A stretch of DNA of 64,000 bases, from positions 1 through 64,000 of the forward strand of contig NZ_QGDO01000011.1 of assembly GCF_003149185.1 (NCBI RefSeq), given 5' to 3'. This DNA is from Sediminitomix flava (GTDB lineage: Bacteria; Bacteroidota; Bacteroidia; Cytophagales; Flammeovirgaceae). Below the pieces are notes generated by a model. The model was not told where the DNA came from. It saw only the letters and a list, made by a program, of their open reading frames with translations, and searched no databases. Each line of letters starts with the position of its first letter. Position 1 is the first letter of the stretch. The position numbers and the translations under genes are program-made. Below, piece after piece: positions 1 through 64,000 of this stretch.

Positions 1-120
1 ACTTACCTGATTACTACATAACTATTCTTTCAAAGAACTTTTGAGACTTTCTATCAGAATTTTAAAGCATTTAAAACTCTCAATCTCAATGTAAAAACTG
101 ACTTCTTCAGCCTCTATTTA
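1..120 (-). other. Probable rRNA operon leader with boxA-like site
   Basis: Read leftward, this stretch follows the third tandem promoter and runs off the window edge with no open frame. The minus strand carries GTTCTTTGAAA at 28-38, close to the boxA antitermination element that precedes 16S rRNA genes (GCTCTTTAACA type in E. coli, GTTCTTTGACA type in Bacteroidota). With three strong promoters upstream, the best reading is the leader of an rRNA operon whose 16S gene starts a little beyond position 1. The rRNA itself is not in the window, so this is inference. Confidence 0.6.
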
Positions 121-123
121 TTT

Positions 124-190
124 CGTTTTCTGAGTCGTTTTCCTCAGAAGACGGATGCAAAGGTAAGAACTTTTTCTTTTCAACTCCAAA
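124..190 (-). promoter_or_regulatory. rrn-type promoter 3 (proximal) with start hairpin
   Basis: The minus strand shows TTTG at 187-190, a 21-nt spacer and TACCTTTG at 158-165, matching the Bacteroidota housekeeping promoter (TTTG - TAnnTTTG). Directly after the -7 box, on the minus strand, comes the hairpin TTCTGAG / CTCAGAA (128-134 with 143-149), so the transcript would begin with a stem-loop. It is the copy nearest the presumed rRNA operon. Confidence 0.7.
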
Positions 191-264
191 ACTTTTTTCA
201 AGTTTTTTTTTTGGAGTGTTTTGAGAAGCATTTCTTCAAAACCTTTACGCATGACATTGTTTTA

Positions 265-333
265 CGTCTTTTCAGTGAACGTTTTCACTGAAGACGGCTG
301 CAAAGATAAGAGATTTAATTTGATCTTTCCAAA
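265..333 (-). promoter_or_regulatory. rrn-type promoter 2 (middle) with start hairpin
   Basis: The minus strand shows TTTG at 330-333, a 21-nt spacer and TATCTTTG at 301-308. The downstream flank TTTGCAGCCGTCTTC is nearly the same as in promoter 3 (TTTGCATCCGTCTTC). It is followed by a long hairpin: CGTCTT / AAGACG outside (265-270 with 291-296) and CAGTGAA / TTCACTG inside (273-279 with 284-290). The match to the family consensus is exact. Confidence 0.72.
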
Positions 334-450
334 TCTAATTTTGTTAAGCGATTTAAATAAAGTGAACTGACTTCATTTTCAGTATTTAAAGACTTAAGCT
401 TTCTCTTATTTCTTTAGCAAACTTGTGTTTGAACCTTGTTTCCCAAGCGT

Positions 451-503
451 GCTTCTCGTTTGAAGCGGGTGCAAAAGTGAGGGTTTTATTTGGACTGTGC
501 AAA
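451..503 (-). promoter_or_regulatory. rrn-type promoter 1 (distal) with start hairpin
   Basis: The minus strand shows TTTG at 500-503, a 20-nt spacer and CACTTTTG at 472-479, one mismatch from TAnnTTTG. It shares the flank TTTGCACCCGCTTC with the other two copies. The hairpin GCTTC / GAAGC (451-455 with 462-466) follows at once. It looks like a slightly decayed third copy of the same promoter cassette. Confidence 0.58.
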
Positions 504-652
504 CATTAAATGAATAAAATTTCACTCATAACATTTAACACACTGATTTTGTATTAGAAAAGTTACACATAGAATCTTCACTGCACTTTTTTTATACTTC
601 GAGTTTCGTAAATTCGAAAAAAACATATTACCGTACACTAACTATATTAACA

Positions 653-1387
653 ATGAAATTTGTATTTGTTTCATCTTTAATTTTGCTACTACTACAATCA
701 CTTTCTCTTTCTGCACAAGAGTTCAATTCTATTCAAGAAGTCGAAAACTACATGAAAACTCATGATGACTTCAAAAAGAGGATGGATGACGGTTGGTATA
801 AAATCTATTTTGTAGAAGACAAAAAAGAAGAAAATTTAATTGAGGGCTTTGCCTTACTACATGATGGGTTTATTTCTCAAGTGTATTCTAAAGATGCTAA
901 CTACATCTTGAAGGTCCAATCAAATAATAGAGTTCACCATGGGAAAGGGACATTCTATGATTTGGTCTACGAAGAGACGGATAACATGGCTGAAGTAATT
1001 CCTCATCACAAATTCTCTGCATATTTTATTAAGAGTACAGTTGAGGAGAGTAACAAAAGCCCACACTTTGATGGCCATTGGATGGCATGGACTGATTGGT
1101 CTGGCGTAAATAAGAACCATGGCTATTTTATTTTCTTGAAAGAAAGTACTGCTGAAGAATACCAACTTGTTGGGTATTTGGACAAGCACACTGCTGACCA
1201 ACCAAATTCATGTGTTCCTTCTGAAGGTGATTGGTTATACCTTCCGATGAAACAAGGGGAATATGATTATTTAGCGGTGAAAAATAGTGTAAAGGTTAAT
1301 AGACATATGCCAACTAAATCGGGTAAGCTGAGAATTAAAGCTGACAATTGTCCTAAACTTTACCTTTCTAAGAAATTAAAATCATAA
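653..1387 (+). CDS. Secreted protein of unknown function
   Basis: I do not recognise this 244-residue protein. Residues 1-21 form a signal peptide with a hydrophobic Leu/Ser core ending in SLSAQ, so the mature protein should be periplasmic or exported. The mature part is hydrophilic, rich in Lys, Glu, Asp, Trp and Tyr, and shows no catalytic motif, repeat or second membrane segment. It stands alone: the rRNA promoter array points away from it, and the convergent asd gene is separated from it by a bidirectional terminator. The ATG start places the signal peptide at the very N-terminus. A binding or surface role is possible but unsupported. Confidence 0.75.
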   Translation: MKFVFVSSLILLLLQSLSLSAQEFNSIQEVENYMKTHDDFKKRMDDGWYKIYFVEDKKEENLIEGFALLHDGFISQVYSKDANYILKVQSNNRVHHGKGTFYDLVYEETDNMAEVIPHHKFSAYFIKSTVEESNKSPHFDGHWMAWTDWSGVNKNHGYFIFLKESTAEEYQLVGYLDKHTADQPNSCVPSEGDWLYLPMKQGEYDYLAVKNSVKVNRHMPTKSGKLRIKADNCPKLYLSKKLKS

Positions 1388-1408
1388 TACTTTTTTAGGG
1401 GCAAAAGA

Positions 1409-1436
1409 AAAGGGATTCCAAAAATGGAATCCCTTT
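1409..1436. terminator. Bidirectional terminator between secreted protein and asd
   Basis: A perfect 12-bp stem, AAAGGGATTCCA with TGGAATCCCTTT, closes a four-base loop. T-rich sequence follows on both strands, so it can end both convergent genes. Confidence 0.88.
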
Positions 1437-1463
1437 TTATATTTTTCGATTAATCTATAAAAC

Positions 1464-2453
1464 TTAGATTAACTCATTTTTCACAAGGTATTCTGCGATT
1501 TGAACAGTATTGGTTGCAGCTCCTTTTCTAAGGTTGTCTGCCACAATCCACATATTCAAAGTATTTGCTTGAGACTCATCTCTTCTTAGACGACCAACAA
1601 AAGTTTCATCTTTATTATGCGCGGTCAATGGCATAGGATAAACATTATTTGCAACGTCATCTTGCACAATGATTCCATCTGCACTTTCTAAAATACTTCT
1701 CACTTCTTGAAGATCGAAATCCTCTTCAAACTCAACGTTTACAGATTCTGAGTGACCACCAATTGTAGGGATACGTACGGTAGTAGCTGTTACTTGAATA
1801 GTATCGTCACTTAGAATTTTCTTCGTCTCATTGATCATCTTCATTTCCTCTTTCGTATATCCATTATCCATGAATACATCAATATGAGGTAATACGTTAA
1901 GATCAATTTGGTGAGGATAAGCTTTTTCTCCTTCTACGCCTTTACGCTCATCCATTAACTGATCTACTGCTTTTTTACCTGAACCTGTTACTGACTGATA
2001 AGTAGATACCACAACACGCTTAATCTTATAACGGTCATGAAGTGGCTTTAATGCTACCACCATCTGAATAGTAGAACAGTTAGGGTTTGCAATAACCTTA
2101 TCGTCTTTTGTTAACTCAGTAGCATTTACTTCTGGTACAATCAGCTTTTTGGTAGGATCCATTCTCCATGCTGAAGAATTATCAATTACTGTAGTTCCTA
2201 CTTCAGCAAATTTAGGAGCAAACTCTAATGATGTACCTCCTCCTGCAGAGAAAATAGCTACATCTGGTTTTTCCTCAATTGCTTGTGGGATTGTAATAAT
2301 CGTATATTCTTTTCCTTGGAATTCTACTTTTTTTCCAGCCGATCTTTCTGAAGCTACAAGCAGTAACTCATCAAACTGAAAATTTCTTTCTTGGATAACT
2401 CTGAGCATTTGCTCACCTACTAATCCTGTTGCGCCAACTAATGCTAGTTTCAT
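1464..2453 (-). CDS. asd: Aspartate-semialdehyde dehydrogenase
   Basis: This cytosolic enzyme reduces L-aspartyl-4-phosphate to L-aspartate-4-semialdehyde with NADPH, the branch point to lysine/diaminopimelate, threonine and methionine. The 329-residue length is normal. GATGLVGE at residues 7-14 is the Rossmann dinucleotide loop. The catalytic Cys is residue 126 in NPNCST, and the general-base His is residue 234 in GGHSES. It is monocistronic in view: the gene on its 5' side is divergent, and a bidirectional terminator lies just after its stop. Identification is secure. Confidence 0.96.
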   Translation of the reverse strand: MKLALVGATGLVGEQMLRVIQERNFQFDELLLVASERSAGKKVEFQGKEYTIITIPQAIEEKPDVAIFSAGGGTSLEFAPKFAEVGTTVIDNSSAWRMDPTKKLIVPEVNATELTKDDKVIANPNCSTIQMVVALKPLHDRYKIKRVVVSTYQSVTGSGKKAVDQLMDERKGVEGEKAYPHQIDLNVLPHIDVFMDNGYTKEEMKMINETKKILSDDTIQVTATTVRIPTIGGHSESVNVEFEEDFDLQEVRSILESADGIIVQDDVANNVYPMPLTAHNKDETFVGRLRRDESQANTLNMWIVADNLRKGAATNTVQIAEYLVKNELI

Positions 2454-2768
2454 TTTATTCGACGATTAAATTATCATATTCTCAAAAACAAAGTAAAAAT
2501 AGAGTATTATTTTAAAATTATAAGCAGTAAAACCGTGATTTTTTTAAAACTTTTTGAAATGTGTTATAAAAATAACACTCTATAATAAAGTATGTTTGTT
2601 TTCATTCCTTCCAAATTCAAATCTGATTGCCTAACGTAATCACAAAGTATAATGTCGAAACTATTAAGTTTCATTAATTATGAAGACAGAACATATAAGT
2701 AGCTTCCACTTCAGATAAACTGAATTATTCTTATTTTTGGTTTAATGCATTAACGAAACCAAAAGGCT
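2454..2768. other. AT-rich intergenic region with a 12-bp palindrome
   Basis: This spacer holds the start regions of asd (leftward) and the TonB-C protein (rightward). I see no gene. A -7-like TATTTTTG lies at 2732-2739, about 30 nt before the rightward ATG, but there is no clear -33 partner. The perfect palindrome TTAATGCATTAA is at 2742-2753, between that box and the start codon, and GGTTT/AAACC flank it; it could be an operator. Confidence 0.4.
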
Positions 2769-3254
2769 ATGAATAAGAAATCATTTAAGATTTTTACTTT
2801 TTTGATATTGGTATTCACTTCTTTTCTGAGCAATGCTCAAGTAAAAGTTAATCCGAATATTAAATCCACTAGTGAAAAAACTATCCTTTATTATGTAGAA
2901 CATTTCCCTGAAAGTAAAAGTGATCAAGTATACGACCTTAGTACAAGCGACCCTGCTGCACCACTTGGAGGAATGGGGTATTTTCTCAATCAACTTTATG
3001 ATGAAGTGAAATACCCTAAACAAGCTGAAAAGAATAATGTATCGGGAAAAGTATTGGTCAGGTTTATTGTGGAAAAAGATGGTACTTTATCAAATATCGA
3101 AGTTGTAAAAGGCTTAGGTTATGGTTGTGATAAAGCATCTATCAAAGCAATTAAAAAAATGGGGAATTGGCGCCCTGCCGTTCATAAAGGAGAACGAGTA
3201 AGACAAAAGTGGCAACTCCCTATTGGTTTTGCACCGAGAAAACTAAGACAATAA
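2769..3254 (+). CDS. Secreted protein with TonB C-terminal domain
   Basis: The 161-residue protein has a signal peptide (residues 1-23, ending SNAQ) and one TonB_C fold over about residues 75-158, with the motifs GKVLVRFIVEKDG, NIEVVKGLG and WRPAVHKG. In classic TonB this domain contacts TonB-dependent outer membrane receptors, but here the inner-membrane anchor and Pro-rich linker are missing. The protein should therefore be free in the periplasm or envelope. Short stand-alone TonB_C proteins are common in Bacteroidota and their exact role is unclear. It is monocistronic and closed by a hairpin terminator. The domain call is firm, the function is not. Confidence 0.85.
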   Translation: MNKKSFKIFTFLILVFTSFLSNAQVKVNPNIKSTSEKTILYYVEHFPESKSDQVYDLSTSDPAAPLGGMGYFLNQLYDEVKYPKQAEKNNVSGKVLVRFIVEKDGTLSNIEVVKGLGYGCDKASIKAIKKMGNWRPAVHKGERVRQKWQLPIGFAPRKLRQ

Positions 3255-3265
3255 CCACATTTGAG

Positions 3266-3292
3266 TCTCCTTATCTTTCATCGATAAGGAGA
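3266..3292 (+). terminator. Terminator after TonB-C protein
   Basis: The stem TCTCCTTATC / GATAAGGAGA (3266-3275 with 3283-3292) is followed on the plus strand by a long T-rich run that extends into the stop of the convergent Nudix gene. Confidence 0.85.
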
Positions 3293-3295
3293 TTT

Positions 3296-3697
3296 TTATT
3301 TTTTAGTTTCCCTCATTAATAATTCTACAGTAGGAATATCTGCTTCTGCCCAAACTAAACTTTTAAGATTTTGGGGTGCCAACCAAATAGAACTTGCATG
3401 TTCATGTAATACAGGTTGTCCTTCTAAAATTTCAACTTCAAAAGTACTGAAATGCACAATGACCATTTCATACTCATGGGTATTGGAACAGATATGATTT
3501 TTCACTTTTACTCTACACCCTAATTCCTCCCAAATTTCTCTGACTAGACTTTCCTCTGCCTGTTCACCTTTCTCTATTTTACCTCCAGGAAATTCCCACA
3601 AATTGGGTAATGTCATATTTTCAGATCTTAAGGCACAAAAGATCTTACCGCTTTTATCTTTTATAACAGCACCGACCACATCAAATTCTTTTTTCAT
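3296..3697 (-). CDS. Nudix hydrolase, MutT-like
   Basis: The 133-residue protein has a complete Nudix box at residues 39-61: G-x5-E-x7-RE-x-x-EE-x-G, seen as GKIEKGEQAEES followed by LVREIWEELGC. PNLWEFPGGK just before it and the overall length match the MutT/CTP-pyrophosphohydrolase group, which removes 8-oxo-dGTP or similar damaged nucleotides. The box residues bind Mg2+ and carry out pyrophosphate hydrolysis. It is divergent from ruvC with a 112-nt shared spacer, so the neighbourhood is DNA-maintenance in flavour. The substrate cannot be read from sequence alone. Confidence 0.88.
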   Translation of the reverse strand: MKKEFDVVGAVIKDKSGKIFCALRSENMTLPNLWEFPGGKIEKGEQAEESLVREIWEELGCRVKVKNHICSNTHEYEMVIVHFSTFEVEILEGQPVLHEHASSIWLAPQNLKSLVWAEADIPTVELLMRETKK

Positions 3698-3809
3698 CAG
3701 TGTTCTCGTTTATATGTAATTCTAGAAAATAATAAGAAATCAGTTATAAACTTACTATGTTTCTTTAGGAGGACATATTCTAAAAAATATTTTTACGACC
3801 TTTGAAATT

Positions 3810-4373
3810 ATGAAGGAGGTAAAGAAAGATAGGATCATACTAGGAATAGACCCCGGTACAAACGTAATGGGTTATGGCGTTATTCTTATTCAGAAAAACA
3901 AACCCAAACTTTTACAATACGGCGTTATTCACCTTCAGAAATATGGCGATCACTATACCAAACTTCAGAAAATCTATAAAAGAGTAGCTTCCATTATTGA
4001 AGAATTTGAACCCGATGAAGTTGCTTTAGAAGCTCCATTTTTCGGACAAAACGTTCAATCTATGCTCAAACTTGGCAGAGCACAAGGTGTTGCCATGTCA
4101 GCAGCCCTAAACAAAGGGATTCCAATCACTGAATATGCACCCAAAAAGGTAAAACAAGCAGTTACGGGAAGTGGACTTGCCTCTAAAGAACAAGTAGCTC
4201 GAATGCTGGAAAATATTCTTGGTTTTAAACTAAGAGAAAAAGAAATGCTTGATGCGACTGATGCCCTTGGTGTTGCTATCTGTCATTTCTATAATAATGG
4301 TGTCAATTTAAGTAAGGCTAAAAGTTGGGAGGCATTCTTGAAAGATAATCCTAATCGAATCAAGATAAAGTAG
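3810..4373 (+). CDS. ruvC: Holliday junction resolvase RuvC
   Basis: RuvC is the dimeric endonuclease that cuts four-way recombination junctions brought to it by RuvAB. All four acidic active-site positions are visible: Asp14 in GIDPGT, Glu74 in LEAPFF, and Asp148 and Asp151 in LDATDALG. The 187 residues are slightly longer than the E. coli protein because of a basic C-terminal extension. ruvA and ruvB are not adjacent here. CTTTGAAATT lies directly before the ATG, so the mRNA leader may be very short. The gene converges on the next one with only 24 nt between stops. Confidence 0.95.
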   Translation: MKEVKKDRIILGIDPGTNVMGYGVILIQKNKPKLLQYGVIHLQKYGDHYTKLQKIYKRVASIIEEFEPDEVALEAPFFGQNVQSMLKLGRAQGVAMSAALNKGIPITEYAPKKVKQAVTGSGLASKEQVARMLENILGFKLREKEMLDATDALGVAICHFYNNGVNLSKAKSWEAFLKDNPNRIKIK

Positions 4374-4397
4374 AACTTCAGTATTCTATTTTATCCT

Positions 4398-4925
4398 CTA
4401 ATCTTCAAACTGTAAAAGTGCCTCATAAGGATTTCCCTCTAAACCTAATTCTTTGGCAAAGGCAGGTTCTGTTTTATACCCTTGTTTTTTCAATTCTATA
4501 ATTTTCTTCCGAAATTCTTCACCTTTTTCTTCAATCAATTTAGCCTCCACAATCATATGTCTATAGGCATTCTGTTGTTTGGTGGGATTCTTCTGTCCAA
4601 AAATTTCGATTTCGAAACCAGCAATTTCAAAACTCGACACGACAGCTAAAGTTGATAACTTATGATTTTCCCAAATTTGAAATGTCGGTAAATCACCAAA
4701 AAGTCCTTCAATCTCTTTCCTAAAACTATCTTTATCCGAAAAGCAACAGATGATATCTAAGTCACTGCTTTCTATATCAATATTTATAGGTATTGTTCCT
4801 ACCAAAATGGGTTGATACTTTTTCAGTTTTCCTAGAATATCATTATCGATCAACAGATTGAAAACTGCTTTTTGTTTTTCATTCCCTGCCTTCAGATAAT
4901 TTATATCTTCAAAGTTTATATCCAT
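4398..4925 (-). CDS. DUF4269-like nucleotidyltransferase-fold protein
   Basis: This 175-residue soluble protein resembles the DUF4269 family, which has a polymerase-beta-like nucleotidyltransferase fold. The signature is VGTIPINID followed by ESSDLDI, with the metal-binding pair Asp55 and Asp57. The middle segment (FEIEIFGQKNPT, QQNAYRHM) is typical of the family. Members are uncharacterised, and no substrate or toxin-antitoxin partner is visible. The gene lies 36 nt after the FtsX-like permease on the same strand and may be co-transcribed, although a functional link is not obvious. Confidence 0.75.
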   Translation of the reverse strand: MDINFEDINYLKAGNEKQKAVFNLLIDNDILGKLKKYQPILVGTIPINIDIESSDLDIICCFSDKDSFRKEIEGLFGDLPTFQIWENHKLSTLAVVSSFEIAGFEIEIFGQKNPTKQQNAYRHMIVEAKLIEEKGEEFRKKIIELKKQGYKTEPAFAKELGLEGNPYEALLQFED

Positions 4926-4961
4926 TGCAATCCAACTTCACCCACAACCTCTTTTAACTAT

Positions 4962-6125
4962 TTAAGAACGCATGGCTTCTGAAGGTTCAGTAATCGCACC
5001 GTACCAAGCAGGAATAATTGTAGCTGTGATATAAGGTACCACTGCCAAAGCAAGAATCATGAGTACATCTGACAAGTTGATAACAGGGAAAAGATTATAT
5101 GATGGATACAATACTGACCAACCAATTAGGAATGGTTTTAACAAAGGCGCTTCAAAAATAAAAATATGAACGTAAGCCAAGATAATTCCCGTTAGGGTTG
5201 CCGAAAGAGAAATGATGGCACTTTCCCAAAGCTTCATCCAAAGTACATCTGAAATTTCCCAACCAATTCCTTTTAGTATTCCCAATTCTTTCTTCTCCTC
5301 ATTACTCAAGCCAGAAGCTTTATCCCAAGCAAGAATCAAGAATGCGAGAATAGAAATAATAGAACCGTAAATGAAAATTCCTCCTCTCCAACCGAAAAGC
5401 GTTTCAAAAGTAGCCCTCAACTGATCTGAAGTCACTACCCGAATTCCTCCAAAACGTTGATCTATTTTCTTTCCGATATTCTCAACTTCATCTACATTAT
5501 AAATTTCCAGGCTTATATCTGTGAACTGGTTTTGCTCCATTCCCAATACATTTCGAGCGGCGTCGGGATGAAGAATGATTAAATCTTTGGTCAATAAATC
5601 GGTATTGGCACTGAATGTTCCCACAATCTGAAAACGTTGCAAATGCCCTTCACTATCTTGAAGTCGGAAATAGTCTCCAATTTGTAAACCTCTTCCTTCT
5701 AAAAGACCTGTACCACAAAGTGCCATTTCTACACCAAGATCACCATCATGAATTGTTTCCAACATTTGTAGATGATTAGGTAACTTTTCATGTCCTAAAA
5801 TAGTGAATACCGCTCCAGAAGATGTATCAAAATTATAGCCCCAAATTCTAGGAACTACAGATTTCACTCCTCTAATATCTTGCAAAGAATCTACCCAATT
5901 TTGGTTGACTAACTGTAGTCTTCCCCCTGCCAATTTTTGAACCCATAACTCAGGAATATCTTCCAACACCACTTGTGTTTCTTCCTTTAAAGAAGTAGTA
6001 AAAAACACAACTGAGGCAAAAAATCCGACCACAATCGTATAGACCAATATGATAGCGAGTTGCTTCTTCCAATGTCTCCCCAAAGACAATAATGCATACT
6101 CGAGTAGATTAAGTTGTTTGTTCAT
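4962..6125 (-). CDS. FtsX/MacB-type ABC transporter permease, orphan
   Basis: This 387-residue inner-membrane protein has the FtsX/MacB layout: one N-terminal helix (about residues 20-43), a large periplasmic domain (about 44-245), then three helices in the C-terminal third with a charged loop containing EEKKELGILKGIGWE, which normally touches the ATPase. No ABC ATPase gene lies next to it. The substrate is unknown; relatives export lipoproteins or peptides, or transmit signals. A TTG codon two codons upstream could also start the frame, but the ATG at 6125 is preferred. A terminator hairpin ends only 11 nt before that ATG, so expression must come by read-through or from an unusual signal. 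Confidence 0.85.
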   Translation of the reverse strand: MNKQLNLLEYALLSLGRHWKKQLAIILVYTIVVGFFASVVFFTTSLKEETQVVLEDIPELWVQKLAGGRLQLVNQNWVDSLQDIRGVKSVVPRIWGYNFDTSSGAVFTILGHEKLPNHLQMLETIHDGDLGVEMALCGTGLLEGRGLQIGDYFRLQDSEGHLQRFQIVGTFSANTDLLTKDLIILHPDAARNVLGMEQNQFTDISLEIYNVDEVENIGKKIDQRFGGIRVVTSDQLRATFETLFGWRGGIFIYGSIISILAFLILAWDKASGLSNEEKKELGILKGIGWEISDVLWMKLWESAIISLSATLTGIILAYVHIFIFEAPLLKPFLIGWSVLYPSYNLFPVINLSDVLMILALAVVPYITATIIPAWYGAITEPSEAMRS

Positions 6126-6136
6126 AGTCAATAAAA

Positions 6137-6163
6137 AAACGCCTACTTTTTGAATAGGCGTTT
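6137..6163 (-). terminator. Terminator after the S24 repressor, abutting the permease start
   Basis: The stem AAACGCCTA / TAGGCGTTT (6137-6145 with 6155-6163) is followed on the minus strand by seven T residues. It closes the repressor gene, yet its T tract sits just 11 nt before the ATG of the downstream permease, leaving no room for a promoter. Confidence 0.85.
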
Positions 6164-6186
6164 AATATAAGAATGAATATTTAATA

Positions 6187-6855
6187 TCAGAATGAAATAC
6201 GTTCGATACGTCCTTTTACTGCGTAAACTCCTAGTACTTGATCTTTCTGAACTTCGATATCATCGTAATGTTCATTTTCAGATACCAATCTGAAACACGT
6301 ATCATCTTCGGCTTTACGGATATATTTCAGAAGTCTTTGCTCATTGGTTACAACTAGGTACATTTCGCCGTAATCAATAAAACCTGTATCGCTCAGTTTT
6401 TTACAAAGTACAATATCACCACTTTTTAAACGTGGGAACATTGAATCTCCCCAAACATTTACAGCAAAATCGCAATCAGAATAATTTGGTAGGTAGAAGA
6501 AATCTTTTACCATTTCGGCATTTTCTTCAAATACCAATGTATCTCCTGCTGTAGCCTCTATGTCAAAATGAGGAATTGCATTAGAATAATTAATACGCTT
6601 TTTCTCATCTTCTTCTTCTGAAAAGAACATTTTCCCTTTCCCAATGAATAGCCAATTCGGATTGAGATCAGGGTATGCTACAAAGAGTTTCTCTAATCGG
6701 GCAATACTGATTGATGACTGCCCCTTGATGATTTTTCCAATCATCCCGTTAGAGAGCCCCATCTGAAGTTCTAACTCTCTGTTCGTCAATTTCTGGTTAA
6801 AGAGAAATTCTCTCAAACGGACAGAAAAGCGATTTGCTGTAGCAAGATTTTCCAT
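6187..6855 (-). CDS. XRE-family repressor with S24 (LexA-like) peptidase domain
   Basis: The 222-residue regulator has an N-terminal helix-turn-helix (about residues 8-60, with NRELELQMGLSNGMIGKIIKG) and a C-terminal S24 self-cleaving domain (about 95-215). The nucleophile is Ser138 in WGDSMFPRL, the likely general-base Lys is residue 177 in RLLKYI, and Ala103-Gly104 in ATAGD is a candidate cleavage bond. Proteins of this layout (phage CI-like or stress-responsive repressors) derepress their targets after self-cleavage during DNA damage. No phage genes surround it, so it looks like a host regulator or a domesticated repressor. It has its own terminator. Its targets are unknown. Confidence 0.88.
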   Translation of the reverse strand: MENLATANRFSVRLREFLFNQKLTNRELELQMGLSNGMIGKIIKGQSSISIARLEKLFVAYPDLNPNWLFIGKGKMFFSEEEDEKKRINYSNAIPHFDIEATAGDTLVFEENAEMVKDFFYLPNYSDCDFAVNVWGDSMFPRLKSGDIVLCKKLSDTGFIDYGEMYLVVTNEQRLLKYIRKAEDDTCFRLVSENEHYDDIEVQKDQVLGVYAVKGRIERISF

Positions 6856-6961
6856 AACAAAAGAAAAATAAGGAATTACAAATAGGAAATATTCTAATTT
6901 TCTTGAAAATAAACTATATCCTAAACGAAATCAAAATATTCTCTAATTTTTTTCTAATTTT

Positions 6962-8203
6962 TTACGCTAACCATTCGAAAAATAGATAAGAAATTAGAAT
7001 GGCAGCGATTACCCCCACAAAATCAGCCCATAAGCCACAAGTTACTGCATATCTTGTTTTCTTAATTCCTACAGATCCAAAGTAAACCGCAATGATGTAC
7101 ATTGTTGTATCTGTAGCGCCTTGCATTGTAGATGCTAAACGTCCTTGGAAAGAATCTGCACCATAAGACTCCATGATATCTACCATCAATCCTCTTGCTC
7201 CAGAACCACTTAATGGTTTCATCATAGCCACAGGTATTGTATCTACAAATTTAGGATCGAAACCAATAAACTCTACAGCTCTTTTTACCGCATCCATGAT
7301 TAAGTCCATTGAACCAGATGCTCTAAAAATTCCGATAGCTACCAAAATTGCGACTAAGTAAGGGATGATAGTGATTGCGATATCGAAAGCACCTTTTGCT
7401 CCTTCCACAAACGCTTCGTAGACATTGACATTTCTATAAAAAGCCAAGCCCACAAAAGCTGTTATAATAGAGAAGAGAATTACACTACTCAAAGTCTGAG
7501 ATACTACTTTTACTTGCTCTGGCGACATCTGTGAAAATGCGATAATGGTAAAAGCAATCAGAGCGACCAAACCACCCAAATAGGCAAGAATTACTGGTTG
7601 GAATAAATTAATTCGTTGGTAGATCGCTACTATGGTAAGTCCTGCTATTGTTGAAAATGCGGTTGCTAAAAGAATAGGGATAAATACATCTGCTGGATTT
7701 TCAGCTCCCATCTGTGCTCTGTATACCATAACAGAAATTGGGATCAGCGTAAGACCAGATGTATTTAAGGTCAAGAACATAATCATTGGGTCAGAAGCTG
7801 TATCTTTTTTGTCGTTCAGCTCTTGCATCTGCTTCATTGCTTTCAAGCCTAAAGGAGTTGCGGCATTGTCTAGCCCCAACATATTGGCTGCAAAGTTCAT
7901 CACCATAGATGACATGGCTGGATGCCCTTGTGGAATAGCTGGGAAAATTCTTCTGAAAAATGGATCGACAAGTTTTGCCAAAATATTTACAGCACCACCT
8001 TTCTCTCCTACATTCATAATACCTAGCCAAAAAGCTAAAGTACCCGTAAGACCTATAGAAAGGTCAAAAGCTGTTTTTGACATATCGAATGTCATGTCAA
8101 TAATATTCCCAAACACCTCCGTATCTCCCCAAAAAACCAACTTGATGGTTGCTACAGCAAATGCTATCAGAATAAATGCAACCCAGATATAATTCAAGAC
8201 CAT
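6962..8203 (-). CDS. Fused SpmA/SpmB-like nucleoside-recognition (Gate) membrane protein
   Basis: This 413-residue integral membrane protein has about ten hydrophobic segments. Its N-terminal half matches SpmA (NAATPLGLKAMKQMQELN), and its C-terminal half matches SpmB (PLSGSGARGLMVDIM, MQGATDTTMYIIAVYFGSVG). In Firmicutes these are separate spore-maturation proteins; in Bacteroidota they are normally one fused chain in organisms that do not sporulate. Both halves carry the Gate (nucleoside recognition) fold, so transport of a small solute is likely, but none is proven. It lies downstream of the OmpH-like gene on the opposite side of a terminator and stands alone. Confidence 0.88.
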   Translation of the reverse strand: MVLNYIWVAFILIAFAVATIKLVFWGDTEVFGNIIDMTFDMSKTAFDLSIGLTGTLAFWLGIMNVGEKGGAVNILAKLVDPFFRRIFPAIPQGHPAMSSMVMNFAANMLGLDNAATPLGLKAMKQMQELNDKKDTASDPMIMFLTLNTSGLTLIPISVMVYRAQMGAENPADVFIPILLATAFSTIAGLTIVAIYQRINLFQPVILAYLGGLVALIAFTIIAFSQMSPEQVKVVSQTLSSVILFSIITAFVGLAFYRNVNVYEAFVEGAKGAFDIAITIIPYLVAILVAIGIFRASGSMDLIMDAVKRAVEFIGFDPKFVDTIPVAMMKPLSGSGARGLMVDIMESYGADSFQGRLASTMQGATDTTMYIIAVYFGSVGIKKTRYAVTCGLWADFVGVIAAILISYLFFEWLA

Positions 8204-8252
8204 GAAATGAGTGTTGTTAAAAAATGAACGTATTTAGTTTTAGGTCAAAAAA

Positions 8253-8293
8253 AAACTTGTTCCCTACTACGGCTAGTTGTAGAGAACAAGTTT
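8253..8293 (-). terminator. Terminator after the OmpH-like gene
   Basis: The ten-base stem AAACTTGTTC / GAACAAGTTT (8253-8262 with 8284-8293) is followed on the minus strand by a run of eight T residues. Confidence 0.82.
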
Positions 8294-8324
8294 CTAAGTC
8301 GAAGAGTCTAAAAGTAATAGGTGA

Positions 8325-8933
8325 TTACTTCTTCTCTGCCTCTGCTTCTTCAGCAGCCTCAGTCTTTTGCTCTTCTTCGTAAGCTTTGTTCAAACCTTCA
8401 ATTACTGCTTCAGTGATATCTACAGTATTAGGCGTTGACCAAATAAGAGTAGCGTTAGCAGCATCTACACCAAGAACTACGCTAAAGTTTTGCGTTTTAC
8501 AGTACTCGTCGATATATGCTTTTACTCTTTTTCTAATTTCTTCTCTCATCTCAACTTCTTCAGTCGCTAGACCTTGTGCTTGAGATTGTTGAGCTACAGC
8601 CAATTCGTCTCTTTTCAACAACAGTTCTTGTTGTTTCTTTTGCATGTCATTATTAGACATTAAGCCTGCTTGTGCTTTCTTTTGAAAACGGTCAAACTCT
8701 TGTTGAAGCTTTTGAGCTCTTGTCTGTAGTTGTTTCTCCCCTTTGTCTACTTTTTTACGGAAGTCCGCGAAACGGTCTTCAGCATAAGCATAATATGTAG
8801 ATAAAGAATCGTTATTGATGATTGCGATCTTTTGTACATCCCCTTGAGCAGTTTGCACTGCACCTCCTTGTTGTTGACAAGCCGAAAACAGAGCCATCAA
8901 ACCAAGTACCGTAACTATTAAAAACTTCTTCAC
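8325..8933 (-). CDS. OmpH/Skp-like periplasmic chaperone, predicted lipoprotein
   Basis: The 202-residue protein carries a lipoprotein signal (FSAC, so Cys at about residue 19) and the Skp/OmpH fold: a short core strand (KIAIINNDSL), two long coiled-coil arms (about residues 48-150, rich in Lys, Gln and Glu), and a closing segment with FSVVLGVDAANATLIWS. Skp holds unfolded outer membrane proteins on their way to the BAM machinery. E. coli Skp is soluble, whereas a lipid anchor is predicted here. The C-terminal 20 residues are an Ala/Glu-rich acidic tail. It is monocistronic and not next to bamA, so it may be one of several OmpH paralogues. Confidence 0.87.
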   Translation of the reverse strand: MKKFLIVTVLGLMALFSACQQQGGAVQTAQGDVQKIAIINNDSLSTYYAYAEDRFADFRKKVDKGEKQLQTRAQKLQQEFDRFQKKAQAGLMSNNDMQKKQQELLLKRDELAVAQQSQAQGLATEEVEMREEIRKRVKAYIDEYCKTQNFSVVLGVDAANATLIWSTPNTVDITEAVIEGLNKAYEEEQKTEAAEEAEAEKK

Positions 8934-9079
8934 TTGTACCTATGATTTATAATTCCTGTCAGAATAGTTTACCTAAAAAAAACAACAAGGATTATTCTTC
9001 CCGTTGAATACATTACCGAAAAGTATGATTTTTTTCGCCCATTGTCCAAATTTAGAAACTTAAAAAAGGTGAAAAAAAG

Positions 9080-9111
9080 AATCGGACTTTTACAGATTTC
9101 AAAGCCCGATT
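9080..9111 (-). terminator. Terminator after crystallin-domain gene
   Basis: The 11-base arms AATCGGACTTT / AAAGCCCGATT (9080-9090 with 9101-9111) pair with one mismatch. A run of seven T residues follows on the minus strand. Confidence 0.72.
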
Positions 9112-9143
9112 AAGATTTATTAGAATATTTTTAAAAACTTACA

Positions 9144-9788
9144 TTACTCGACTCCTCTTATCTTATAATGTACTTTTCGGTAATACGGACGGAAATCTGT
9201 ACCCGTATTTATATACATACTACCGAGCTTTTGTTCACTTACTCCATTGAGCTTGATTTTCTCAGAGCGAAGTACTTTTTCATCACCCCATGATTCTACA
9301 ACAACATCAACCATTACTTCCGCTTCTATAGAACTCGGGTTTCTCAGATATACTTCCCCGCCATATATTCCTTTCTCTTCACTTAGAATAATCGTACTGA
9401 GTTGTGCTTTTGAAACACCTCTACTCTTGTAGATTTTCACCGAACTGATTTGGTCATCCCAATCAGGGTTAGCCTCTTCAGCACTCCAATTCCCTTGTAT
9501 CTCCAGTCTTTCTCCTTGATAATTCTCTAATTTATAAACCACCGCCGTCCAACCAGGTGGTACACTTATCGAACTGATTCTATTGTACCATGGGTTAATT
9601 CTTGGTACAGTCCAATCTTCAGAAAGTATTACATTTTTCCCTTTAAATTCATGGAATTCGTATAAAACGACCCCTACTTGTCCCTGTTTTGTTTCTTGCG
9701 CTTGAATGTTTACGGAAAAAAGACTGAATAAAGCAACGAGAAGTACCCTTATCAGAAAAGGATACTTATTTTTGGTAAAGCCCTTCAT
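9144..9788 (-). CDS. Secreted beta/gamma-crystallin-domain protein
   Basis: Starting at the ATG at 9788 gives 214 residues with a clean signal peptide (MKGFTKNK, then a Leu/Val core ending IQAQ); the frame also extends 35 codons upstream, but that extension would bury the signal. The mature N-terminal region contains two Greek-key motifs of the beta/gamma-crystallin type: VVLYEFHEFKGKNVIL ending NRISSISVP, and VVYKLENYQGERLEI ending DQISSVKIY. Bacterial members often bind Ca2+ between the paired motifs, and the WYNRISS and DDQISS segments are at the right place. The C-terminal third is an unassigned beta-rich segment. Its role may be structural or carbohydrate-binding, unproven. It is divergent from the BatA-like gene. 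Confidence 0.78.
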   Translation of the reverse strand: MKGFTKNKYPFLIRVLLVALFSLFSVNIQAQETKQGQVGVVLYEFHEFKGKNVILSEDWTVPRINPWYNRISSISVPPGWTAVVYKLENYQGERLEIQGNWSAEEANPDWDDQISSVKIYKSRGVSKAQLSTIILSEEKGIYGGEVYLRNPSSIEAEVMVDVVVESWGDEKVLRSEKIKLNGVSEQKLGSMYINTGTDFRPYYRKVHYKIRGVE

Positions 9789-9973
9789 ATCAACAGATTG
9801 TTTTTCAGTAACTGAATTGTATTTTTCAATGAAAGAACATTTGAAAAAATGAAATAATTTCGCTCTCAAAGGTTCGAACTTAGTTTGTTGCATGAAGAAT
9901 TGTTTTGTTGTCTTCCTTTATCGTTATTTAATATTGCAACTGCTGTCAGTGTAAATTAAAGCCAATAATAACT

Positions 9974-12010
9974 ATGAGTTTTCTGATCCCGTCTGCCTTA
10001 TATGCTTTAGCTTTGTTAGCTATCCCCATTATTATTCACCTTTTCAACTTCCAACGTGCCAAGAAGGTCTACTTTACCAATGTAGCTTTCCTAAAAGGGG
10101 TCAAACAAGTCACAAAGAATCGTAATCGATTGAAGCATATTCTGATTTTACTCAGTAGAATGGCATTTATGGCTTGTCTTATCATTGCTTTTGCAAGACC
10201 TATTTTACCTGTTGAAAATGGACAAGAAGTAAACTTAGGTAGAAATATCAGTGTATACCTTGATAACTCATTCTCCATGCAAAATGAACTGAGCAATCAG
10301 GCTGTCATGGATATTGGAAAGGATTATGTAGAACAGATCACTAATATCTTTTCTGACAAAGGCTTATACCAACTCATCGATAACTCATTTAGTGGAAACT
10401 CCTATTATTTTACAGAATCAACTCGATTAAAAGATAAGTTGGCGGAGTTAGACTATAGCAATATTAGTAGAGGTTTACAGCAAGTCTACGACAAGCAAAG
10501 CAATGTACTAAGAAGCTATGCTGAGGCTCCTTCAAATCAAATTTTCTGGATTTCAGATTTTCAAAAATCATCTGTAGGCGACCTTTCTGCACTAAAAACA
10601 GACACTTTAAATAAATTTTATATTATTCCTCTTTCTCCAGATCCTGCTCCTAACTTATTTGTAGATTCTGTTTGGTTGGAAAGTCCATTCATCAAAGCAA
10701 GAGAAAATAATATTCTTCATGCTAAAGTTGTAAATAGCGGTACTGATGATATTGTTGATCGACAAATCAAGCTCTTTGTTGGTGACGTTCAGGTATCGAG
10801 CTCCAATGTGAGTATTGAAGCAGGCAGTGATCAAACCATAGAAATGACCTTTGCTGTAAATCAGAAAGGGCAACATGCCTGTAGACTTAGTATTGAAGAT
10901 TATCCGATTACTTTTGACAACGACTATTTCTTTGTGGTGAAAGTTGCTCCTCAGATCAATATTGTAGCCGTTACAGAAACGGATCAAGGCTATTTGAAAG
11001 GCGTTTATGGTAATGAAGATTTCTTCAACCTAACCGTTTATACAACTAAAAATGTAAACTACAACGCACTTTCAGAAGCTGACTTAATTATACTCTCTAA
11101 TCTACCTAACATTAATTCTACACTCTCAAAAGAAATTAGCAAAGCTTTTCAGAAAGGTAAAAACATTGTGGTCTTCCCTTCTGAAAAAGCAGATTTCAAA
11201 TCTTATTCGGCTAGTCTTGGAATGAATTTCAAAGCTGTAAATCAAGGTGGAGAACCCGCTCAAATCGGTATTCAGCCTCCTTCAGAAGAAATTCCATTTT
11301 TCAAGGATGTATTTGAAGATGTATCTCCTCGTATGAATATGCCTCAAGCAGCGCCTGTTTGTTATTGGAATTTGAGAGGAAACAACCTTTTAAAACTTAG
11401 AAATGACCGTCCATTTTTTAGTGAAGTTCCTGTCGGAGAAGGCAAGTTATTCCTATTTGCTTCACCACTAAATAATGATTTTACAAACTTCCATCAGCAT
11501 GCGCTATTTGTGCCTGTAATGTATAATATGGCCATTGGCAGTAAAACCAAAGCCGTAAAACTAGCTTACTCTTTTGATGGTACACTTGCCAAAGTAGATG
11601 TTAAAGACCTAAAGCCAAACGATGTCGTTAAACTAACACATGGGGAAACAGAGCTTATTCCCGCTCAAAAGATATTTGCAAATTCTTTAACGATAGATAT
11701 TCCTAAAGGAAAATTACCTGCAGGAATTTATGAAGTAAAATCAGCCGAAACAGACCTAACTTACAATCTAGTCGCGTTCAATTACCCTAGAGAAGAATCT
11801 TTGCTTGACTATTACACGACTAGCGAACTACAGAAGATTTTTGAATCAAAACCGAATGTACAAGTCTTTTCAGACCTCCAACAAGAAAGTTTTACTCGTA
11901 CATTTAGTGAGAAAAATAAAGCTCAGCCTTTATGGAGGTACTTCCTTATCGCTAGTATTCTTTTCTTGATTATTGAAGTTCTGATTATTCGCTTCTGGAA
12001 AACGACATAA
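9974..12010 (+). CDS. BatA-type (aerotolerance regulator N-terminal) membrane protein
   Basis: The 678-residue protein opens with the BatA N-terminal domain: SALYALALLAIPIIIHLFNF, the conserved FTNVAFLK segment, and a second helix at about residues 55-75. The large periplasmic part includes a VWA-like region beginning ISVYLDNSFSMQNE, whose DNSFSM is a degenerate metal-ion-dependent adhesion motif (DxSxS), and a later GATase-like beta region. A C-terminal helix (about 655-673) returns to the membrane. Such proteins accompany MoxR/BatB operons in Bacteroidota and are linked to envelope stress, but no MoxR ATPase is nearby. It ends in a strong terminator. The domain call is good, the function open. 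Confidence 0.85.
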   Translation: MSFLIPSALYALALLAIPIIIHLFNFQRAKKVYFTNVAFLKGVKQVTKNRNRLKHILILLSRMAFMACLIIAFARPILPVENGQEVNLGRNISVYLDNSFSMQNELSNQAVMDIGKDYVEQITNIFSDKGLYQLIDNSFSGNSYYFTESTRLKDKLAELDYSNISRGLQQVYDKQSNVLRSYAEAPSNQIFWISDFQKSSVGDLSALKTDTLNKFYIIPLSPDPAPNLFVDSVWLESPFIKARENNILHAKVVNSGTDDIVDRQIKLFVGDVQVSSSNVSIEAGSDQTIEMTFAVNQKGQHACRLSIEDYPITFDNDYFFVVKVAPQINIVAVTETDQGYLKGVYGNEDFFNLTVYTTKNVNYNALSEADLIILSNLPNINSTLSKEISKAFQKGKNIVVFPSEKADFKSYSASLGMNFKAVNQGGEPAQIGIQPPSEEIPFFKDVFEDVSPRMNMPQAAPVCYWNLRGNNLLKLRNDRPFFSEVPVGEGKLFLFASPLNNDFTNFHQHALFVPVMYNMAIGSKTKAVKLAYSFDGTLAKVDVKDLKPNDVVKLTHGETELIPAQKIFANSLTIDIPKGKLPAGIYEVKSAETDLTYNLVAFNYPREESLLDYYTTSELQKIFESKPNVQVFSDLQQESFTRTFSEKNKAQPLWRYFLIASILFLIIEVLIIRFWKTT

Positions 12011-12035
12011 AACATTCAAACGAAGGAAAGAACAA

Positions 12036-12070
12036 AACCCTGTATAATACACTTAAAATTATACAGGGTT
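12036..12070 (+). terminator. Terminator after BatA-like gene
   Basis: The perfect 13-bp stem AACCCTGTATAAT / ATTATACAGGGTT (12036-12048 with 12058-12070) is followed by TCTTTTT on the plus strand. Confidence 0.88.
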
Positions 12071-12165
12071 TCTTTTTAAGAATTGATAATTCAATTGAGC
12101 CAGTTATCCTCTGATTTTTTGGCTAACTTTAGTCCGAAATTAAAACTATTAATTCGTAATAAACT

Positions 12166-13215
12166 ATGGCAAGACAGACTCATTCAAAAGAAGAACTTCG
12201 TAAAAGGAATCTGATCTATTCCTTCATTCTTTTCGGTCTAATAGGCGCTGTTTGGTTATATAGAAACGTCATTTCTCCAGAAAAACCGACGCATTTTTAT
12301 GTAAAAGGCATCACTATGGGAGTTGTTCCTTATAATGTCAAATACATCGATGAAGAAAGTCGTGATTTTAGAGAGCCAATTGACGACCTACTTGTTGCTT
12401 TCAATCAATCTCTTTCGACGTACATTCCAGATTCAGAAATTTCGACTTTTAATAAAAGCAATGAATTCAACTTTACATCAAACTTCTTCTACCCTGTATT
12501 GGTAAGAGGAGAAGAAATCTATAAAGAAACTAAAGGAGCGTTTGACCCTACGATACAACCGCTGGTGAATAGATGGGGATTTGGACCTGAGGAGGAAGAT
12601 AAAATTCCGACACAAGCTGAGGTAGACTCGTTAAAAGAGTTAGTAAATTATTCGAAAATACACTTCGATAAAAAAGGGGTTAAAAAAGACGATCCAAGAA
12701 TGCAACTTGACTTCAGTGCTATTGCAAAAGGATATGCCGTTGATCTTGTGGCTGATCTTCTCAGAGAAGAAGGTATCAACAACTTTATGGTTGAAATCGG
12801 AGGTGAATTAGTTTGCGGAGGAATAAATGAAAAAGGTAAACCTTGGCTTATCGGGATTGATAATCCTGAAGCAAAAGGGGCGCAAGATGGAATTGCTTAT
12901 GTTCGTATCTCTGATAAAGCATTAGCTACTTCAGGGAATTACCGTAACTTCTATGAGAAAGACGGGAAAAAGTATTGGCATACCATTGATCCTCGTACAG
13001 GCTATCCTGCAAAAAGTAATATGATTTCAGCTTCCGTAATCACAAATGATTGTATGTCTGCAGATAGTTATGCTACAGCTTTTATGGTGATGGGCTTCGA
13101 AGAGGCTAAAGCTCTCGTCGAAAAAAATAAAGACTTGGAAGCTATCCTGATCTATGATAACAATGGCGAACTTGGTGTTTATACAAGTAACGGAGCTAAA
13201 GCTATGATGAAATAG
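12166..13215 (+). CDS. apbE: FAD:protein FMN transferase (ApbE)
   Basis: ApbE attaches FMN covalently to Thr/Ser of flavoproteins such as NqrB/NqrC and RnfG, using FAD and Mg2+. The 349-residue protein has an N-terminal membrane anchor (about residues 17-36) and the family motifs FDPTIQPLVNRWGFGP, DFSAIAKGYAVDLV, MVEIGGELV, ATSGNYRNF, HTIDPRTGYPA and the Mg2+-site segment SADSYATAFMVMG. The anchor puts the catalytic domain in the periplasm. No Nqr or Rnf genes are visible in the window, so the target lies elsewhere. It is monocistronic and ends at a bidirectional terminator. Confidence 0.95.
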   Translation: MARQTHSKEELRKRNLIYSFILFGLIGAVWLYRNVISPEKPTHFYVKGITMGVVPYNVKYIDEESRDFREPIDDLLVAFNQSLSTYIPDSEISTFNKSNEFNFTSNFFYPVLVRGEEIYKETKGAFDPTIQPLVNRWGFGPEEEDKIPTQAEVDSLKELVNYSKIHFDKKGVKKDDPRMQLDFSAIAKGYAVDLVADLLREEGINNFMVEIGGELVCGGINEKGKPWLIGIDNPEAKGAQDGIAYVRISDKALATSGNYRNFYEKDGKKYWHTIDPRTGYPAKSNMISASVITNDCMSADSYATAFMVMGFEEAKALVEKNKDLEAILIYDNNGELGVYTSNGAKAMMK

Positions 13216-13237
13216 ATCTTCTCTCAATTTTCAAAAA

Positions 13238-13277
13238 AACAAAAAGAGGTATTCTGAAAAGGATACCTCTTTTTGTT
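13238..13277. terminator. Bidirectional terminator between apbE and small secreted protein
   Basis: A perfect 15-bp stem, AACAAAAAGAGGTAT with ATACCTCTTTTTGTT (13238-13252 with 13263-13277), is flanked by A and T runs that serve both convergent genes. Confidence 0.9.
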
Positions 13278-13294
13278 TTTCTATGCTTTTTAGC

Positions 13295-13729
13295 CTAGGC
13301 TTTTTTTCTTCTTTTCATCTGCTTCAGAACAGTTTTTCTTTCCTTATTCAACTTCTGAATTTTTTGTTGCACACTTGCAAAATCATTCTTCCCTTCATCA
13401 ATTCGCAACAAAAGTGCCTTCTCATAATACTCGAAAGCCATATCATACAATCCGTTCAGAGCAAGGTAATCACCTTTTAGCTCCATATTGAGTGCAGTTT
13501 CTTTGATTGCAATTGAATTCTCTAGCCACACATAAGCCTCATTCATGTTTGTTTTCCACTCAATACAAATTCGAGCAGCTTCAGCAGGGGTTCTCCAGTC
13601 ACTTACTTTAGCGGCTGCGACCTCTTTTCTAAGAGTTTTCACCCAATCCTTTTCGGTTTTTTCGGCAAAAGCTGAAAGTGAAACAAACATCAACAATACG
13701 GATACGCAAGTAGCAATGAACTTTTTCAT
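13295..13729 (-). CDS. Small secreted protein, TPR-like, unknown function
   Basis: From the ATG at 13729 the protein has 144 residues with a signal peptide (MKKFIATC, hydrophobic core, ending SAFA). A GTG ten codons earlier would bury that signal. The mature part is helical; ALNGLYDMAFEYYEKALLLR resembles one tetratricopeptide unit. The last 25 residues are strongly basic (KLNKERKTVLKQMKRRKK). I recognise no family. A periplasmic scaffold or binding role is possible. It stands alone between the apbE terminator and a 390-nt spacer. Confidence 0.7.
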   Translation of the reverse strand: MKKFIATCVSVLLMFVSLSAFAEKTEKDWVKTLRKEVAAAKVSDWRTPAEAARICIEWKTNMNEAYVWLENSIAIKETALNMELKGDYLALNGLYDMAFEYYEKALLLRIDEGKNDFASVQQKIQKLNKERKTVLKQMKRRKKA

Positions 13730-14121
13730 AATAGTGATTAAATAAGATAATTTTGACACTGACGATTATAATTTGACTTTATAGCCTTCTGACACTGAAT
13801 ACTTTAATAATTATTGGCTATGTGATTAACTAAGATTCCAAACTTGTGCCACAAAATTATAAACCACTGATTTTCAATATATAAAATCAAATTATCATCA
13901 AAATTTGTCTCACTTTAGTATCCGTAAATGTGACATAGCTGTACATTTCCGAACAAAAGAATTAGCATTGCCCTAAATGTTCTTCAGACTTATCTGTAAA
14001 AGGATTCCTATTGTGACTCAAAAAATTTAAATTTGCGTTTTCTTATTGTAAAAAGTTTAGGCTAAGCTTCTGATTTAAAGCAAAGAAAGACTTAATTAGG
14101 AGTTTCTAAAAAGATAATAAA
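13730..14121. other. Intergenic region upstream of pabB
   Basis: This AT-rich spacer lies between two divergent genes. TAAATTTG at 14028-14035 matches the Bacteroidota -7 box and lies 87 nt before the pabB start, but no good -33 TTG stands at 19-21 nt. I see no other structure, RNA gene or open frame of note. Confidence 0.35.
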
Positions 14122-15429
14122 ATGGGTGTTGTAGGTGTAAGAAGTGATCTTGGAAAGTGGCTTTCATTTGAAATATCTAATATGGATATGTTCAAAAAGA
14201 AAGCACTACAGTGGGCGATGTCTTTTGACGTCTTCTCTTTCCTTGAACACAACAATATTTCATACCCTAATCAACCTTTTGAAAACCTCCTTGCTGTAGG
14301 CGTAAAAAGTACTTGTTCTTTTGAGCAAGGTGATACTTTTGAGACACTTCAAAAATTCCACAATCTTCAAAAATCTTGGTTATTCGGTTTCTTCACCTAT
14401 GATCTTAAAAATGAGGTTGAAGATTTAGAAAGTCATAACCCCGATAGTGTTGACATGCCTAAAGCTCATTTCTTTCAACCAAAGCATTTGTTTAGGTTCT
14501 CAGATACACATGTTGACCTTCTCACAGATGAAAATCATGAAGAGATTATTTCTCAAATTGAAAAACTAAACTTTGAGGAAAAAAATACGGCTTTTCAGAT
14601 TCCTGTTACTCAAAAAATAAATAGAGATCGATACCTAGAAAAAGTAAGGAAAGTTCAACAGCATATCGTTGAAGGCGATGTTTATGAACTTAACTTTTGC
14701 ATGGAGTTTTTTGCTGAAGAGGTAAATGAAGATCCTTTAGATTTCTTCCTTCAATTGAACGCTCTTTCCCCAATGCCTTTCGCATCTTTTTTAAGAGTTC
14801 ATGATAAATTTTTGATTTCAGCTTCTCCAGAAAGGTTTTTACGTAAAATCGGACAGAAGCTGATCACACAACCTATCAAAGGGACTATCCGACGAGGAAA
14901 AGACGCTGAAGAGGATAAATTGCTTCGTTATCAGCTTCGTAATGATGAAAAAGAAATTGCGGAGAATATGATGATCGTTGACCTTGTTAGAAACGACCTT
15001 GCTCGTTCTTCTCATTTCGGGACAGTAAAAGTGGCTGAACTTTTCGGGATTTATGCTTTCCGTCAAGTCCATCAAATGATTACAACTGTAGAATCTCAAT
15101 TACGAGAAGAATATGGTTTTGCAACAGCCATAAAAAATGCATTCCCAATGGGAAGTATGACAGGCGCTCCCAAAGTTATGAGCATGGAGCTAATCGAGAA
15201 ATACGAAGAAAGCAAAAGAGGTTTGTATTCGGGATCGGTCGGTTACATCACTCCAGAAGGAGATTTCGACTTTAATGTAGTCATCCGAAGTCTACAGTAT
15301 AACACATCCAATAAATATCTTTCTTTCCAAGTTGGTGGTGCCATCACAATTGATGCTGTTCCCGAAAAAGAATATGAGGAATGTTTATTAAAGGCTAAGG
15401 CTATTATGAATTTATTGAATCAGAAGTAA
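14122..15429 (+). CDS. pabB: Aminodeoxychorismate synthase component I (PabB-like)
   Basis: The 435-residue enzyme belongs to the chorismate-binding family. It converts chorismate and ammonia to 4-amino-4-deoxychorismate for folate synthesis. Motifs in order: PFASFLRVHDKFLISASPERFL, QPIKGTIRRG, MIVDLVRNDL, FPMGSMTGAPK and YSGSVGYITPEGDFDFNV, all part of the chorismate and Mg2+ site. The glutaminase partner (PabA) and lyase (PabC) are not adjacent. Anthranilate synthase component I and isochorismate synthase are relatives, but the PIKGT Lys pattern and length favour PabB. The first ten or so residues are an extension on the usual start, and ATGs at codons 21 and 23 are alternatives. Confidence 0.88.
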   Translation: MGVVGVRSDLGKWLSFEISNMDMFKKKALQWAMSFDVFSFLEHNNISYPNQPFENLLAVGVKSTCSFEQGDTFETLQKFHNLQKSWLFGFFTYDLKNEVEDLESHNPDSVDMPKAHFFQPKHLFRFSDTHVDLLTDENHEEIISQIEKLNFEEKNTAFQIPVTQKINRDRYLEKVRKVQQHIVEGDVYELNFCMEFFAEEVNEDPLDFFLQLNALSPMPFASFLRVHDKFLISASPERFLRKIGQKLITQPIKGTIRRGKDAEEDKLLRYQLRNDEKEIAENMMIVDLVRNDLARSSHFGTVKVAELFGIYAFRQVHQMITTVESQLREEYGFATAIKNAFPMGSMTGAPKVMSMELIEKYEESKRGLYSGSVGYITPEGDFDFNVVIRSLQYNTSNKYLSFQVGGAITIDAVPEKEYEECLLKAKAIMNLLNQK

Positions 15430-15464
15430 AGCAGCCCTCCAAAAGTTCACACTAAACGCTACTT

Positions 15465-15929
15465 TTAGTTGATATCGACAGGTATTATCATTTGTGATAT
15501 TTTCTTTTCGCCTGTACTTGAGATAAAAGGACTAAACTCTACATTAACTTCTTTAATTGCTTCTATCACTCGATAATCAATCAAAGAATCAATTCCTTTG
15601 ATAACCTGATAATTTGATACGATTCCTAAAGTATCAATTTGCAAACCTATATAAACTTTCCCTTCATAATCTGTCCTTCCATAGGGGTATCTAAAAACTT
15701 TCTTTACCATTTCAACATAAGCTTGCAATCCAATTTTAGGCTCATTGTAGGGCTTTGTCAAATCTAAAGGAAGTTCTATTTTTTCAATTGGGTACGAACA
15801 ATCAGTTGTAACAACATTAGGTAAAACCACTACACCCTCCTTTATTGAAAGCTGATCATCTTCTTTACAACTCAATAATGCCAGTTGCAATAAGGAAAGT
15901 ACAATAAACTCTTTTCTAATATTCATCAC
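15465..15929 (-). CDS. Lipoprotein with TonB_C-like domain
   Basis: The 154-residue protein has a lipoprotein signal with lipobox LLSC (Cys at about residue 21). The C-terminal half resembles a TonB_C fold: VFRYPYGRTDYEGKVYIGLQID, then LGIVSNYQVIKGIDS and VIEAIKEVNVEFSPF, the same order of motifs as in the secreted protein at 2.8 kb. It starts only 11 nt after the stop of the BCCT transporter on the same strand, so the two are probably co-transcribed. How a membrane-tethered TonB_C fragment would serve a betaine-type carrier is unknown. The pairing may be accidental. Confidence 0.75.
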   Translation of the reverse strand: MMNIRKEFIVLSLLQLALLSCKEDDQLSIKEGVVVLPNVVTTDCSYPIEKIELPLDLTKPYNEPKIGLQAYVEMVKKVFRYPYGRTDYEGKVYIGLQIDTLGIVSNYQVIKGIDSLIDYRVIEAIKEVNVEFSPFISSTGEKKISQMIIPVDIN

Positions 15930-15940
15930 AAAAAAATCAT

Positions 15941-17392
15941 TTATCTAATCTTCTGCCACAATTTCCAACACAATCCCAACATAATAAAACCCATTGGAAA
16001 AGCAGATAGAATCAGAAGATTACTAGCTGTTTGAAGTACTTGTTGCCCACTGATGTAAAGCATTGTCATTGTCAGAAGAGGAAAGAGAATCCCCCAAAAA
16101 ACACGTAGTAATTTCGATGGGACTTCATTTCCTTTACTACTCATCATACTTAATACATATGTCGCAGAATCTATTGATGTAATAAGGTATGTTCCTAATA
16201 AAATGATGGTAACTACTTTAAGAATTAAGCCATTTGGCAAGAAACCAAAGAATAGAAATAAAGACGAAAATAAATCGGTCAATTGATTCGGTTCTGCAAT
16301 TTCACCTGTACCAATCAGATTAAACGCACTACCACCAAAGACTGCAAACCAAATGCAACTTCCCAAAGTTGGAACGATCAATACTCCTGTAACAAATTCC
16401 CTAATCGTTCTACCCTTTGATATTCGTGCGATAAAGATGCCTGTAAATGGTGCCCAAGCCAACCAAAAAGCCCAATAGAATACTGTCCAATCTTTTACAA
16501 AAGAAGGATTCCCATTATAAAAACCTGTATCTATACTCAAGATGAAAAACTCTTTGAGGTAGGCAAATAATCCAATCCCGAAAGCAACAACAATAGCCCA
16601 GATATTACTCTGAATAAACACATAGATCATCAAACCTAAAGAAAGAATAATATTTAGGTTAGAAAGCCATTGAATCCCTTTACTAATTCCTGTAAGTGCT
16701 GAAATCAAAGACAACAAACCTACTACTGAAATAAGCATGAAAACCGTTTTAGCCGATGCTAATTCTGGGAAAACTTGTCTCACTCCTTCCATCAATTGCG
16801 AACTCCCCAAACCAAGAGCTGCAACTACACCAAAAATTGTAGCGATAGCCGTTAATATGTCTGGCAGTTTTTCTCCTAGTTTCGATCTAAGGTTTAGAAT
16901 CTCTCCTGTAGTAAATGCGTCCTTTTTGCTATATCTGAAATATGCGATGACTAAACCAAAAACAGCATAAAATCCCCAGGCGGTAAATCCCCAATGGAAA
17001 AAGGCATATTTCATCGCTTCTTCTACTGCTAAAAGATGTGGCAATTTTTCTCCACCTACAGGATTCAAATAATAATAACTCGGCTCTTGAGTAGCCCTAA
17101 GCAATAAGCCCGATCCCATTCCTGCACTATACAACATGGCAATCCACGAGAAGTAAGAATACTCAGGCTTAGAATTTCCAAGCTGTACTCGCCCATATTT
17201 TGAGATGGCTAAAACCACACAAAACAGTACAAAGAATAATCCTACAAAAAGATAAAACCATCCGAAATGAGAACGGAGGAACTGATTGGCAAGATTGGTT
17301 GATTGCCACAATTCTTCTGGAAAAAATATACCTGTAAGAATAAAAATCAGACTGATTCCTACAGCCCCTGCCGTCACTTTCTTGTCAATCAT
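15941..17392 (-). CDS. BCCT-family transporter
   Basis: This 483-residue, 12-helix inner-membrane carrier belongs to the betaine/carnitine/choline transporter family. The glycine-stretch region reads SAGMGSGLLLRATQEP, followed by FFHWGFTAWGFYAVFG and the signature WTVFYWAFWLAWAPFTG. Members take up quaternary ammonium compounds by Na+ or H+ symport, often for osmoprotection. The C-terminal tail is very short (KLWQKIR), so the osmosensing extension of BetP is absent. Substrate and ion cannot be fixed from motifs. It is the first gene of a likely two-gene unit with the downstream lipoprotein. Confidence 0.9.
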   Translation of the reverse strand: MIDKKVTAGAVGISLIFILTGIFFPEELWQSTNLANQFLRSHFGWFYLFVGLFFVLFCVVLAISKYGRVQLGNSKPEYSYFSWIAMLYSAGMGSGLLLRATQEPSYYYLNPVGGEKLPHLLAVEEAMKYAFFHWGFTAWGFYAVFGLVIAYFRYSKKDAFTTGEILNLRSKLGEKLPDILTAIATIFGVVAALGLGSSQLMEGVRQVFPELASAKTVFMLISVVGLLSLISALTGISKGIQWLSNLNIILSLGLMIYVFIQSNIWAIVVAFGIGLFAYLKEFFILSIDTGFYNGNPSFVKDWTVFYWAFWLAWAPFTGIFIARISKGRTIREFVTGVLIVPTLGSCIWFAVFGGSAFNLIGTGEIAEPNQLTDLFSSLFLFFGFLPNGLILKVVTIILLGTYLITSIDSATYVLSMMSSKGNEVPSKLLRVFWGILFPLLTMTMLYISGQQVLQTASNLLILSAFPMGFIMLGLCWKLWQKIR

Positions 17393-17432
17393 AATTACTT
17401 AGTAAAAAGATACAGTCTGAAAGTTACAAAAA

Positions 17433-17462
17433 AGGAGTAAGCCAACTAAATGACTTACTCCT
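17433..17462 (-). terminator. Terminator after the head-GIN pair
   Basis: The stem AGGAGTAAG / CTTACTCCT (17433-17441 with 17454-17462) is followed on the minus strand by TTTTTTGTAAC. Confidence 0.8.
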
Positions 17463-17487
17463 CCATTATATCTAAATCTATTGTAGA

Positions 17488-18213
17488 TTATTTTATCTTC
17501 TTAACCGCTGAGCTACCTGTTGTAGATTCCTCAATTTTTGGTTCTCCCTTGTAATATACAATAGACGACCCCGATAGACTTGCTGTAAGTGTTTCAGTAG
17601 CAAATACTCTAGATACACTGCTTCCACTTTGTTGTGCAGTCACATCTTTTACTTCCATATCTTCTGTATCTACTTCACTATCTCCAGACATTGAAATCGT
17701 CAACTCACTTGCTATTCCAACTTCAACATCAAATTTTGATTCACCAGAAAGACTCACTTCTACTTCATTTGCTAGTAAACTCTCTGCCGAAATATGAGCA
17801 TCACCACTCGCTGCTACTGCTAATTCATCTATATCAAATGGATTTACCATAAAAATCTTTGAAGCGCCAGAAGCACTCAACTCTTTTATCATCGGGCTAG
17901 TAATATAAATCTCAAGTCCATCACTCTTGCTAACATTCTTATCGTACTTAAACTTTAAAATATTATCTCCTGAAATAACAAGGTCTAAATTATCGATTAT
18001 ATTAGACTGACCTACTATTTTAAGACTTGTAAGCTCAGACTGCTGAATAAATACTTTCATATCATATCCTACAGATACACCTTCTATATTATCTATTGGA
18101 TGCTCAACTTCAATTTTCTCTCCTTCTCCAATAATATTATGTTTTTCATCATCACAAGCAGTAAATACTACGAATAAGAGTGATAAGATCGATAACAGAT
18201 TTAACTTTTTCAT
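17488..18213 (-). CDS. Head-GIN-domain (DUF2807) lipoprotein, copy 2
   Basis: The 241-residue protein has lipobox FTAC (Cys at about residue 20) and a DUF2807 auto-transporter-adhesin 'head GIN' domain. This is a right-handed beta-helix made of short repeats such as LSASGASKI, VAASGDAHI, VSLSGESKF and ISMSGDSEV. IEGVSVGYDMKVFIQQSE is the standard entry strand. Such proteins sit in the periplasm or on the outer membrane; their function is unknown. It is a divergent paralogue of the gene 61 nt upstream and very likely in the same transcript. Its repeats carry Asp/Glu after Gly, whereas the sister has GSG. Confidence 0.85.
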   Translation of the reverse strand: MKKLNLLSILSLLFVVFTACDDEKHNIIGEGEKIEVEHPIDNIEGVSVGYDMKVFIQQSELTSLKIVGQSNIIDNLDLVISGDNILKFKYDKNVSKSDGLEIYITSPMIKELSASGASKIFMVNPFDIDELAVAASGDAHISAESLLANEVEVSLSGESKFDVEVGIASELTISMSGDSEVDTEDMEVKDVTAQQSGSSVSRVFATETLTASLSGSSIVYYKGEPKIEESTTGSSAVKKIK

Positions 18214-18274
18214 GTTTGATTGTTTTTAATAGTTTATAATTTCAATAATTAGGTTTGTCATAAATTTTGGAAAC

Positions 18275-18988
18275 TTAATCTCTAATTTGAATTACATTTC
18301 CACTACCAGAGACCCGCTTTGTAACCTCTGGGTTGCCTCGATAATATATATTACCACTTCCGTCAATATTCGCCTCTAGTTCAGTACTTACATTTAAATT
18401 TGCTGAACCAGAACCACTAATTGAAGCTTTACATTTTTCTACCTCTAATTCATCAGCTCTTATTTGTCCTGAACCAGCTATGTTACTCTCTAAAAAGTTG
18501 CCTGTTCCTTCAACCTCAATTGAACCCGAGCCAGAAATTGCTGCTTTTACATTCTGAGCTATTGTTTTTACACTTACTCTCCCAGAGCCATCCACACCTA
18601 AGTCAATATTATCTGAATCCAAAGTCTTTAAAGAATAGATTTTTCCCGAACCAAAAACTTTTAAACGTCTCAAATCTTCTTGAGTCTTGATGTAAAACTG
18701 TATGCCTTTATGGTCCTTCACACTTCTACCGAAATCAATTCTCAGAATGTTATCTCTCATTATCAATTCTACGTTATCTATGACATTTTCCTGTCCGACA
18801 ACTGTGAATTCTGATACCTCCGATTGTTCGATATAAACATCTCCAGCAAGTTTCAGATCAATACCTTCTATTCCCGAAAGCTCATAACTTACTTGGATTG
18901 GCTCTCCTTCTCCCTTAATCCCACATGAAGAAAAAGTAAACACACCTAGGATAAACGCGATTGTATATAGTCTCTTAGAAATTCTCAT
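18275..18988 (-). CDS. Head-GIN-domain (DUF2807) lipoprotein, copy 1
   Basis: The 237-residue lipoprotein (lipobox FSSC) has the same architecture as its downstream neighbour. The entry strand is IEGIDLKLAGDVYIEQSE, followed by the beta-helix repeats VFGSGKI, VDGSGRV, ISGSGSI, IAGSGQI, ISGSGSANL and IDGSGNI. The GSG turn recurs at roughly every rung. It is the first gene of the pair. Tandem head-GIN lipoproteins suggest gene duplication with divergence. No receptor, transporter or regulator is next to them to point at a role. Confidence 0.86.
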   Translation of the reverse strand: MRISKRLYTIAFILGVFTFSSCGIKGEGEPIQVSYELSGIEGIDLKLAGDVYIEQSEVSEFTVVGQENVIDNVELIMRDNILRIDFGRSVKDHKGIQFYIKTQEDLRRLKVFGSGKIYSLKTLDSDNIDLGVDGSGRVSVKTIAQNVKAAISGSGSIEVEGTGNFLESNIAGSGQIRADELEVEKCKASISGSGSANLNVSTELEANIDGSGNIYYRGNPEVTKRVSGSGNVIQIRD

Positions 18989-19079
18989 TTTTTAATCTTA
19001 TTTGTCTCTAAGTAGACTTCAGAAAAAAATACCCCTATTGAAAACTGAAAAAATTTTAAGTTTTTTCTTAAGCACAAAA

Positions 19080-19107
19080 AAAGAGACCTATTTATGTAGG
19101 TCTCTTT
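19080..19107 (-). terminator. Terminator after the uvrA-downstream gene pair
   Basis: The perfect 11-bp stem AAAGAGACCTA / TAGGTCTCTTT (19080-19090 with 19097-19107) is followed on the minus strand by TTTTTGTGC. It begins right at the stop codon of the 65-codon gene. Confidence 0.87.
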
Positions 19108-19108
19108 C

Positions 19109-19306
19109 TTATTGTCCTTCTTTCAAACGCTTGAAATACTCGGCTATACGTTGTTCTTCATCTGTTGGATCATGTTTGATCTGAAAATGATTTTCTCTGG
19201 TACGTGCGCCTAAAGTTTTAAACTTTTTGTACTTGATCTTATTTTGCGCTTGATCAATCTTTTGATACAATTTCTGGAATTCGAAATCCAATTCTCCTTT
19301 ATCCAT
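19109..19306 (-). CDS. Small basic protein of unknown function
   Basis: This 65-residue, Lys-rich, hydrophilic protein has no signal peptide. It contains KIKYKKFKTLGARTRENHFQIKHDP and a helical C-terminus (EEQRIAEYFKRLKEG). Its start overlaps the end of the upstream 268-codon gene by 8 nt, a typical translational-coupling arrangement, and a strong terminator begins right at its stop. This context makes it a real gene although it is short. I do not recognise the family. It could bind nucleic acid by charge alone, which is speculation. Confidence 0.7.
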   Translation of the reverse strand: MDKGELDFEFQKLYQKIDQAQNKIKYKKFKTLGARTRENHFQIKHDPTDEEQRIAEYFKRLKEGQ

Positions 19307-20105
19307 TCTGGGCTAAATTTTTAAGCTCTTCAAATGTTTTTCGTTGTAAACTCTGTTGGATAGCTCTGCGGATATTAACATCTAAACTCTGCCATTTATT
19401 CATCCGCATTAGCATCACGAGAATACCTTTATGTTTACGGAAATTTTTGTTTTGGGTAGAGAAAAAAGTGCGTAAAGTCCACGCATCCTTTGACTCATTC
19501 ATGTCTAATTTACATAGAAAATCATAAAAATTATTCAATTCTAATTCATTAGGCATCTGAATATTATTCGCGTTCGGTCTATGCTGGCTCACAGCTTTTC
19601 CCTCATTCACACTTGCACTATACTGGCTCAATGCATCAGAAGAATACTTGTTCTGCCCCAACAAATTATCTAAGGTTTGTTTCTTTACTCGCTGACGCCT
19701 TGCTACTTGTTGTGCTCGGGCAGAAGAAATCAATATTTCAAGCTCATAAATCTTTTCCGAAATAGATTTACGAAGTATAATTTCATCTGTTGAAAGACCT
19801 AATTCAGTAGCTTCTTCAAGCAAATCTTCCAATTTCTTCTGATCGGGATTAGCTGCTAAAAACTGCTCTTGTTCTTCATGAATTTCTTCCATTTTACCCA
19901 ACTCGCTTACAATACCTTTCATGTAAACGACCGCAACCTCAACCTCTCCTCCAAACATTCCACAAATCCATTGGAAATGAGATTTGATAGCCTTGCCTCG
20001 GTAAGCTCCTTGCAGTTCATTAAAAACTGCAAACCCTTCCATGTAAGCCTTCGCCAACTCTTTGTGTTTGGTTATGATTGTATGATAAAATTGCTCGAAA
20101 TCCAT
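19299..20105 (-). CDS. Unrecognised protein downstream of uvrA
   Basis: The ATG at 20105 gives 268 residues; a TTG nine codons earlier is less likely. The protein is soluble, helical and charged. Residues 70-160 look coiled-coil-like (EEIHEEQEQFLAANPDQ, YELEILISSARAQQVARRQ), and the C-terminal 80 residues form a compact-looking helical segment (LELNNFYDFLCKLDMN through LQRKTFEELKNLAQNG). I recognise no family, catalytic site or membrane segment. It lies 64 nt after uvrA on the same strand and is coupled to the 65-codon gene, so the three may be one transcript. A repair link would be guilt by association only. Confidence 0.72.
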   Translation of the reverse strand: MDFEQFYHTIITKHKELAKAYMEGFAVFNELQGAYRGKAIKSHFQWICGMFGGEVEVAVVYMKGIVSELGKMEEIHEEQEQFLAANPDQKKLEDLLEEATELGLSTDEIILRKSISEKIYELEILISSARAQQVARRQRVKKQTLDNLLGQNKYSSDALSQYSASVNEGKAVSQHRPNANNIQMPNELELNNFYDFLCKLDMNESKDAWTLRTFFSTQNKNFRKHKGILVMLMRMNKWQSLDVNIRRAIQQSLQRKTFEELKNLAQNG

Positions 20106-20169
20106 TTCAGTAATAACAGACTTTTCCCTCAAATGCTAAAGCTCATTGAAATAGCTTAACAGTTTTCCT

Positions 20170-23043
20170 TTACTTCAGTTCTTCTCTCAAGAATTTCGCC
20201 GTGTGACTTTTCTTATTTTTAGCTACTTTTTCTGGAGTTCCTGTAGTCAAGATTTGTCCTCCGCCACTTCCACCTTCAGGACCAAGGTCAATGATATGAT
20301 CGGCTACTTTTATGACATCCAAATTATGCTCAATAATCAAGACTGTATTTCCTTTGTCTACGAGCTTATTTAATACATCTAGCAAATGCTGAATATCTTG
20401 GAAGTGTAGTCCCGTCGTTGGCTCATCAAGAATATAGAAGGTATTTCCTGTATCTTTTTTAGAAAGTTCTGTCGCCAATTTCACACGTTGCGCTTCTCCA
20501 CCCGAAAGCGTTGTGGCATGCTGACCGAGAGTTACGTAGCCTAGCCCCACATCATTTAGAGCTTTTACTTTACGTAAGATTTTAGGCTGATTCTCGAAGA
20601 ATTCGACTGACTGCTCAACAGTCATATCCAATACATCTGAAATAGACTTCCCTTTGAAACGAACTTCTAATGTCTCACGGTTGTAGCGTTTTCCTTTACA
20701 AGCTTCGCATTCCACGTATACATCAGGAAGAAAATCCATTTCAATGAGCTTCTTTCCTCCACCTTGACATTCTTCGCAACGTCCACCTTTCACATTAAAG
20801 GAGAAACGTCCTGGTTTATATCCTCTGATTTTTGATTCTGGAAGACTTGAGAATATTGCACGAATGTCTGTAAACATCCCTGTATAAGTTGCAGGGTTTG
20901 AACGAGGTGTTCTACCAATCGGTCTTTGATCTATCTCAATGACCTTATCTAAATGTTCTAAGCCTTCAATAGACTTATAACTCATTGGCATTTTCTTCGA
21001 ACGATAGAAGTGTTGATTCAGAATTGGGTAAAGCGTATCATGAATCAAGGTAGATTTTCCACTTCCCGAAACTCCCGATACGCAAATCATTTTCCCAAGC
21101 GGGAATTCTACACTGACATTTTTAAGATTATTTCCTGAAGCTCCTTTCAGAACTAATTTATGTCCATTCCCTTCTCTACGTTCTTTAGGAACAGCTATTT
21201 CCTTGACTCCATTTAAGAATTGTGCTGTCATGGAGTTTTGTGCAATGAACTTGGCAGGATTACCTTCAGCAACTACTTTTCCACCGTGAATACCAGCCCC
21301 TGGACCAATATCTAAAATGTGATCCGACTCAAGCATCATATCTTTATCATGCTCTACAACAACGACAGTGTTCCCTAAATCACGAAGGTCTTGAAGAGAA
21401 CTGATCAGTTTCACATTATCTCTTTGGTGTAGCCCGATACTTGGCTCATCCAAAATATAAAGCACACCTACGAGCTGTGTACCAATCTGAGTAGCCAAAC
21501 GAATACGCTGCGCTTCCCCACCCGAAAGAGTTTTTAGTGGTCTATTCAAATTTAAATATCCTAAACCAACGTTGAGTAGAAACCCTAATCGCTTTCTAAT
21601 TTCTTTTAGAATCTCAGTAGCAATTGCATTTTGCCTTTCAGTCAGACGGTCTTCTAAGCCTTCAAACCACTGCCCTAGAGACTCCAAGTCCATTTCTGAG
21701 AGCTCTGCAATATTCTTATCTGCAATTTTAAAATGTAGAGATTCTTTCTTTAATCTCCCTCCATTACAGCTCGGACAAGTACTGATTACCGTAAACTCTT
21801 CAGCCCACTCACGTACTTTGTCAGAACCACTTTCTATATGCTTTCTGAGGTAATTAATTACCCCTTCAAATTTCGTATTCCATTCCGTTCCCGGATATTT
21901 CACCGATGCCAAGAACAATTCTTCATCAGAACCATACAGAAGTTGTTGCATTACTTCTTCAGGTAAATCTTTGATCGGTGTTGAAATATTGAATTTATAA
22001 TGCTTCAATAGGGCATCAATCTTCTTGAAAATCCAAACATCTCTGTATTCTCCTAGCGGAGCAAGTGCTCCTCTACTAATGCTCAACTCTGGGTCTGGAA
22101 TAATAGACTCTCTTGAGAATTCTTCTATTTGTCCTAAACCATTACATTCTGGACAAGCACCATACGGAGAGTTGAAAGAGAACATATTTGGCGCAGGCTC
22201 ATCATATGAAATTCCTGACACAGGGTCCATCAAGAATTTTGAGAAATGTTGAACTTGCTTTTCTTCGGGAAGATCGGGGAAGTAGGCCATCATAATTCCT
22301 TTGGCTTGAACCATAGCCGTTTTGATGGATTGTACAATGCGGAATCTATCTTCCTCTTTTACGACAACTCTATCGATAACAATTTCTACATCATGTGTCT
22401 TGTATCGGTCAAGTTGCATTTTTGGAGCTATCTCTACAATTTCTCCATCTACACGAACCTTATTGTAACCTTGCTTTCTGATCTGAACAAATAGCTCACG
22501 GTAATGACCTTTACGACCTTTGACCACTGGAGCCAAAATCACCATTTTTTGATTAACAAACTTATCAAAGATCACTTCAATGATTTGATCTTCTGTTTGT
22601 TTGATCATCTCTTCACCAGAAATATAGGAATAAGCAATACCTGCACGTGCAAAAAGCAAACGCAAGAAATCATATACTTCAGTAGTTGTACCTACCGTAG
22701 AACGTGGGTTACGTGATGTTGTCTTCTGTTCGATAGAAATCACAGGACTCAAACCTTCAATTTTATCTACATCAGGACGTTCCATATTCCCGATAAATGA
22801 ACGAGCGTAGGCAGAAAAACTCTCCATATAACGGCGTTGTCCTTCTGCATAAATCGTATCAAAAGCCAATGAAGATTTACCACTTCCACTGATTCCTGTT
22901 ACAACCACAAGTTTATTTCTAGGAAAACTGACACTGATGTTTTTGAGGTTATTCTCTCTCGCCCCGTAGATCGCGATTTCCTCTTCTTGAAGATTTTTCT
23001 TGTCCGCTTTTTTCACGATTACCCGATTTATTTGTTGGTTCAA
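20170..23043 (-). CDS. uvrA: UvrABC excinuclease subunit A
   Basis: UvrA is the dimeric damage-recognition ATPase of nucleotide excision repair and hands lesions to UvrB. The 957 residues contain two ABC cassettes, each with Walker A ([26 protein letters not shown]) and signature LSGGEAQR. There are zinc-binding Cys pairs ([32 protein letters not shown]) and Walker B segments [10 protein letters not shown] and [10 protein letters not shown]. No ATG is available near the family's N-terminus: translation must start at the TTG at 23043 or the GTG at 23016. uvrB and uvrC are elsewhere. A TACCTTTA box 9-16 nt before the TTG resembles a -7 element. Confidence 0.96.
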
Positions 23044-23085
23044 CGGTAAAGGTAAGGATTTGTCTTGAATCTATTATAAAACAAA

Positions 23086-23121
23086 CTACCCTTACCGTTA
23101 AGTAAACAACAGTAAGGGTAG
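23086..23121 (-). terminator. Terminator between the S41 protease and uvrA
   Basis: The ten-base stem CTACCCTTAC / GTAAGGGTAG (23086-23095 with 23112-23121) is followed on the minus strand by T-rich TTTGTTTTATAA. It ends the protease gene upstream of uvrA. Confidence 0.72.
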
Positions 23122-23147
23122 ATTGATTGGTATAAACTTTTTAAAGC

Positions 23148-24797
23148 TTAATTTCCAGAAAGGATTTTATTGTAACGTTCAGTATCATTCAATACATTGA
23201 TTGCCTCTGTTAGGTCATCATCATAGTCAAATGAAGCTTCAATTTCTCCTCTCTGCAAGTAATATCTTTTCGCAATTTCTGTTTCTAAAATTGCTTTAAT
23301 TTCATCTTTGAATTTGTACAAATCAGATGCTTTATCAGAAGATATTTTTTTAGAAAGTGCATCTATTTGCTCTTTGATTCCATCGTAATAACGATCTTCT
23401 TTAGCTGCATCTTCTAAACTGATAAGTGCATTTTCTACTTGGGTTTCGTAGTTGTAATCTTTTTCTTTTAACCACTCTACAAAGTCCTCGTACTCTTCAT
23501 CTGTCAACTTAAACTCCTTTGCATCAGGAATTGTCTTTGTATTGAAATGAAAAACAGTAGCATAATCGAAGATGTGTCCTTTGAGTACCAATGCTCTAGT
23601 AATTTGAGCTGGCATTCTCATGTCTACAGTAATGTCTGGAGCTACTCCACCACCATCATACACTGTTCTGCCATTTGCAGTTTCAAAAGCAACTCTCAAT
23701 GAATCTGGAACTTTGTTCGCATGCCCCTCTCCATCTCTGTGCGCATAGTCAATCGCTTGAATACATCTTCCGCTAGGAATATAATATTTGGCTACAGTAA
23801 CTTTTAGTTTTGAGTTATATTCTAGGTCACGAGTAGCTTGTACCAAACCTTTTCCAAAAGAACGTTGGCCAACCAAGACCCCTCTGTCATAATCTTGAAT
23901 CACTCCAGAAACAATTTCTGCTGCCGAAGCACTATTTCCATTGATCAGAACTGCTACAGGTATATCTACATCAATTGGACGATTATTACCTTTATGCGTT
24001 TTATTCCACTCTGTTCTTTTACCTTTCATCGTTACGATATCCGAACCTTTAGGTAAAAACATATTGGAAATATTCACAGCCTCTTGTAAAAGTCCTCCTG
24101 GGTTCCCACGTAAGTCGATAATGATTTTTTCAGCTCCTTGACTTTTCAAATCCTTCAAGGCTTCACCAACTTCTTTACTTGCTGTACGCGTAAAATCTGT
24201 TAACTGAATTAATCCGATATCATTATTAACCATACCGTAGTATGGTACATTTTTAAGCTGAATGTTTTCACGTACAAGGTCTACATTGAAAGGTTCATCA
24301 ACCCCAAAACGTTTGATATTTAGAGTCACTTTTGACTTCGCTTGTCCTTTTAAAAATTTGCTTATCTCTTGTGTGTTGTTCTCATCTACAGTACGACCAT
24401 CAACAGCCAAGATTTCATCTCCAATCTGAAGACCAGCCTTGTGCGCTGGATATCCTTCATTTGGCATCAACACTGTTACTTTTCCATTATGAGCACCAAC
24501 AACAACCCCAAGTCCACCATATTCACCAGTGGTCATGGTACGATAATCTTCAATCTTATCTTCTGGAATATAATTCGTGTAAGGGTCTAAAGTCTGTAGC
24601 ATAGCCTCAATCCCAGTATTCATAAGTGTAGTAGGATTGACATCTTCCACATAATAGCTATTCACTTCTTGATACAACTTGGCAAAGATTTGCATATTCT
24701 TTGCGATCTCGAAGTAACGATCTGTAGGTGTAAATGAAAAGAAGATTGCCGCAATACTCAGAAGCCCCCCGACAAGTAACTTGTGTTTCTTTTGCAT
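23148..24797 (-). CDS. C-terminal processing (S41) protease
   Basis: The 549-residue periplasmic serine protease belongs to the CtpA/Prc group. An N-terminal signal or anchor (residues 7-22) leads to a PDZ domain (about 85-165, with GGLGVVVGAHNGKVTVL) and the S41 domain. The catalytic Ser lies in NGNSASAAEI and the Lys in RSFGKGLVQ, with the usual IIDLRGNPGGLLQ segment before them. A helical tail of about 110 residues follows. Substrates in relatives are ssrA-tagged or lipoprotein clients and peptidoglycan enzymes. The gene starts 188 nt after rnpA on the same strand and could be expressed with it or alone. Confidence 0.93.
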   Translation of the reverse strand: MQKKHKLLVGGLLSIAAIFFSFTPTDRYFEIAKNMQIFAKLYQEVNSYYVEDVNPTTLMNTGIEAMLQTLDPYTNYIPEDKIEDYRTMTTGEYGGLGVVVGAHNGKVTVLMPNEGYPAHKAGLQIGDEILAVDGRTVDENNTQEISKFLKGQAKSKVTLNIKRFGVDEPFNVDLVRENIQLKNVPYYGMVNNDIGLIQLTDFTRTASKEVGEALKDLKSQGAEKIIIDLRGNPGGLLQEAVNISNMFLPKGSDIVTMKGKRTEWNKTHKGNNRPIDVDIPVAVLINGNSASAAEIVSGVIQDYDRGVLVGQRSFGKGLVQATRDLEYNSKLKVTVAKYYIPSGRCIQAIDYAHRDGEGHANKVPDSLRVAFETANGRTVYDGGGVAPDITVDMRMPAQITRALVLKGHIFDYATVFHFNTKTIPDAKEFKLTDEEYEDFVEWLKEKDYNYETQVENALISLEDAAKEDRYYDGIKEQIDALSKKISSDKASDLYKFKDEIKAILETEIAKRYYLQRGEIEASFDYDDDLTEAINVLNDTERYNKILSGN

Positions 24798-24985
24798 GAG
24801 AATTATTTGTACGTAGGTTAATTGTTCAGATACATGATCGAGTAAGAAACTCCATGTATATCAATAAAGCCTAATGGCTGGTTGAAAATATTTAGTTTAA
24901 GTTACAAAATATTTAACCAGAAAATCATGAAGATAATTGGCCTTGTTTACATCTGTCAAAAATTGTGCTTTTTTAACAAACTAAT

Positions 24986-25393
24986 CTAGGCTTTTTCTCC
25001 AAGTGTATATAGGAGTTTACGTAGTTTTCGATCCATTAGGTCAAAAGGTTCAATCTTTTTCCCTACATATACCACACCAATAGCATGTAATGAAGTTCCC
25101 GATTCTTCGAGAATTGCTTTGTGTAATCTATAATTTTCACGGATCATTCTTTTGATACGGTTTCGGTCTACGGCATGTTTAAAATTTCTTTTAGAAACCG
25201 AAACTAAAAATTCAGGGTATACAAAAGAAGTCGTCTCAGAGGATTGAGAAGATGGGAGGTAATATAATTTGAAAGGGTAAGAGAACACCGAAGAACCTTC
25301 GGTGAACATTTCTTGTATGACTTTACGGCTTTTCAATTTTTCCTTACGAGGAAAATTCTGCTGTCTCGTCTTTATTTTCATAGACAATGCCAT
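24986..25393 (-). CDS. rnpA: Ribonuclease P protein component
   Basis: RnpA binds RNase P RNA and helps it remove tRNA 5' leaders. The 135-residue basic protein has the RNR signature in KRNFKHAVDRNRIKRMIREN and the entry segment FPRKEKLKSRKVIQ. Codon 5 (ATG at 25381) is an equally good start. It is the third gene of the unit rpmH - 41-codon gene - rnpA, a version of the near-universal rpmH-rnpA pair with a small gene inserted. The upstream promoter at about 25.8 kb probably drives all three. Confidence 0.94.
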   Translation of the reverse strand: MALSMKIKTRQQNFPRKEKLKSRKVIQEMFTEGSSVFSYPFKLYYLPSSQSSETTSFVYPEFLVSVSKRNFKHAVDRNRIKRMIRENYRLHKAILEESGTSLHAIGVVYVGKKIEPFDLMDRKLRKLLYTLGEKA

Positions 25394-25438
25394 AACAACC
25401 TTCCTGTCGGAAAAGAAAAAGGGGCATAATCCTTAAGA

Positions 25439-25564
25439 TTATGCCTCAGCTTTTGCGTTTCTTTCGTAACGAGCCATTACAGTCTCAGCTTTCGCTACCT
25501 GACCTTTGTTGTAGTTCAAAGTCTCTTTGTTCTTTAGGATCTTTTTTGCTACTCTCTTTTTCAT
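25439..25564 (-). CDS. 41-residue basic protein between rpmH and rnpA
   Basis: On the minus strand an ATG at 25564 opens a 41-codon frame ending in TAA at 25439-25441. It starts MKKRVAKKILKNKE and ends MARYERNAKAEA. It is very basic at the front and helical by composition. It sits 49 nt after the rpmH stop and 45 nt before rnpA, on the same strand, with no terminator between. Codon use fits its neighbours. I know no characterised function; very similar small proteins are, from memory, annotated as hypothetical in other Bacteroidota. A ribosome or RNase P associated role is only a guess. Confidence 0.75.
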   Translation of the reverse strand: MKKRVAKKILKNKETLNYNKGQVAKAETVMARYERNAKAEA

Positions 25565-25613
25565 AATTCTAATATTTTGAAGTGATTGTTTACTTTACGA
25601 AGCTATTTAGCAA

Positions 25614-25772
25614 TTACGCTTTGTGCTTTCTTTCGTCAGAAACAGTCAATTTTTTTCTTCCTTTTGCTCTTCTAGAAGCTAACACGTTTCTTCCACCTGG
25701 AGTAGACATTCTTGATTTGAATCCGTGCTTATTTTTTCTTTTTCTATTCGAAGGTTGAAATGTTCTTTTCAT
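25614..25772 (-). CDS. rpmH: 50S ribosomal protein L34
   Basis: This 52-residue, strongly basic protein shows the L34 signature [18 protein letters not shown], then [20 protein letters not shown]. It is close to the 45-52 residues usual for L34 and is complete. It lies in domain structure around 23S rRNA helices in the large subunit. It is the first gene of the rpmH - small gene - rnpA unit and has a well-formed promoter 30 nt upstream of its ATG. Confidence 0.96.
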
Positions 25773-25802
25773 CTTTTCTCGCTATTAAATTTTTACGGCT
25801 TG

Positions 25803-25833
25803 CAAAGCTACATATTTATTTTTTAAATACCAA
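25803..25833 (-). promoter_or_regulatory. Promoter of rpmH - rnpA unit
   Basis: The minus strand reads TTG at 25831-25833, a 20-nt spacer and TAGCTTTG at 25803-25810, an exact match to the Bacteroidota consensus TAnnTTTG. The -7 box is 30 nt before the rpmH start codon, giving a short leader. Confidence 0.7.
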
Positions 25834-25964
25834 TATAGCCTTCCGTTAATAGATTTATTTTCAAGATATTGCAATTAAAGCACCTCTAAATCGGTGTTTT
25901 ATAGCGCTTTATTTAGAAAAATTAAAGCTTAAGAGGGCCTAATACAATCAAATTTACGGCTCAA

Positions 25965-27353
25965 TTATTCCCCTTGATGGATATACTCACTCCTTCTGAA
26001 TTGGTATACTTTAGGGTTAACGAACGCTCTTATACCTAAGTGTAGCATTCCCATATTGGTTCCTGAGTTTTTACGCCCAGTCCATGACAGTCTCGGACTT
26101 TTGCGATCACAACAGTTCCAATAAACCGTACCACAGTTGATTTGTTCGAGCACAAAATCTGCTTCTTCTTTTATATCTGAGAAAACCGAGGATGCCAAAC
26201 CAAAGTTTGTATCATTCATAAAATGAATTGCCTCATGCGGACTAGCTACTTTTTGAATACCAATCACAGGTCCTAAGCTTTCATCCTTCATGATAAACAT
26301 ATCATGATTTGCATTCCCTAGAACCGTTGGCTCAAAGTAAAAACCATCTCTATCGATTCGTTTCCCTCCAGTATAGCAAACTGCTCCTTTCTCTAAAGCA
26401 TCCTCAATATGTTCTTCAAGAAGTCTGATCTGACGTTCATGTATAAGAGGTCCTAAGAATGTATCTTTCTTTTGTGGATCGCCAACCTTGTACGTTTCTA
26501 TTTGAGCCAAAAACTCTTCTATAAAGCGATCATAAATGGCATGATGTACATAAATTCTGGCTACAGAATTACAGCTTTGTCCATTGTTCTTAAATACAGC
26601 TCTTGCTATTTGCTTTACTGCCTTCAGCAAGTTTTCAATATGCTTAGAAACAAATACAGCATCTTTACCACTTAGTTCCATATGACATGGTACTATTCTG
26701 TGTGCAAGTTTATGCTGAATCTTTTTACCTGTACGGTGCGAAGCCTTTACAAAATAGGCATCAAGAGGCATATCTAAGATTTGCTTAGCGGTATCTCCAT
26801 TTCCTATAATTGTTTTGAAAGCATTTTCGGGAATACCTGTATCATACAAGAGTTCTTGTAGCTTCAATCCACTCAAGAATGAGAATCTTGATGGTTTATA
26901 CATTACAGCATTTCCAGAAAGCAATGCTGGAATGATCACATTTACGGCATATAAGTAAGGTCTACTCCAAGCGGCAATAACGCCAATGACTCCTTTAGGT
27001 TCGTATATTATTTTTTCCCTAAACTCATCATCTTCCACCAACACTTCATCTTGTAAATGTTGGATTGCATTGTTCAAGAAGTAAGCTATTCTATCTTTGG
27101 CGTCATTGATCTCTTCTATTGCTTGTAAAATAGGCTTTCCAGTCTCTTTTGTAACTATTTCTGCCAGCTTTTCTTTTTCTTGCTCAAGCAGTAAGTATAG
27201 TTTCTCAATACAAACAAGCCTACGGTCAATAGACGTCTTTTGCCATTCTTTCTGCCCGTCTCTCAAATGCTTGAGAATTGCAGATAAATCACGAGTTTCC
27301 TCGAATGTAGATATAACCTTTTGAGTAGACGGATTAACAGTTTCAAATACCAT
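25965..27353 (-). CDS. Aldehyde dehydrogenase family protein, atypical
   Basis: The 462-residue protein has the ALDH fold and oxidises aldehydes with NAD(P)+. The general base Glu226 (MELSGKDA), catalytic Cys261 (NNGQSCNS) and cofactor Glu in MKDESLGPV are present. Two motifs are unusual. The conserved PWNxP, whose Asn holds the oxyanion, reads AAWSRPY, with Ser in place of Asn; and the FTGS loop reads VKASHRTG. Overall spacing resembles coniferyl/succinate-semialdehyde dehydrogenases of Bacteroidota. It stands alone. It may be slower, or adapted to a different substrate. The fold is certain, the activity less so. Confidence 0.88.
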   Translation of the reverse strand: MVFETVNPSTQKVISTFEETRDLSAILKHLRDGQKEWQKTSIDRRLVCIEKLYLLLEQEKEKLAEIVTKETGKPILQAIEEINDAKDRIAYFLNNAIQHLQDEVLVEDDEFREKIIYEPKGVIGVIAAWSRPYLYAVNVIIPALLSGNAVMYKPSRFSFLSGLKLQELLYDTGIPENAFKTIIGNGDTAKQILDMPLDAYFVKASHRTGKKIQHKLAHRIVPCHMELSGKDAVFVSKHIENLLKAVKQIARAVFKNNGQSCNSVARIYVHHAIYDRFIEEFLAQIETYKVGDPQKKDTFLGPLIHERQIRLLEEHIEDALEKGAVCYTGGKRIDRDGFYFEPTVLGNANHDMFIMKDESLGPVIGIQKVASPHEAIHFMNDTNFGLASSVFSDIKEEADFVLEQINCGTVYWNCCDRKSPRLSWTGRKNSGTNMGMLHLGIRAFVNPKVYQFRRSEYIHQGE

Positions 27354-27570
27354 TACACTATTATTGTTTACACAAATTAGGTGTCAGCCCTAAAAAGATA
27401 ACTTATTGCTGTTATACGCAATTCCGTTTTTTTCTTTACAGCTTAAACAAATTTTAAGTTTCTAGTTTAGAATTTTAATGAATCAACTAAGTCGTTAATC
27501 TATTTCTGTGCGATATTAAGCACTAGAGCGAATGGATAAAACTTTATCTTTAAATAAAATTGCATAAAAA

Positions 27571-27599
27571 AATCTCATGCTTATTTCAAACATGAGATT
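27571..27599 (-). terminator. Terminator after nucleotidyltransferase gene
   Basis: The nine-base stem AATCTCATG / CATGAGATT (27571-27579 with 27591-27599) is followed on the minus strand by TTTTTATGC. Confidence 0.82.
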
Positions 27600-27620
27600 C
27601 TTTTGATTTGAGAAAACCAA

Positions 27621-28529
27621 TTACCACAAAGGTGCTTGATAAACTTCTTCATCTACTAGTTTTTGGATTTTATCTACAGCGATTTCCTTATCTTCCTTAT
27701 AAGTCACTCCAAACCATTTTGCATCGGTTGTCAGTACTTTAAATTTAGAAACGCCTTCTTGAATCATAGTATTTACTACTGATGGTAAATAAAACTCTGA
27801 TTTCAATTCATTTCCTCTTGCTTTAATGAATAGCTCGAATTCTCTTTCAAAGTATTCAAACGCAGCAGGAGTAAAGCCCATCAAATTCATAGAAGCTACT
27901 GAGTCTGGAGAAAGCGTATGATCTTCTTGATCATCATCTCCTAAATACTCAATGTGATCTCCTACAGTCTTAATTTGTGTTCTCTCTGTGATAGACTCCA
28001 AATTATCTGCATTATCTACAACACAAATACCTCTTGATACAGAACCAAATTCCGATAATGTGTTTTCTAAGCGGTAACCAACCATACATTGCTCAGAGAC
28101 ATCTGATGGATTTAGTTTCACTAAGAAATCAGCCATTGTCTTAAATGCATCACTTCCATAGAAGTCATCGGCATTAATTACAGCAAAAGGTTCTTGAATT
28201 TTATCTTTAGCTACCATTACAGCGTGTCCTGTTCCCCAAGGTTTCACTCGGTCTGCAGGTAACTCCACTCCTTCTGGTAAATTATCCAACTCTTGGAAAA
28301 CATATTCTACTTCAATTTTATCAGAGAATTTGTTAAAGATTTCATTCTTAAACTCTTCTTCTAAAGATTCTCTAATAACGAAGACCACTTTACCAAAGCC
28401 TGCTCTAATAGCATCGTAGATCGAATAATCAATAATTTTTTCTCCTGAAGGCCCAAACTTATCGATTTGCTTTAGTGACCCATATCTACTTCCCATGCCT
28501 GCGGCTAGTACTAAAAGCGTTGGTTTCAT
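27621..28529 (-). CDS. Sugar-1-phosphate nucleotidyltransferase-like protein
   Basis: The ATG at 28529 gives 302 residues beginning directly with the nucleotide-binding signature LAAGMGSRYGSLKQ; the frame extends upstream only through a TTG. The GPSGEKIIDYSIYDA segment and the metal-binding INADDFYG motif place it in the NTP_transferase superfamily, which makes nucleotide-sugars or activates sugar phosphates. Bacteroidota carry a stand-alone group of this kind with unknown sugar. CTTTGSGxx motifs of GalU or RmlA are absent, so a specific name is not justified. A TAACTTTG box at 28589-28596 may be its -7 element. Confidence 0.85.
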   Translation of the reverse strand: MKPTLLVLAAGMGSRYGSLKQIDKFGPSGEKIIDYSIYDAIRAGFGKVVFVIRESLEEEFKNEIFNKFSDKIEVEYVFQELDNLPEGVELPADRVKPWGTGHAVMVAKDKIQEPFAVINADDFYGSDAFKTMADFLVKLNPSDVSEQCMVGYRLENTLSEFGSVSRGICVVDNADNLESITERTQIKTVGDHIEYLGDDDQEDHTLSPDSVASMNLMGFTPAAFEYFEREFELFIKARGNELKSEFYLPSVVNTMIQEGVSKFKVLTTDAKWFGVTYKEDKEIAVDKIQKLVDEEVYQAPLW

Positions 28530-28694
28530 ATTATATTTACAGTTCTTGATTTTGTCAAAGCACAAAATTCTTTTTGCAAAGAATTTGGCAAAGTTAATGA
28601 TTTTCAGATTAATTGAAAGGGATTTCAAAGTGTAGAAAAGCGATTCATTAAAAAATGACTCCCTTTTATTCTTAAAAACAGAAGTTCTATTTAA

Positions 28695-29960
28695 ATGATA
28701 AGAATCCGTCTATTTTTTTTCTCTATGCTGTTCATTTTTTCTTGTTACACATCGATTGGACAGGATATGAAAGCAGTTAAAAAACATATTAAATATTTAT
28801 GTTCTCGAAAATTACATGGTAGAGGTTATACTTTCCAAGGTAGTGATAAAGCTGCGGAATATATCTTTAATTTTTACAAATCAAGGTCTCTAAAATCCTA
28901 TACTGATTCATACTTTCAAGAATTCCCTCTGAGTATAAACACATTTCCTTTAAAGCCAAAACTCAAAATTGATGATAAGAAACTTAAAGTTGGAAGAGAT
29001 TATATTCCTGTTTCTACATCTGCAAATGGCGAAGCTATAACCAATCTTTTATTCTTAGCCGATTCTATTTTTGAGAATCCACCAAACGACTTATCACATC
29101 TAAATTTAGAAGATCATGCGCTAGTCATATCCGATAATTATGCCAACAAACTCTTTACACTACCAAAGTCATTCGTTTCTCAATTGATAAGAGCAAAAGC
29201 CCTCATATTTTCTACTGACAAACTCACTATGGGAGTTGGCAGATATCAACTTCCAATCCCTCAATTCTATATTTTGGAAAAGCATATCAAAGATGGTGCT
29301 AAAATAGATTTTGAGCTCAAAACAGAATTCAAAGAAGATTATTTGAGTAAAAATGTCATCGGATATATCGAAGGGAGTAGTAAAAATGATTCGTCCATCG
29401 TTTTTTCAGCGCATTATGACCATTTAGGAAGCATTGGAAAAAAAGTCTATTTCCCTGGAGGGAATGACAATGCCAGTGGAGTAGCTATGATGTTGGAGTT
29501 AATAGATTTCTACACTAAAAATCCACCAAAGTATAATGTTGTTTTTATGGCATTCGGGGCTGAAGAAGTCGGGCTTATAGGTTCAAAATATTATGTAAGT
29601 CATCCGCTCTTTCCACTTGAAAAGATTCGTTTCTTAATCAATATAGATTTGATGGCTTCTGGAGAAGAAGGTATGACAGCTGTAAATGGAAGTATTTTTA
29701 AGAAAGAATTTGAAGCTATTAAACGCATTAATGACAAACACAGCTATTTACCTTTGATAAATGCTAGAGGTAAAGCGGCAAACTCTGACCATTACTTCTT
29801 TACCGAAACAGGTGTTCCTTCCTTTTTCTTTTACTTAATGGGAAATTGGAAAAACTATCATGACATCTACGACACAAGAAAACTTCCTCTTAATCGATTT
29901 TCTGAAACATTTCAGTTGATTGTAGACTTTGAAGAATATTTAGAAAGTGGAAAAATATAA
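28695..29960 (+). CDS. Secreted M28-family metallopeptidase
   Basis: The 421-residue protein has a signal peptide (residues 1-22, ending YTSIGQ) and an M28 di-zinc peptidase domain over about residues 200-415. The metal ligands lie in VFSAHYDHLG, GGNDNASG, FGAEEVGLIG (general-base Glu plus ligand), NIDLMASG and ANSDHYFF. Family members are aminopeptidases or glutamate carboxypeptidase-like enzymes. The N-terminal 190 residues hold a PA-like insert common in this group. It probably acts in the periplasm on peptides. The next gene starts 6 nt after its stop, so the two are one operon. Confidence 0.93.
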   Translation: MIRIRLFFFSMLFIFSCYTSIGQDMKAVKKHIKYLCSRKLHGRGYTFQGSDKAAEYIFNFYKSRSLKSYTDSYFQEFPLSINTFPLKPKLKIDDKKLKVGRDYIPVSTSANGEAITNLLFLADSIFENPPNDLSHLNLEDHALVISDNYANKLFTLPKSFVSQLIRAKALIFSTDKLTMGVGRYQLPIPQFYILEKHIKDGAKIDFELKTEFKEDYLSKNVIGYIEGSSKNDSSIVFSAHYDHLGSIGKKVYFPGGNDNASGVAMMLELIDFYTKNPPKYNVVFMAFGAEEVGLIGSKYYVSHPLFPLEKIRFLINIDLMASGEEGMTAVNGSIFKKEFEAIKRINDKHSYLPLINARGKAANSDHYFFTETGVPSFFFYLMGNWKNYHDIYDTRKLPLNRFSETFQLIVDFEEYLESGKI

Positions 29961-29966
29961 CAAACA

Positions 29967-30980
29967 ATGGACTCTTTATCTCAATTTGTATTAGGTGCAG
30001 CAATCGGAGAAGTCACTTTAGGAAAAAAACTAGGAAATAAAGCTTTACTGCTAGGCGGAATTGCTGGTACTATTCCTGATTTGGATGTTCTCTTCAATCC
30101 TTTTTTAGATACAGTAGGCGAACTCACTTTTCATAGAAGTGTATCACATTCTTTACTCTTTATGGTCATTGGAGGATGGTTATTCGCTTGGCTTGCCAAA
30201 AAATGGTCTACATCTATTTCATTCAACCGATGGTATGTTTTCTTCTTTTTAGCCTTTTCAACACATAGTTTATTGGATTGTTGTACGACTTGGGGTACTC
30301 AACTTTTTTGGCCATTCTCTTCCTATGGTGTAGCATTTTATAATGTCTTTGTCGTTGACCCTCTTTACACTATTCCATTTTTAATAGCATTACCTATTCT
30401 CTTATTTCTAAAAAAGGAAAATCCTACTAGACAGAAATTAGTGAATCTTGCTTTAGGCTTAAGCACATTATATCTCATTTTCGGATTTAGTATGCAACAA
30501 ATCGCGACAAGTCACTTTAAAACTGCATTGGAAGATAAAGGTGTAAAAATCAATAGGTATATCACAAAACCAACTCCATTCAATACACTTCTATGGAGTA
30601 TTACTGCCGAAACGGAAGAAGGTTACTACACTGGTTTTTATTCTGTTTTAGATGATAGTCAAAACGAAATATCATTTGGCTTTGCGCCTAAAAATCATGA
30701 TTTATTAAAACCATATTCTGACCATAAAGACCTCCAACGTTTACTCCAAGTGACAAAAGGTTTTTATACTGTAGAAAAAGCAGGTGAAAAGCTATTGGTC
30801 AATGATCTCAGGTTTGGACAATTCAATGGTTGGCTAGAAGCAGATGAAGCTCCCGAATATGTTTTCATTTATCAAGTCATTCCTTCCGAAGATGGTATTT
30901 TCATTACCCAAGATGATTATAGAAAAGTACCTGATGAAGCTTATATGAAAGAATTTTTCAATAGAGTTGCTGGAAAATAG
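29967..30980 (+). CDS. YdjM/DUF457-type membrane-bound metal-dependent hydrolase
   Basis: This 337-residue membrane protein has the YdjM N-terminal pattern: MDSLSQFVLGAAIGEVTLG, IPDLDVLFNPF and HRSVSHSLLF, then HSLLDCCTTWG, where the His and Asp residues form the predicted metal site. Four to five helices span residues 1-180. The C-terminal 150 residues lie outside the membrane. E. coli YdjM is LexA-controlled and its reaction is unknown. It is translationally close to the upstream M28 peptidase (6 nt) and ends at a strong terminator, so they form a two-gene unit. Confidence 0.88.
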   Translation: MDSLSQFVLGAAIGEVTLGKKLGNKALLLGGIAGTIPDLDVLFNPFLDTVGELTFHRSVSHSLLFMVIGGWLFAWLAKKWSTSISFNRWYVFFFLAFSTHSLLDCCTTWGTQLFWPFSSYGVAFYNVFVVDPLYTIPFLIALPILLFLKKENPTRQKLVNLALGLSTLYLIFGFSMQQIATSHFKTALEDKGVKINRYITKPTPFNTLLWSITAETEEGYYTGFYSVLDDSQNEISFGFAPKNHDLLKPYSDHKDLQRLLQVTKGFYTVEKAGEKLLVNDLRFGQFNGWLEADEAPEYVFIYQVIPSEDGIFITQDDYRKVPDEAYMKEFFNRVAGK

Positions 30981-30990
30981 ATTAAAATAA

Positions 30991-31025
30991 AAAAGGAGTG
31001 ATTAACTAAATTAATCACTCCTTTT
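30991..31025. terminator. Bidirectional terminator between the YdjM-like gene and the Lrp gene
   Basis: The perfect 14-bp stem AAAAGGAGTGATTA / TAATCACTCCTTTT (30991-31004 with 31012-31025) is A-flanked on the left and A/T-rich on the right, serving the convergent genes. Confidence 0.9.
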
Positions 31026-31045
31026 AAAAACACTAAAACATAGTG

Positions 31046-31519
31046 TTATGGGATTGGAATTGTATTACTATCTTTTGGTGTAGACAATACGACCATAGAC
31101 TGTACATCATCAATTTCCTCAATAGCACTGATCTTATCCAGTAATACTTTCTGATAAGTTTCAATATCTGAAGTAATGATTTTCAGTAAGTAATGGCTAT
31201 TTCCTGTTACTTGATGACATTCAATCACTTCAGGAATCTCATTTGCCTTTCTCAAGAACTCTTCCGTATTTTCCTTGTTGTACTTAGCCAACTTCACATT
31301 TACAAATGTTGTCACACCAAGCCCTAAAGCTTTAGTATTCAATTTAGCGTGATAACTCTGTATAATCCCCGCATTCTCAAGCTTTTTAACTCTCTCCAAA
31401 GTCGGAGCTGGAGACAGTTCAATATCTTTTGACAATTGCGCATTTGTAATTTTTGCATGACGCTGAAGGATATCGAGTATCTTTCTATCTGTCATATCTA
31501 ACTTTGCAGACGCACTCAT
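31046..31519 (-). CDS. Lrp/AsnC-family transcriptional regulator
   Basis: The 157-residue protein has the two-domain Lrp layout: an N-terminal HTH (about residues 8-58, DRKILDILQRHAKITNAQLSKDIELSPAPTLERVKKL) split by its turn, and a C-terminal RAM ligand-sensing domain (about 65-145) with EVIECHQVTGNSHYLLKI. Members sense amino acids and act as octamers or hexadecamers. The neighbours (a peptidase operon and a CAP protein) do not reveal its targets. Two promoter-like elements lie 109 and 267 nt upstream, giving it an unusually long leader. Confidence 0.92.
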   Translation of the reverse strand: MSASAKLDMTDRKILDILQRHAKITNAQLSKDIELSPAPTLERVKKLENAGIIQSYHAKLNTKALGLGVTTFVNVKLAKYNKENTEEFLRKANEIPEVIECHQVTGNSHYLLKIITSDIETYQKVLLDKISAIEEIDDVQSMVVLSTPKDSNTIPIP

Positions 31520-31881
31520 GATCTTCGTGGTTTTAAATGGTTAAAAAACTCCTGCTTATACCTTAATGTCGGAAAAAATGGAGTATCAATTTACTTGTGC
31601 TATAAATCCTCTCTTCTATAGTCAAAACAAATATATTGATAAATTATTCTGCATTCAATCTATTTAATGAAAAATAATTCTCCCTATATCTTATTCCACC
31701 TTATTTTATTACAAAACGATGACTTTAATTCCCTGTAAGAAACAATTCTGCTCTTAAATAGAAGTCGTAATCAGTATCAATGATGCAAATGTAAAATTTT
31801 TGAGAAAAAAGGCACAAGTAATAATTAAATATTTCCTAAGTCAACATAAAAGATTGTTTTGCTTATCCCTCAGAAGATTGA
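31520..31881 (-). other. Long Lrp upstream region with two promoter-like elements
   Basis: No gene is visible. On the minus strand two elements fit the family consensus: TTG (31815-31817), 21 nt, TACATTTG (31786-31793), then CATC as in the rRNA promoters; and TTG (31656-31658), 20 nt, TATATTTG (31628-31635). They would give leaders of about 260 and 100 nt. The rest is AT-rich without obvious structure. Confidence 0.5.
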
Positions 31882-32595
31882 TTATTTATTTTGGCCTTCG
31901 TCTTCTTTGAAGTATGTAAAAAAATTCTGAGTACTATAAACTTGAGGTACTTGATCCTGTTTTTTCACTTTTTTAGGATAGTTTCCACAGCCCAAATGAG
32001 TAAACTTAGGATTGAGAATATTGGCTCTATGTGGCTTGGAGTCCATCCACATTTTTACTATTTGCACTGCCATTTTTGCATAAGTTCTGATCGTTATAGG
32101 CTTCCCTTGATACTCTAAACTAAAATAACCCTTATTTACAGATGGAGGAAAGTACGATTGGTCTTCAAGTGGATACATCAAGCCAATTGCTATATTTTCG
32201 GCACAAACTTGCCAATGTACGCCTTCTTTTTCTAAACGCTTTGAAGTTGTTTCTCTTCCTTTTTGAGGGTTTGAATGACTAAAAAAATCACCTTTTGACA
32301 TGTCTTCCGAATGAAGAAGGCTTGCCCTCTCGGCTTCTTTAGAATAAATGAATAAAGGAAGTTTTTTCTTTGCTCGCTCTCTGTTTGTTTCATAAAAAAT
32401 AGCGGCATTTAGAAGAGGAATATCAAGTGTTTTTGAGTCTAGATTTTCTGAAAAGGCTTCATAAGAAGTATAACTTTTATAAGTATACTGATCATACATT
32501 TCTACATTCCAAGCTGATCGTTCACTAGAATTAAAACTTGTGAACAATAGCAAAAAACTAAGGCATACAATAATACTTAACTTCTTATTTCTCAT
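31882..32595 (-). CDS. Secreted CAP (SCP/PR1-like) domain protein
   Basis: The ATG at 32595 gives 237 residues with a signal peptide (MRNKKLSIIVC, hydrophobic core to about residue 25); a GTG five codons earlier is less likely. The CAP domain covers about residues 70-225, with the conserved features LLHSEDMSKGDFFSHSNP, CAENIAIG, MWMDSKPHRANILNP and HLGCGNY (a Cys pair is possible). The His and Glu residues form the CAP cavity. Bacterial CAP proteins are exported and of varied or unknown role, including lipid or metal binding. It stands alone in front of the two-component pair. Confidence 0.88.
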   Translation of the reverse strand: MRNKKLSIIVCLSFLLLFTSFNSSERSAWNVEMYDQYTYKSYTSYEAFSENLDSKTLDIPLLNAAIFYETNRERAKKKLPLFIYSKEAERASLLHSEDMSKGDFFSHSNPQKGRETTSKRLEKEGVHWQVCAENIAIGLMYPLEDQSYFPPSVNKGYFSLEYQGKPITIRTYAKMAVQIVKMWMDSKPHRANILNPKFTHLGCGNYPKKVKKQDQVPQVYSTQNFFTYFKEDEGQNK

Positions 32596-32642
32596 TGTGT
32601 CAACTACCACTCTACTTTGATTCTATATTAAGAACGTTAGAA

Positions 32643-33998
32643 TCAGAATTTTAATATAAACTCTGTTCCTTCTCCAACCTTTGAGTGGACAGTTATGGTT
32701 CCTTTATGGTATCGCATAATTTGTTTTGACAAACTTAAACCGATACCTGAACCCTTTGGTTTTGTTGTGAAAAATGGAATGAATATACGGTCTAGTGCTT
32801 CACTATCAATCCCTGCACCATTGTCACGAACTTTAATTTCAGGCTTACCTGTTTGCGGATTAACCTTAGCTTTTAAGGTAATACATTTAGGCTCTGACTT
32901 TGTTTGAGTCTCAAAAGATTGAATCGCATTTTTGACCATATTGATCAGAACTTGCTCAATTTGCCCTGCGTCAACAGTTATCAGAAGAGACTCTGGATCA
33001 ACGATTGTATTCAATGAAATATCACACCCATTGCACTCCGAATCCATGAGCAAACGGATATGAGCAAATATATCTTCGACTCTCGTATGAGCTAATTTAG
33101 GTTCTGGTACATGAGTCAGACTTCTAAATTCATTTACAAATCTGATCAATGACTCACTTCTTTTTTGGATAACTTGAACAGCCTCTGTAAAATCTTCTAG
33201 TTCTTCTTTCTCAATATCATCTTCTTTCTCCATCAAATATTCAAGCTCTCCTTCCAATGTACCTGCTAAAGAAGAGACAGGCGTTACAGAGTTCATAATT
33301 TCATGTGTCAAAACTCGAATTAAGTTTTGCCATGCTTCCATTTCCTGTTCTTCTAATTCATTATGAATATTCTGAAAAGTGGCTAATTTATATTCTTTCC
33401 CTTGAAGATAAAGTTCGATAACATAGATAGCTAGCTGTACTTTCTCTTTCCCTACTTGTACTCTCACTAACGTTCTGGCTCCTGTTTTCAGATTCTTTAA
33501 TGCCTCATAAAGTTCTTCACTAAAGTCTTCCAATTCGTGTACAAAACGAATCGATTGAAAACGAAGAAGTCTTTTTGCTGCATTGTTAACTATCTGAATT
33601 TTACCTTGAGAATCGAAAGACAAAACACCAATTCCTACATGATGAATGATGTTTTTCAAGTATTGATAATGAGATTCTTTTTCAGCTCTAATTTCTCTAA
33701 AACGGGCTAATACTTTATTAAACTCTTGGTTCAAATCAGCAAATGAAGCATCCGTATTTTCAGAACGGTAGGTACTCGAAAGATCATCATAACGAATAGA
33801 ATTGAAAAAGCTGATCATTTCTTGATTTGAACGATCAACCAAATTTATCAATGCTAAAGTCTGATAAACAACCAAAATACCCAATAGAATACCTGTTCCA
33901 TACATATGCTCATAAAAGAGCGCAGTCATGAAATAGATACTAACACAAAGCCCAAGTACGCGGGCAATTATATTTTGTCTGAAATTCTTAAAGCCCAT
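32643..33998 (-). CDS. Sensor histidine kinase, NtrB/NtrY type
   Basis: The 451-residue membrane kinase starts with two helices (about residues 10-50) separated by a very short loop. A PAS-like segment follows (about 110-215, HHVGIGVLSFDSQGKIQIVN). The H-box is in RVLTHEIMNSVTP, the N-box in QVLINMVKNAIQSF, and the G-boxes in DNGAGID and KGSGIGLSLS. It lacks a large periplasmic sensor, so the signal is probably internal or in the membrane. Its start overlaps the end of the sigma-54 regulator gene by 11 nt, making the two a translationally coupled pair like NtrYX. The stimulus is unknown. Confidence 0.93.
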   Translation of the reverse strand: MGFKNFRQNIIARVLGLCVSIYFMTALFYEHMYGTGILLGILVVYQTLALINLVDRSNQEMISFFNSIRYDDLSSTYRSENTDASFADLNQEFNKVLARFREIRAEKESHYQYLKNIIHHVGIGVLSFDSQGKIQIVNNAAKRLLRFQSIRFVHELEDFSEELYEALKNLKTGARTLVRVQVGKEKVQLAIYVIELYLQGKEYKLATFQNIHNELEEQEMEAWQNLIRVLTHEIMNSVTPVSSLAGTLEGELEYLMEKEDDIEKEELEDFTEAVQVIQKRSESLIRFVNEFRSLTHVPEPKLAHTRVEDIFAHIRLLMDSECNGCDISLNTIVDPESLLITVDAGQIEQVLINMVKNAIQSFETQTKSEPKCITLKAKVNPQTGKPEIKVRDNGAGIDSEALDRIFIPFFTTKPKGSGIGLSLSKQIMRYHKGTITVHSKVGEGTEFILKF

Positions 33999-35370
33999 GC
34001 TTCTCCAATCGTCTGTATAAAGATGCTCTCGTCAAGCCCAAAGCTTTAGCTGCTTTTGAAATATTCCCAGAATGCTTACTAATCACTTTCTGGATCACCA
34101 TTTTCTCTACTGTTTCCAAGTCATATTCTGAGAATTCAAACTCTGCTTCATCACTTTTCTCAATTAAGAACATGAAATCAACAGGTTGTAAAACATCTCC
34201 ATCTGCCATAATCACGGCTCTTTCGATGGCGTGTTGCAACTCTCTGATATTTCCTGGCCAATGGTATTTCTGTAGTTTCTTTAAAGCTTGTGCCGAAAGA
34301 TCTCTGATGTCTTTTCTATACTTTTTACTGTACAACTGTGTGAAGTGAGTAGCCAAAGCAGGAATATCCGAAGCTCTTTCACGAAGTGCTGGCAGATTTA
34401 TTTCTACCGTATTCATACGGTAGAGCAAATCTTGACGGAATTCGTTACGCTCAACCATTTCATGTAAGTGCATATTTGTAGCACAGATCAGACGGATGTC
34501 GATCGGAATTACCTTATTCGCTCCTACACGAGTTACTTCTCTTTTCTGAAGTACAGTCAACAGCTTAGACTGCAAAGGCATTGATAGGTTACCGATTTCA
34601 TCTAAAAAAAGTGTTCCTGAGTTCGCAATCTCAAAACGCCCTGCCCGATCTTCTTTCGCATCGGTAAAAGCTCCTTTTTTATGTCCGAATAACTCACTTT
34701 CAAAAAGTGTTTCAGTAACCGCACCCATATCTACACTGATAAAGACATTGTCTTGTCTCAGTGAATTTTCATGAATGGTTTTTGCAATTACTTCTTTTCC
34801 CGTTCCGTTTTCTCCCAAGATCAATACATTGGCATCTGTCTGTGCAACTTTATTGATAAGGTTGAATACATCTACCATCTTTTCAGAATTTCCGACGATA
34901 GTTGTCTCACCACTTGACTGCTTTAGAGCTGTAGTTAATTGTGCTTTTTCAGCCTTCAAATCCTCCACTTGGTTGTAAGATTTTCTGAGCTTTACCGCAG
35001 AAGTTAGCGTAGCAATCAACTTTTCATTTTGCCATGGTTTCATTACAAAATCAGTTGCACCAGCTTTCAGCGAACGGACAGCCATTTCTACATCACCGTA
35101 AGCCGTAATCATGATTACAACTGCTTTCGGATCAATTTCCAAGATTTGTTCTAGCCAATGAAATCCTTCTTTACCCGAAACTGTATCACGAGTAAAGTTC
35201 ATATCTAAAAGAATAACATCGTATGAATCATGATTCAGAAGAAAAGGGATTTTACCCGGATTTTTCTCAACTTGTACCAAATCTGCATGCTTTTTAAGTA
35301 GCATTTTGGCAGCAATCAATATATCTTCATTATCATCTACGATGAGGATTTTGCCTAGTGGCTTGCCCAT
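33988..35370 (-). CDS. NtrC-family sigma-54-dependent response regulator
   Basis: The 460-residue activator has a receiver domain (about 1-125; acidic pocket DDNED and phosphoacceptor Asp in ILLDMNF), a sigma-54 AAA+ domain (about 150-380; Walker A GENGTGKE, Walker B LFLDEIG) and a Fis-type HTH at the end (GNISKAAKALGLTRASLYRR). The sigma-54 contact loop reads GAFTDA rather than GAFTGA, a change I recall as usual in Bacteroidota. When phosphorylated by the overlapping kinase it would form a ring and remodel RNA polymerase-sigma-54. It is the first gene of the pair. The regulated genes are unknown. Confidence 0.94.
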   Translation of the reverse strand: MGKPLGKILIVDDNEDILIAAKMLLKKHADLVQVEKNPGKIPFLLNHDSYDVILLDMNFTRDTVSGKEGFHWLEQILEIDPKAVVIMITAYGDVEMAVRSLKAGATDFVMKPWQNEKLIATLTSAVKLRKSYNQVEDLKAEKAQLTTALKQSSGETTIVGNSEKMVDVFNLINKVAQTDANVLILGENGTGKEVIAKTIHENSLRQDNVFISVDMGAVTETLFESELFGHKKGAFTDAKEDRAGRFEIANSGTLFLDEIGNLSMPLQSKLLTVLQKREVTRVGANKVIPIDIRLICATNMHLHEMVERNEFRQDLLYRMNTVEINLPALRERASDIPALATHFTQLYSKKYRKDIRDLSAQALKKLQKYHWPGNIRELQHAIERAVIMADGDVLQPVDFMFLIEKSDEAEFEFSEYDLETVEKMVIQKVISKHSGNISKAAKALGLTRASLYRRLEKHGL

Positions 35371-35746
35371 AACAATTAAGTATTTAAATCAAGTAATAAA
35401 CGGTCGGAAAAAGCGAACTTCGCTGTTAAAGTCTTTAGGTGGTTAAAAAAAGAAACTATATTTCTAGCATACCTCAAAAGAAATCCCTCTCAATATTTAT
35501 AACAAAATATTCACAAAGCTCGATAGTGTCTAAAAATAAGAAGTATTTATGGTTTTTGCAGAAAAAATCACCTTTGAAGATTTACGCGCAACGTTAAAAA
35601 AAGTTTAAAAAAATAGCATCATACTTCCTTTTCACCTCATTTAGAGACTTGTTTTCCTTATTTAAAAAATTGTTTATTCGTACCAAAGTAAGTTCTTGAA
35701 GGAAGTGAGTATCTAAGAAAATGTGTTTTTGAAGTATTTTTATTGT
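35371..35746. other. Intergenic region between two divergent signalling genes
   Basis: This AT-rich spacer separates the NtrC-type gene from a histidine kinase. I see no RNA gene, repeat or reliable promoter match on either strand. Confidence 0.4.
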
Positions 35747-37417
35747 ATGAAGTATGCAAAAGAATATGTAAATAAATCATACTGGATTAGACTCTCAGAC
35801 CCATACGGAGACTACTCGATGGAACAACGTATTTTGGTCTTCTGTAACCTTGCCGCAACTATTGGGAGTTCCTTATTTGCTTGCTTCGAAATCTTCAATG
35901 CTAACTGCCCTTACCAAATTACGTTTAAGGTATCTATCGCCCTTAGTTTCTTTCTCGCTTTCTTTCTAAGTAGAAATAGAAGAAAATTTTATCTCCCTTT
36001 TTTTATTCAAGGGTTCAACAATACCATTTTCACAATTAATGCTTGGCTCAACGATGGTGGTCTTGAAGGCATCGCTCCCCTCATGTTCGTTATCTCGATT
36101 GTCGTTTATGCTCAACTCCTAAAATCAATATACTTCCCATATGTAGCTATATTCTTTTGCTTCTTACTTCTTGCACTCACACTCTACTCTCTCAATTTCC
36201 AAATTGAGGATTTCTTTAAACTCGATATCATCCTCCAACAACGTTTTGCCTTTACTATGATCATCATGCCCCTTGTGGGAGGTATTGTCTCGACATTCAG
36301 ATCTACCATTGAGATTTATCGCAAAAAAATATCGAAACAAAACCAAGGGCTAAAAAAGAGTCAGAAAAAGTATAAAGAACTTATTGAATCGATCAAAGAC
36401 AATTTCTTTCTAGCAACCCTAGATCATGAGCAGAACTTAACTTATGTCAGTCCTTCTATTGAAAACATTCTAGGTTATCAAAAAGATGAACTTTCTTCAT
36501 TAAAAGACATCTTACTGAATGGTAAATCACTCGAAGATTTATTTCTAGAAAAAGAAATTGAGGTTAGAGCTGCTGATGAAAGTATACATTACATGACCAT
36601 AGCTGTCAATAAAAAAATTGAAGATGGCATACTAAAAGGATACGAATGCGTGGTACAAGATATAACTGCAAGAATTCGTCATGAACAAAGCTATCAGAAA
36701 ACTATCCAAGAACATGAGGAGCTTATAAAACTCAAGTCCAAGTTTTTGTCTATGGTTTCACATCAGTTCAGAACTCCTTTAGCCGTTATTCATTCTTCTA
36801 TTGACCTGATTGAATTTCATATTAAAAAACACGCAGAATCAGCACTCAACATTAACAGACACACTCTTCAAATTCATCAAGCCCTTGAGCAATTGACAAA
36901 CCTTATGGAAAACCTTCTAACGAAGGATAAAATTGAGGCTAAAACAATTCATTTCTCTCCTTCTGTTATTTGCTTTAATCTGCTAGTTAAAAAAATCATA
37001 ACGCAATATGATCTTCTCTTAACTGATGAGCAGAAAATTGAACTTGAAATAAGAGGTGAGTCAAAAACAATGTGGATGGATGGTAAGCTTGCAGAAAATA
37101 TCGTTTCTAATCTTTTCTCAAATGCCGTCAAATACTCTAAAGGAAAAAAGAGTCCGAAAGCAATTATTCAGTATCAAGAAACATCAATGATTTTTCAAGT
37201 TCAAGACTTCGGGATTGGTATTGCGAAAGAGGATATTCCTAATCTTTTTCAGCCTTTCTTCAGAGCTAAAAACACTGAAAATTTCAAAGGAACTGGTGTT
37301 GGACTTTCAGTCGTTAAAGAGTTTGTTGATTTACATGAGGGAAAAATTGAAGTAGATAGTGAACAAGGTGTACAGACTACTTTCACGATTACCTTCCCAT
37401 ATTTAAAAGAAAAATAG
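35747..37417 (+). CDS. PAS-domain sensor histidine kinase
   Basis: The 556-residue protein starts best at the ATG at 35747; a GTG eight codons earlier also exists. About six helices form an N-terminal membrane sensor (residues 20-180). A PAS domain follows (about 205-315, DNFFLATLDHEQNLTYVSPS, GYQKDELSSL). The HisKA H-box is SMVSHQFRTPLAVIHSS, and the HATPase domain has NIVSNLFSNAVKYS, FGIGIAKED and KGTGVGLSVVKEF. No response regulator is adjacent, so it may signal to a distant partner. Its gene points away from the NtrC-type pair, so the two are probably unrelated. Confidence 0.9.
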   Translation: MKYAKEYVNKSYWIRLSDPYGDYSMEQRILVFCNLAATIGSSLFACFEIFNANCPYQITFKVSIALSFFLAFFLSRNRRKFYLPFFIQGFNNTIFTINAWLNDGGLEGIAPLMFVISIVVYAQLLKSIYFPYVAIFFCFLLLALTLYSLNFQIEDFFKLDIILQQRFAFTMIIMPLVGGIVSTFRSTIEIYRKKISKQNQGLKKSQKKYKELIESIKDNFFLATLDHEQNLTYVSPSIENILGYQKDELSSLKDILLNGKSLEDLFLEKEIEVRAADESIHYMTIAVNKKIEDGILKGYECVVQDITARIRHEQSYQKTIQEHEELIKLKSKFLSMVSHQFRTPLAVIHSSIDLIEFHIKKHAESALNINRHTLQIHQALEQLTNLMENLLTKDKIEAKTIHFSPSVICFNLLVKKIITQYDLLLTDEQKIELEIRGESKTMWMDGKLAENIVSNLFSNAVKYSKGKKSPKAIIQYQETSMIFQVQDFGIGIAKEDIPNLFQPFFRAKNTENFKGTGVGLSVVKEFVDLHEGKIEVDSEQGVQTTFTITFPYLKEK

Positions 37418-37504
37418 CGTGTTCATTCAAAGTAATAATGGCTTAGGATATCTGCATCTCATCGTTTACCTTCATAGTTTATTATAATAGCAAACTTTTT
37501 AATA

Positions 37505-38296
37505 ATGAGATTATTTTTAAACTTTCTGACTGTTCTCAGCTTATTTTCTACCACAATGGTAGCACAAGAAGTTGATCAATCTAAAAACTTTCTTTATTTC
37601 TTTAATGGCACTGTTCAATACGCAAAAACTATCGACTACAAGAGACCTGTATTTTTAGGTTCTGCGTCATTCAGAGTAGACCAAGACAAGCAAGCTGTAA
37701 CCAACGTCAAGTTTTACAAAAACGAAACGGGATTTTTTGCAAACACTGTAAACATTACAGGCAGTAATCTTTTCAGCGAACGAATCCGAAAAGGTAAAAT
37801 CAACTTGTACGAGACTGCACAAACCGTTTACAATCCGGGAACATACAATGCTGGTACTGGAATGTTTATGGGAGGCGGAGGTTCTTCTACAAAGTTGAAG
37901 TATTATTACAACAAGGGCTTTGAAGATCTCAAAAGAGCAAACTACACAAACCTTCTTGTAGATTTGGCTGACAACCCTGAAAGTATGAAACACATGCTTG
38001 AATATAAGAAGGTCAAAAATACGCAAACAGGATTCATTGTTGCTGGCTCAGGATTAGTTCTGGTCGGAATCATCAAATTCTTATCTAGTAGCAGTAATGA
38101 AACTAATGACACTTCATCTATGTCTTCTAGCTATGATCCTTATTCAACTAACTCATCTTCTTCATCTCTTTCATCTGGACAAACCACTGGGATTGCCTTA
38201 ACACTACTTGGAGCAGGATTGAACTGGATTGGGTATTTCACAGGATTGAAAAAATATGATCATCTTTCTAATGCGATTGATGCCTACAATAGATAA
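37505..38296 (+). CDS. Exported protein with two C-terminal membrane helices
   Basis: I do not recognise this 263-residue protein. It has a signal peptide (residues 1-20, ending MVAQ), a polar middle region with a Gly-rich patch (GTGMFMGGGGSST at about 121-133), and two hydrophobic segments near the C-terminus (about 177-194 and 226-243) separated by a Ser/Thr/Asn-rich loop of about 30 residues. That loop is low complexity. The architecture suggests an envelope protein. It lies 87 nt after the kinase on the same strand and could be co-transcribed, although no terminator or promoter is clear between them. Confidence 0.7.
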   Translation: MRLFLNFLTVLSLFSTTMVAQEVDQSKNFLYFFNGTVQYAKTIDYKRPVFLGSASFRVDQDKQAVTNVKFYKNETGFFANTVNITGSNLFSERIRKGKINLYETAQTVYNPGTYNAGTGMFMGGGGSSTKLKYYYNKGFEDLKRANYTNLLVDLADNPESMKHMLEYKKVKNTQTGFIVAGSGLVLVGIIKFLSSSSNETNDTSSMSSSYDPYSTNSSSSSLSSGQTTGIALTLLGAGLNWIGYFTGLKKYDHLSNAIDAYNR

Positions 38297-38309
38297 TTTC
38301 CTAAATACT

Positions 38310-38341
38310 AAAAGTCAGTAGCTATAACGCTACTGACTTTT
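38310..38341. terminator. Bidirectional terminator
   Basis: The perfect 13-bp stem AAAAGTCAGTAGC / GCTACTGACTTTT (38310-38322 with 38329-38341) separates the exported protein from the convergent lipoprotein gene. Confidence 0.9.
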
Positions 38342-38359
38342 ATCTCTCTCTAACTTTTT

Positions 38360-39532
38360 CTAGTAGCTTTTCCTTTCAGACCAGTCATCTTGTGGAGACA
38401 CAGTATAACGTCCTTCTACTTGATCCCATAAATATCTATCTCCCATCATTTCTCGAATTCTACTGTCTGAGGTTGAAGCTGAAGCGCCATCTTTTCCTGT
38501 TGACTTTCTTTGCCACCAACTTATCGTACATTCTACTGGTGGATCAAATGCCATACTCCAAAAATAATGATGCCTTACATAGACATGTTTATTTGCAATA
38601 TCAAAGCCATTCAAGTACCAAAGCCGAAGTTGAACGAGTGCAACATCACTTTCAAATGAGGTATTTTGGTCTCCAATACCTAAATCTAAAATGGCAGAAG
38701 ATCGATACCATGTAACTGCTGTATTGTGATTATTAATCAACTCTCTCCCATACCAACGGCAGCGTTCACCTGTCCAATCATCATTACCATCACCATTTTC
38801 ATCTCCCAAATAGCTTTTCGCTGATTTACTCCAAAAAGGATCTAACAATTCTATACGTTTAGGTACTAATTGACTATGTCCATTTTCATCTAGTAAATGA
38901 GCGACATTCAGAGCCAATTGATTCCCTAAAGAGTGACCAGAAAGTCTAAAATTGCCACTCGAGTTATTTTGTAGTACTGCGGCTACCTGCTCAAAAGCCA
39001 TCTGACTTACACTCACATTTAATGAAGAACTATTTGCATAGCTCCCGTCCGATTTTCGATAACGCATTCCTCTTGGTCCATTAGCCGACCATATTTTAGC
39101 TTCAGCATCTTTCACTTCCGCCTCATTCGCAAACTGATCCCAATAAAATACACCGACATTCCAGCCTTGTGCTTTCCATGCTTCCATGGTATTGACATCT
39201 ACATTCAGCGAACTATTTGTCAATTGAAATGACTCTCGCTCATCTGAGTTAGGTTGCCATCCATGAAAATGAATGATTGTTGGTTTATGATTAGAATAAT
39301 AATTGGATGGGACATTCTCTACTTGCCCCGTTGAATGATTAAAGCCAGAAAGACTTTGCCCGTTTCCATCAAACCAATACAAGCCATAGTCCAAGCCTGT
39401 TGCAGCTCTTTTGGCTATTGATTGTTGATTAGAGTTTTCTTCTTCAAATGGTTTGAATTGGTCGTTTTTTGTACAAGACGTAACAAAAAGTAATAGGCAA
39501 ATGATGCCTATAGGTAGTTTTAGTGATTTCAT
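38360..39532 (-). CDS. Alpha/beta-hydrolase lipoprotein, lipase-like
   Basis: The 390-residue lipoprotein (lipobox VTSC, Cys at about residue 20) has an alpha/beta-hydrolase core. IIHFHGWQPNSDERESF is the oxyanion-region strand, and the nucleophile elbow GHSLGNQLA holds the catalytic Ser. The Asp and His are expected in LLDPFW and near KHVYVRHHYF. Between them lies DENGDGNDDW, an Asp-rich calcium-binding-like loop. The N-terminal 40 residues are a Ser/Asn-rich linker from the lipid. It may act on lipid or polysaccharide esters at the cell surface; the substrate is unknown. It is monocistronic. Confidence 0.78.
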   Translation of the reverse strand: MKSLKLPIGIICLLLFVTSCTKNDQFKPFEEENSNQQSIAKRAATGLDYGLYWFDGNGQSLSGFNHSTGQVENVPSNYYSNHKPTIIHFHGWQPNSDERESFQLTNSSLNVDVNTMEAWKAQGWNVGVFYWDQFANEAEVKDAEAKIWSANGPRGMRYRKSDGSYANSSSLNVSVSQMAFEQVAAVLQNNSSGNFRLSGHSLGNQLALNVAHLLDENGHSQLVPKRIELLDPFWSKSAKSYLGDENGDGNDDWTGERCRWYGRELINNHNTAVTWYRSSAILDLGIGDQNTSFESDVALVQLRLWYLNGFDIANKHVYVRHHYFWSMAFDPPVECTISWWQRKSTGKDGASASTSDSRIREMMGDRYLWDQVEGRYTVSPQDDWSERKSY

Positions 39533-39852
39533 TTGTGTTAATGGATTGAGTAAAAAATCCTTTTTTGATGCACTGTAATTTTATAAGTGTCGATGAAAGA
39601 TGAGTTAATTGAGAGAGAGATAGTTTTTCATCGATCTATATAAAAATTAAGTAGAATAATAGGATAAGACAAGATGGATTTTCAATTCCTTAGATTAATC
39701 TAATTTGAATTTGAGCTTAAAAATGAGGGATTTATAGGCGAATTATGTTAATTAACAGGCATTATTAGCTTTTACTTAGGTTTTTGAAAATCAAACACCT
39801 ACTTTAAAAACGAACTTTTTAAATACAACTTTTAGACTAATACTTTTTTGAA
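39533..39852. other. Intergenic region, no clear features
   Basis: This AT-rich spacer separates two divergent lipoprotein genes. I see no RNA, repeat or strong promoter; TACTTTTTTG just before the rightward ATG is only a loose resemblance to a -7 box. Confidence 0.35.
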
Positions 39853-40620
39853 ATGAAAAACTTTTTAAAAACACTTTCATCATCACTCATTTTATTGTCA
39901 TTCACCATGCTTTTTAGCTGTGAGCCTAGCCCTCGAAAAGTAAATGTGAAAATCGACAATGAATTCGTAAAGAATAATAAAGTTATTCTCGATGACTCTA
40001 TCCGAATCCCCTTTTACAAAACGGACAACGAGTTTGCGAATATGGTCTTGATGTCTGGTGAACATCATGTAAGCGTAAATGATGGCCCTAAAATGCCTTT
40101 TACAGTTGGTATTGATGGAGGAATCCTAAATGTAAGTAGAAGAGATTTCGTCATCTACAGCATCAAGTACGAAATGGGGAACCCTAATCCTCTTGCAGGA
40201 CTTCTTGGTAACAACGTAGATATCCCTGAAGAGCTAGCTGCACAGCTAAATTCAACGGTAGTAGAGTATGAAGTTCCTTTACTTGTAGATGGCTATGTGG
40301 TCTACAATAAGACTCTAGCTGAATCTCAAGAAGACTTAAAAAAGGTTCTGAAAACCAAATCTAAAAGTAAATTCGATACACATCTAGTTTTTGTTCCTGC
40401 AGCTGAGTTGTTCATTCACAAAACTTGGGATTTTGATATCCATGAAACAGCTCCAGAACAAGTTGAGATGAGAGTAGAAGAAGGACAACGATATGCCAAA
40501 ACTTACCGTTCTTCAATTATGGAAGCAACTACCTTCCCTCTTTATGCTATGTTCTCTGGCGAATACAATGTAGAAAAAATCACAGATGAAGAACTTGCTT
40601 CTACCATTGGAAACTGGTAG
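39853..40620 (+). CDS. Lipoprotein of unknown function
   Basis: The 255-residue protein has lipobox LFSC (Cys at about residue 23) and no other membrane segment. The mature part is mostly beta by composition, with KTDNEFANMVLMSGEHHVSVNDG early and EVPLLVDGYVVYNKTLAE in the middle. I recognise no family or active site. It ends in a structured terminator shared with gltD and is not part of an operon. It is probably an outer-membrane or periplasmic-face lipoprotein. Function unknown. Confidence 0.74.
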   Translation: MKNFLKTLSSSLILLSFTMLFSCEPSPRKVNVKIDNEFVKNNKVILDDSIRIPFYKTDNEFANMVLMSGEHHVSVNDGPKMPFTVGIDGGILNVSRRDFVIYSIKYEMGNPNPLAGLLGNNVDIPEELAAQLNSTVVEYEVPLLVDGYVVYNKTLAESQEDLKKVLKTKSKSKFDTHLVFVPAAELFIHKTWDFDIHETAPEQVEMRVEEGQRYAKTYRSSIMEATTFPLYAMFSGEYNVEKITDEELASTIGNW

Positions 40621-40628
40621 TCTCAATT

Positions 40629-40689
40629 AGAGTTTTAAGGACAAAAAAAGGCAGTGCACACAAATAATTGCGTACACTGCCAAAACTCT
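40629..40689. terminator. Two-stem terminator between lipoprotein and gltD
   Basis: The outer stem AGAGTTTT / AAAACTCT (40629-40636 with 40682-40689) encloses the inner stem GGCAGTGCAC / GTACACTGCC (40650-40659 with 40672-40681, one mismatch). On the minus strand TTTTTTTG follows the inner stem, so gltD is well terminated. Confidence 0.8.
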
Positions 40690-40721
40690 ATGTTGAAAGA
40701 TTAAAATACTTTCCTTAAACT

Positions 40722-42155
40722 TTAAACTGTAGCTTTAACGACGTCTTCCTCTGTCTCTTCCAATAGAACTTCCATGATATTGAAAGCAGCTTCTCTACCG
40801 TCTAAAGCAGCTGTTACAACCAAGTCAGCACCACGAACAGTATCACCTCCTGCATAAACTCCTTTCTTAGAAGTTTCTAACTTATCGTTAGTTACAATTG
40901 CGCCCCATTCGTTTGTATCAATGCCATTCGCATTTAGATACTTACTACGCTCGTTGTCAAAACCTAGCGCAAGAATTACGATATCAGCTTCTTCGAAATG
41001 CTCACTTCCAGCTACTTCTGAAGCTCTTTGTCTTCCTGAAGCATCTGCTTCGCTCAGTTGCATATTTACAAACTCAACAGCTGTGATATTTCCTGCTTCA
41101 TCAACTTGGAAACGTTTTGGTTGCTCCAAGAACCTGAATTCTACACCTTCTTCTTTGGCTGCTGCAACCTCTTTACGGCTACCCGGCATATTTATTTCAT
41201 CACGACGATAGAAACATCTTACCGAAGCAGCATTTTCACGGATTGAAGTACGCACACAGTCCATTGCTGTATCACCACCACCAATCACGATGACATTCTT
41301 TCCTTTTACATCGTACTTTTTATCGTACATTTTCTCATCCAATTTCTTTTGCGTATTGGTCAAGAAAGGAACAGCCATGTAAAGGTTGTCTGTATTATAA
41401 TTCTCGTCTGAAAGAACTTTACCTTGTGTAGCCCCAATTCCCATGAACACCGCATCATGCTTATCATAGATTTCTTGGAAAGTAACATCTTTTCCAATCT
41501 CGGTGCTAAGGTGAAGCTCCATACCTGCTTCAAGCAAAGAATTTACTCTTCGCTCAACAGCTTTTTTCTCCAATTTGAAACCAGGAATACCGTAAGTCAA
41601 AAGACCTCCAGCAGCATCTGCTTTCTCATAAACTACAGGTGTAATCCCTGCTCTCAACAAGAAAGTTGCACACGAAAGACCTGCAGGTCCTGATCCGATA
41701 ATTGCTACTTTATGTCCTGTTTTTTGAGAAGCAAACTCAGGTTTTAAACCTGCTTCAAATCCTCTTTCAGAAATGGCTACTTCAATTGAACCAATCGTAA
41801 TTGCTCCGATTGTATGCTCATCATTTCCATCATTCAAAGTACAAGCTCCTTCACACAGACGATCTTGCGGACAAATACGTCCTAAAATCTCTGGAAATGG
41901 AGATGTTTCGTTTGAAATACGGAAGGCCAATTCCAAATCTTTTTGTGCAATGAACTTAAGCCATTGCGGAATATTATTGCTCAAAGGACAGCCCGATGCA
42001 CTACAGTAAGGGTTTCCACACTGAACACAACGACTTGCCTGTGAGCGTGCTTCCTCCTTAGTGTACTGATGACTGATTTCTCTGAAATTATCTACACGTT
42101 CGTTAGTTGGTTTCAACTGCGGAACGATTCGTTCTATTTTAGTGAATTCCTGCAT
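40722..42155 (-). CDS. gltD: Glutamate synthase small (beta) subunit
   Basis: GltD is the FAD- and NADPH-binding subunit that feeds electrons to GltB for reductive amination of 2-oxoglutarate. The 477-residue protein has an N-terminal Cys-rich iron-sulfur region (SRCVQCGNPYCSASGCPL, then QDRLCEGACT), the FAD loop IGSGPAGLSCATFLLRAG and the NAD(P)H loop VIGGGDTAMDCVRTS, ending with the C-terminal FAD segment GVYAGGDTVRGADLVV. It follows gltB on the same strand, but 502 nt of repeat-like sequence intervene; in most genomes the two are adjacent. Identification is secure. Confidence 0.96.
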   Translation of the reverse strand: MQEFTKIERIVPQLKPTNERVDNFREISHQYTKEEARSQASRCVQCGNPYCSASGCPLSNNIPQWLKFIAQKDLELAFRISNETSPFPEILGRICPQDRLCEGACTLNDGNDEHTIGAITIGSIEVAISERGFEAGLKPEFASQKTGHKVAIIGSGPAGLSCATFLLRAGITPVVYEKADAAGGLLTYGIPGFKLEKKAVERRVNSLLEAGMELHLSTEIGKDVTFQEIYDKHDAVFMGIGATQGKVLSDENYNTDNLYMAVPFLTNTQKKLDEKMYDKKYDVKGKNVIVIGGGDTAMDCVRTSIRENAASVRCFYRRDEINMPGSRKEVAAAKEEGVEFRFLEQPKRFQVDEAGNITAVEFVNMQLSEADASGRQRASEVAGSEHFEEADIVILALGFDNERSKYLNANGIDTNEWGAIVTNDKLETSKKGVYAGGDTVRGADLVVTAALDGREAAFNIMEVLLEETEEDVVKATV

Positions 42156-42657
42156 TTGTTCTTTGGTTAATTAAGATGTTGTGATGAAATAAACACATCC
42201 CTTATTCAGCTTGATTCTGCACTAGACTTCTTCATTTTACTGTAGTTATCTCTTTTTTCTTTTGGCTTGACCCAAAAGAAACAAAAAGTCAAGGCTAAAA
42301 TACTTCACCTAAATTCTATTACATTTTCGCTAAAAACCCTAAACTCGCTTCGCTCAAACATAGTGTTTTTTAACGCTTTCATTTCATATAATTCTTTACG
42401 GCTACGTATCTAATGCCACTTTTATAATCACCTCAATAAGCGGGCTGTTTGCCCCACGTGAGAAGCTTAGGCTGTCTTGTGGGAAGTAGATTCGATGGGG
42501 CTTGACTTTTTTTGCTTCGTTTTTTGTGTCAAGACAAAAAATGAAGGCTGCAATTCCTTAAGAATCTACTTTGTCCGCTGAGATAGACTATAATTAAATG
42601 ATACTACAATCAATCTAGTATAATCCTACTTTCAAAGGTTTGATCGAGAATACCCCA
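42156..42657. repeat. Repeat-like element inserted between gltB and gltD
   Basis: This 502-nt spacer is unlike the other gaps. Its left end carries CTTGAC / GTCAAG arms at 42266-42271 and 42288-42293, and its right end the same hexamers at 42501-42506 and 42528-42533. The right hairpin is also bracketed by AGTAGATTC (42485-42493) and GAATCTACT (42562-42570). Phrases such as CGCTTCGCTCAAAC and TTTGCTTCGTTTTTTGTG, which I recall from short dispersed repeats in Bacteroidota, occur. There is no open frame of note. Only one copy is in view, so the repeat nature rests on structure and memory. Confidence 0.55.
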
Positions 42658-45600
42658 TTAATCTCCTTCCATAGGGTTAAGAGGAGCTTTCATGTCTTTG
42701 GACGTAACCAAATAGAAATTACGTGACTCCTCACGGAAATTATCCAAAATGCGTTTTGCTTTTTCACTTGACGTACGGTAGTGATAGCTTCTCAAGATAC
42801 GTAGTAAGTAATAACGAGCCTCATCTTGATCATCTGTATCAATACGCTCAGCTTTGATCAACTCTTGGTTCATCTTATCTACGAACTTACGATCAGGGTC
42901 ATAAACAAATGCAGCTCCACCTGTCATACCTGCACCGAAGTTGTATCCTGTTTCACCCAAAATCACTACTGTACCACCTGTCATATATTCACAAGCGTGG
43001 TCTCCTGTACCTTCTACTACAGCTAGGGCTCCTGAGTTTCTTACACCGAAACGCTCACCTACAGTACCCGCTACAAATAGTTTACCACCTGTTGCTCCGT
43101 AAAGACAAGTATTACCTGCTAATCCTCTAGCCCCAGACAAGTCACTTGAAGTGATGATGATCTGTCCTCCACGCATACCTTTACCAACATAATCATTGGC
43201 TTGACCGTAAAGTTTCAACATCATACCTCTAACAAGGAATGCTCCGAATGATTGCCCTGCCGTACCTGTTAGGTTTAGCGTAATCAATTCTTTAGTCAAT
43301 CCTTTATCGCCGTAATGACCTGCAATTTCACCGCTAATCATTGCACCAAAGCTTCGGTTTGTATTGACAATTTTCTTGTCCAATACCACTTTCTGATGTG
43401 GTGCTCTAATCACTGGCTCAAGTTCTTTCAAAATCGCTTTTTCATACACATTGTCATCCCAAGGTGTATTGCGTTTTGACTGACGAACATTAAATCCTTC
43501 GCCATTATATAATACATCACTGAAGTCAAATTTCTTCGCAAACTCATCGTTGATTACTTTCAACAAGTGTGTCTGACCGATAATATCATCCAGTTTTTTA
43601 TAGCCTAATTCTGCTAAAATCTGACGAACTTCTTCTCCTACTGCTGTTAGATAGTTTACAATACCCTTTACAGTACCCACATAATATGCTCTCAACATTT
43701 CATCTTGTGTAGCAACACCTACACTACATTTGTTGAGGTGACATACACGAAGGATTTTACATCCAACAGTTGTCAAGATTGTTGTACCGAAAGCATAACT
43801 CTCTGCTCCAAGAATTGCAGCTTTTACGATGTCAAGACCTGTTTTCAGACCTCCATCTGTTTGCAATTCTACATTTCCACGAAGACCATTCGCTTTCAAA
43901 GCATTGTGTGCTTCACTCAAACCAAGCTCCCAAGGGTTACCTGCAAACTTGATCGAACCTAGTTGTGCAGCTCCAGTACCTCCGTCAGCTCCAGAGATAA
44001 TGATCTTATCGGCATAAGCTTTAGCTACCCCTACTGCAATTGTACCTACACCTGCACTAGATACTAGTTTTACAGAAACTCTTGCTTTCGGGTTCACTTG
44101 CTTCAAGTCGAAGATCAACTGTGCTAAATCCTCTATCGAGTAGATATCGTGGTGAGGAGGTGGAGAGATCAAGGTTACTCCCGGGATAGTACAGCGAAGT
44201 GTAGCGATGAGAGGCGTCACTTTAGAACCTGGCAATTGCCCACCTTCTCCAGGCTTGGCTCCTTGTGCCACCTTGATTTGAATCTCTTCTGCACTACGTA
44301 AGTATTCAGGAGTCACCCCGAAACGTCCGGAAGCAATCTGCTTGATCTTAGAGTTCAAGTTCGTGCCGAAACGTCTTTTAGCTTCCCCACCTTCTCCCGA
44401 GTTGGACTGACCGCCCAATTGGTTCATAGCTTCTGCAATTGCTTCATGAGCTTCTGGAGAAATAGATCCCAAACTCATGGCAGCAGATGCAAAACGCCAA
44501 GTAATATCTTTCAGTGGTTCAACTTCGTCTATTGAGATAGAAGGTCTTTCAGAATTAAATTCGAAGAAATCTCGAATCATCTTCTGCCCTCTATGATTTA
44601 TTCTATCCTTGAATTCTTCATAAGCCTCTGGCGTACCCTTACGTGCAATCTTGTGGATTTGCTGTGCAACTTCTGGAGAGAAGTCATGGTACTCGCCATT
44701 GTCCATGTACTTATAGAAACTACCTACCTCTAATGGGTACATACGTTTCATATAATGACGTTTGAACGCTTGCTTATGATTTTTATGAATTCTGAATTCG
44801 ATATCATCAAATGATAATCCTTTCAGAAGTCCTACAGATGAAGTAAAACACATTGATCTTACTTCTTCACTCAAACCAACCACATCAAACAATGCCGAAT
44901 TTTGGTAACTATCCAAAGTAGAAATACCCATTTTCGACATGATCTTCAATAGACCAAGGTTGATTGCCTTCTGAGTTTTCTGAAGAACTTTCTTCTGTTC
45001 TTGCCAACAATCTTCCTTCTTACGTTTAGCCAATTGCATTACTGTTGACCAAAGCAAATAAGGATAAACTGCTGTAGCTCCATAACCCAACATTACTGCT
45101 GCAGAGTGAGAGTCATAAACTTCACCCGTAATTGCAACGATTGAAACAGCTCCTCTGATTCTTTTCTCAGCTAACAATTGATTGACATAACCCACCACCA
45201 TAGCCATCGGAATCAAACGGTTTTTACCATCTAATGATCTATCATCAAAATAGATGATCCCTGCCTTATCGTCTCTTACAGCTTTAACTACTGCTTCACC
45301 TAAATCAACCAAAGATTGTTTCAAGTCTTTTTTGAAAGTAGTAGAGAAAACAGCACTCTTATATACTGGGTCATAAAGGAAATTCCCCTTTTCTCCATGT
45401 GCCTTCAAGACATTCATTTTTTCGAAAGAAAGCAATGGATTCATTGTCTTCAGACGGTGACTACCATCAGGACCATTACGCAATGGGTTGTTTCTTGGTC
45501 CGAAAGTAACCGAAGTCGACATTACAATACGCTCACGTAGTGGGTCAATCGGAGGATTGGTTACTTGAGCAAATTTTTGACGGAAGAAATCGGTAAAACT

Positions 45601-47094
45601 ACGTTGTACAGTAGAGAAACATGCCAAAGGCGTATCATCACCCATAGAACCTGTTTCCTCTTTTCCTTTTTCTACCATTGGTGCGATTACTTGCTCTACC
45701 ACTTCGTTCGTGAAGTTGTGGTATCGCTGCATATCCACCATGTTATCATATGAATAATCGGCAAAGTCTGTAAAGTTCTTTCCGATATGATCTTTCAAAT
45801 AATAGTTATTCTGACGAAGCCATTTTCCCCAAGGACGTTGATCTTTCAAATAATCATTTACTTCCTCATTTTTCAGGATTCGACCATATTTCAAGTCGAT
45901 AGCCATCATCTCGCCACCTTTCAAACGACCTTGTTCTACGATATCTTCATCATCGATATCAACCACACCATATTCACTGGCGATTACAACACGGTCATCT
46001 TTAGTGATGATATATTTTGCTGGTCTCAGACCATTTCTATCAATCATACATGCGATGTAACGTCCGTCAGTAAGGTTTACTGCCGCAGGACCATCCCATG
46101 CTTCAAAGTTACTTGACAAATACTCGTAGAAGTCACGTAATTTTGAATCAATCATTGGCGCATTTTGCCAAGGCGCAGGAATTACACAACGAGCTGCCTT
46201 GAAGAAGTCAACACCCGCTTGTACCAAAAACTCAAAGAAGTTATCTAAACTCGCACTATCACTTGCACCTTCTGTCAGAATTGGAAAAATTCTGTCTAAC
46301 TCTTCTTTTGAGAACACAAGACTCTCCATCAGTTCTTCACTGACCTTAACATTGAACCTGTTTGCCTGAATAGAGTTGATTTCGCCATTATGGGCTAAAG
46401 TTCTGAAAGGTTGAGCTAGAGGCCAACGAGGGAGTGTATTTGTTGAGAATCTTTGGTGGAAAAGAGCAAAACTCACTTCAAAATCATCTTCACTCAAATC
46501 AAGGTAGAAATCCTTGATTACGGTAGGCATTACCAAACCTTTGTATGAGATTACTCGATCTGAGAATGAACAGATATAGAAATCTTCTTCATCCTTGAGC
46601 GCATGCTCAACTTCTTTTCTTACTAAATATAATAATGAAGAGAAACGACGAGTTGAAATCAAGCTATTCGGGATAACAAAAGCTTGTGTGATATTAGGTA
46701 GTGTTTCTTTGGCTTGCTCTCCAAGTGGTTGAGTATCTACAGGTACTTCTCTGAAGAATAATACGCGTAAATCACTTTTCTCACAATACTCACAAAATAC
46801 CTCTTTCTGACGTTCGTTCGTGAGGAACATCATGGCAATTGCATAGGTTTCGGGAAGGTCGAAACCATTAAGTTCAGCTACTCGATTCATAAACTGATGA
46901 GGCATAGAGAACAAAAGTCCACTACCATCACCACTTTTTCCGTCAGCGGCTACAGCCCCACGGTGAATCATTCTGGATAGTGCTTCGATCGCATCTAAGG
47001 TCATCTGTCGAGATGGGATATTGCGAGCATGTGCCACCATACCAAAACCACAGTTGTCCTTGAAGCTGGTTAGTCTTTCTTTCATAGAGTTCAT
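42658..47094 (-). CDS. gltB: Glutamate synthase large (alpha) subunit
   Basis: The 1478-residue GltB hydrolyses glutamine and transfers the ammonia through a tunnel to 2-oxoglutarate. Domains in order: the class-II glutaminase, whose N-terminal nucleophile Cys15 (DNCGFG) is exposed after a 14-residue propeptide is removed; a central domain; the FMN-binding synthase domain (SGADGGTGAAQLGSIK, LQTDGGLKTG) with the 3Fe-4S ligands in GCKILRVCHLNKCSVG; and a C-terminal beta-helix (GGTVVILGETGYNFGAGMTGG). Codon 4 is an alternative ATG. Cofactors match the NADPH-type GltBD enzyme with gltD downstream. Confidence 0.97.
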   Translation of the reverse strand: MNSMKERLTSFKDNCGFGMVAHARNIPSRQMTLDAIEALSRMIHRGAVAADGKSGDGSGLLFSMPHQFMNRVAELNGFDLPETYAIAMMFLTNERQKEVFCEYCEKSDLRVLFFREVPVDTQPLGEQAKETLPNITQAFVIPNSLISTRRFSSLLYLVRKEVEHALKDEEDFYICSFSDRVISYKGLVMPTVIKDFYLDLSEDDFEVSFALFHQRFSTNTLPRWPLAQPFRTLAHNGEINSIQANRFNVKVSEELMESLVFSKEELDRIFPILTEGASDSASLDNFFEFLVQAGVDFFKAARCVIPAPWQNAPMIDSKLRDFYEYLSSNFEAWDGPAAVNLTDGRYIACMIDRNGLRPAKYIITKDDRVVIASEYGVVDIDDEDIVEQGRLKGGEMMAIDLKYGRILKNEEVNDYLKDQRPWGKWLRQNNYYLKDHIGKNFTDFADYSYDNMVDMQRYHNFTNEVVEQVIAPMVEKGKEETGSMGDDTPLACFSTVQRSFTDFFRQKFAQVTNPPIDPLRERIVMSTSVTFGPRNNPLRNGPDGSHRLKTMNPLLSFEKMNVLKAHGEKGNFLYDPVYKSAVFSTTFKKDLKQSLVDLGEAVVKAVRDDKAGIIYFDDRSLDGKNRLIPMAMVVGYVNQLLAEKRIRGAVSIVAITGEVYDSHSAAVMLGYGATAVYPYLLWSTVMQLAKRKKEDCWQEQKKVLQKTQKAINLGLLKIMSKMGISTLDSYQNSALFDVVGLSEEVRSMCFTSSVGLLKGLSFDDIEFRIHKNHKQAFKRHYMKRMYPLEVGSFYKYMDNGEYHDFSPEVAQQIHKIARKGTPEAYEEFKDRINHRGQKMIRDFFEFNSERPSISIDEVEPLKDITWRFASAAMSLGSISPEAHEAIAEAMNQLGGQSNSGEGGEAKRRFGTNLNSKIKQIASGRFGVTPEYLRSAEEIQIKVAQGAKPGEGGQLPGSKVTPLIATLRCTIPGVTLISPPPHHDIYSIEDLAQLIFDLKQVNPKARVSVKLVSSAGVGTIAVGVAKAYADKIIISGADGGTGAAQLGSIKFAGNPWELGLSEAHNALKANGLRGNVELQTDGGLKTGLDIVKAAILGAESYAFGTTILTTVGCKILRVCHLNKCSVGVATQDEMLRAYYVGTVKGIVNYLTAVGEEVRQILAELGYKKLDDIIGQTHLLKVINDEFAKKFDFSDVLYNGEGFNVRQSKRNTPWDDNVYEKAILKELEPVIRAPHQKVVLDKKIVNTNRSFGAMISGEIAGHYGDKGLTKELITLNLTGTAGQSFGAFLVRGMMLKLYGQANDYVGKGMRGGQIIITSSDLSGARGLAGNTCLYGATGGKLFVAGTVGERFGVRNSGALAVVEGTGDHACEYMTGGTVVILGETGYNFGAGMTGGAAFVYDPDRKFVDKMNQELIKAERIDTDDQDEARYYLLRILRSYHYRTSSEKAKRILDNFREESRNFYLVTSKDMKAPLNPMEGD

Positions 47095-47579
47095 TGGTAA
47101 TTGCGCTTTAGGCTAGTATAATCTGATTCGATTATTTCTGTGGGGATAAGAGACAAAGAAAAGCAAACATCTCTTGCATAAAACCAAAGAGAGATTGCTA
47201 TAATTCTGACTACTTAAGTTTAATAAATAGAGTCCCACACAACGTTAAAGTATTTCAAATATATAAGTTTTTTTTATAATTAAAATAATAAACTCCTTTT
47301 TTTAATGAGATTTTACTATCAAAACACCAATTTTATTATCTATTTGTTATTGATTAACCATTATTTACATTCTTTTTCAACATTCATTGTTTCGAATAAA
47401 AACCAACCTAGTTTAATTTTATAAAATGAAATATTTTACAAAATAAAGGATTGAATTTATCCCTTTGGCCTTGTTTTTGGTTTAGTGAATCAACATTCAT
47501 CACTAAGTATTTTTTATAAAACTTTCTTCTAACCAGAGAGAAAGTTTATGCATTTACAATCTTATCATCACTATTTACA
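47095..47579. other. AT-rich divergent spacer between gltB and the oxoamine synthase
   Basis: No gene or clear promoter is found. One imperfect hairpin, ACTTTCT / AGAAAGT (47521-47527 with 47539-47545), lies in the leader of the rightward gene. I see no glutamine-riboswitch-like structure before gltB. Confidence 0.35.
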
Positions 47580-48845
47580 ATGAACAAGGTACTATTAGAA
47601 AGTACGTATGCGTCTGTAAAAGCATTGGTAGATCAGCAGCTTGCACAACATATTGTTGATACTCCAGCACTTGATGGACGCCTAATTCACATTAACGGGA
47701 GAGAGGTTTTACATTTCGGTTCTTGTAGTTATTTGGGACTAGAAATGGATGAAAGACTGAAAGAGGCAAGTATTAATGCCATCAAACAATTTGGCACACA
47801 ATTCTCTTCATCTCGTTCATTTACAGGGCTAAAGCTTTACCAAGAAGCTGAGGACTTGTTACAACAAATTTACCAAAAGCCAGTGTTACTTGCTCCTACT
47901 ACTACCCTAGGGCATATGAGTGCACTTCCTGTAGTTGTAGGAACGAAAGATGCTATCATTCTAGATCATCAAGTTCATATGAGTGTGAAAAATGCTGCAC
48001 AGATTTCTAAGGCAGATAACACTCATGTTGAGCTAGTCAGACATAACAACTTAGAGCTTCTTGAAGAGCGTATTATCGAACTTCAAAAGACACACGAGTT
48101 AGTTTGGTATATGGCTGACGGTATTTATTCAATGTATGGAGACGGTGCTCCTGCTAAAGAATTAATGGCTTTACTAGATAAATACGAGCGTTTTAGACTT
48201 TATGTCGATGATGCTCATGGATTTAGTTGGGCTGGAGAAAATGGTAAAGGATATTTCATGTCAAAAGTAGAGGAACACCATCCTCACCTTTTCCTGACAG
48301 GGTCTATGGCGAAGAGTTTCGCTTCTGCTGGTGGAGTTATTGTTTTACAAGATGAAAAGCAAAAAGAGCTTGTTCAAAACTGTGGTTCTACTTTTATTTT
48401 CTCTGGACCTATCCAACCTTCAGTGTTAGCTGCGTCAATTGAATCGTTAAAATTACACTTAACGAATGAAATCACGGTTCATCAGAATGCACTTATGGAG
48501 AGAATGAAACACTTTGTGGCTTGTGCAAATAAATATGCACTACCTTTAGTTAGTGAAGAATTATCTCCGATCTTCTATGTAGGTGTTGGTTCACCACAAG
48601 TATGTCGTAAAATTTGTAATAAACTAATGGAAAATGGTTTCTATGTAAACCCAGCCGTATTCCCTGCTGTTCCTATGCAACGTTCTGGTTTACGAATCAC
48701 AATTACGAACCATCATACAATGGAAGATATTGAAGGCTTAATGCATACCATCTCGGTTGAACTTGACCAAGCTTTAGCTGAAGAAGGTGGCACAAGAGAA
48801 AAAATCTTCAAAACTTTCAAGTTACCGCAACCTGTAACACTGTAA
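47580..48845 (+). CDS. Alpha-oxoamine synthase-family PLP enzyme
   Basis: The 421-residue protein is a fold-type I PLP enzyme that joins an amino acid to an acyl-CoA with loss of CO2. Group members include KBL, BioF, HemA, serine palmitoyltransferase and CqsA. Conserved residues: H133 (stacks on PLP), D210 and H213 in VDDAHG, and the PLP Lys245 in TGSMAKSFASAGG. The xAKSFA form, in place of the SKAFG of BioF/KBL, points to a lipid or signal-molecule branch. In Cytophagales a role in sphingolipid or capnine (sulfonolipid) base formation is plausible. It is monocistronic. The exact amino acid substrate is not readable. Confidence 0.82.
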   Translation: MNKVLLESTYASVKALVDQQLAQHIVDTPALDGRLIHINGREVLHFGSCSYLGLEMDERLKEASINAIKQFGTQFSSSRSFTGLKLYQEAEDLLQQIYQKPVLLAPTTTLGHMSALPVVVGTKDAIILDHQVHMSVKNAAQISKADNTHVELVRHNNLELLEERIIELQKTHELVWYMADGIYSMYGDGAPAKELMALLDKYERFRLYVDDAHGFSWAGENGKGYFMSKVEEHHPHLFLTGSMAKSFASAGGVIVLQDEKQKELVQNCGSTFIFSGPIQPSVLAASIESLKLHLTNEITVHQNALMERMKHFVACANKYALPLVSEELSPIFYVGVGSPQVCRKICNKLMENGFYVNPAVFPAVPMQRSGLRITITNHHTMEDIEGLMHTISVELDQALAEEGGTREKIFKTFKLPQPVTL

Positions 48846-48851
48846 AGACGA

Positions 48852-48886
48852 AAAAGCCTTCTTGAAGTTAAATCAAGAAGGCTTTT
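48852..48886. terminator. Bidirectional terminator between the oxoamine synthase and ohrR
   Basis: A perfect 14-bp stem, AAAAGCCTTCTTGA / TCAAGAAGGCTTTT (48852-48865 with 48873-48886), sits between convergent genes. Confidence 0.9.
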
Positions 48887-48887
48887 A

Positions 48888-49334
48888 TTATTTTATTTTA
48901 TCAATAAGATTTTCCAAGTCTGCTTTTAGACGTAAAGCTTCTTCCAAATCCATTTTGGTAGCTTGTACCAATTCTTGAGGAATACAACTTGCTTGCTCTC
49001 GCATTTTTTTTCCTGCTTCAGTCAGAAAGATACAAACCACACGTTCATCTTCTTTTTGTCGCTTTCTTTCGACAAGCCCCATTTCTTGCAGACGTTTCAG
49101 TAGTGGCGTTAGAGTATTACTATTCAATAAAAGCTTTGCTCCTATTTCTTTAACAGCTACACCATCTTCTTCCCAAAGAATTAGCATCACAAGATACTGA
49201 GGATATGTCAACCCAAGCGTTTCAAGCAATGGTTGATACAAACGTGTCATCAGTCGTGAGGCTGCATAAAGTGGAAAACACAACTGATTATCCAACTTCA
49301 TTAAATCATTCTTATCTTCACCCTCCTTCATCAC
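48888..49334 (-). CDS. ohrR: MarR-family peroxide-sensing regulator, OhrR-like
   Basis: The 148-residue winged-helix repressor has the OhrR signature LDNQLCFPLYAASRLMTR with the peroxide-sensing Cys19, then GLTYPQYLVMLILWE. A second Cys near residue 117 (QASCIPQ) is placed as in two-Cys OhrR proteins, where an organic hydroperoxide links it to the first Cys and releases DNA. Here the upstream neighbour is a glutathione peroxidase instead of the usual Ohr reductase, with 7 nt between them, so OhrR is the second gene of the operon it probably controls. No operator was sought with certainty. Confidence 0.85.
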   Translation of the reverse strand: MMKEGEDKNDLMKLDNQLCFPLYAASRLMTRLYQPLLETLGLTYPQYLVMLILWEEDGVAVKEIGAKLLLNSNTLTPLLKRLQEMGLVERKRQKEDERVVCIFLTEAGKKMREQASCIPQELVQATKMDLEEALRLKADLENLIDKIK

Positions 49335-49341
49335 CTCTCTT

Positions 49342-49821
49342 TTATAATAAGTCAGAAATATATGAATCTATTTTTTCAGGCTTAGTAGTCGGTGCAAACC
49401 TCTTAACAGGGCGTCCTTCTTGATCTACTAAAAACTTAGTGAAGTTCCATTTAATTCGGTTCCCTAAAGTTCCTGGTAATTCCTTTTTCAAGTGTTTGAA
49501 CAATGGGTGGGCATTATCTCCATTTACCTCTACAAGATCAAGAATTGGGAATTTCACACCATAATTAAGTAAACACACTTCTTCTATGTGTGCACCTCCT
49601 TCTGGTTCTTGATTTGCGAACTGATTACAAGGAAAACCTAAAATTTCTAGCCCTTGGTCACTGTATTTTTCATACAAGGCTTGTAAACCTTCAAGTTGAG
49701 GTGTCAAACCACATTTACTTGCTGTGTTTACTACTAAAACTACTTTTCCTTTGTAGTCTTCTAGGTTTACGTCTTTTCCTGCTCTGTCTTTTGCTGAGAA
49801 TTGGTAGATAGATTTACTCAT
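49342..49821 (-). CDS. Glutathione/thioredoxin peroxidase (Cys-type GPx)
   Basis: From the ATG at 49821 the enzyme has 159 residues. It reduces hydroperoxides; bacterial Cys-GPx enzymes usually draw electrons from thioredoxin rather than glutathione. The peroxidatic Cys37 is in NTASKCGLTPQ and encoded by TGT, so it is not selenocysteine. Gln (in GLEILGFPCNQFANQE), Trp and Asn (IKWNFTKFLVD) complete the catalytic tetrad, and the Cys in FPCNQF is the likely resolving residue. It is the first gene of the gpx-ohrR unit. The sequence fixes the family, the electron donor is inferred. Confidence 0.93.
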   Translation of the reverse strand: MSKSIYQFSAKDRAGKDVNLEDYKGKVVLVVNTASKCGLTPQLEGLQALYEKYSDQGLEILGFPCNQFANQEPEGGAHIEEVCLLNYGVKFPILDLVEVNGDNAHPLFKHLKKELPGTLGNRIKWNFTKFLVDQEGRPVKRFAPTTKPEKIDSYISDLL

Positions 49822-49903
49822 TGTCAAATTGTGATTTAGATACTATATCGTAAACGACTAAATCTTGCAAAAGTTTTGAGGTAGAGATATATTTTTTAAC
49901 AAA

Positions 49904-49933
49904 AAATCCCAACCATTTCCATGGTTGGGATTT
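49904..49933 (-). terminator. Terminator after rpsP
   Basis: A perfect 13-bp stem, AAATCCCAACCAT / ATGGTTGGGATTT (49904-49916 with 49921-49933), has a four-base loop and is followed on the minus strand by a T run. Confidence 0.9.
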
Positions 49934-50018
49934 ATATCCGATTTGAATTCACTTATTCGAACTAAGTTTACGGGGTATGTCTTATTTGCATACCTTCAAC
50001 TTGAAGTTGATTTTGAGA

Positions 50019-50582
50019 TTACTCTGCTGACTCTTCAGCTGGAGCGTCTGCCTCACCTTCTGCTTCTTCTGATGCTTCCGCTTCAGCTGCTGCTTTAGCC
50101 TCTGCCTCTGCTGCCGCTTTTGCTTCTGCCTCAGCTTTAGCTGCTGCTTCAGCTGCCTCTTTTCTTAGGCGAAGACCTTCTTCTTGGTCTGCTACCAATT
50201 TCGCTGCTTTAGCTGCTTTCTTAGCCTCATACGCCTCAGCTTGTTTAGCATCTTTTGCTGCCAACCACTCAGTGAAGATAGCATCAGCTTGCTCTTGAGT
50301 TTTAGCTCCTTTGTTTACACCAACTTGCAAGTGTTTTTTGTACATAACACCAGCAGTTGAAAGGATCGTACGAGCTGTATCAGTAGGTTGAGCTCCTACA
50401 AGTACCCAATGTACACCACGGTCGATATCCAAAGAAATCGCTGCAGGGTTTTCATTAGGGTTGAAAGTACCGATTTTCTCGATGAAACGACCGTCACGAG
50501 GTGCTCTCGCGTCAGCAACTACTACATCATAAATAGGCTTTCTCTTTCTACCTCTACGTGCTAATCTAATTTTTACTGCCAT
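50019..50582 (-). CDS. rpsP: 30S ribosomal protein S16 with long Ala/Glu tail
   Basis: The first 85 residues are a standard S16 (MAVKIRLARRGRKRKPIYDVVVAD, RDGRFIEKIGTFNPN, DRGVHWVLVGAQPTDT), which binds 16S rRNA and aids 30S assembly. The protein continues to 187 residues, about twice the usual length. The extension begins with a basic helix (AKDAKQAEAYEAKKAAKAAK) and ends in an acidic Ala/Glu repeat (AEAEAKAAAEAEAKAAAEAE). Such extensions are known in Bacteroidota; their role is not. rimM and trmD, its usual neighbours elsewhere, are not adjacent. Two hairpins lie in its leader. Confidence 0.95.
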   Translation of the reverse strand: MAVKIRLARRGRKRKPIYDVVVADARAPRDGRFIEKIGTFNPNENPAAISLDIDRGVHWVLVGAQPTDTARTILSTAGVMYKKHLQVGVNKGAKTQEQADAIFTEWLAAKDAKQAEAYEAKKAAKAAKLVADQEEGLRLRKEAAEAAAKAEAEAKAAAEAEAKAAAEAEASEEAEGEADAPAEESAE

Positions 50583-50597
50583 AATTAATTGAATTTT

Positions 50598-50614
50598 GGA
50601 GGATCACGTCCTCC
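50598..50614 (-). promoter_or_regulatory. Hairpin in rpsP leader carrying GGAGGA
   Basis: On the minus strand GGAGGA pairs perfectly with TCCTCC across a five-base loop, 16 nt before the rpsP ATG. The 5' arm is Shine-Dalgarno-like and is sequestered by its partner, which mimics the 16S rRNA 3' end. This suggests translational control, unproven. Confidence 0.5.
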
Positions 50615-50639
50615 GATTTCGTTTTTGTTTTATGAAATT

Positions 50640-50675
50640 GACAGAACCCGTCTGTCTTAACAGGCTGCAAATATA
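50640..50675 (-). promoter_or_regulatory. Putative rpsP promoter -7 with start hairpin
   Basis: The minus strand has TATATTTG at 50668-50675 followed by GCAGCC, as in the rRNA promoters, but no good -33 partner. The hairpin GACAGA / TCTGTC (50651-50656 with 50640-50645) follows about 12 nt downstream. Confidence 0.45.
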
Positions 50676-50742
50676 CAAGAATAATTTCAATAATCCATAG
50701 ATCAGCAAGTTATAAGACTTTAATGAATCTGAAAGTTTACCC

Positions 50743-51312
50743 TTATTCTATCGGAATATTAAAACTTCCCTCAGACAGTTCTACTTCTTGGAAACTGTTA
50801 TCGGGTAATTGTCTGTAACTTCTAAAGTTGAATGTTCCTTTTAAAAAAGTAGAACTAAACTCTGTAACTTCTATTGTACCTCTTAATTTAAGACCATCTT
50901 CATTGAGTGAGGTATCATATAAATCTGCCAGATCTGTGTAAAATGCTCTAGCATAATGTGGACTTTCCTCCTTTCCTTGTTCAATTGTATAAACTCCTTC
51001 TGAAATTGCATGATCATCATAGAGCCAAAGACTTATGGTCTTATCTTCCAAACCTTCTTCTGCCGAACTACCCGTAATTTTCAAGATATGAACATTCGTT
51101 GTGGCTCCTGGACTTACTTTTTCAAAATTGATTAATTGACTGTTAGGAATATTATCCGAGTCATCAGCTTCTACTACCCTCCAATCTGAGCCATCAATTT
51201 TGGCTTTCATGAAGACTGTTGGTGTGTCGTCTTCACTAATTGGATCAACGTTAGCTGTATTGCATGAAAAAAGTAGAGTTAGTAGAATGAGTGTGTAGTT
51301 AATTGATTTCAT
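50743..51312 (-). CDS. Lipoprotein of unknown function
   Basis: The 189-residue protein has lipobox LFSC (Cys at about residue 17) and a beta-rich mature part. DDTPTVFMKAKIDGSDWRV and the closing LKGTFNFRSYR, LSEGSFNIPIE resemble small lipoproteins in Bacteroidota with a DUF6252-like fold; I am not certain of the family. No catalytic motif is visible. It is monocistronic and divergent from the rhomboid operon. Confidence 0.72.
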   Translation of the reverse strand: MKSINYTLILLTLLFSCNTANVDPISEDDTPTVFMKAKIDGSDWRVVEADDSDNIPNSQLINFEKVSPGATTNVHILKITGSSAEEGLEDKTISLWLYDDHAISEGVYTIEQGKEESPHYARAFYTDLADLYDTSLNEDGLKLRGTIEVTEFSSTFLKGTFNFRSYRQLPDNSFQEVELSEGSFNIPIE

Positions 51313-51436
51313 AGTTAGGTTGGCTGGTTGAGTATTAGGTATCGAAAACTTTTGCCTAACAAGATAAAGTGAATTGAAACTGAAAGAAGTATCTTGCGTA
51401 TGGAAAACCTACACATATACAGAAAATCAAGATTTT

Positions 51437-52063
51437 ATGTTATCTATCACAATCATACTTATTATTAGCATCGGATTGGTGAGTTGGCAAGGATTTCAGA
51501 AGCCTCAACTCAAACAGAAACTAATGCATTCGCCATATAAAGTCAGTCACAATAAGGAATATTACCGATTTGTCACATCTGGATGGGTTCATGCCGATTG
51601 GACACACCTTTTGTTCAACTTGTTTACTTTATATTTTTTCGGCAGAAATACCGAAATGTATTTCACTTACATCTTAGATAATCCACTTCATGGCAAACTA
51701 GCCACACTTGCTTTATTTACATTGGGTGTGATTATTTCAGATATCCCGACATATATCAAACATAAAAATGATTATTGGTATGGTTCATTAGGTGCTTCAG
51801 GTGGTGTATCTGCCATGATCTTTACTAGTATTTTATACGATCCTACAAATACAATCTACCTTTACTTCATTCCTATCCCTGGCTTTATCTTCGGATTCTT
51901 GTATTTGATTTATTCCAACATGCAAGCTAAAAGAGGAAGAGATAACATCAATCACGATGCCCATTTCTATGGTGCTGTATTCGGAATTGTATATGGAGCC
52001 GCTTTATATCCAGAATCACTGACACAGTTTGTTCATAAGATTTCTCAATTCAGTTTATTCTAA
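51437..52063 (+). CDS. Rhomboid-family intramembrane serine protease
   Basis: The ATG at 51437 gives 208 residues; the frame extends upstream only from a TTG. The protein has six helices and the rhomboid pattern: a first helix, HADWTHLLFNLFTLYFFGR (the conserved HxxxN segment), nucleophile Ser121 in GASGG, and catalytic His176 in HDAHFYGAVFG. It cleaves transmembrane substrates within the bilayer. The WR motif in L1 is not conserved in the usual form (EYYRFVTSGW takes its place). The SelW-like gene begins 6 nt after its stop. Confidence 0.93.
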   Translation: MLSITIILIISIGLVSWQGFQKPQLKQKLMHSPYKVSHNKEYYRFVTSGWVHADWTHLLFNLFTLYFFGRNTEMYFTYILDNPLHGKLATLALFTLGVIISDIPTYIKHKNDYWYGSLGASGGVSAMIFTSILYDPTNTIYLYFIPIPGFIFGFLYLIYSNMQAKRGRDNINHDAHFYGAVFGIVYGAALYPESLTQFVHKISQFSLF

Positions 52064-52069
52064 AAGAAT

Positions 52070-52348
52070 ATGGACAAAGCAAAAATAGAAATCAAATATT
52101 GTACACTCTGTGGTTGGTTACTCAGAGCTTCTTGGATGTCTCAAGAATTACTTACCACTTTTTCAGAGGAGATTAGCTCTTTGAGTCTTACACCAACTAA
52201 AGGTGGAATTTATGAGATTTGGATTAATGATGAATTGGTTTTCTCCTTCAAGGAAATGAGACGCTTCCCTCAACCAAAAGAGATTAAGCAGATGATTAGA
52301 GACCGAATTGCTCCCGAAAGAGACCTCGGACACTCTGATCGAAAATAG
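52070..52348 (+). CDS. SelT/SelW/SelH (Rdx) family protein
   Basis: This 92-residue thioredoxin-like protein has the Rdx motif C-x-x-C at Cys11-Cys14 (KYCTLCGW), followed by TKGGIYEIWINDELVFSF and FPQPKEIKQMIRDRI, the family's typical end. In eukaryotes the second position is selenocysteine; here it is a TGT Cys codon. Members are thought to be thiol-redox proteins with unclear substrates. It lies 6 nt after a rhomboid protease and before a strong terminator, so the two genes are one operon. How they cooperate, if at all, is unknown. Confidence 0.9.
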   Translation: MDKAKIEIKYCTLCGWLLRASWMSQELLTTFSEEISSLSLTPTKGGIYEIWINDELVFSFKEMRRFPQPKEIKQMIRDRIAPERDLGHSDRK

Positions 52349-52354
52349 ATATAT

Positions 52355-52389
52355 AAAACTGTTATTGGATAGATTTCGATAGCAGTTTT
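52355..52389 (+). terminator. Terminator after rhomboid - SelW-like operon
   Basis: The stem AAAACTGTTAT / ATAGCAGTTTT (52355-52365 with 52379-52389, one G-U pair) is followed by TTT on the plus strand. Confidence 0.83.
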
Positions 52390-52477
52390 TTTATACTTGA
52401 ATTTATTCTAAAAAGTGCGTTTTCCTTTTCTAATTCCTAAATTGCTTTTTTAGAAACTGAAATCTTTTCGACATAAA

Positions 52478-53041
52478 ATGAACTGGATAGACGAAGCCCT
52501 AAGGGAAAAAGCCAAGAAAATTAAAGCAGTCGTTTTTGATATTGACGGAGTAATGACGGACGGAAAAATCATCTACGCCCAATTTGCTGGAACGGAAGCT
52601 GAAGGCGAAACACGTGAAATCAAGAATTTCAATGTGAAAGATGGTTTCATGATTAAAGCTTTACAGAAAAATGGAATTATCGTTGGGGCTATCACAGGTC
52701 GAAATTCTGCAGTTGTAAAACATCGTCTAACAGAACTGAAAGTTGACTTTCAATATCACGGATCGGGCAGAAAGATGGATCACTTCGATAAGATTTTAGC
52801 TGACTATCAGTTGAAGGCTGAAGAGATCGCTTATCTGGGTGATGACATACCCGACTTAGGCGTATTGAAAAACTGTGGTTTGGGCGTCTGTCCTGCTGAT
52901 GCCAGAAGCTACATCCAGAGTAGAGTCGATTACGTAACCGCAGCTAAAGGTGGTGAAGGTGTATTCCGTGAAGTTGCAGAAATTGTACTAGATGCTCAAG
53001 ATAAGTTGGAGAGCGTAATTTCGGCTTATGAGAATGAGTAA
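52478..53041 (+). CDS. kdsC: 3-deoxy-D-manno-octulosonate 8-phosphate phosphatase
   Basis: This 187-residue C0-type HAD phosphatase removes phosphate from KDO-8-P, a step in making the inner-core sugar of lipopolysaccharide. The nucleophile Asp21 and acid/base Asp23 are in FDIDGVMTDGK. Motif II is AITGRNS, and the Lys in the VKHRLTE segment region plus YLGDDIPDLGVL give motifs III and IV. The lack of a cap domain is typical for the family. It precedes recG by 35 nt on the same strand, and a Kdo pathway implies that this organism makes lipopolysaccharide. Confidence 0.93.
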   Translation: MNWIDEALREKAKKIKAVVFDIDGVMTDGKIIYAQFAGTEAEGETREIKNFNVKDGFMIKALQKNGIIVGAITGRNSAVVKHRLTELKVDFQYHGSGRKMDHFDKILADYQLKAEEIAYLGDDIPDLGVLKNCGLGVCPADARSYIQSRVDYVTAAKGGEGVFREVAEIVLDAQDKLESVISAYENE

Positions 53042-53076
53042 TTTGATAAAATGAGTAGTGTAAAAGGGAAGAGACT

Positions 53077-55179
53077 GTGGTAAAGAACTTTTTTGATACA
53101 AAAATCGAATTTCTAAAAGGTGTAGGCCCTCAGAAAGCATCTTTATTAAATACTGAATTAGGGATTTTCACTTTTGGTGATCTATTGGAGCATTTTCCAT
53201 TCCGACACGAAGATCGCACAAAGTTTTACCGTGTATCCGAAATTCAAGAACATTTCCCTTATGTACAGCTCAAAGGAAGAATTGTCAAGAAACAATATAT
53301 AGGAGAAGGCAGAGGGAAAAGACTTTCTGCCCAGTTCCAAGATGATACGGGTGTTTTAGAACTTGTTTGGTTTAAAGGGCATTCATGGATTGACAAAAGT
53401 CTTCAGATTGGTGCTACGTATGTGATTTTTGGAAAACCACAGCGTTTCGGTTTCAAATTCAGTATTTCTCATCCAGAAATGGAATTGGTTACAGCCGAAA
53501 GCAAACCACAAGGTGGACTTTTCCCTGTTTATCATACTTCTGAAAAGATGAAACCAAAAGGGCTTGACAGTAGAGGAGTTGCAAAACTGCAGCGTACGCT
53601 TCTGAAAGATGCCTTTGCCAAAATTGAAGAAACACTTCCCGAATACCTTCTCAAACAACATAACTTCATTTCTAAAGCTTATGCTGTAGGTTATGCTCAT
53701 TTCCCAAAAGATCCTCAGACTTTAGAACAAGCCTTGAACCGCTTGAAGTTTGAAGAGCTTTTCTATATGCAACTGAAAGTTCTTGCTCAGAAAAAGCAAC
53801 AACATACCAAACAGTTTGCAGGGCAAGTTTTTGCCAAAATCCCAACCCTCAACACTTTTTATAAAGAGCATTTACCTTTTGATCTGACCAATGCCCAAAA
53901 ACGAGTAGTTAGAGAAATCTATGGCGATATGAAATCGGGGATTCAGATGAATCGACTGCTCCAAGGTGATGTAGGAAGTGGAAAAACGATCGTTGCATTT
54001 ATCTGTATGCTCATGTGCCTCGACAATGATGCACAAGCCTGTATGATGGCTCCTACCGAGATTCTAGCCACACAGCATTATCATGGTTTAAAAGAACATG
54101 CCGATAAAATTGGTGTGAGCATTGCACTTCTTACAGGTTCTTCTAAAACAAAAGAACGTAGAATCATTGATGAAGAACTCAGAAATGGAAAGCTGAAAAT
54201 CATTGTGGGAACACACGCTTTGATTGAGGAAAAAGTAGACTTCCAAAACCTAGGGCTTTGTGTGATTGATGAACAACACAGATTTGGTGTTGCTCAGCGT
54301 GCTGCACTTTGGAAAAAAACGAGCAAAGCCTATCCGCATATTTTGGTAATGACGGCTACACCAATTCCAAGAACGCTTGCCATGACAGTTTATGGGGATT
54401 TAGATGTTTCTGTCATTGATGAATTACCTGCTGGTCGTAAACCCATCGTGACCCAGCATAGAACCGATGCAAACCGCCTTCGTGTCTTTGGGTTTATCAA
54501 AGAACAAATCGCTGAGGGAAGGCAAGCATATGTAGTTTATCCTCTTATTGAAGAATCTGAGAAATTAGATTATAAGAATTTGATGGATGGCTACGAAAGT
54601 ATCTGCCGAGCATTTCCAAAAATACCGATCAGCATTGTACATGGGCGTATGAAAGCTGAAGACAAAGAATGGGAAATGCAACGTTTCGTAAAAGGAGAAA
54701 CGAAAATCATGGTAGCCACAACCGTAATTGAGGTAGGCGTAAATGTGCCTAACTCCACTGTGATGGTCATTGAAAATGCTGAGAAGTTTGGCCTAGCCCA
54801 ATTGCATCAGCTCAGAGGACGCGTTGGTCGTGGAGGAAGTCAATCTTATTGTATTTTAATTTCGGGAGACAAACTCAGTAAAGACGGAAAATTCCGTTTG
54901 GAAACCATGGTAAGAACAAATAATGGTTTCGAGATTGCAGACGCTGACTTGAAATTAAGAGGCCCAGGGGATATTGAAGGCACACAACAAAGTGGTGTCC
55001 TTTCTCTGAAATTCACAGATATCTCAAAAGATAGCCAAGTACTTCAATTGGCTAGAGAAACCGCAGATAAACTCCTCGATGAAGACCCTAAAATGGAAAA
55101 GTCAGAGCATTCCATCATTCGTACACAACAAGCTTTTATGGCTCAGAAAAAAACGACAAATTGGAGTCGAATTAGTTAA
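53077..55179 (+). CDS. recG: ATP-dependent DNA helicase RecG
   Basis: RecG drives branch migration and reverses stalled replication forks. The 700-residue protein has an N-terminal wedge (OB-fold, about residues 55-160) and a superfamily-2 helicase core: Walker A QGDVGSGKT, motif II DEQHRFG, motif III TATPIPRTLA, and QLRGRVGRGG as motif VI. The only start in frame near the family N-terminus is the GTG at 53077, with an AAGGGAAGAG stretch before it that could serve as ribosome-binding site; an ATG at 53051 is out of frame and closes after ten codons. It probably shares a transcript with kdsC. Confidence 0.96.
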   Translation: MVKNFFDTKIEFLKGVGPQKASLLNTELGIFTFGDLLEHFPFRHEDRTKFYRVSEIQEHFPYVQLKGRIVKKQYIGEGRGKRLSAQFQDDTGVLELVWFKGHSWIDKSLQIGATYVIFGKPQRFGFKFSISHPEMELVTAESKPQGGLFPVYHTSEKMKPKGLDSRGVAKLQRTLLKDAFAKIEETLPEYLLKQHNFISKAYAVGYAHFPKDPQTLEQALNRLKFEELFYMQLKVLAQKKQQHTKQFAGQVFAKIPTLNTFYKEHLPFDLTNAQKRVVREIYGDMKSGIQMNRLLQGDVGSGKTIVAFICMLMCLDNDAQACMMAPTEILATQHYHGLKEHADKIGVSIALLTGSSKTKERRIIDEELRNGKLKIIVGTHALIEEKVDFQNLGLCVIDEQHRFGVAQRAALWKKTSKAYPHILVMTATPIPRTLAMTVYGDLDVSVIDELPAGRKPIVTQHRTDANRLRVFGFIKEQIAEGRQAYVVYPLIEESEKLDYKNLMDGYESICRAFPKIPISIVHGRMKAEDKEWEMQRFVKGETKIMVATTVIEVGVNVPNSTVMVIENAEKFGLAQLHQLRGRVGRGGSQSYCILISGDKLSKDGKFRLETMVRTNNGFEIADADLKLRGPGDIEGTQQSGVLSLKFTDISKDSQVLQLARETADKLLDEDPKMEKSEHSIIRTQQAFMAQKKTTNWSRIS

Positions 55180-55182
55180 AAG

Positions 55183-55213
55183 TAGTGTGCAGTAATATAT
55201 CTACTGCACACTA
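55183..55213. terminator. Hairpin between convergent recG and transglutaminase-like gene
   Basis: The perfect 12-bp stem TAGTGTGCAGTA / TACTGCACACTA (55183-55194 with 55202-55213) ends inside the stop codon of the minus-strand gene. T tracts are weak, so termination may be less efficient. Confidence 0.72.
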
Positions 55214-55789
55214 AGCTCTTTCAAAAGCCGAAAGACATTCCTCTCGAAGTGCCCAAATTTTATCAAAATCCCAATCAGCGCCCAATTCTGCATTTTTCAA
55301 CCATTGTTTCACAAAATCTTGGTGATAGAGATCTTTCCACTTTACTGCTTTGTCATGAGGAAAAGCTCTTTCATACATCAGTGTATCAGCTATTTTTTCA
55401 AAACTCATACCACCTCCCGTAAAATCATACCGCTTCCCTTCAGAAAATAAGTAGCAATGTGCTTCAGGTAAATAATCTAGACCCGATTTTTCAATATACT
55501 TTTTAACCTCTGGAGTATTTTCAGCATTCATTTTGTAAAAGCCCAACACTAAAAATACCTTATTTTCATAGCCTTGTTCTTTGGCAAGCTCCGTTAGAAA
55601 AGCATGTTTTGCGCTACAGTTTCCTTTTTTCTCAGTGAGTAAATCTGCTAACTCCTGTTTTTCTGAAAGAATGCCATATGGCATCTGTTTTACACAAGCA
55701 ATCGCCTCATGAAAGTCTGTTATTCCATTTTTTAATAACAACTCTGAAAGTTGCCCTCTAGGACTGATTTTAAAATTTACAATTTTCAT
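55211..55789 (-). CDS. Transglutaminase-like cysteine protein
   Basis: The 192-residue soluble protein has the transglutaminase-like triad: Cys58 in KKGNCSAKHAF, His111 in PEAHCYL and Asp122 in RYDFTGGG, in the right order and spacing. This fold includes peptidases and amidases as well as cross-linking enzymes. There is no signal peptide, so it acts in the cytosol. It converges on recG and is monocistronic. The substrate is unknown; the fold call is moderate, as I see it from motifs only. Confidence 0.68.
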   Translation of the reverse strand: MKIVNFKISPRGQLSELLLKNGITDFHEAIACVKQMPYGILSEKQELADLLTEKKGNCSAKHAFLTELAKEQGYENKVFLVLGFYKMNAENTPEVKKYIEKSGLDYLPEAHCYLFSEGKRYDFTGGGMSFEKIADTLMYERAFPHDKAVKWKDLYHQDFVKQWLKNAELGADWDFDKIWALREECLSAFERA

Positions 55790-55839
55790 CTTTATATTAG
55801 GTTATCGTGTTAATAGTGTGTTTTAATGCGCTTATAAAA

Positions 55840-55882
55840 AAAGTGTCTGAGAAAACCATATGCTTTGGCTCTCAGACACTTT
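55840..55882 (-). terminator. Terminator after lptC
   Basis: The perfect 12-bp stem AAAGTGTCTGAG / CTCAGACACTTT (55840-55851 with 55871-55882) is followed on the minus strand by TTTTTATAAG. Confidence 0.85.
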
Positions 55883-55921
55883 AATATCTTATCTAAATAC
55901 TTTTGAGATTAAGTTAGATTC

Positions 55922-56518
55922 TTATTCGTCCTCATCAATGTAAACCGTACCCTCAATATCTAACAACTCATAATCATCTGGATCAGAACGATTGGCTCTC
56001 ATACCTTTACCCGTAGTGATTTCACCATCTTTAATGATTTTCACTCGAGCATCTGTCGTAATATCACCAGTTTTCTCAAAGTAATTTAGTGTATCTGTTT
56101 CCAAAGTTTGCTCCTTTACTTCGTCCACCAAAACTACATTGCTATAAGCAATGTAAAGGCTACTGTCAGAAATATAGAGAGCACTATCTGCAATCATAGT
56201 CGACTCTACGTCTCCTTCCGGAGTATAAGTAATGATCTTGATTCCTTCAGGATAGCGTCTGTTACCTGTTGCATATGAATATTGAGCTCTTGCTTGCATA
56301 CGCATTTGCAGCTCCTCATTTTCATTGTAGAGTGTTTCTACATTCCATGAAGTAGATTCAGGAACATTGTCTCCCAACTCTATGACTTCATTATTAGCTT
56401 TGCGGCTTTCACTACAAGCGAATAAACCGACTAAAGCCGTAACGAATAGGATTGTCTTTTTCAAAGCTCTATTGATTAGTTCTAGACCGAATTTTTTCTG
56501 AGTTGATCTCATGGACAT
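55922..56518 (-). CDS. lptC: LPS export protein LptC
   Basis: The 198-residue protein receives LPS from the LptBFG transporter and passes it to LptA across the periplasm. It has an N-terminal hydrophobic segment (about residues 20-35) that ends FACS, so it may be a lipoprotein or a membrane-anchored form. The beta-jellyroll includes ARAQYSYATG, RRYPEGIKIITYTPEGDVESTMIADSA split across strands, and TDTLNYFEKTGDITTDARVKI. Codon 3 is an alternative ATG. A strong terminator separates it from the TPR gene upstream, so it probably has its own promoter at 56.5-56.7 kb. Confidence 0.87.
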   Translation of the reverse strand: MSMRSTQKKFGLELINRALKKTILFVTALVGLFACSESRKANNEVIELGDNVPESTSWNVETLYNENEELQMRMQARAQYSYATGNRRYPEGIKIITYTPEGDVESTMIADSALYISDSSLYIAYSNVVLVDEVKEQTLETDTLNYFEKTGDITTDARVKIIKDGEITTGKGMRANRSDPDDYELLDIEGTVYIDEDE

Positions 56519-56745
56519 TCCTTGGGAATACTATGAGTCTTAACCTCTTCAAAATTAAATATTTGATGGTAAAAAAATACAGCTCTTAACGTTTTTTATC
56601 GTCCTCAAAAACGCCCTGTATGTAAAGATAAAAGGCAATTACCATTCGTTTTAGTTTTAGAATATAAGATTTTTTTTTCATTAAACCATATTTCTCACCG
56701 AATAGCACACTTTCATCTTTGTCGCATCAAATGAATATAAATAAA

Positions 56746-56781
56746 AAACGAGCATCTTTTATATGGAAAAGATGCTCGTTT
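56746..56781 (-). terminator. Terminator after TPR gene
   Basis: A perfect 15-bp stem, AAACGAGCATCTTTT / AAAAGATGCTCGTTT (56746-56760 with 56767-56781), has T-rich sequence on both sides. On the minus strand it ends the coaX - outer membrane protein - TPR unit before lptC. Confidence 0.92.
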
Positions 56782-56808
56782 TTATATCATAATTTACACC
56801 CTTGCAGA

Positions 56809-58353
56809 TTATTCTGGACGGATACGTAGTGTAGTAGTACCACCAATCCAACCACCTACAGAGTAAGAGCTACCTTCTTTGTATTTAGATGCCAATGTAA
56901 ATACATCTACTTTAGAAGGGAATTGCTTCTTAGCTGCAGCCATTTTCTTTGAGTTACCAGCTTTAGCATACATATCGTATGCAGCCAAGTAACAGAAACG
57001 AGTTTTTACTGCATCTGAAGGATCGATATATTCTTGACCGCTACCCATGTACATATCACCAATGAAAGAGTATGCATCTGCAGCAGTTGCTTGATCTAAT
57101 TCAGCAGCTTTTTTCGCAGCCTCACGAGCAGCTGACTTCTTACCTTGTTTGTAGTAAAGTCTAGCTTGAGACATTCTTACAGCTGCTTGTTTAGCTACAT
57201 CGTCACCACTCAACTCAAGAGCTTTAGTATACCACTCTTCAGACTCCGCTAATTTATCTTCGTTTGCGTACTGTGTAGCAATCAAAGTAGCTGTTACTTG
57301 TTGTGGCTTGTAGTTGTAGAATGCAACAGCAGACTCCAAGAACAACTCAGGATTGTCTTCACGACACTTGAATTTCAACATGTAACCGAACATTTTCTCT
57401 GCCAATTTACCATCAGTAGGATCAGCTTTGAATTTCGGAGCCAATTTCTGAGTCACGAAGTCACAGTCAATTTGAACAATTTGGTTCAAAGTTTGGTCAG
57501 CGAAAGACTGTACTTTTCTTACTGGAGCAGCAGCTTTCTCATTTTTAGCATTCTCCAACTGGTAGTTCAAGATTGCAGAGATTCTGTCATACTCATCCAA
57601 TACCCACTCTTCGTTGTAAGGACTTGCATCACGCTCAGCTTCAATTTCAGCGATTTCAGCTTTTACAGCTTCCAATTGCTTTTCGAATTCAGCAGTTGGT
57701 TGATCAGCTTTCTTGAAGTTCTCGATGTTTTGCTCGATAGCAGGGATTTTCTTTTCCTTGTTCTCGATCTTTTGTCTGTAAACAGGAATATCTTTACCCA
57801 ATTTAGCTACAGAAGAGAAGAAGAATTGGATATTTGGATAATATGTTTTGTTTCCGTTTGCCTCAATAACTGAGTTATAGAAATCATAAACATTTTTCCA
57901 GTCCATTTCTCCACGGTCTTTGATATATGGCATATATACAAGACCTTTCTTGTTTAGCATTGAGTTCTTAGACTTCGGATAATAAGCTGCACGGTAATCG
58001 TACAAAGCTAACAATTGGTCTTCGTAGTAAGTTACCTTATCACCTTTCGCTTTTTGTTCAGCTTTTACCAAAGCTTTGTACATTTTTTCACCATATACGT
58101 ACAAACCTTTGTTGATGTAAGGAACATTTTCTAATAACCACAAGTAGTTTGCCTCAGCACTTGCGTAGCTTTTTGCTTTAACCTCATCAGAGAAGAATGT
58201 CCATTTGCTTTTAGTTGCGTCGATGTCAGCACCCCAACACCAACCTTTCTCATCACAGCCCTCTTTTTCTTTGACTACGATGTCAGTTGTTTGTGCGAAA
58301 AGGCTTACCGCACAAGTCATCATAAGTAAAAATACACTACCTAATCGTTTCAT
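56809..58353 (-). CDS. Secreted TPR-repeat protein
   Basis: The ATG at 58353 gives 514 residues with a signal peptide (MKRLGSVFLLMMTCAVSLFAQ); a longer frame overlapping the upstream gene would bury it. The mature protein is helical: a central coiled coil (about residues 185-255, KIENKEKKIPAIEQNIEN, LEAVKAEIAEIEAERD), then C-terminal TPR units (LAESEEWYTKALELSG, AREAAKKAAELDQATAADAYSFIGDMYMG). It is the third gene of the unit coaX - outer membrane protein - TPR. In Bacteroidota this set is often conserved; the role of the TPR protein is unknown, probably outer-membrane linked. Confidence 0.82.
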   Translation of the reverse strand: MKRLGSVFLLMMTCAVSLFAQTTDIVVKEKEGCDEKGWCWGADIDATKSKWTFFSDEVKAKSYASAEANYLWLLENVPYINKGLYVYGEKMYKALVKAEQKAKGDKVTYYEDQLLALYDYRAAYYPKSKNSMLNKKGLVYMPYIKDRGEMDWKNVYDFYNSVIEANGNKTYYPNIQFFFSSVAKLGKDIPVYRQKIENKEKKIPAIEQNIENFKKADQPTAEFEKQLEAVKAEIAEIEAERDASPYNEEWVLDEYDRISAILNYQLENAKNEKAAAPVRKVQSFADQTLNQIVQIDCDFVTQKLAPKFKADPTDGKLAEKMFGYMLKFKCREDNPELFLESAVAFYNYKPQQVTATLIATQYANEDKLAESEEWYTKALELSGDDVAKQAAVRMSQARLYYKQGKKSAAREAAKKAAELDQATAADAYSFIGDMYMGSGQEYIDPSDAVKTRFCYLAAYDMYAKAGNSKKMAAAKKQFPSKVDVFTLASKYKEGSSYSVGGWIGGTTTLRIRPE

Positions 58354-58378
58354 AGTTTGATCGTATTGTATAGTAGAT

Positions 58379-59740
58379 TTAGTTAACCCTAATTCTTCTG
58401 AACCATTGGTCATTGATTGTCAATGCCAAATAAACTCGCCAATAGTTTTCTGTTACCAACCTATCATTACTTGGTTTAATTCGCCCCCAAGTACCTGTAA
58501 GTGTGACATTAGAAAATCCGATTGGCATTGAAAAACCACCATTCAAGCTTACGTCTGTTAGTGTTTCTGTATTGCCTTCAAACTCAATTTGGTTTGGTAG
58601 TTCTTCATATCTTAAACCAGCTCTCCAAGTGATACGTTTCCAGTAATTCGTTGCAGAAAGAATGTCTGGTGTATATTCCATTCCGGCACTGAATCTTTGG
58701 CTATCTCTATATTGTTGAGACGGATCTAATGGATAAACAAATTTATCAAAATTCTGTCTCGAGTAGTCAAATGCAAGAGCTAATTTTCCTATTATTTCAT
58801 AACTAACTCCTACTGTATAGCGGCTAGGAATTTCCAAATCTGCTGAAGATGGATAAGGAATAGTATCGGCTGTACCGATTGTGATACCACTTTGGTTTTG
58901 TAAAGAAGTAATAATATCTCCTTCTTGCTTTAATGGTGCTTCAAATTGGTAAGTAGCACCAATAGAAATTCTTCGGTTATTAGGTCTATTTTGTTCTGGA
59001 TTTCCTCCAAAATCATAAGCATAGTAAATACCCGGTTGGAAAGACCAACCTGTTTGGTTCAATCTTGCAAGTTGTACCGCTTCGTATTCCGATCTGCCTC
59101 CATCAATGACTGAACCACCGCCTGATGTTACAATCACAGATGAGAATCTGTCTTCTTGTACACCAAAGTTGTACGATGCATCGATACCAATAGACAAACC
59201 TTTTATTATAGAGTAACCCGCAGCCAAAGATGCTTGAGTAATCCCACCCTTTCCACTATTCTCTGTCAAATAGAATAATTCAGAAGGAACTCCTCCGTTA
59301 CCTGAGCCAGACTCTACTGGTGATAAATTTGAAAAACGGTAGTTTAATGAAGATGCAGGACGCAAACTTGCAGACATTGATAACTTTTTACTTACAGGAA
59401 CAGCAAAGTGTAAATAAGTAAAGTTACCGTTAAACTCAGTTTCGCGACGAGTATTCCCACTTTCTGTTTTTTGGTCTAGCCATTTACCTTCTACGAAGTA
59501 GCCAGCCTCAAAAAGTGTTAGTCTATTATAAGTTAACAAAGCAGGGTTTAAGGTATTTGCCATACCTGGGTGTCCTAAACTGACACCTACACCTCCCATT
59601 GCTATATTCCGAATACTCATCGGCTCAAATGAACGTCCATAACCTAATGTAGTGTATGGAGAATTTCCAATCTGAGCAGCTCCTTCACGAGCAAACAGAA
59701 GGCATAAAAAAAGTGATACGTAACTAAGTTGTTTCAACAT
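58379..59740 (-). CDS. Outer membrane beta-barrel protein, FadL/OmpP1-like
   Basis: From the ATG at 59740 the protein has 453 residues: a signal peptide (MLKQLSYVSLFLCLLFAREGAAQ) and a beta-barrel of alternating short strands. It opens GNSPYTTLGYGRSF and MSIRNIAMGGVGVSLGHPG and repeats patterns such as VSLNGGFSMPIGFSNVTLTG, typical of OmpP1/FadL-like barrels. An aromatic C-terminal end (LTINDQWF) fits barrel assembly, although a short tail follows. Transport of hydrophobic compounds is the family role; none is shown. Its start overlaps the end of coaX by 17 nt, so translation is coupled. Confidence 0.82.
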   Translation of the reverse strand: MLKQLSYVSLFLCLLFAREGAAQIGNSPYTTLGYGRSFEPMSIRNIAMGGVGVSLGHPGMANTLNPALLTYNRLTLFEAGYFVEGKWLDQKTESGNTRRETEFNGNFTYLHFAVPVSKKLSMSASLRPASSLNYRFSNLSPVESGSGNGGVPSELFYLTENSGKGGITQASLAAGYSIIKGLSIGIDASYNFGVQEDRFSSVIVTSGGGSVIDGGRSEYEAVQLARLNQTGWSFQPGIYYAYDFGGNPEQNRPNNRRISIGATYQFEAPLKQEGDIITSLQNQSGITIGTADTIPYPSSADLEIPSRYTVGVSYEIIGKLALAFDYSRQNFDKFVYPLDPSQQYRDSQRFSAGMEYTPDILSATNYWKRITWRAGLRYEELPNQIEFEGNTETLTDVSLNGGFSMPIGFSNVTLTGTWGRIKPSNDRLVTENYWRVYLALTINDQWFRRIRVN

Positions 59741-60452
59741 AATCCTGAAGTATTGCATTTAATCCTCGTAGGACCAAATTGTAGTCTGCAAAGATGGGAG
59801 GATTTAACTTATATTCAAAGAATTCTGCGTCTCCTCCGCACAAGATAGGCTTTAATTTTCCGAACTCTTCACTGTATTTATCAATTGTGCCCTCAATTTC
59901 AGCCCTTAATCCCGTTACAACACCTGCTTCTATGCAAGATTGGGTCGTATTTCCCCAAATGGGTGACTCATCGCTAACAGTAACTAAAGGTAAGCGAGCA
60001 GTAAATTCATGAAGAGCTTTGAAACGCATATTAAGACCGGGAGAAATTGCCCCTCCTACATATCGGGAAGGAGAATGCAATAAAACATCAAATGTGATAC
60101 ATGTTCCTGCATCAATAACAATAAGATTCTCACTTGGAAATAATTGCTGAGCCCCGATAACTGCGGCTAAACGGTCAAGTCCTAGAGTTTCTGGACTACC
60201 GTAAAGATTTTGGATAGGTAAAGGTGTCTGATGATTAAAAACTAGAAGAGCCGCCTTTGATTGAATACTTTCATATAGTACTGTTTTGTCTTTTCCTACG
60301 TTTGAAACCACAACCCAATCGGGCTGCTTTTCAATAATATAGTTTAATATCGTTTGATCATCCAAACGTGACTTCACATCTACAAGAACGTCCCCATCAA
60401 ATAAGCCTACTTTCCCAAAAGTATTCCCAAAATCTATCGAAATGCTTTTCAT
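59724..60452 (-). CDS. coaX: Type III pantothenate kinase
   Basis: CoaX phosphorylates pantothenate, the first step to coenzyme A. It is not feedback-inhibited by CoA and needs a monovalent cation. The 242-residue protein has the ASKHA pattern: DFGNTFGKVGLF (P-loop Asp8), PETLGLDRLAAVIGA, VIDAGTCITFDV and GGAISPGLNMRFKALHEFTARLP. The C-terminal PILCGGDAEFF gives the adenine-site loop. It is the first gene of the coaX - outer membrane protein - TPR unit, a gene order I recall as common in Bacteroidota. Confidence 0.94.
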   Translation of the reverse strand: MKSISIDFGNTFGKVGLFDGDVLVDVKSRLDDQTILNYIIEKQPDWVVVSNVGKDKTVLYESIQSKAALLVFNHQTPLPIQNLYGSPETLGLDRLAAVIGAQQLFPSENLIVIDAGTCITFDVLLHSPSRYVGGAISPGLNMRFKALHEFTARLPLVTVSDESPIWGNTTQSCIEAGVVTGLRAEIEGTIDKYSEEFGKLKPILCGGDAEFFEYKLNPPIFADYNLVLRGLNAILQDYVETT

Positions 60453-60611
60453 CTATTCATACATTTGGAACACGAGACTTTACCCCTCACCGTAATCCAT
60501 ACAGTTTATCGAACATAATTATTATCCTATTCGAGCAGGAACAAGTCTTTTAACATAATTAACTTTATATAAGCAACGTTTTATAACACCTCTTAACACC
60601 GTATACCATCG

Positions 60612-62486
60612 CTAAACTCTTGGTAAAAATGCTAAGGTTGAACCTTCTTTGATCTCTACTAGGTCTTCTGTAACTGGAAAGGCATTTTTTTCATGAACAA
60701 TTAAAAGTGGTATGATACTATCCGATTTTTCTTCTAGTATTTTCTCCAAGTCTTCTTGAGTATTCACCCCCACTTCTTGAATTTTTGTTCTACGACGGAA
60801 TGCCTGTGTCAGCGAAATGAAATCATACTTACCATGAAATAATAAGTTCTTCGGATTTTCTAGATTGGTAATTTCTAATTCTCTCTTCGATGCTAACCTA
60901 TAAACATTTCCATCGCCAATTTCTTTTCCAATGATCCGATTTCCTAATACATTTATATCTGTATTTGAAGTCATCGCGAAAAGCTTCCCAAACTTTGAAA
61001 AATCCATTTCTTCTAAACCTTCATCAGAGAATAAACTTCCCTCATAAACAGGTAACCAAGAAGTTCTACATTCATTCACATTTGACTTTGCTGTATCACC
61101 AAGCATCACAGGAATTCCTTTTCCTTTTAAGTATTTAGCAATTGTTCGAGCTGTTTCTCCCGCACCCAAAAACAGAATACCATTTGGTTTCTTTCTAGTT
61201 ACGCCCAATGCATTGGCTACTTGTTTGGCTAATAATCCTTGAATAATTACAGTACCAACAATAGTCATAAAAGTAAGAGGTAAAAGCATTTGAGCATCTT
61301 CAACAATCTTTGGAGAAAGCCCAGCCTGACCTGCCAAATCCACCATTTTTACTGTGAAAATTGAGGCTACCCCTGCCGCAACAATACCTCTAGGACAGAT
61401 AAAAGAAATAAAGATTTTCTCTCTTAAATTCAATTCAGATTTGATGGCACTGAGGAATACGACCAAAGGTCTAAGGACTAAAACAATTACTAAAAATAGT
61501 AGTAAGCTTTCCCAGTTCATCAACTTCTCCAAATCAGCCATATCCATCCTCGAAGAAAGCATTACGAAAAGGAATGAAATCAGAATCAAAACCACATCTG
61601 CTTTAAAAGAAAGTATTTCTTTTAAACCTTCTATTTTTAGATTGGCGAGTATCATTCCAAGAATAGTCACTGCCAATAATCCAGATTCAGCATGAAGAAT
61701 ATCAGCTAAAGCAAAAGCCATAATTACAATCCCGAGAACAACAGTATTTCTCAGATAATATGGCAATAGTTTATTGGTGAGAATTTTATATAAAAACCAA
61801 GCAAATAAACCTCCTACAAATACTCCGGCAACTACAGTCGTTGCAAAGGTCTTCAATGCAAAAAGCGTGAAGTACTCATTTGGCTTTCCTGAAACAATAA
61901 ATTCATAGATAAGAATCGCTATCAAAGCTCCTACTGGGTCTATAAGAATACCTTCCCATTTCAAGATTGTACTAATCTTGTCATTAGGTTTTACATTTCT
62001 CAAAATTGGACCTATTACAGTTGGCCCTGTTACAATGATTAATGCCCCAAACAGAAATGCTATTTGATAACTAAAGCCCATGATATTATGAACAGCCAAA
62101 GCCCCTCCGATAAGAGTGACGACTGAGCCATAAAAAATCATATTTCGAACCACTGTCGCTAAAGACTTTACTTCTTTAAATTTCAAAGTAAGTCCTCCTT
62201 CAAAAAGTATAAGCCCCACCGATATTGAAACAACATCAAATAATCTTTCTCCTTGAAATATTCGATCTCCATCAATCAACTTTTCTCCCGTAGGAGTGAA
62301 CAACGATGAAATAGGACCAAATACTAATCCCACAATAATAAGGGGTAAAATGGCTGGTACCTTGATACGCCAAGCTAACCACTGTGCAAAAAATCCTAAA
62401 ACTAATAATCCAGCAATTTCAAACATACCAATGAAATATAATGAAGTCCAACCATCACTATTCTTAGAATTCTCTAATTCAGTCAC
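60612..62486 (-). CDS. CPA1-type cation/proton antiporter with TrkA-N domain
   Basis: The 624-residue protein is a Na+(K+)/H+ antiporter. About 12 helices fill residues 13-430; helical pair FGALIIVTGPTVIGPILR and WEGILIDPVGALIAIL hold the conserved TGP and ...DPVGA motifs, the Asp being the ion site. The cytosolic C-terminal 190 residues form a TrkA-N (RCK-like) Rossmann domain with GAGETARTIAKYL, and a final TrkA-C-like segment. The regulatory domain may sense nucleotide. It acts in the inner membrane for pH or Na+/K+ balance. It stands alone; the gene on its 5' side is divergent. Confidence 0.92.
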   Translation of the reverse strand: MTELENSKNSDGWTSLYFIGMFEIAGLLVLGFFAQWLAWRIKVPAILPLIIVGLVFGPISSLFTPTGEKLIDGDRIFQGERLFDVVSISVGLILFEGGLTLKFKEVKSLATVVRNMIFYGSVVTLIGGALAVHNIMGFSYQIAFLFGALIIVTGPTVIGPILRNVKPNDKISTILKWEGILIDPVGALIAILIYEFIVSGKPNEYFTLFALKTFATTVVAGVFVGGLFAWFLYKILTNKLLPYYLRNTVVLGIVIMAFALADILHAESGLLAVTILGMILANLKIEGLKEILSFKADVVLILISFLFVMLSSRMDMADLEKLMNWESLLLFLVIVLVLRPLVVFLSAIKSELNLREKIFISFICPRGIVAAGVASIFTVKMVDLAGQAGLSPKIVEDAQMLLPLTFMTIVGTVIIQGLLAKQVANALGVTRKKPNGILFLGAGETARTIAKYLKGKGIPVMLGDTAKSNVNECRTSWLPVYEGSLFSDEGLEEMDFSKFGKLFAMTSNTDINVLGNRIIGKEIGDGNVYRLASKRELEITNLENPKNLLFHGKYDFISLTQAFRRRTKIQEVGVNTQEDLEKILEEKSDSIIPLLIVHEKNAFPVTEDLVEIKEGSTLAFLPRV

Positions 62487-62779
62487 TCTTTAGCTGAGTT
62501 CTAAAAATGTGTACATCAAACAAGATGAGAATTGAATTCAATTCCTACCAACTTGTAGTATAGGTATTTGATTTCAATATTTAAAAACAAACTTTCATTT
62601 TTTTGTTTTTATTCTCAAATAAATCCATTGAAAATTTTAGCTAAAAAACTAGCTCAAATACCTTCCTAAGCCACATTATTCTGAATTCTGACAGAAAAGG
62701 TTGCATTTGCAATTCATTTTCTTCTCATCTATCTTATTGTACACTCTAAAGCTGCATCATTGACTAACCCATTTCAACT

Positions 62780-64000
62780 ATGAGAACTTCGTACTTCGTT
62801 TTCGTCATGACTCTTCTCGCTTTTTATATTCCTACCTTGGTGAGTGGTCAAACTTGGTCTGAAAAATCGATCCAACTAGATATCAATTCCAAAGATTTTT
62901 CTAGTTATCAGACACTTGAATTTCCTTCTAAAGGATTATTGGTTTTACGCGAAGGCAATAAGCGACCAGGAAAGCACCTACCAGTCATTTGCCAATTTTA
63001 TGACCTAGACCTTGAAGTAAAATGGACTCGTAATCTTAGCATTCATAGACACTATGAACTCATTGGTGAAACCCTTTATGAAGATAAAGCCTATCTATTG
63101 GCCCAAAATTCTAAAGATGACTTCTTAGTCTTTGAAATTGATACAGAACAAGGTCGAATTAATGAATACGCATTTGATAATATTGAACGAGTGAATCCTA
63201 CTCATTTTGTAGCACTCAAAAATCATATCATCATAGGAGGGCATGATCAAGGACATCCTACTGCTATCATTTTTGACACCAAACTTCATAAGAAAAGCAT
63301 ACTACCTTCTCTACATCAATTGAAGGCAAAACTAGTTGAGATTAGCTACCATCCCGAAGTACATAGCTTTACGGTAGTCAGTAAAACCACTCAAGGATTG
63401 AAGCCTGGTATTCATTTCAACACCTATTGGGAAGATGGTAGACTTCAAAATAACTTTTGGTTAGAAGATACCGAAGACTATAACCTTCATACCTTCCGTC
63501 CATTTCTGAATAAAGAACATAAACTTGTTGTGCTTGGTACTTACGGTTTAAAAAGTAGTAAGCAAGTTCAAGGAATTTACTCGCTAAATTTCAGTGAAGA
63601 AGGTCAGTTTGAAGATATGAAGTTTTACGACTTCGGGTATTTCAAAAACTTCTATCAACACTTATCTGAAAAACGTAGAAATCGACTCGCTAAAAAAATT
63701 GATTCAAAAAGAAAGAAAGGGAAGATTCACCCACTCCGCCATAACTTTTATCTCTATGATCTGAAGTTTGATGATGATCAAGTTGTATTAGTTGCTGAAG
63801 AAGTAGAACTCAACCGCCCAAGCAGAACTACACAATTTCATCCTAATGCTTTTCCATACAACAATACAGCTTCTACAATGGCTCTTCAGTACACTGTTCC
63901 TTTAGGAATGTATAATTCGTCATTATACAACAGAAATGTAGATGCAAAAATGTATCATGATCTTGGGTTACTCACAGAACAGGTTTTCCCTAGTGAAATA
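62780..64000 (+). CDS. Exported protein of unknown function, cut by window edge
   Basis: An ATG at 62780 opens a frame of 407 codons that is still open at the last base, so only the N-terminal part is visible. It has a signal peptide (residues 1-24, MRTSYFVFVMTLL, ending LVSGQ). The mature part alternates short beta-strands and turns with motifs such as LLVLREGNK, AYLLAQNSKDD and IIIGGHDQG, a pattern compatible with a beta-propeller, which I cannot prove. I recognise no family. The 293-nt spacer before it holds an inverted repeat TTGCA-TT-TGCAA at 62701-62712. Confidence 0.7.
   Translation, partial: MRTSYFVFVMTLLAFYIPTLVSGQTWSEKSIQLDINSKDFSSYQTLEFPSKGLLVLREGNKRPGKHLPVICQFYDLDLEVKWTRNLSIHRHYELIGETLYEDKAYLLAQNSKDDFLVFEIDTEQGRINEYAFDNIERVNPTHFVALKNHIIIGGHDQGHPTAIIFDTKLHKKSILPSLHQLKAKLVEISYHPEVHSFTVVSKTTQGLKPGIHFNTYWEDGRLQNNFWLEDTEDYNLHTFRPFLNKEHKLVVLGTYGLKSSKQVQGIYSLNFSEEGQFEDMKFYDFGYFKNFYQHLSEKRRNRLAKKIDSKRKKGKIHPLRHNFYLYDLKFDDDQVVLVAEEVELNRPSRTTQFHPNAFPYNNTASTMALQYTVPLGMYNSSLYNRNVDAKMYHDLGLLTEQVFPSEI

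Follow-up and report, generated by a model that had tools for sequence, protein, structure and literature searches.

The window analysed here, the whole stretch of 64,000 nucleotides from Sediminitomix flava, carries on its minus strand the host gene gltB (42658-47094) and, downstream of it, the host gene gltD (40722-42155). Both names were taken from an earlier reading of the letters alone (hereafter the sequence-only reading), and homologs of gltD were found in relatives. The two genes are separated by a gap of 502 bp, and the claim of that reading that a repeat-like element splits gltB from gltD was confirmed for the spacer as well as for the repeat-type element inside it. The comparison set for gltBD consisted of 28 genomes including that of S. 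flava, which was the only one of its genus. In the 15 of 17 searched same-family relatives that had both genes side by side the spacer measured 29-183 bp and was of different sequence, and in three genomes of other families 46, 178 and 269 bp lay between the aligned parts at gltB-gltD. Since the element was absent from gltBD of the 15 relatives, the insert belongs to the S. flava lineage, as far as sampled. The sequence-only reading had named a single copy in the genome together with the same spacer in all relatives as the observation that would speak against it, and the data contradicted this picture twice, because the element is multicopy and the spacers of the 15 relatives are shorter and different.

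The motifs CTTGAC and GTCAAG each occur twice in the spacer, two of each being found in 0 of 5000 mononucleotide shuffles, and they form two hairpin units at 42266-42293 and 42501-42533. The paired CTTGAC/GTCAAG arms described previously thus exist; their supposed position at both ends of the element was incorrect, as the hairpins lie 110 and 124 bp inside these ends. The nested AGTAGATTC/GAATCTACT pair is likewise real, its arms at 42484-42493 and 42562-42571 being paired at 10 of 10 positions. The two hairpins represent two inverted copies of one structured module within a composite insertion of approximately 408 bp (42217-42624, no strand assigned) with weak inverted-repeat ends at about 42217-42252 and 42580-42625. 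The inverted repeat of these ends scores 41, which was equalled or exceeded in 6 of 2000 shuffles (maximum 51), and the end coordinates are approximate because shuffles reach this score. Another locus of the same genome (L002) matches 42215-42561 at 71%; the inner parts of the window copy are common to this locus and to units bounded by terminal inverted repeats (TIR, see below), and its own ends are weak.

The left module (42255-42417, minus strand, delimited by the covariance model R1 described below) is of the full-length type A, is sense to gltB-gltD transcription, and stops roughly 100 nt short of the gltD start. Its 3' part comprises, on the minus strand, S1a (CTTGAC, 42288-42293), the loop L1 (TTTTTG, 42282-42287), which according to its sequence and the register rule given below would be the third strand of a proposed triple helix, S2a (TTTCTTTTGG, 42272-42281), S1b (GTCAAG, 42266-42271), a hairpin loop able to pair with S1a, and S2b (CCAAAAGAAA, 42256-42265). 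The right module (42451-42546, plus strand) is of the short type B, is antisense to gltBD, and is matched by R1 mainly in its 3' part. A 5' stem is proposed for it between GCCCCA (42451-42456) and TGGGGC (42496-42501) with the pseudoknot following next; this stem was read by eye from the copies in the same genome and is absent from the minimum-energy fold. The plus-strand elements that follow are S1a (CTTGAC, 42501-42506), L1 (TTTTTTTG, 42507-42514, assigned by sequence and register rule), S2a (42515-42527), S1b (GTCAAG, 42528-42533) and S2b (ACAAAAAATGAAG, 42534-42546).

Further insertions were noticed around gltBD of relatives. By eye, three of them (L039, L041 and L042 of genomes G013, G010 and G017, respectively) have approximately 122 bp inserted at the gltB stop codon when compared to L043, so that the gltB-gltD junction of these genomes appears to be the target of another insertion; the inserts have AGTACTAGG-like ends, as in the TIR units of S. 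flava. They are flanked by TAA or TA (by eye), a possible target-site duplication. In two relatives modules are located about 300 nt 3' of gltD on the minus strand (L039:1035-1204 and L043:1034-1203) behind a terminator-like hairpin, and the one in L039 has an altered S1.

Across genomes the module has the order 5' GGCMT, a long stem rod, a GCC pairing with the first GGC, S1a, L1, S2a, S1b and S2b. The rod carries the recurring elements GCGTNAA / TAGC and TGTYTGAG, S1 is formed by CTTGAY with RTCAAG, S1b is the hairpin loop, S2 has about 8-16 bp, and L1 is T-rich. The eight modules used to build the covariance model R1 came from seven sources; S. flava was not among them, and one module was from its family (G001). 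The model matched the left copy over 42417-42255 on the minus strand (model positions 1-166 of 166, 114.6 bits, E 5.1e-26) and the right copy over 42474-42544 (43.4 bits, E 5.3e-9), the next-best place in the window having an E-value of 0.24, and there was no match in 50 kb of Escherichia coli.

When the 395 Bacteroidota genomes of the sample were searched with a pattern for the hairpin core, matches were obtained in 67 of them, representing 43 of 171 genera (S. flava included). The total was 247 matches compared to 17 for a reversed control pattern, and because these 17 fell in 16 genomes part of the single matches is due to chance. The second stem was also formed by a listed match in at least 46 of the 67 genomes. 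Up to 46 matches were found in one genome (G044). Within the family of S. flava 9 of 18 genomes matched, and a further match in G003 is evidently a chance one. For the analyses below rows were drawn from the first places listed for each genome; 94 rows were typed, of which 17 were dropped for a stem of fewer than 7 pairs, a few of them real-looking (G322, G095, G122, G332), and the S2-forming cores numbered 77 from 47 genomes (46 of the sample plus G315). The window element itself matched three records of Parabacteroides distasonis, and the two examined each have a full module in antisense orientation, with an HU-family gene on one side and a smalltalk gene on the other. A module from G361 had no match when searched against phage records, and one doubtful Fusobacterium match was obtained among phage and plasmid records.

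Some modules form tandem arrays with a spacing of approximately 220-413 bp; arrays of two to six modules spaced by about 250-413 bp were observed at L233, L234, L235 and L237 (all G444), at L147 (G107) and at G003:C9:3073726-3075079. A cassette array was considered and rejected, since tandem arrays exist but a gene-per-unit pattern was not seen. We likewise rejected an autonomous form of the element carrying a gene within the rod: when 115 distinct modules were searched for a distant partner of the first stem, this partner lay mostly 115-180 nt away in those where the 5' GGCMT was found, and the larger distances resembled, by eye, other copies or chance matches.

Over the whole module, 22 of 40 consensus pairs show two-sided, pair-keeping changes in at least one of the eight sequences. 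In two sets of 18 and 13 gap-free cores, with rows chosen for a stem of at least 7 pairs and related by descent, S1 and S2 were paired in 99.7% and 98.6% of cells, and two-sided changes numbered 29 and 28 compared to 7.4 and 8.6 in shuffles, while structures slid along the alignment dropped to about half or less of the pairing. Because the search pattern fixed most of S1, the evidence for this stem comes from position 6 (C-G, T-A, A-T) and position 2 (T-A, C-G). Covarying S1 and S2, the mark of the class of triple-helix H-type pseudoknots, were accordingly found, with S1 varying at two positions only. Judged from these sequences, the 3' end of the module is very probably an H-type pseudoknot.

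The lengths of L1 and S2b follow a common rule. With the S1/S2 junction as the origin of numbering, nucleotide i of L1 is placed over nucleotide i+1 of S2b, and in 73 of the 77 distinct cores (47 genomes) the T run is as long as the end position of the S2b A-tract minus one. The fit to this register was 324 compared to 212 +- 8.5 in 5000 permutations (maximum 246), and with one core per genome it was 193 compared to 124 +- 7 (maximum 148). The length rule had been set on the phylum sample and was then obeyed by 19 of 21 cores taken from further genomes within the S. flava family, 1 of 22 having been dropped for a stem of fewer than 7 pairs; both window copies obey it too. C residues of L1 stand over a G in 18 of 18 cases in the 77-core set and in 7 of 9 cases in the new family cores, together 25 of 27, and both misses are in one core of G006 whose pyrimidine run merges into S2a. 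With this core left out (77 rows plus five C-bearing new rows), the parallel register accommodates 23 of 23 C residues, compared to 6 of 23 for an antiparallel register. The T residues by themselves are undecided, with 416 of 472 fitting the parallel register and 441 of 472 an antiparallel duplex with T.G allowed. From the length rule and the C-over-G placement we infer a parallel T(U).A-T(U) / C+.G-C major-groove triple helix, and the predicted U.A-U / C+.G-C form is the simplest reading of the cores and a likely one.

Folding of the two strands was compared for 38 modules with the 5' GGCMT at 105-200 nt, using the first module of each of 22 genomes. The module strand was more stable than its complement in 19 of the 22 genomes (p 6.5e-5) by a mean of 7.0 kcal/mol, and the mean z-score of the module fold was -4.3 compared to dinucleotide shuffles; the left window module had -38.9 kcal/mol in sense and -19.3 kcal/mol in antisense. 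The better folding of the module strand suggests that one strand is selected, as a single-stranded nucleic acid. Pairs other than Watson-Crick in S2 comprised 72 G.T, 8 C.A and 36 other mismatches, counted by automatic extension that may overrun the true end of the stem. The tolerance of G.T favours RNA, with single-stranded DNA as a possible form, and the selected form is probably RNA.

When the region was compared by BLAST with the genome it comes from, at least 30 matches besides itself were obtained, corresponding to at least 24 other sites when matches within 1 kb were merged; these are lower bounds as 40 of 69 candidates were scored. The resemblance to dispersed repeats and the self-BLAST check put forward in the sequence-only reading were thereby borne out. 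The hairpin-core pattern had 39 matches in this genome, 30 of which make up 15 inverted pairs within 260 bp, and in all 15 pairs the hairpin ends face outward. Two kinds of unit make up these modular copies, a long one (left) and a short one (right). Owing to the paired inverted layout, one copy is sense whichever way the unit inserts. Some copies are bounded by carrier ends of the type TAAGTACTAGGACA or TAAGTAGGTGGACA. The TIR TAAGTASKWGGACA had 35 exact hits in the 39-contig assembly compared to 0 for the reversed control, and exact TIRs make nine convergent pairs of 205-422 bp end to end; modules were seen inside TIR units of about 400 bp, the size class that was inspected, and other units are about 216 bp long. 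Among the 35 hits in the 39-contig assembly there was no convergent exact-TIR pair of more than 422 bp as would be formed by a partner transposase with the same ends. At L003:1297-1501 a 205-bp unit bounded by TAAGTACTAGGACA directly adjoins a truncated module, into which it looks to have inserted. For the copies in G044, inspection by eye showed different inverted repeats (AACTGASTATCCGC) at the ends, so that two carriers, one in S. flava and one in G044, have unrelated ends and the same module. The inverted partner of the G044 modules (L161, L162 and L167-L174, left part of the element) was read by eye as sharing their layout and having another S1, GGCA/TGCC, which may represent further covariation of S1.

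The genomic context was evaluated for 86 sites, one per gap and with S. flava copies left out. The gene before the module was on the same strand in 57 and on the opposite strand in 29 cases. Convergent module gaps outnumbered divergent ones by 24 to 9 (p 0.014 on its own), and in co-directional gaps 33 modules were sense and 20 antisense (p 0.10), a weak tendency. Module-free gaps of at least 150 bp at the same loci comprised 28 co-directional, 9 convergent and 7 divergent ones, and because of this background of 9 versus 7 a convergent/divergent bias of the modules is not established. The Bacteroidota -7 box is TAnnTTTG; before the module it was present in 1 of 37 upstream compared to 2 of 37 downstream regions, and no promoter motif was found there. 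Across the phylum the module adjoins unrelated genes. Modules were also observed in or next to apparent polysaccharide-synthesis clusters (L149, L159, L160, L164 and L165 from ORF starts, L252 from annotation). Four aligned copies each from G332 and G361 have, by eye, sharp edges, with the GGC on one side and a position just past S2b on the other, and no inverted repeats were seen by eye around these single modules. At one site G361 carries a module where its close kin G444 (94-95% flanks) has none; G452 (72%) also has a copy at this site, so G444 may have lost the module rather than G361 gained it.

Taken together, we lean towards the explanation that the spacer holds a non-autonomous dispersed element which is selected as a folded strand, probably RNA, and which landed in gltBD in the S. 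flava lineage; that the element is dispersed is hardly in doubt. The two inverted module copies would constitute a composite insertion between gltB and gltD. The element would spread non-autonomously, in S. flava frequently within a carrier bounded by inverted repeats, and would have landed between gltB and gltD after the split from the sampled relatives; no mobilising enzyme for it was identified. The suggestion of the sequence-only reading that the element is a small mobile unit or an RNA that tunes gltD relative to gltB held as regards a dispersed unit devoid of ORFs with a conserved RNA-like fold; the tuning was not shown, because the module stands beside unrelated genes and only one of the two copies is sense. 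As the weakest steps of the proposed mechanism, the sense copy, once transcribed, may form a compact knot by which 3'-to-5' decay of the preceding gltB message is slowed, and this knot may detach gltD from the gltB message. Exonuclease-blocking repeats and 3'-end triple helices offer the analogy for such slowed decay, and triple-helix knots protect messages at some eukaryotic RNA ends. By this analogy a message-protecting role at gltBD is conceivable, though we consider it doubtful, and its odds are lowered because the gap background leaves a position bias undistinguished. In a further scenario, which we regard as unlikely, the module is a phylum-wide selfish RNA, whose transcript, capped at the 3' end by the triple-helix pseudoknot, would be the moving form, with host DNA transposons later taking up inverted pairs; it would be a bacterial counterpart of SINEs, copied in trans by a reverse transcriptase.

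Movement as DNA would account for the dispersal in other ways. The inverted repeats of the S. flava carriers, with 35 exact hits versus 0 and nine convergent pairs of 205-422 bp, and those seen by eye around the G044 copies agree with an ordinary cut-and-paste MITE in which the hairpins are an inner repeat without an RNA role. This is rather unlikely, as the carrier ends are unrelated yet the module is the same, the single modules of G332 and G361 are without such ends, those of the window copy are weak, and the covariation, the register rule and the strand bias stand against it. Alternatively, a Y1 (HUH) transposase could mobilise the hairpins in the form of single-stranded DNA, as in REP/RAYT or IS200/IS605 relics, which would fit the strand-specific folding and the lack of visible inverted repeats around the G332 and G361 copies. 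The probability of this route is low nonetheless: Y1_Tnp genes were not associated with the module, being present in 21 of 24 module-rich genomes versus 19 of 24 genomes without a pattern match and absent from G264, G414 and G394 with 7, 9 and 5 pattern matches, respectively. The sole Y1_Tnp (RAYT-like) match of S. flava (L032, C2:297539-300739) is located among different hairpins carrying CGTCC, and no core copies were found in this 3.2-kb locus.

Regulatory functions in place were judged less probable. Strong hairpins in gaps, and the 24 convergent versus 9 divergent sites (background 9 versus 7), would suit a two-way transcription terminator, but the T run comes before the hairpin and not after it, and a terminator is very unlikely here; it was rejected as a candidate since a consensus scan of 42100-42720 found only 42121-42135, inside gltD, and none in the element. 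Most improbable is a cis-regulatory RNA dedicated to glutamate synthase, be it an attenuator or a riboswitch. The sense copy about 100 nt before gltD and the modules downstream of gltD in two relatives, though behind the terminator-like hairpin, speak for such an RNA, whereas R1 had no match (E up to 1) at 13 of 15 same-family gltD loci, neither of the two relatives' matches is in the gltB-gltD spacer, and the genes beside the module across the phylum are unrelated.

The modules of 14 loci were searched against Rfam 15 in two rounds with E-value limits of 5 and 1, and no family matched; the sole match above the gathering score was Acido-Lenti-1 in L155, away from the modules. No description of the module was found in the accessible parts of the literature covered, including PMC11109978, PMC3733652 and PMC9723704, subscription papers and preprints lying outside the scope. 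The module family seems new, as an RNA-like, dispersed one with a predicted triple-helix pseudoknot. If the fold is true, a dispersed, RNA-like element is present in Bacteroidota ranging from the S. flava family to Parabacteroides, and the triple-helix pseudoknot joins the bacterial repeats; it would also allow a test of message protection by such knots in bacteria and account for some of the unusual spacers within operons, gltBD being one.

For the pseudoknot of the module we take SAM-II, preQ1-II and telomerase to be the systems for comparison. They share with it the S1-L1-S2 order and a pyrimidine-rich L1 along a purine strand, whereas the module is dispersed in many copies, has an S1b that exactly fills the S2 hairpin loop, and is without known ligand or metabolic gene context. 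As in MITEs, the modules of S. flava and G044 are carried by units of a few hundred bp that end in inverted repeats; unlike in MITEs, these ends vary between hosts, and terminal inverted repeats, found as nine pairs in S. flava and by eye in G044, are weak in the window copy and by eye not seen at the aligned single modules of G332 and G361. REP/BIME repeats with RAYT genes (GTAG- and CGTC-tagged), as far as described in the parts available of PMC3733652, are similarly ORF-less, palindromic, intergenic and present in many copies, but consist of a 20-40-bp palindrome, whereas the module is a multi-stem unit of about 165 nt plus a pseudoknot without a tie to Y1. Membership in REP/RAYT was rejected, as the copies neither flank nor accompany a Y1 (RAYT) gene, and by eye no GTAG or CGTC tag beside a 20-40-bp palindrome was present in the conserved columns of alignment A3, the unit being about 165 nt long. 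A further likeness is that to MRSC-65-2, a 'mobile/repeat sequence candidate' which the parts available of PMC11109978 present as a multicopy structured motif with covariation and dozens of copies per genome; it has one long stem and UYCCGG repeats, neither of which is apparent by eye in the conserved letters of the module.
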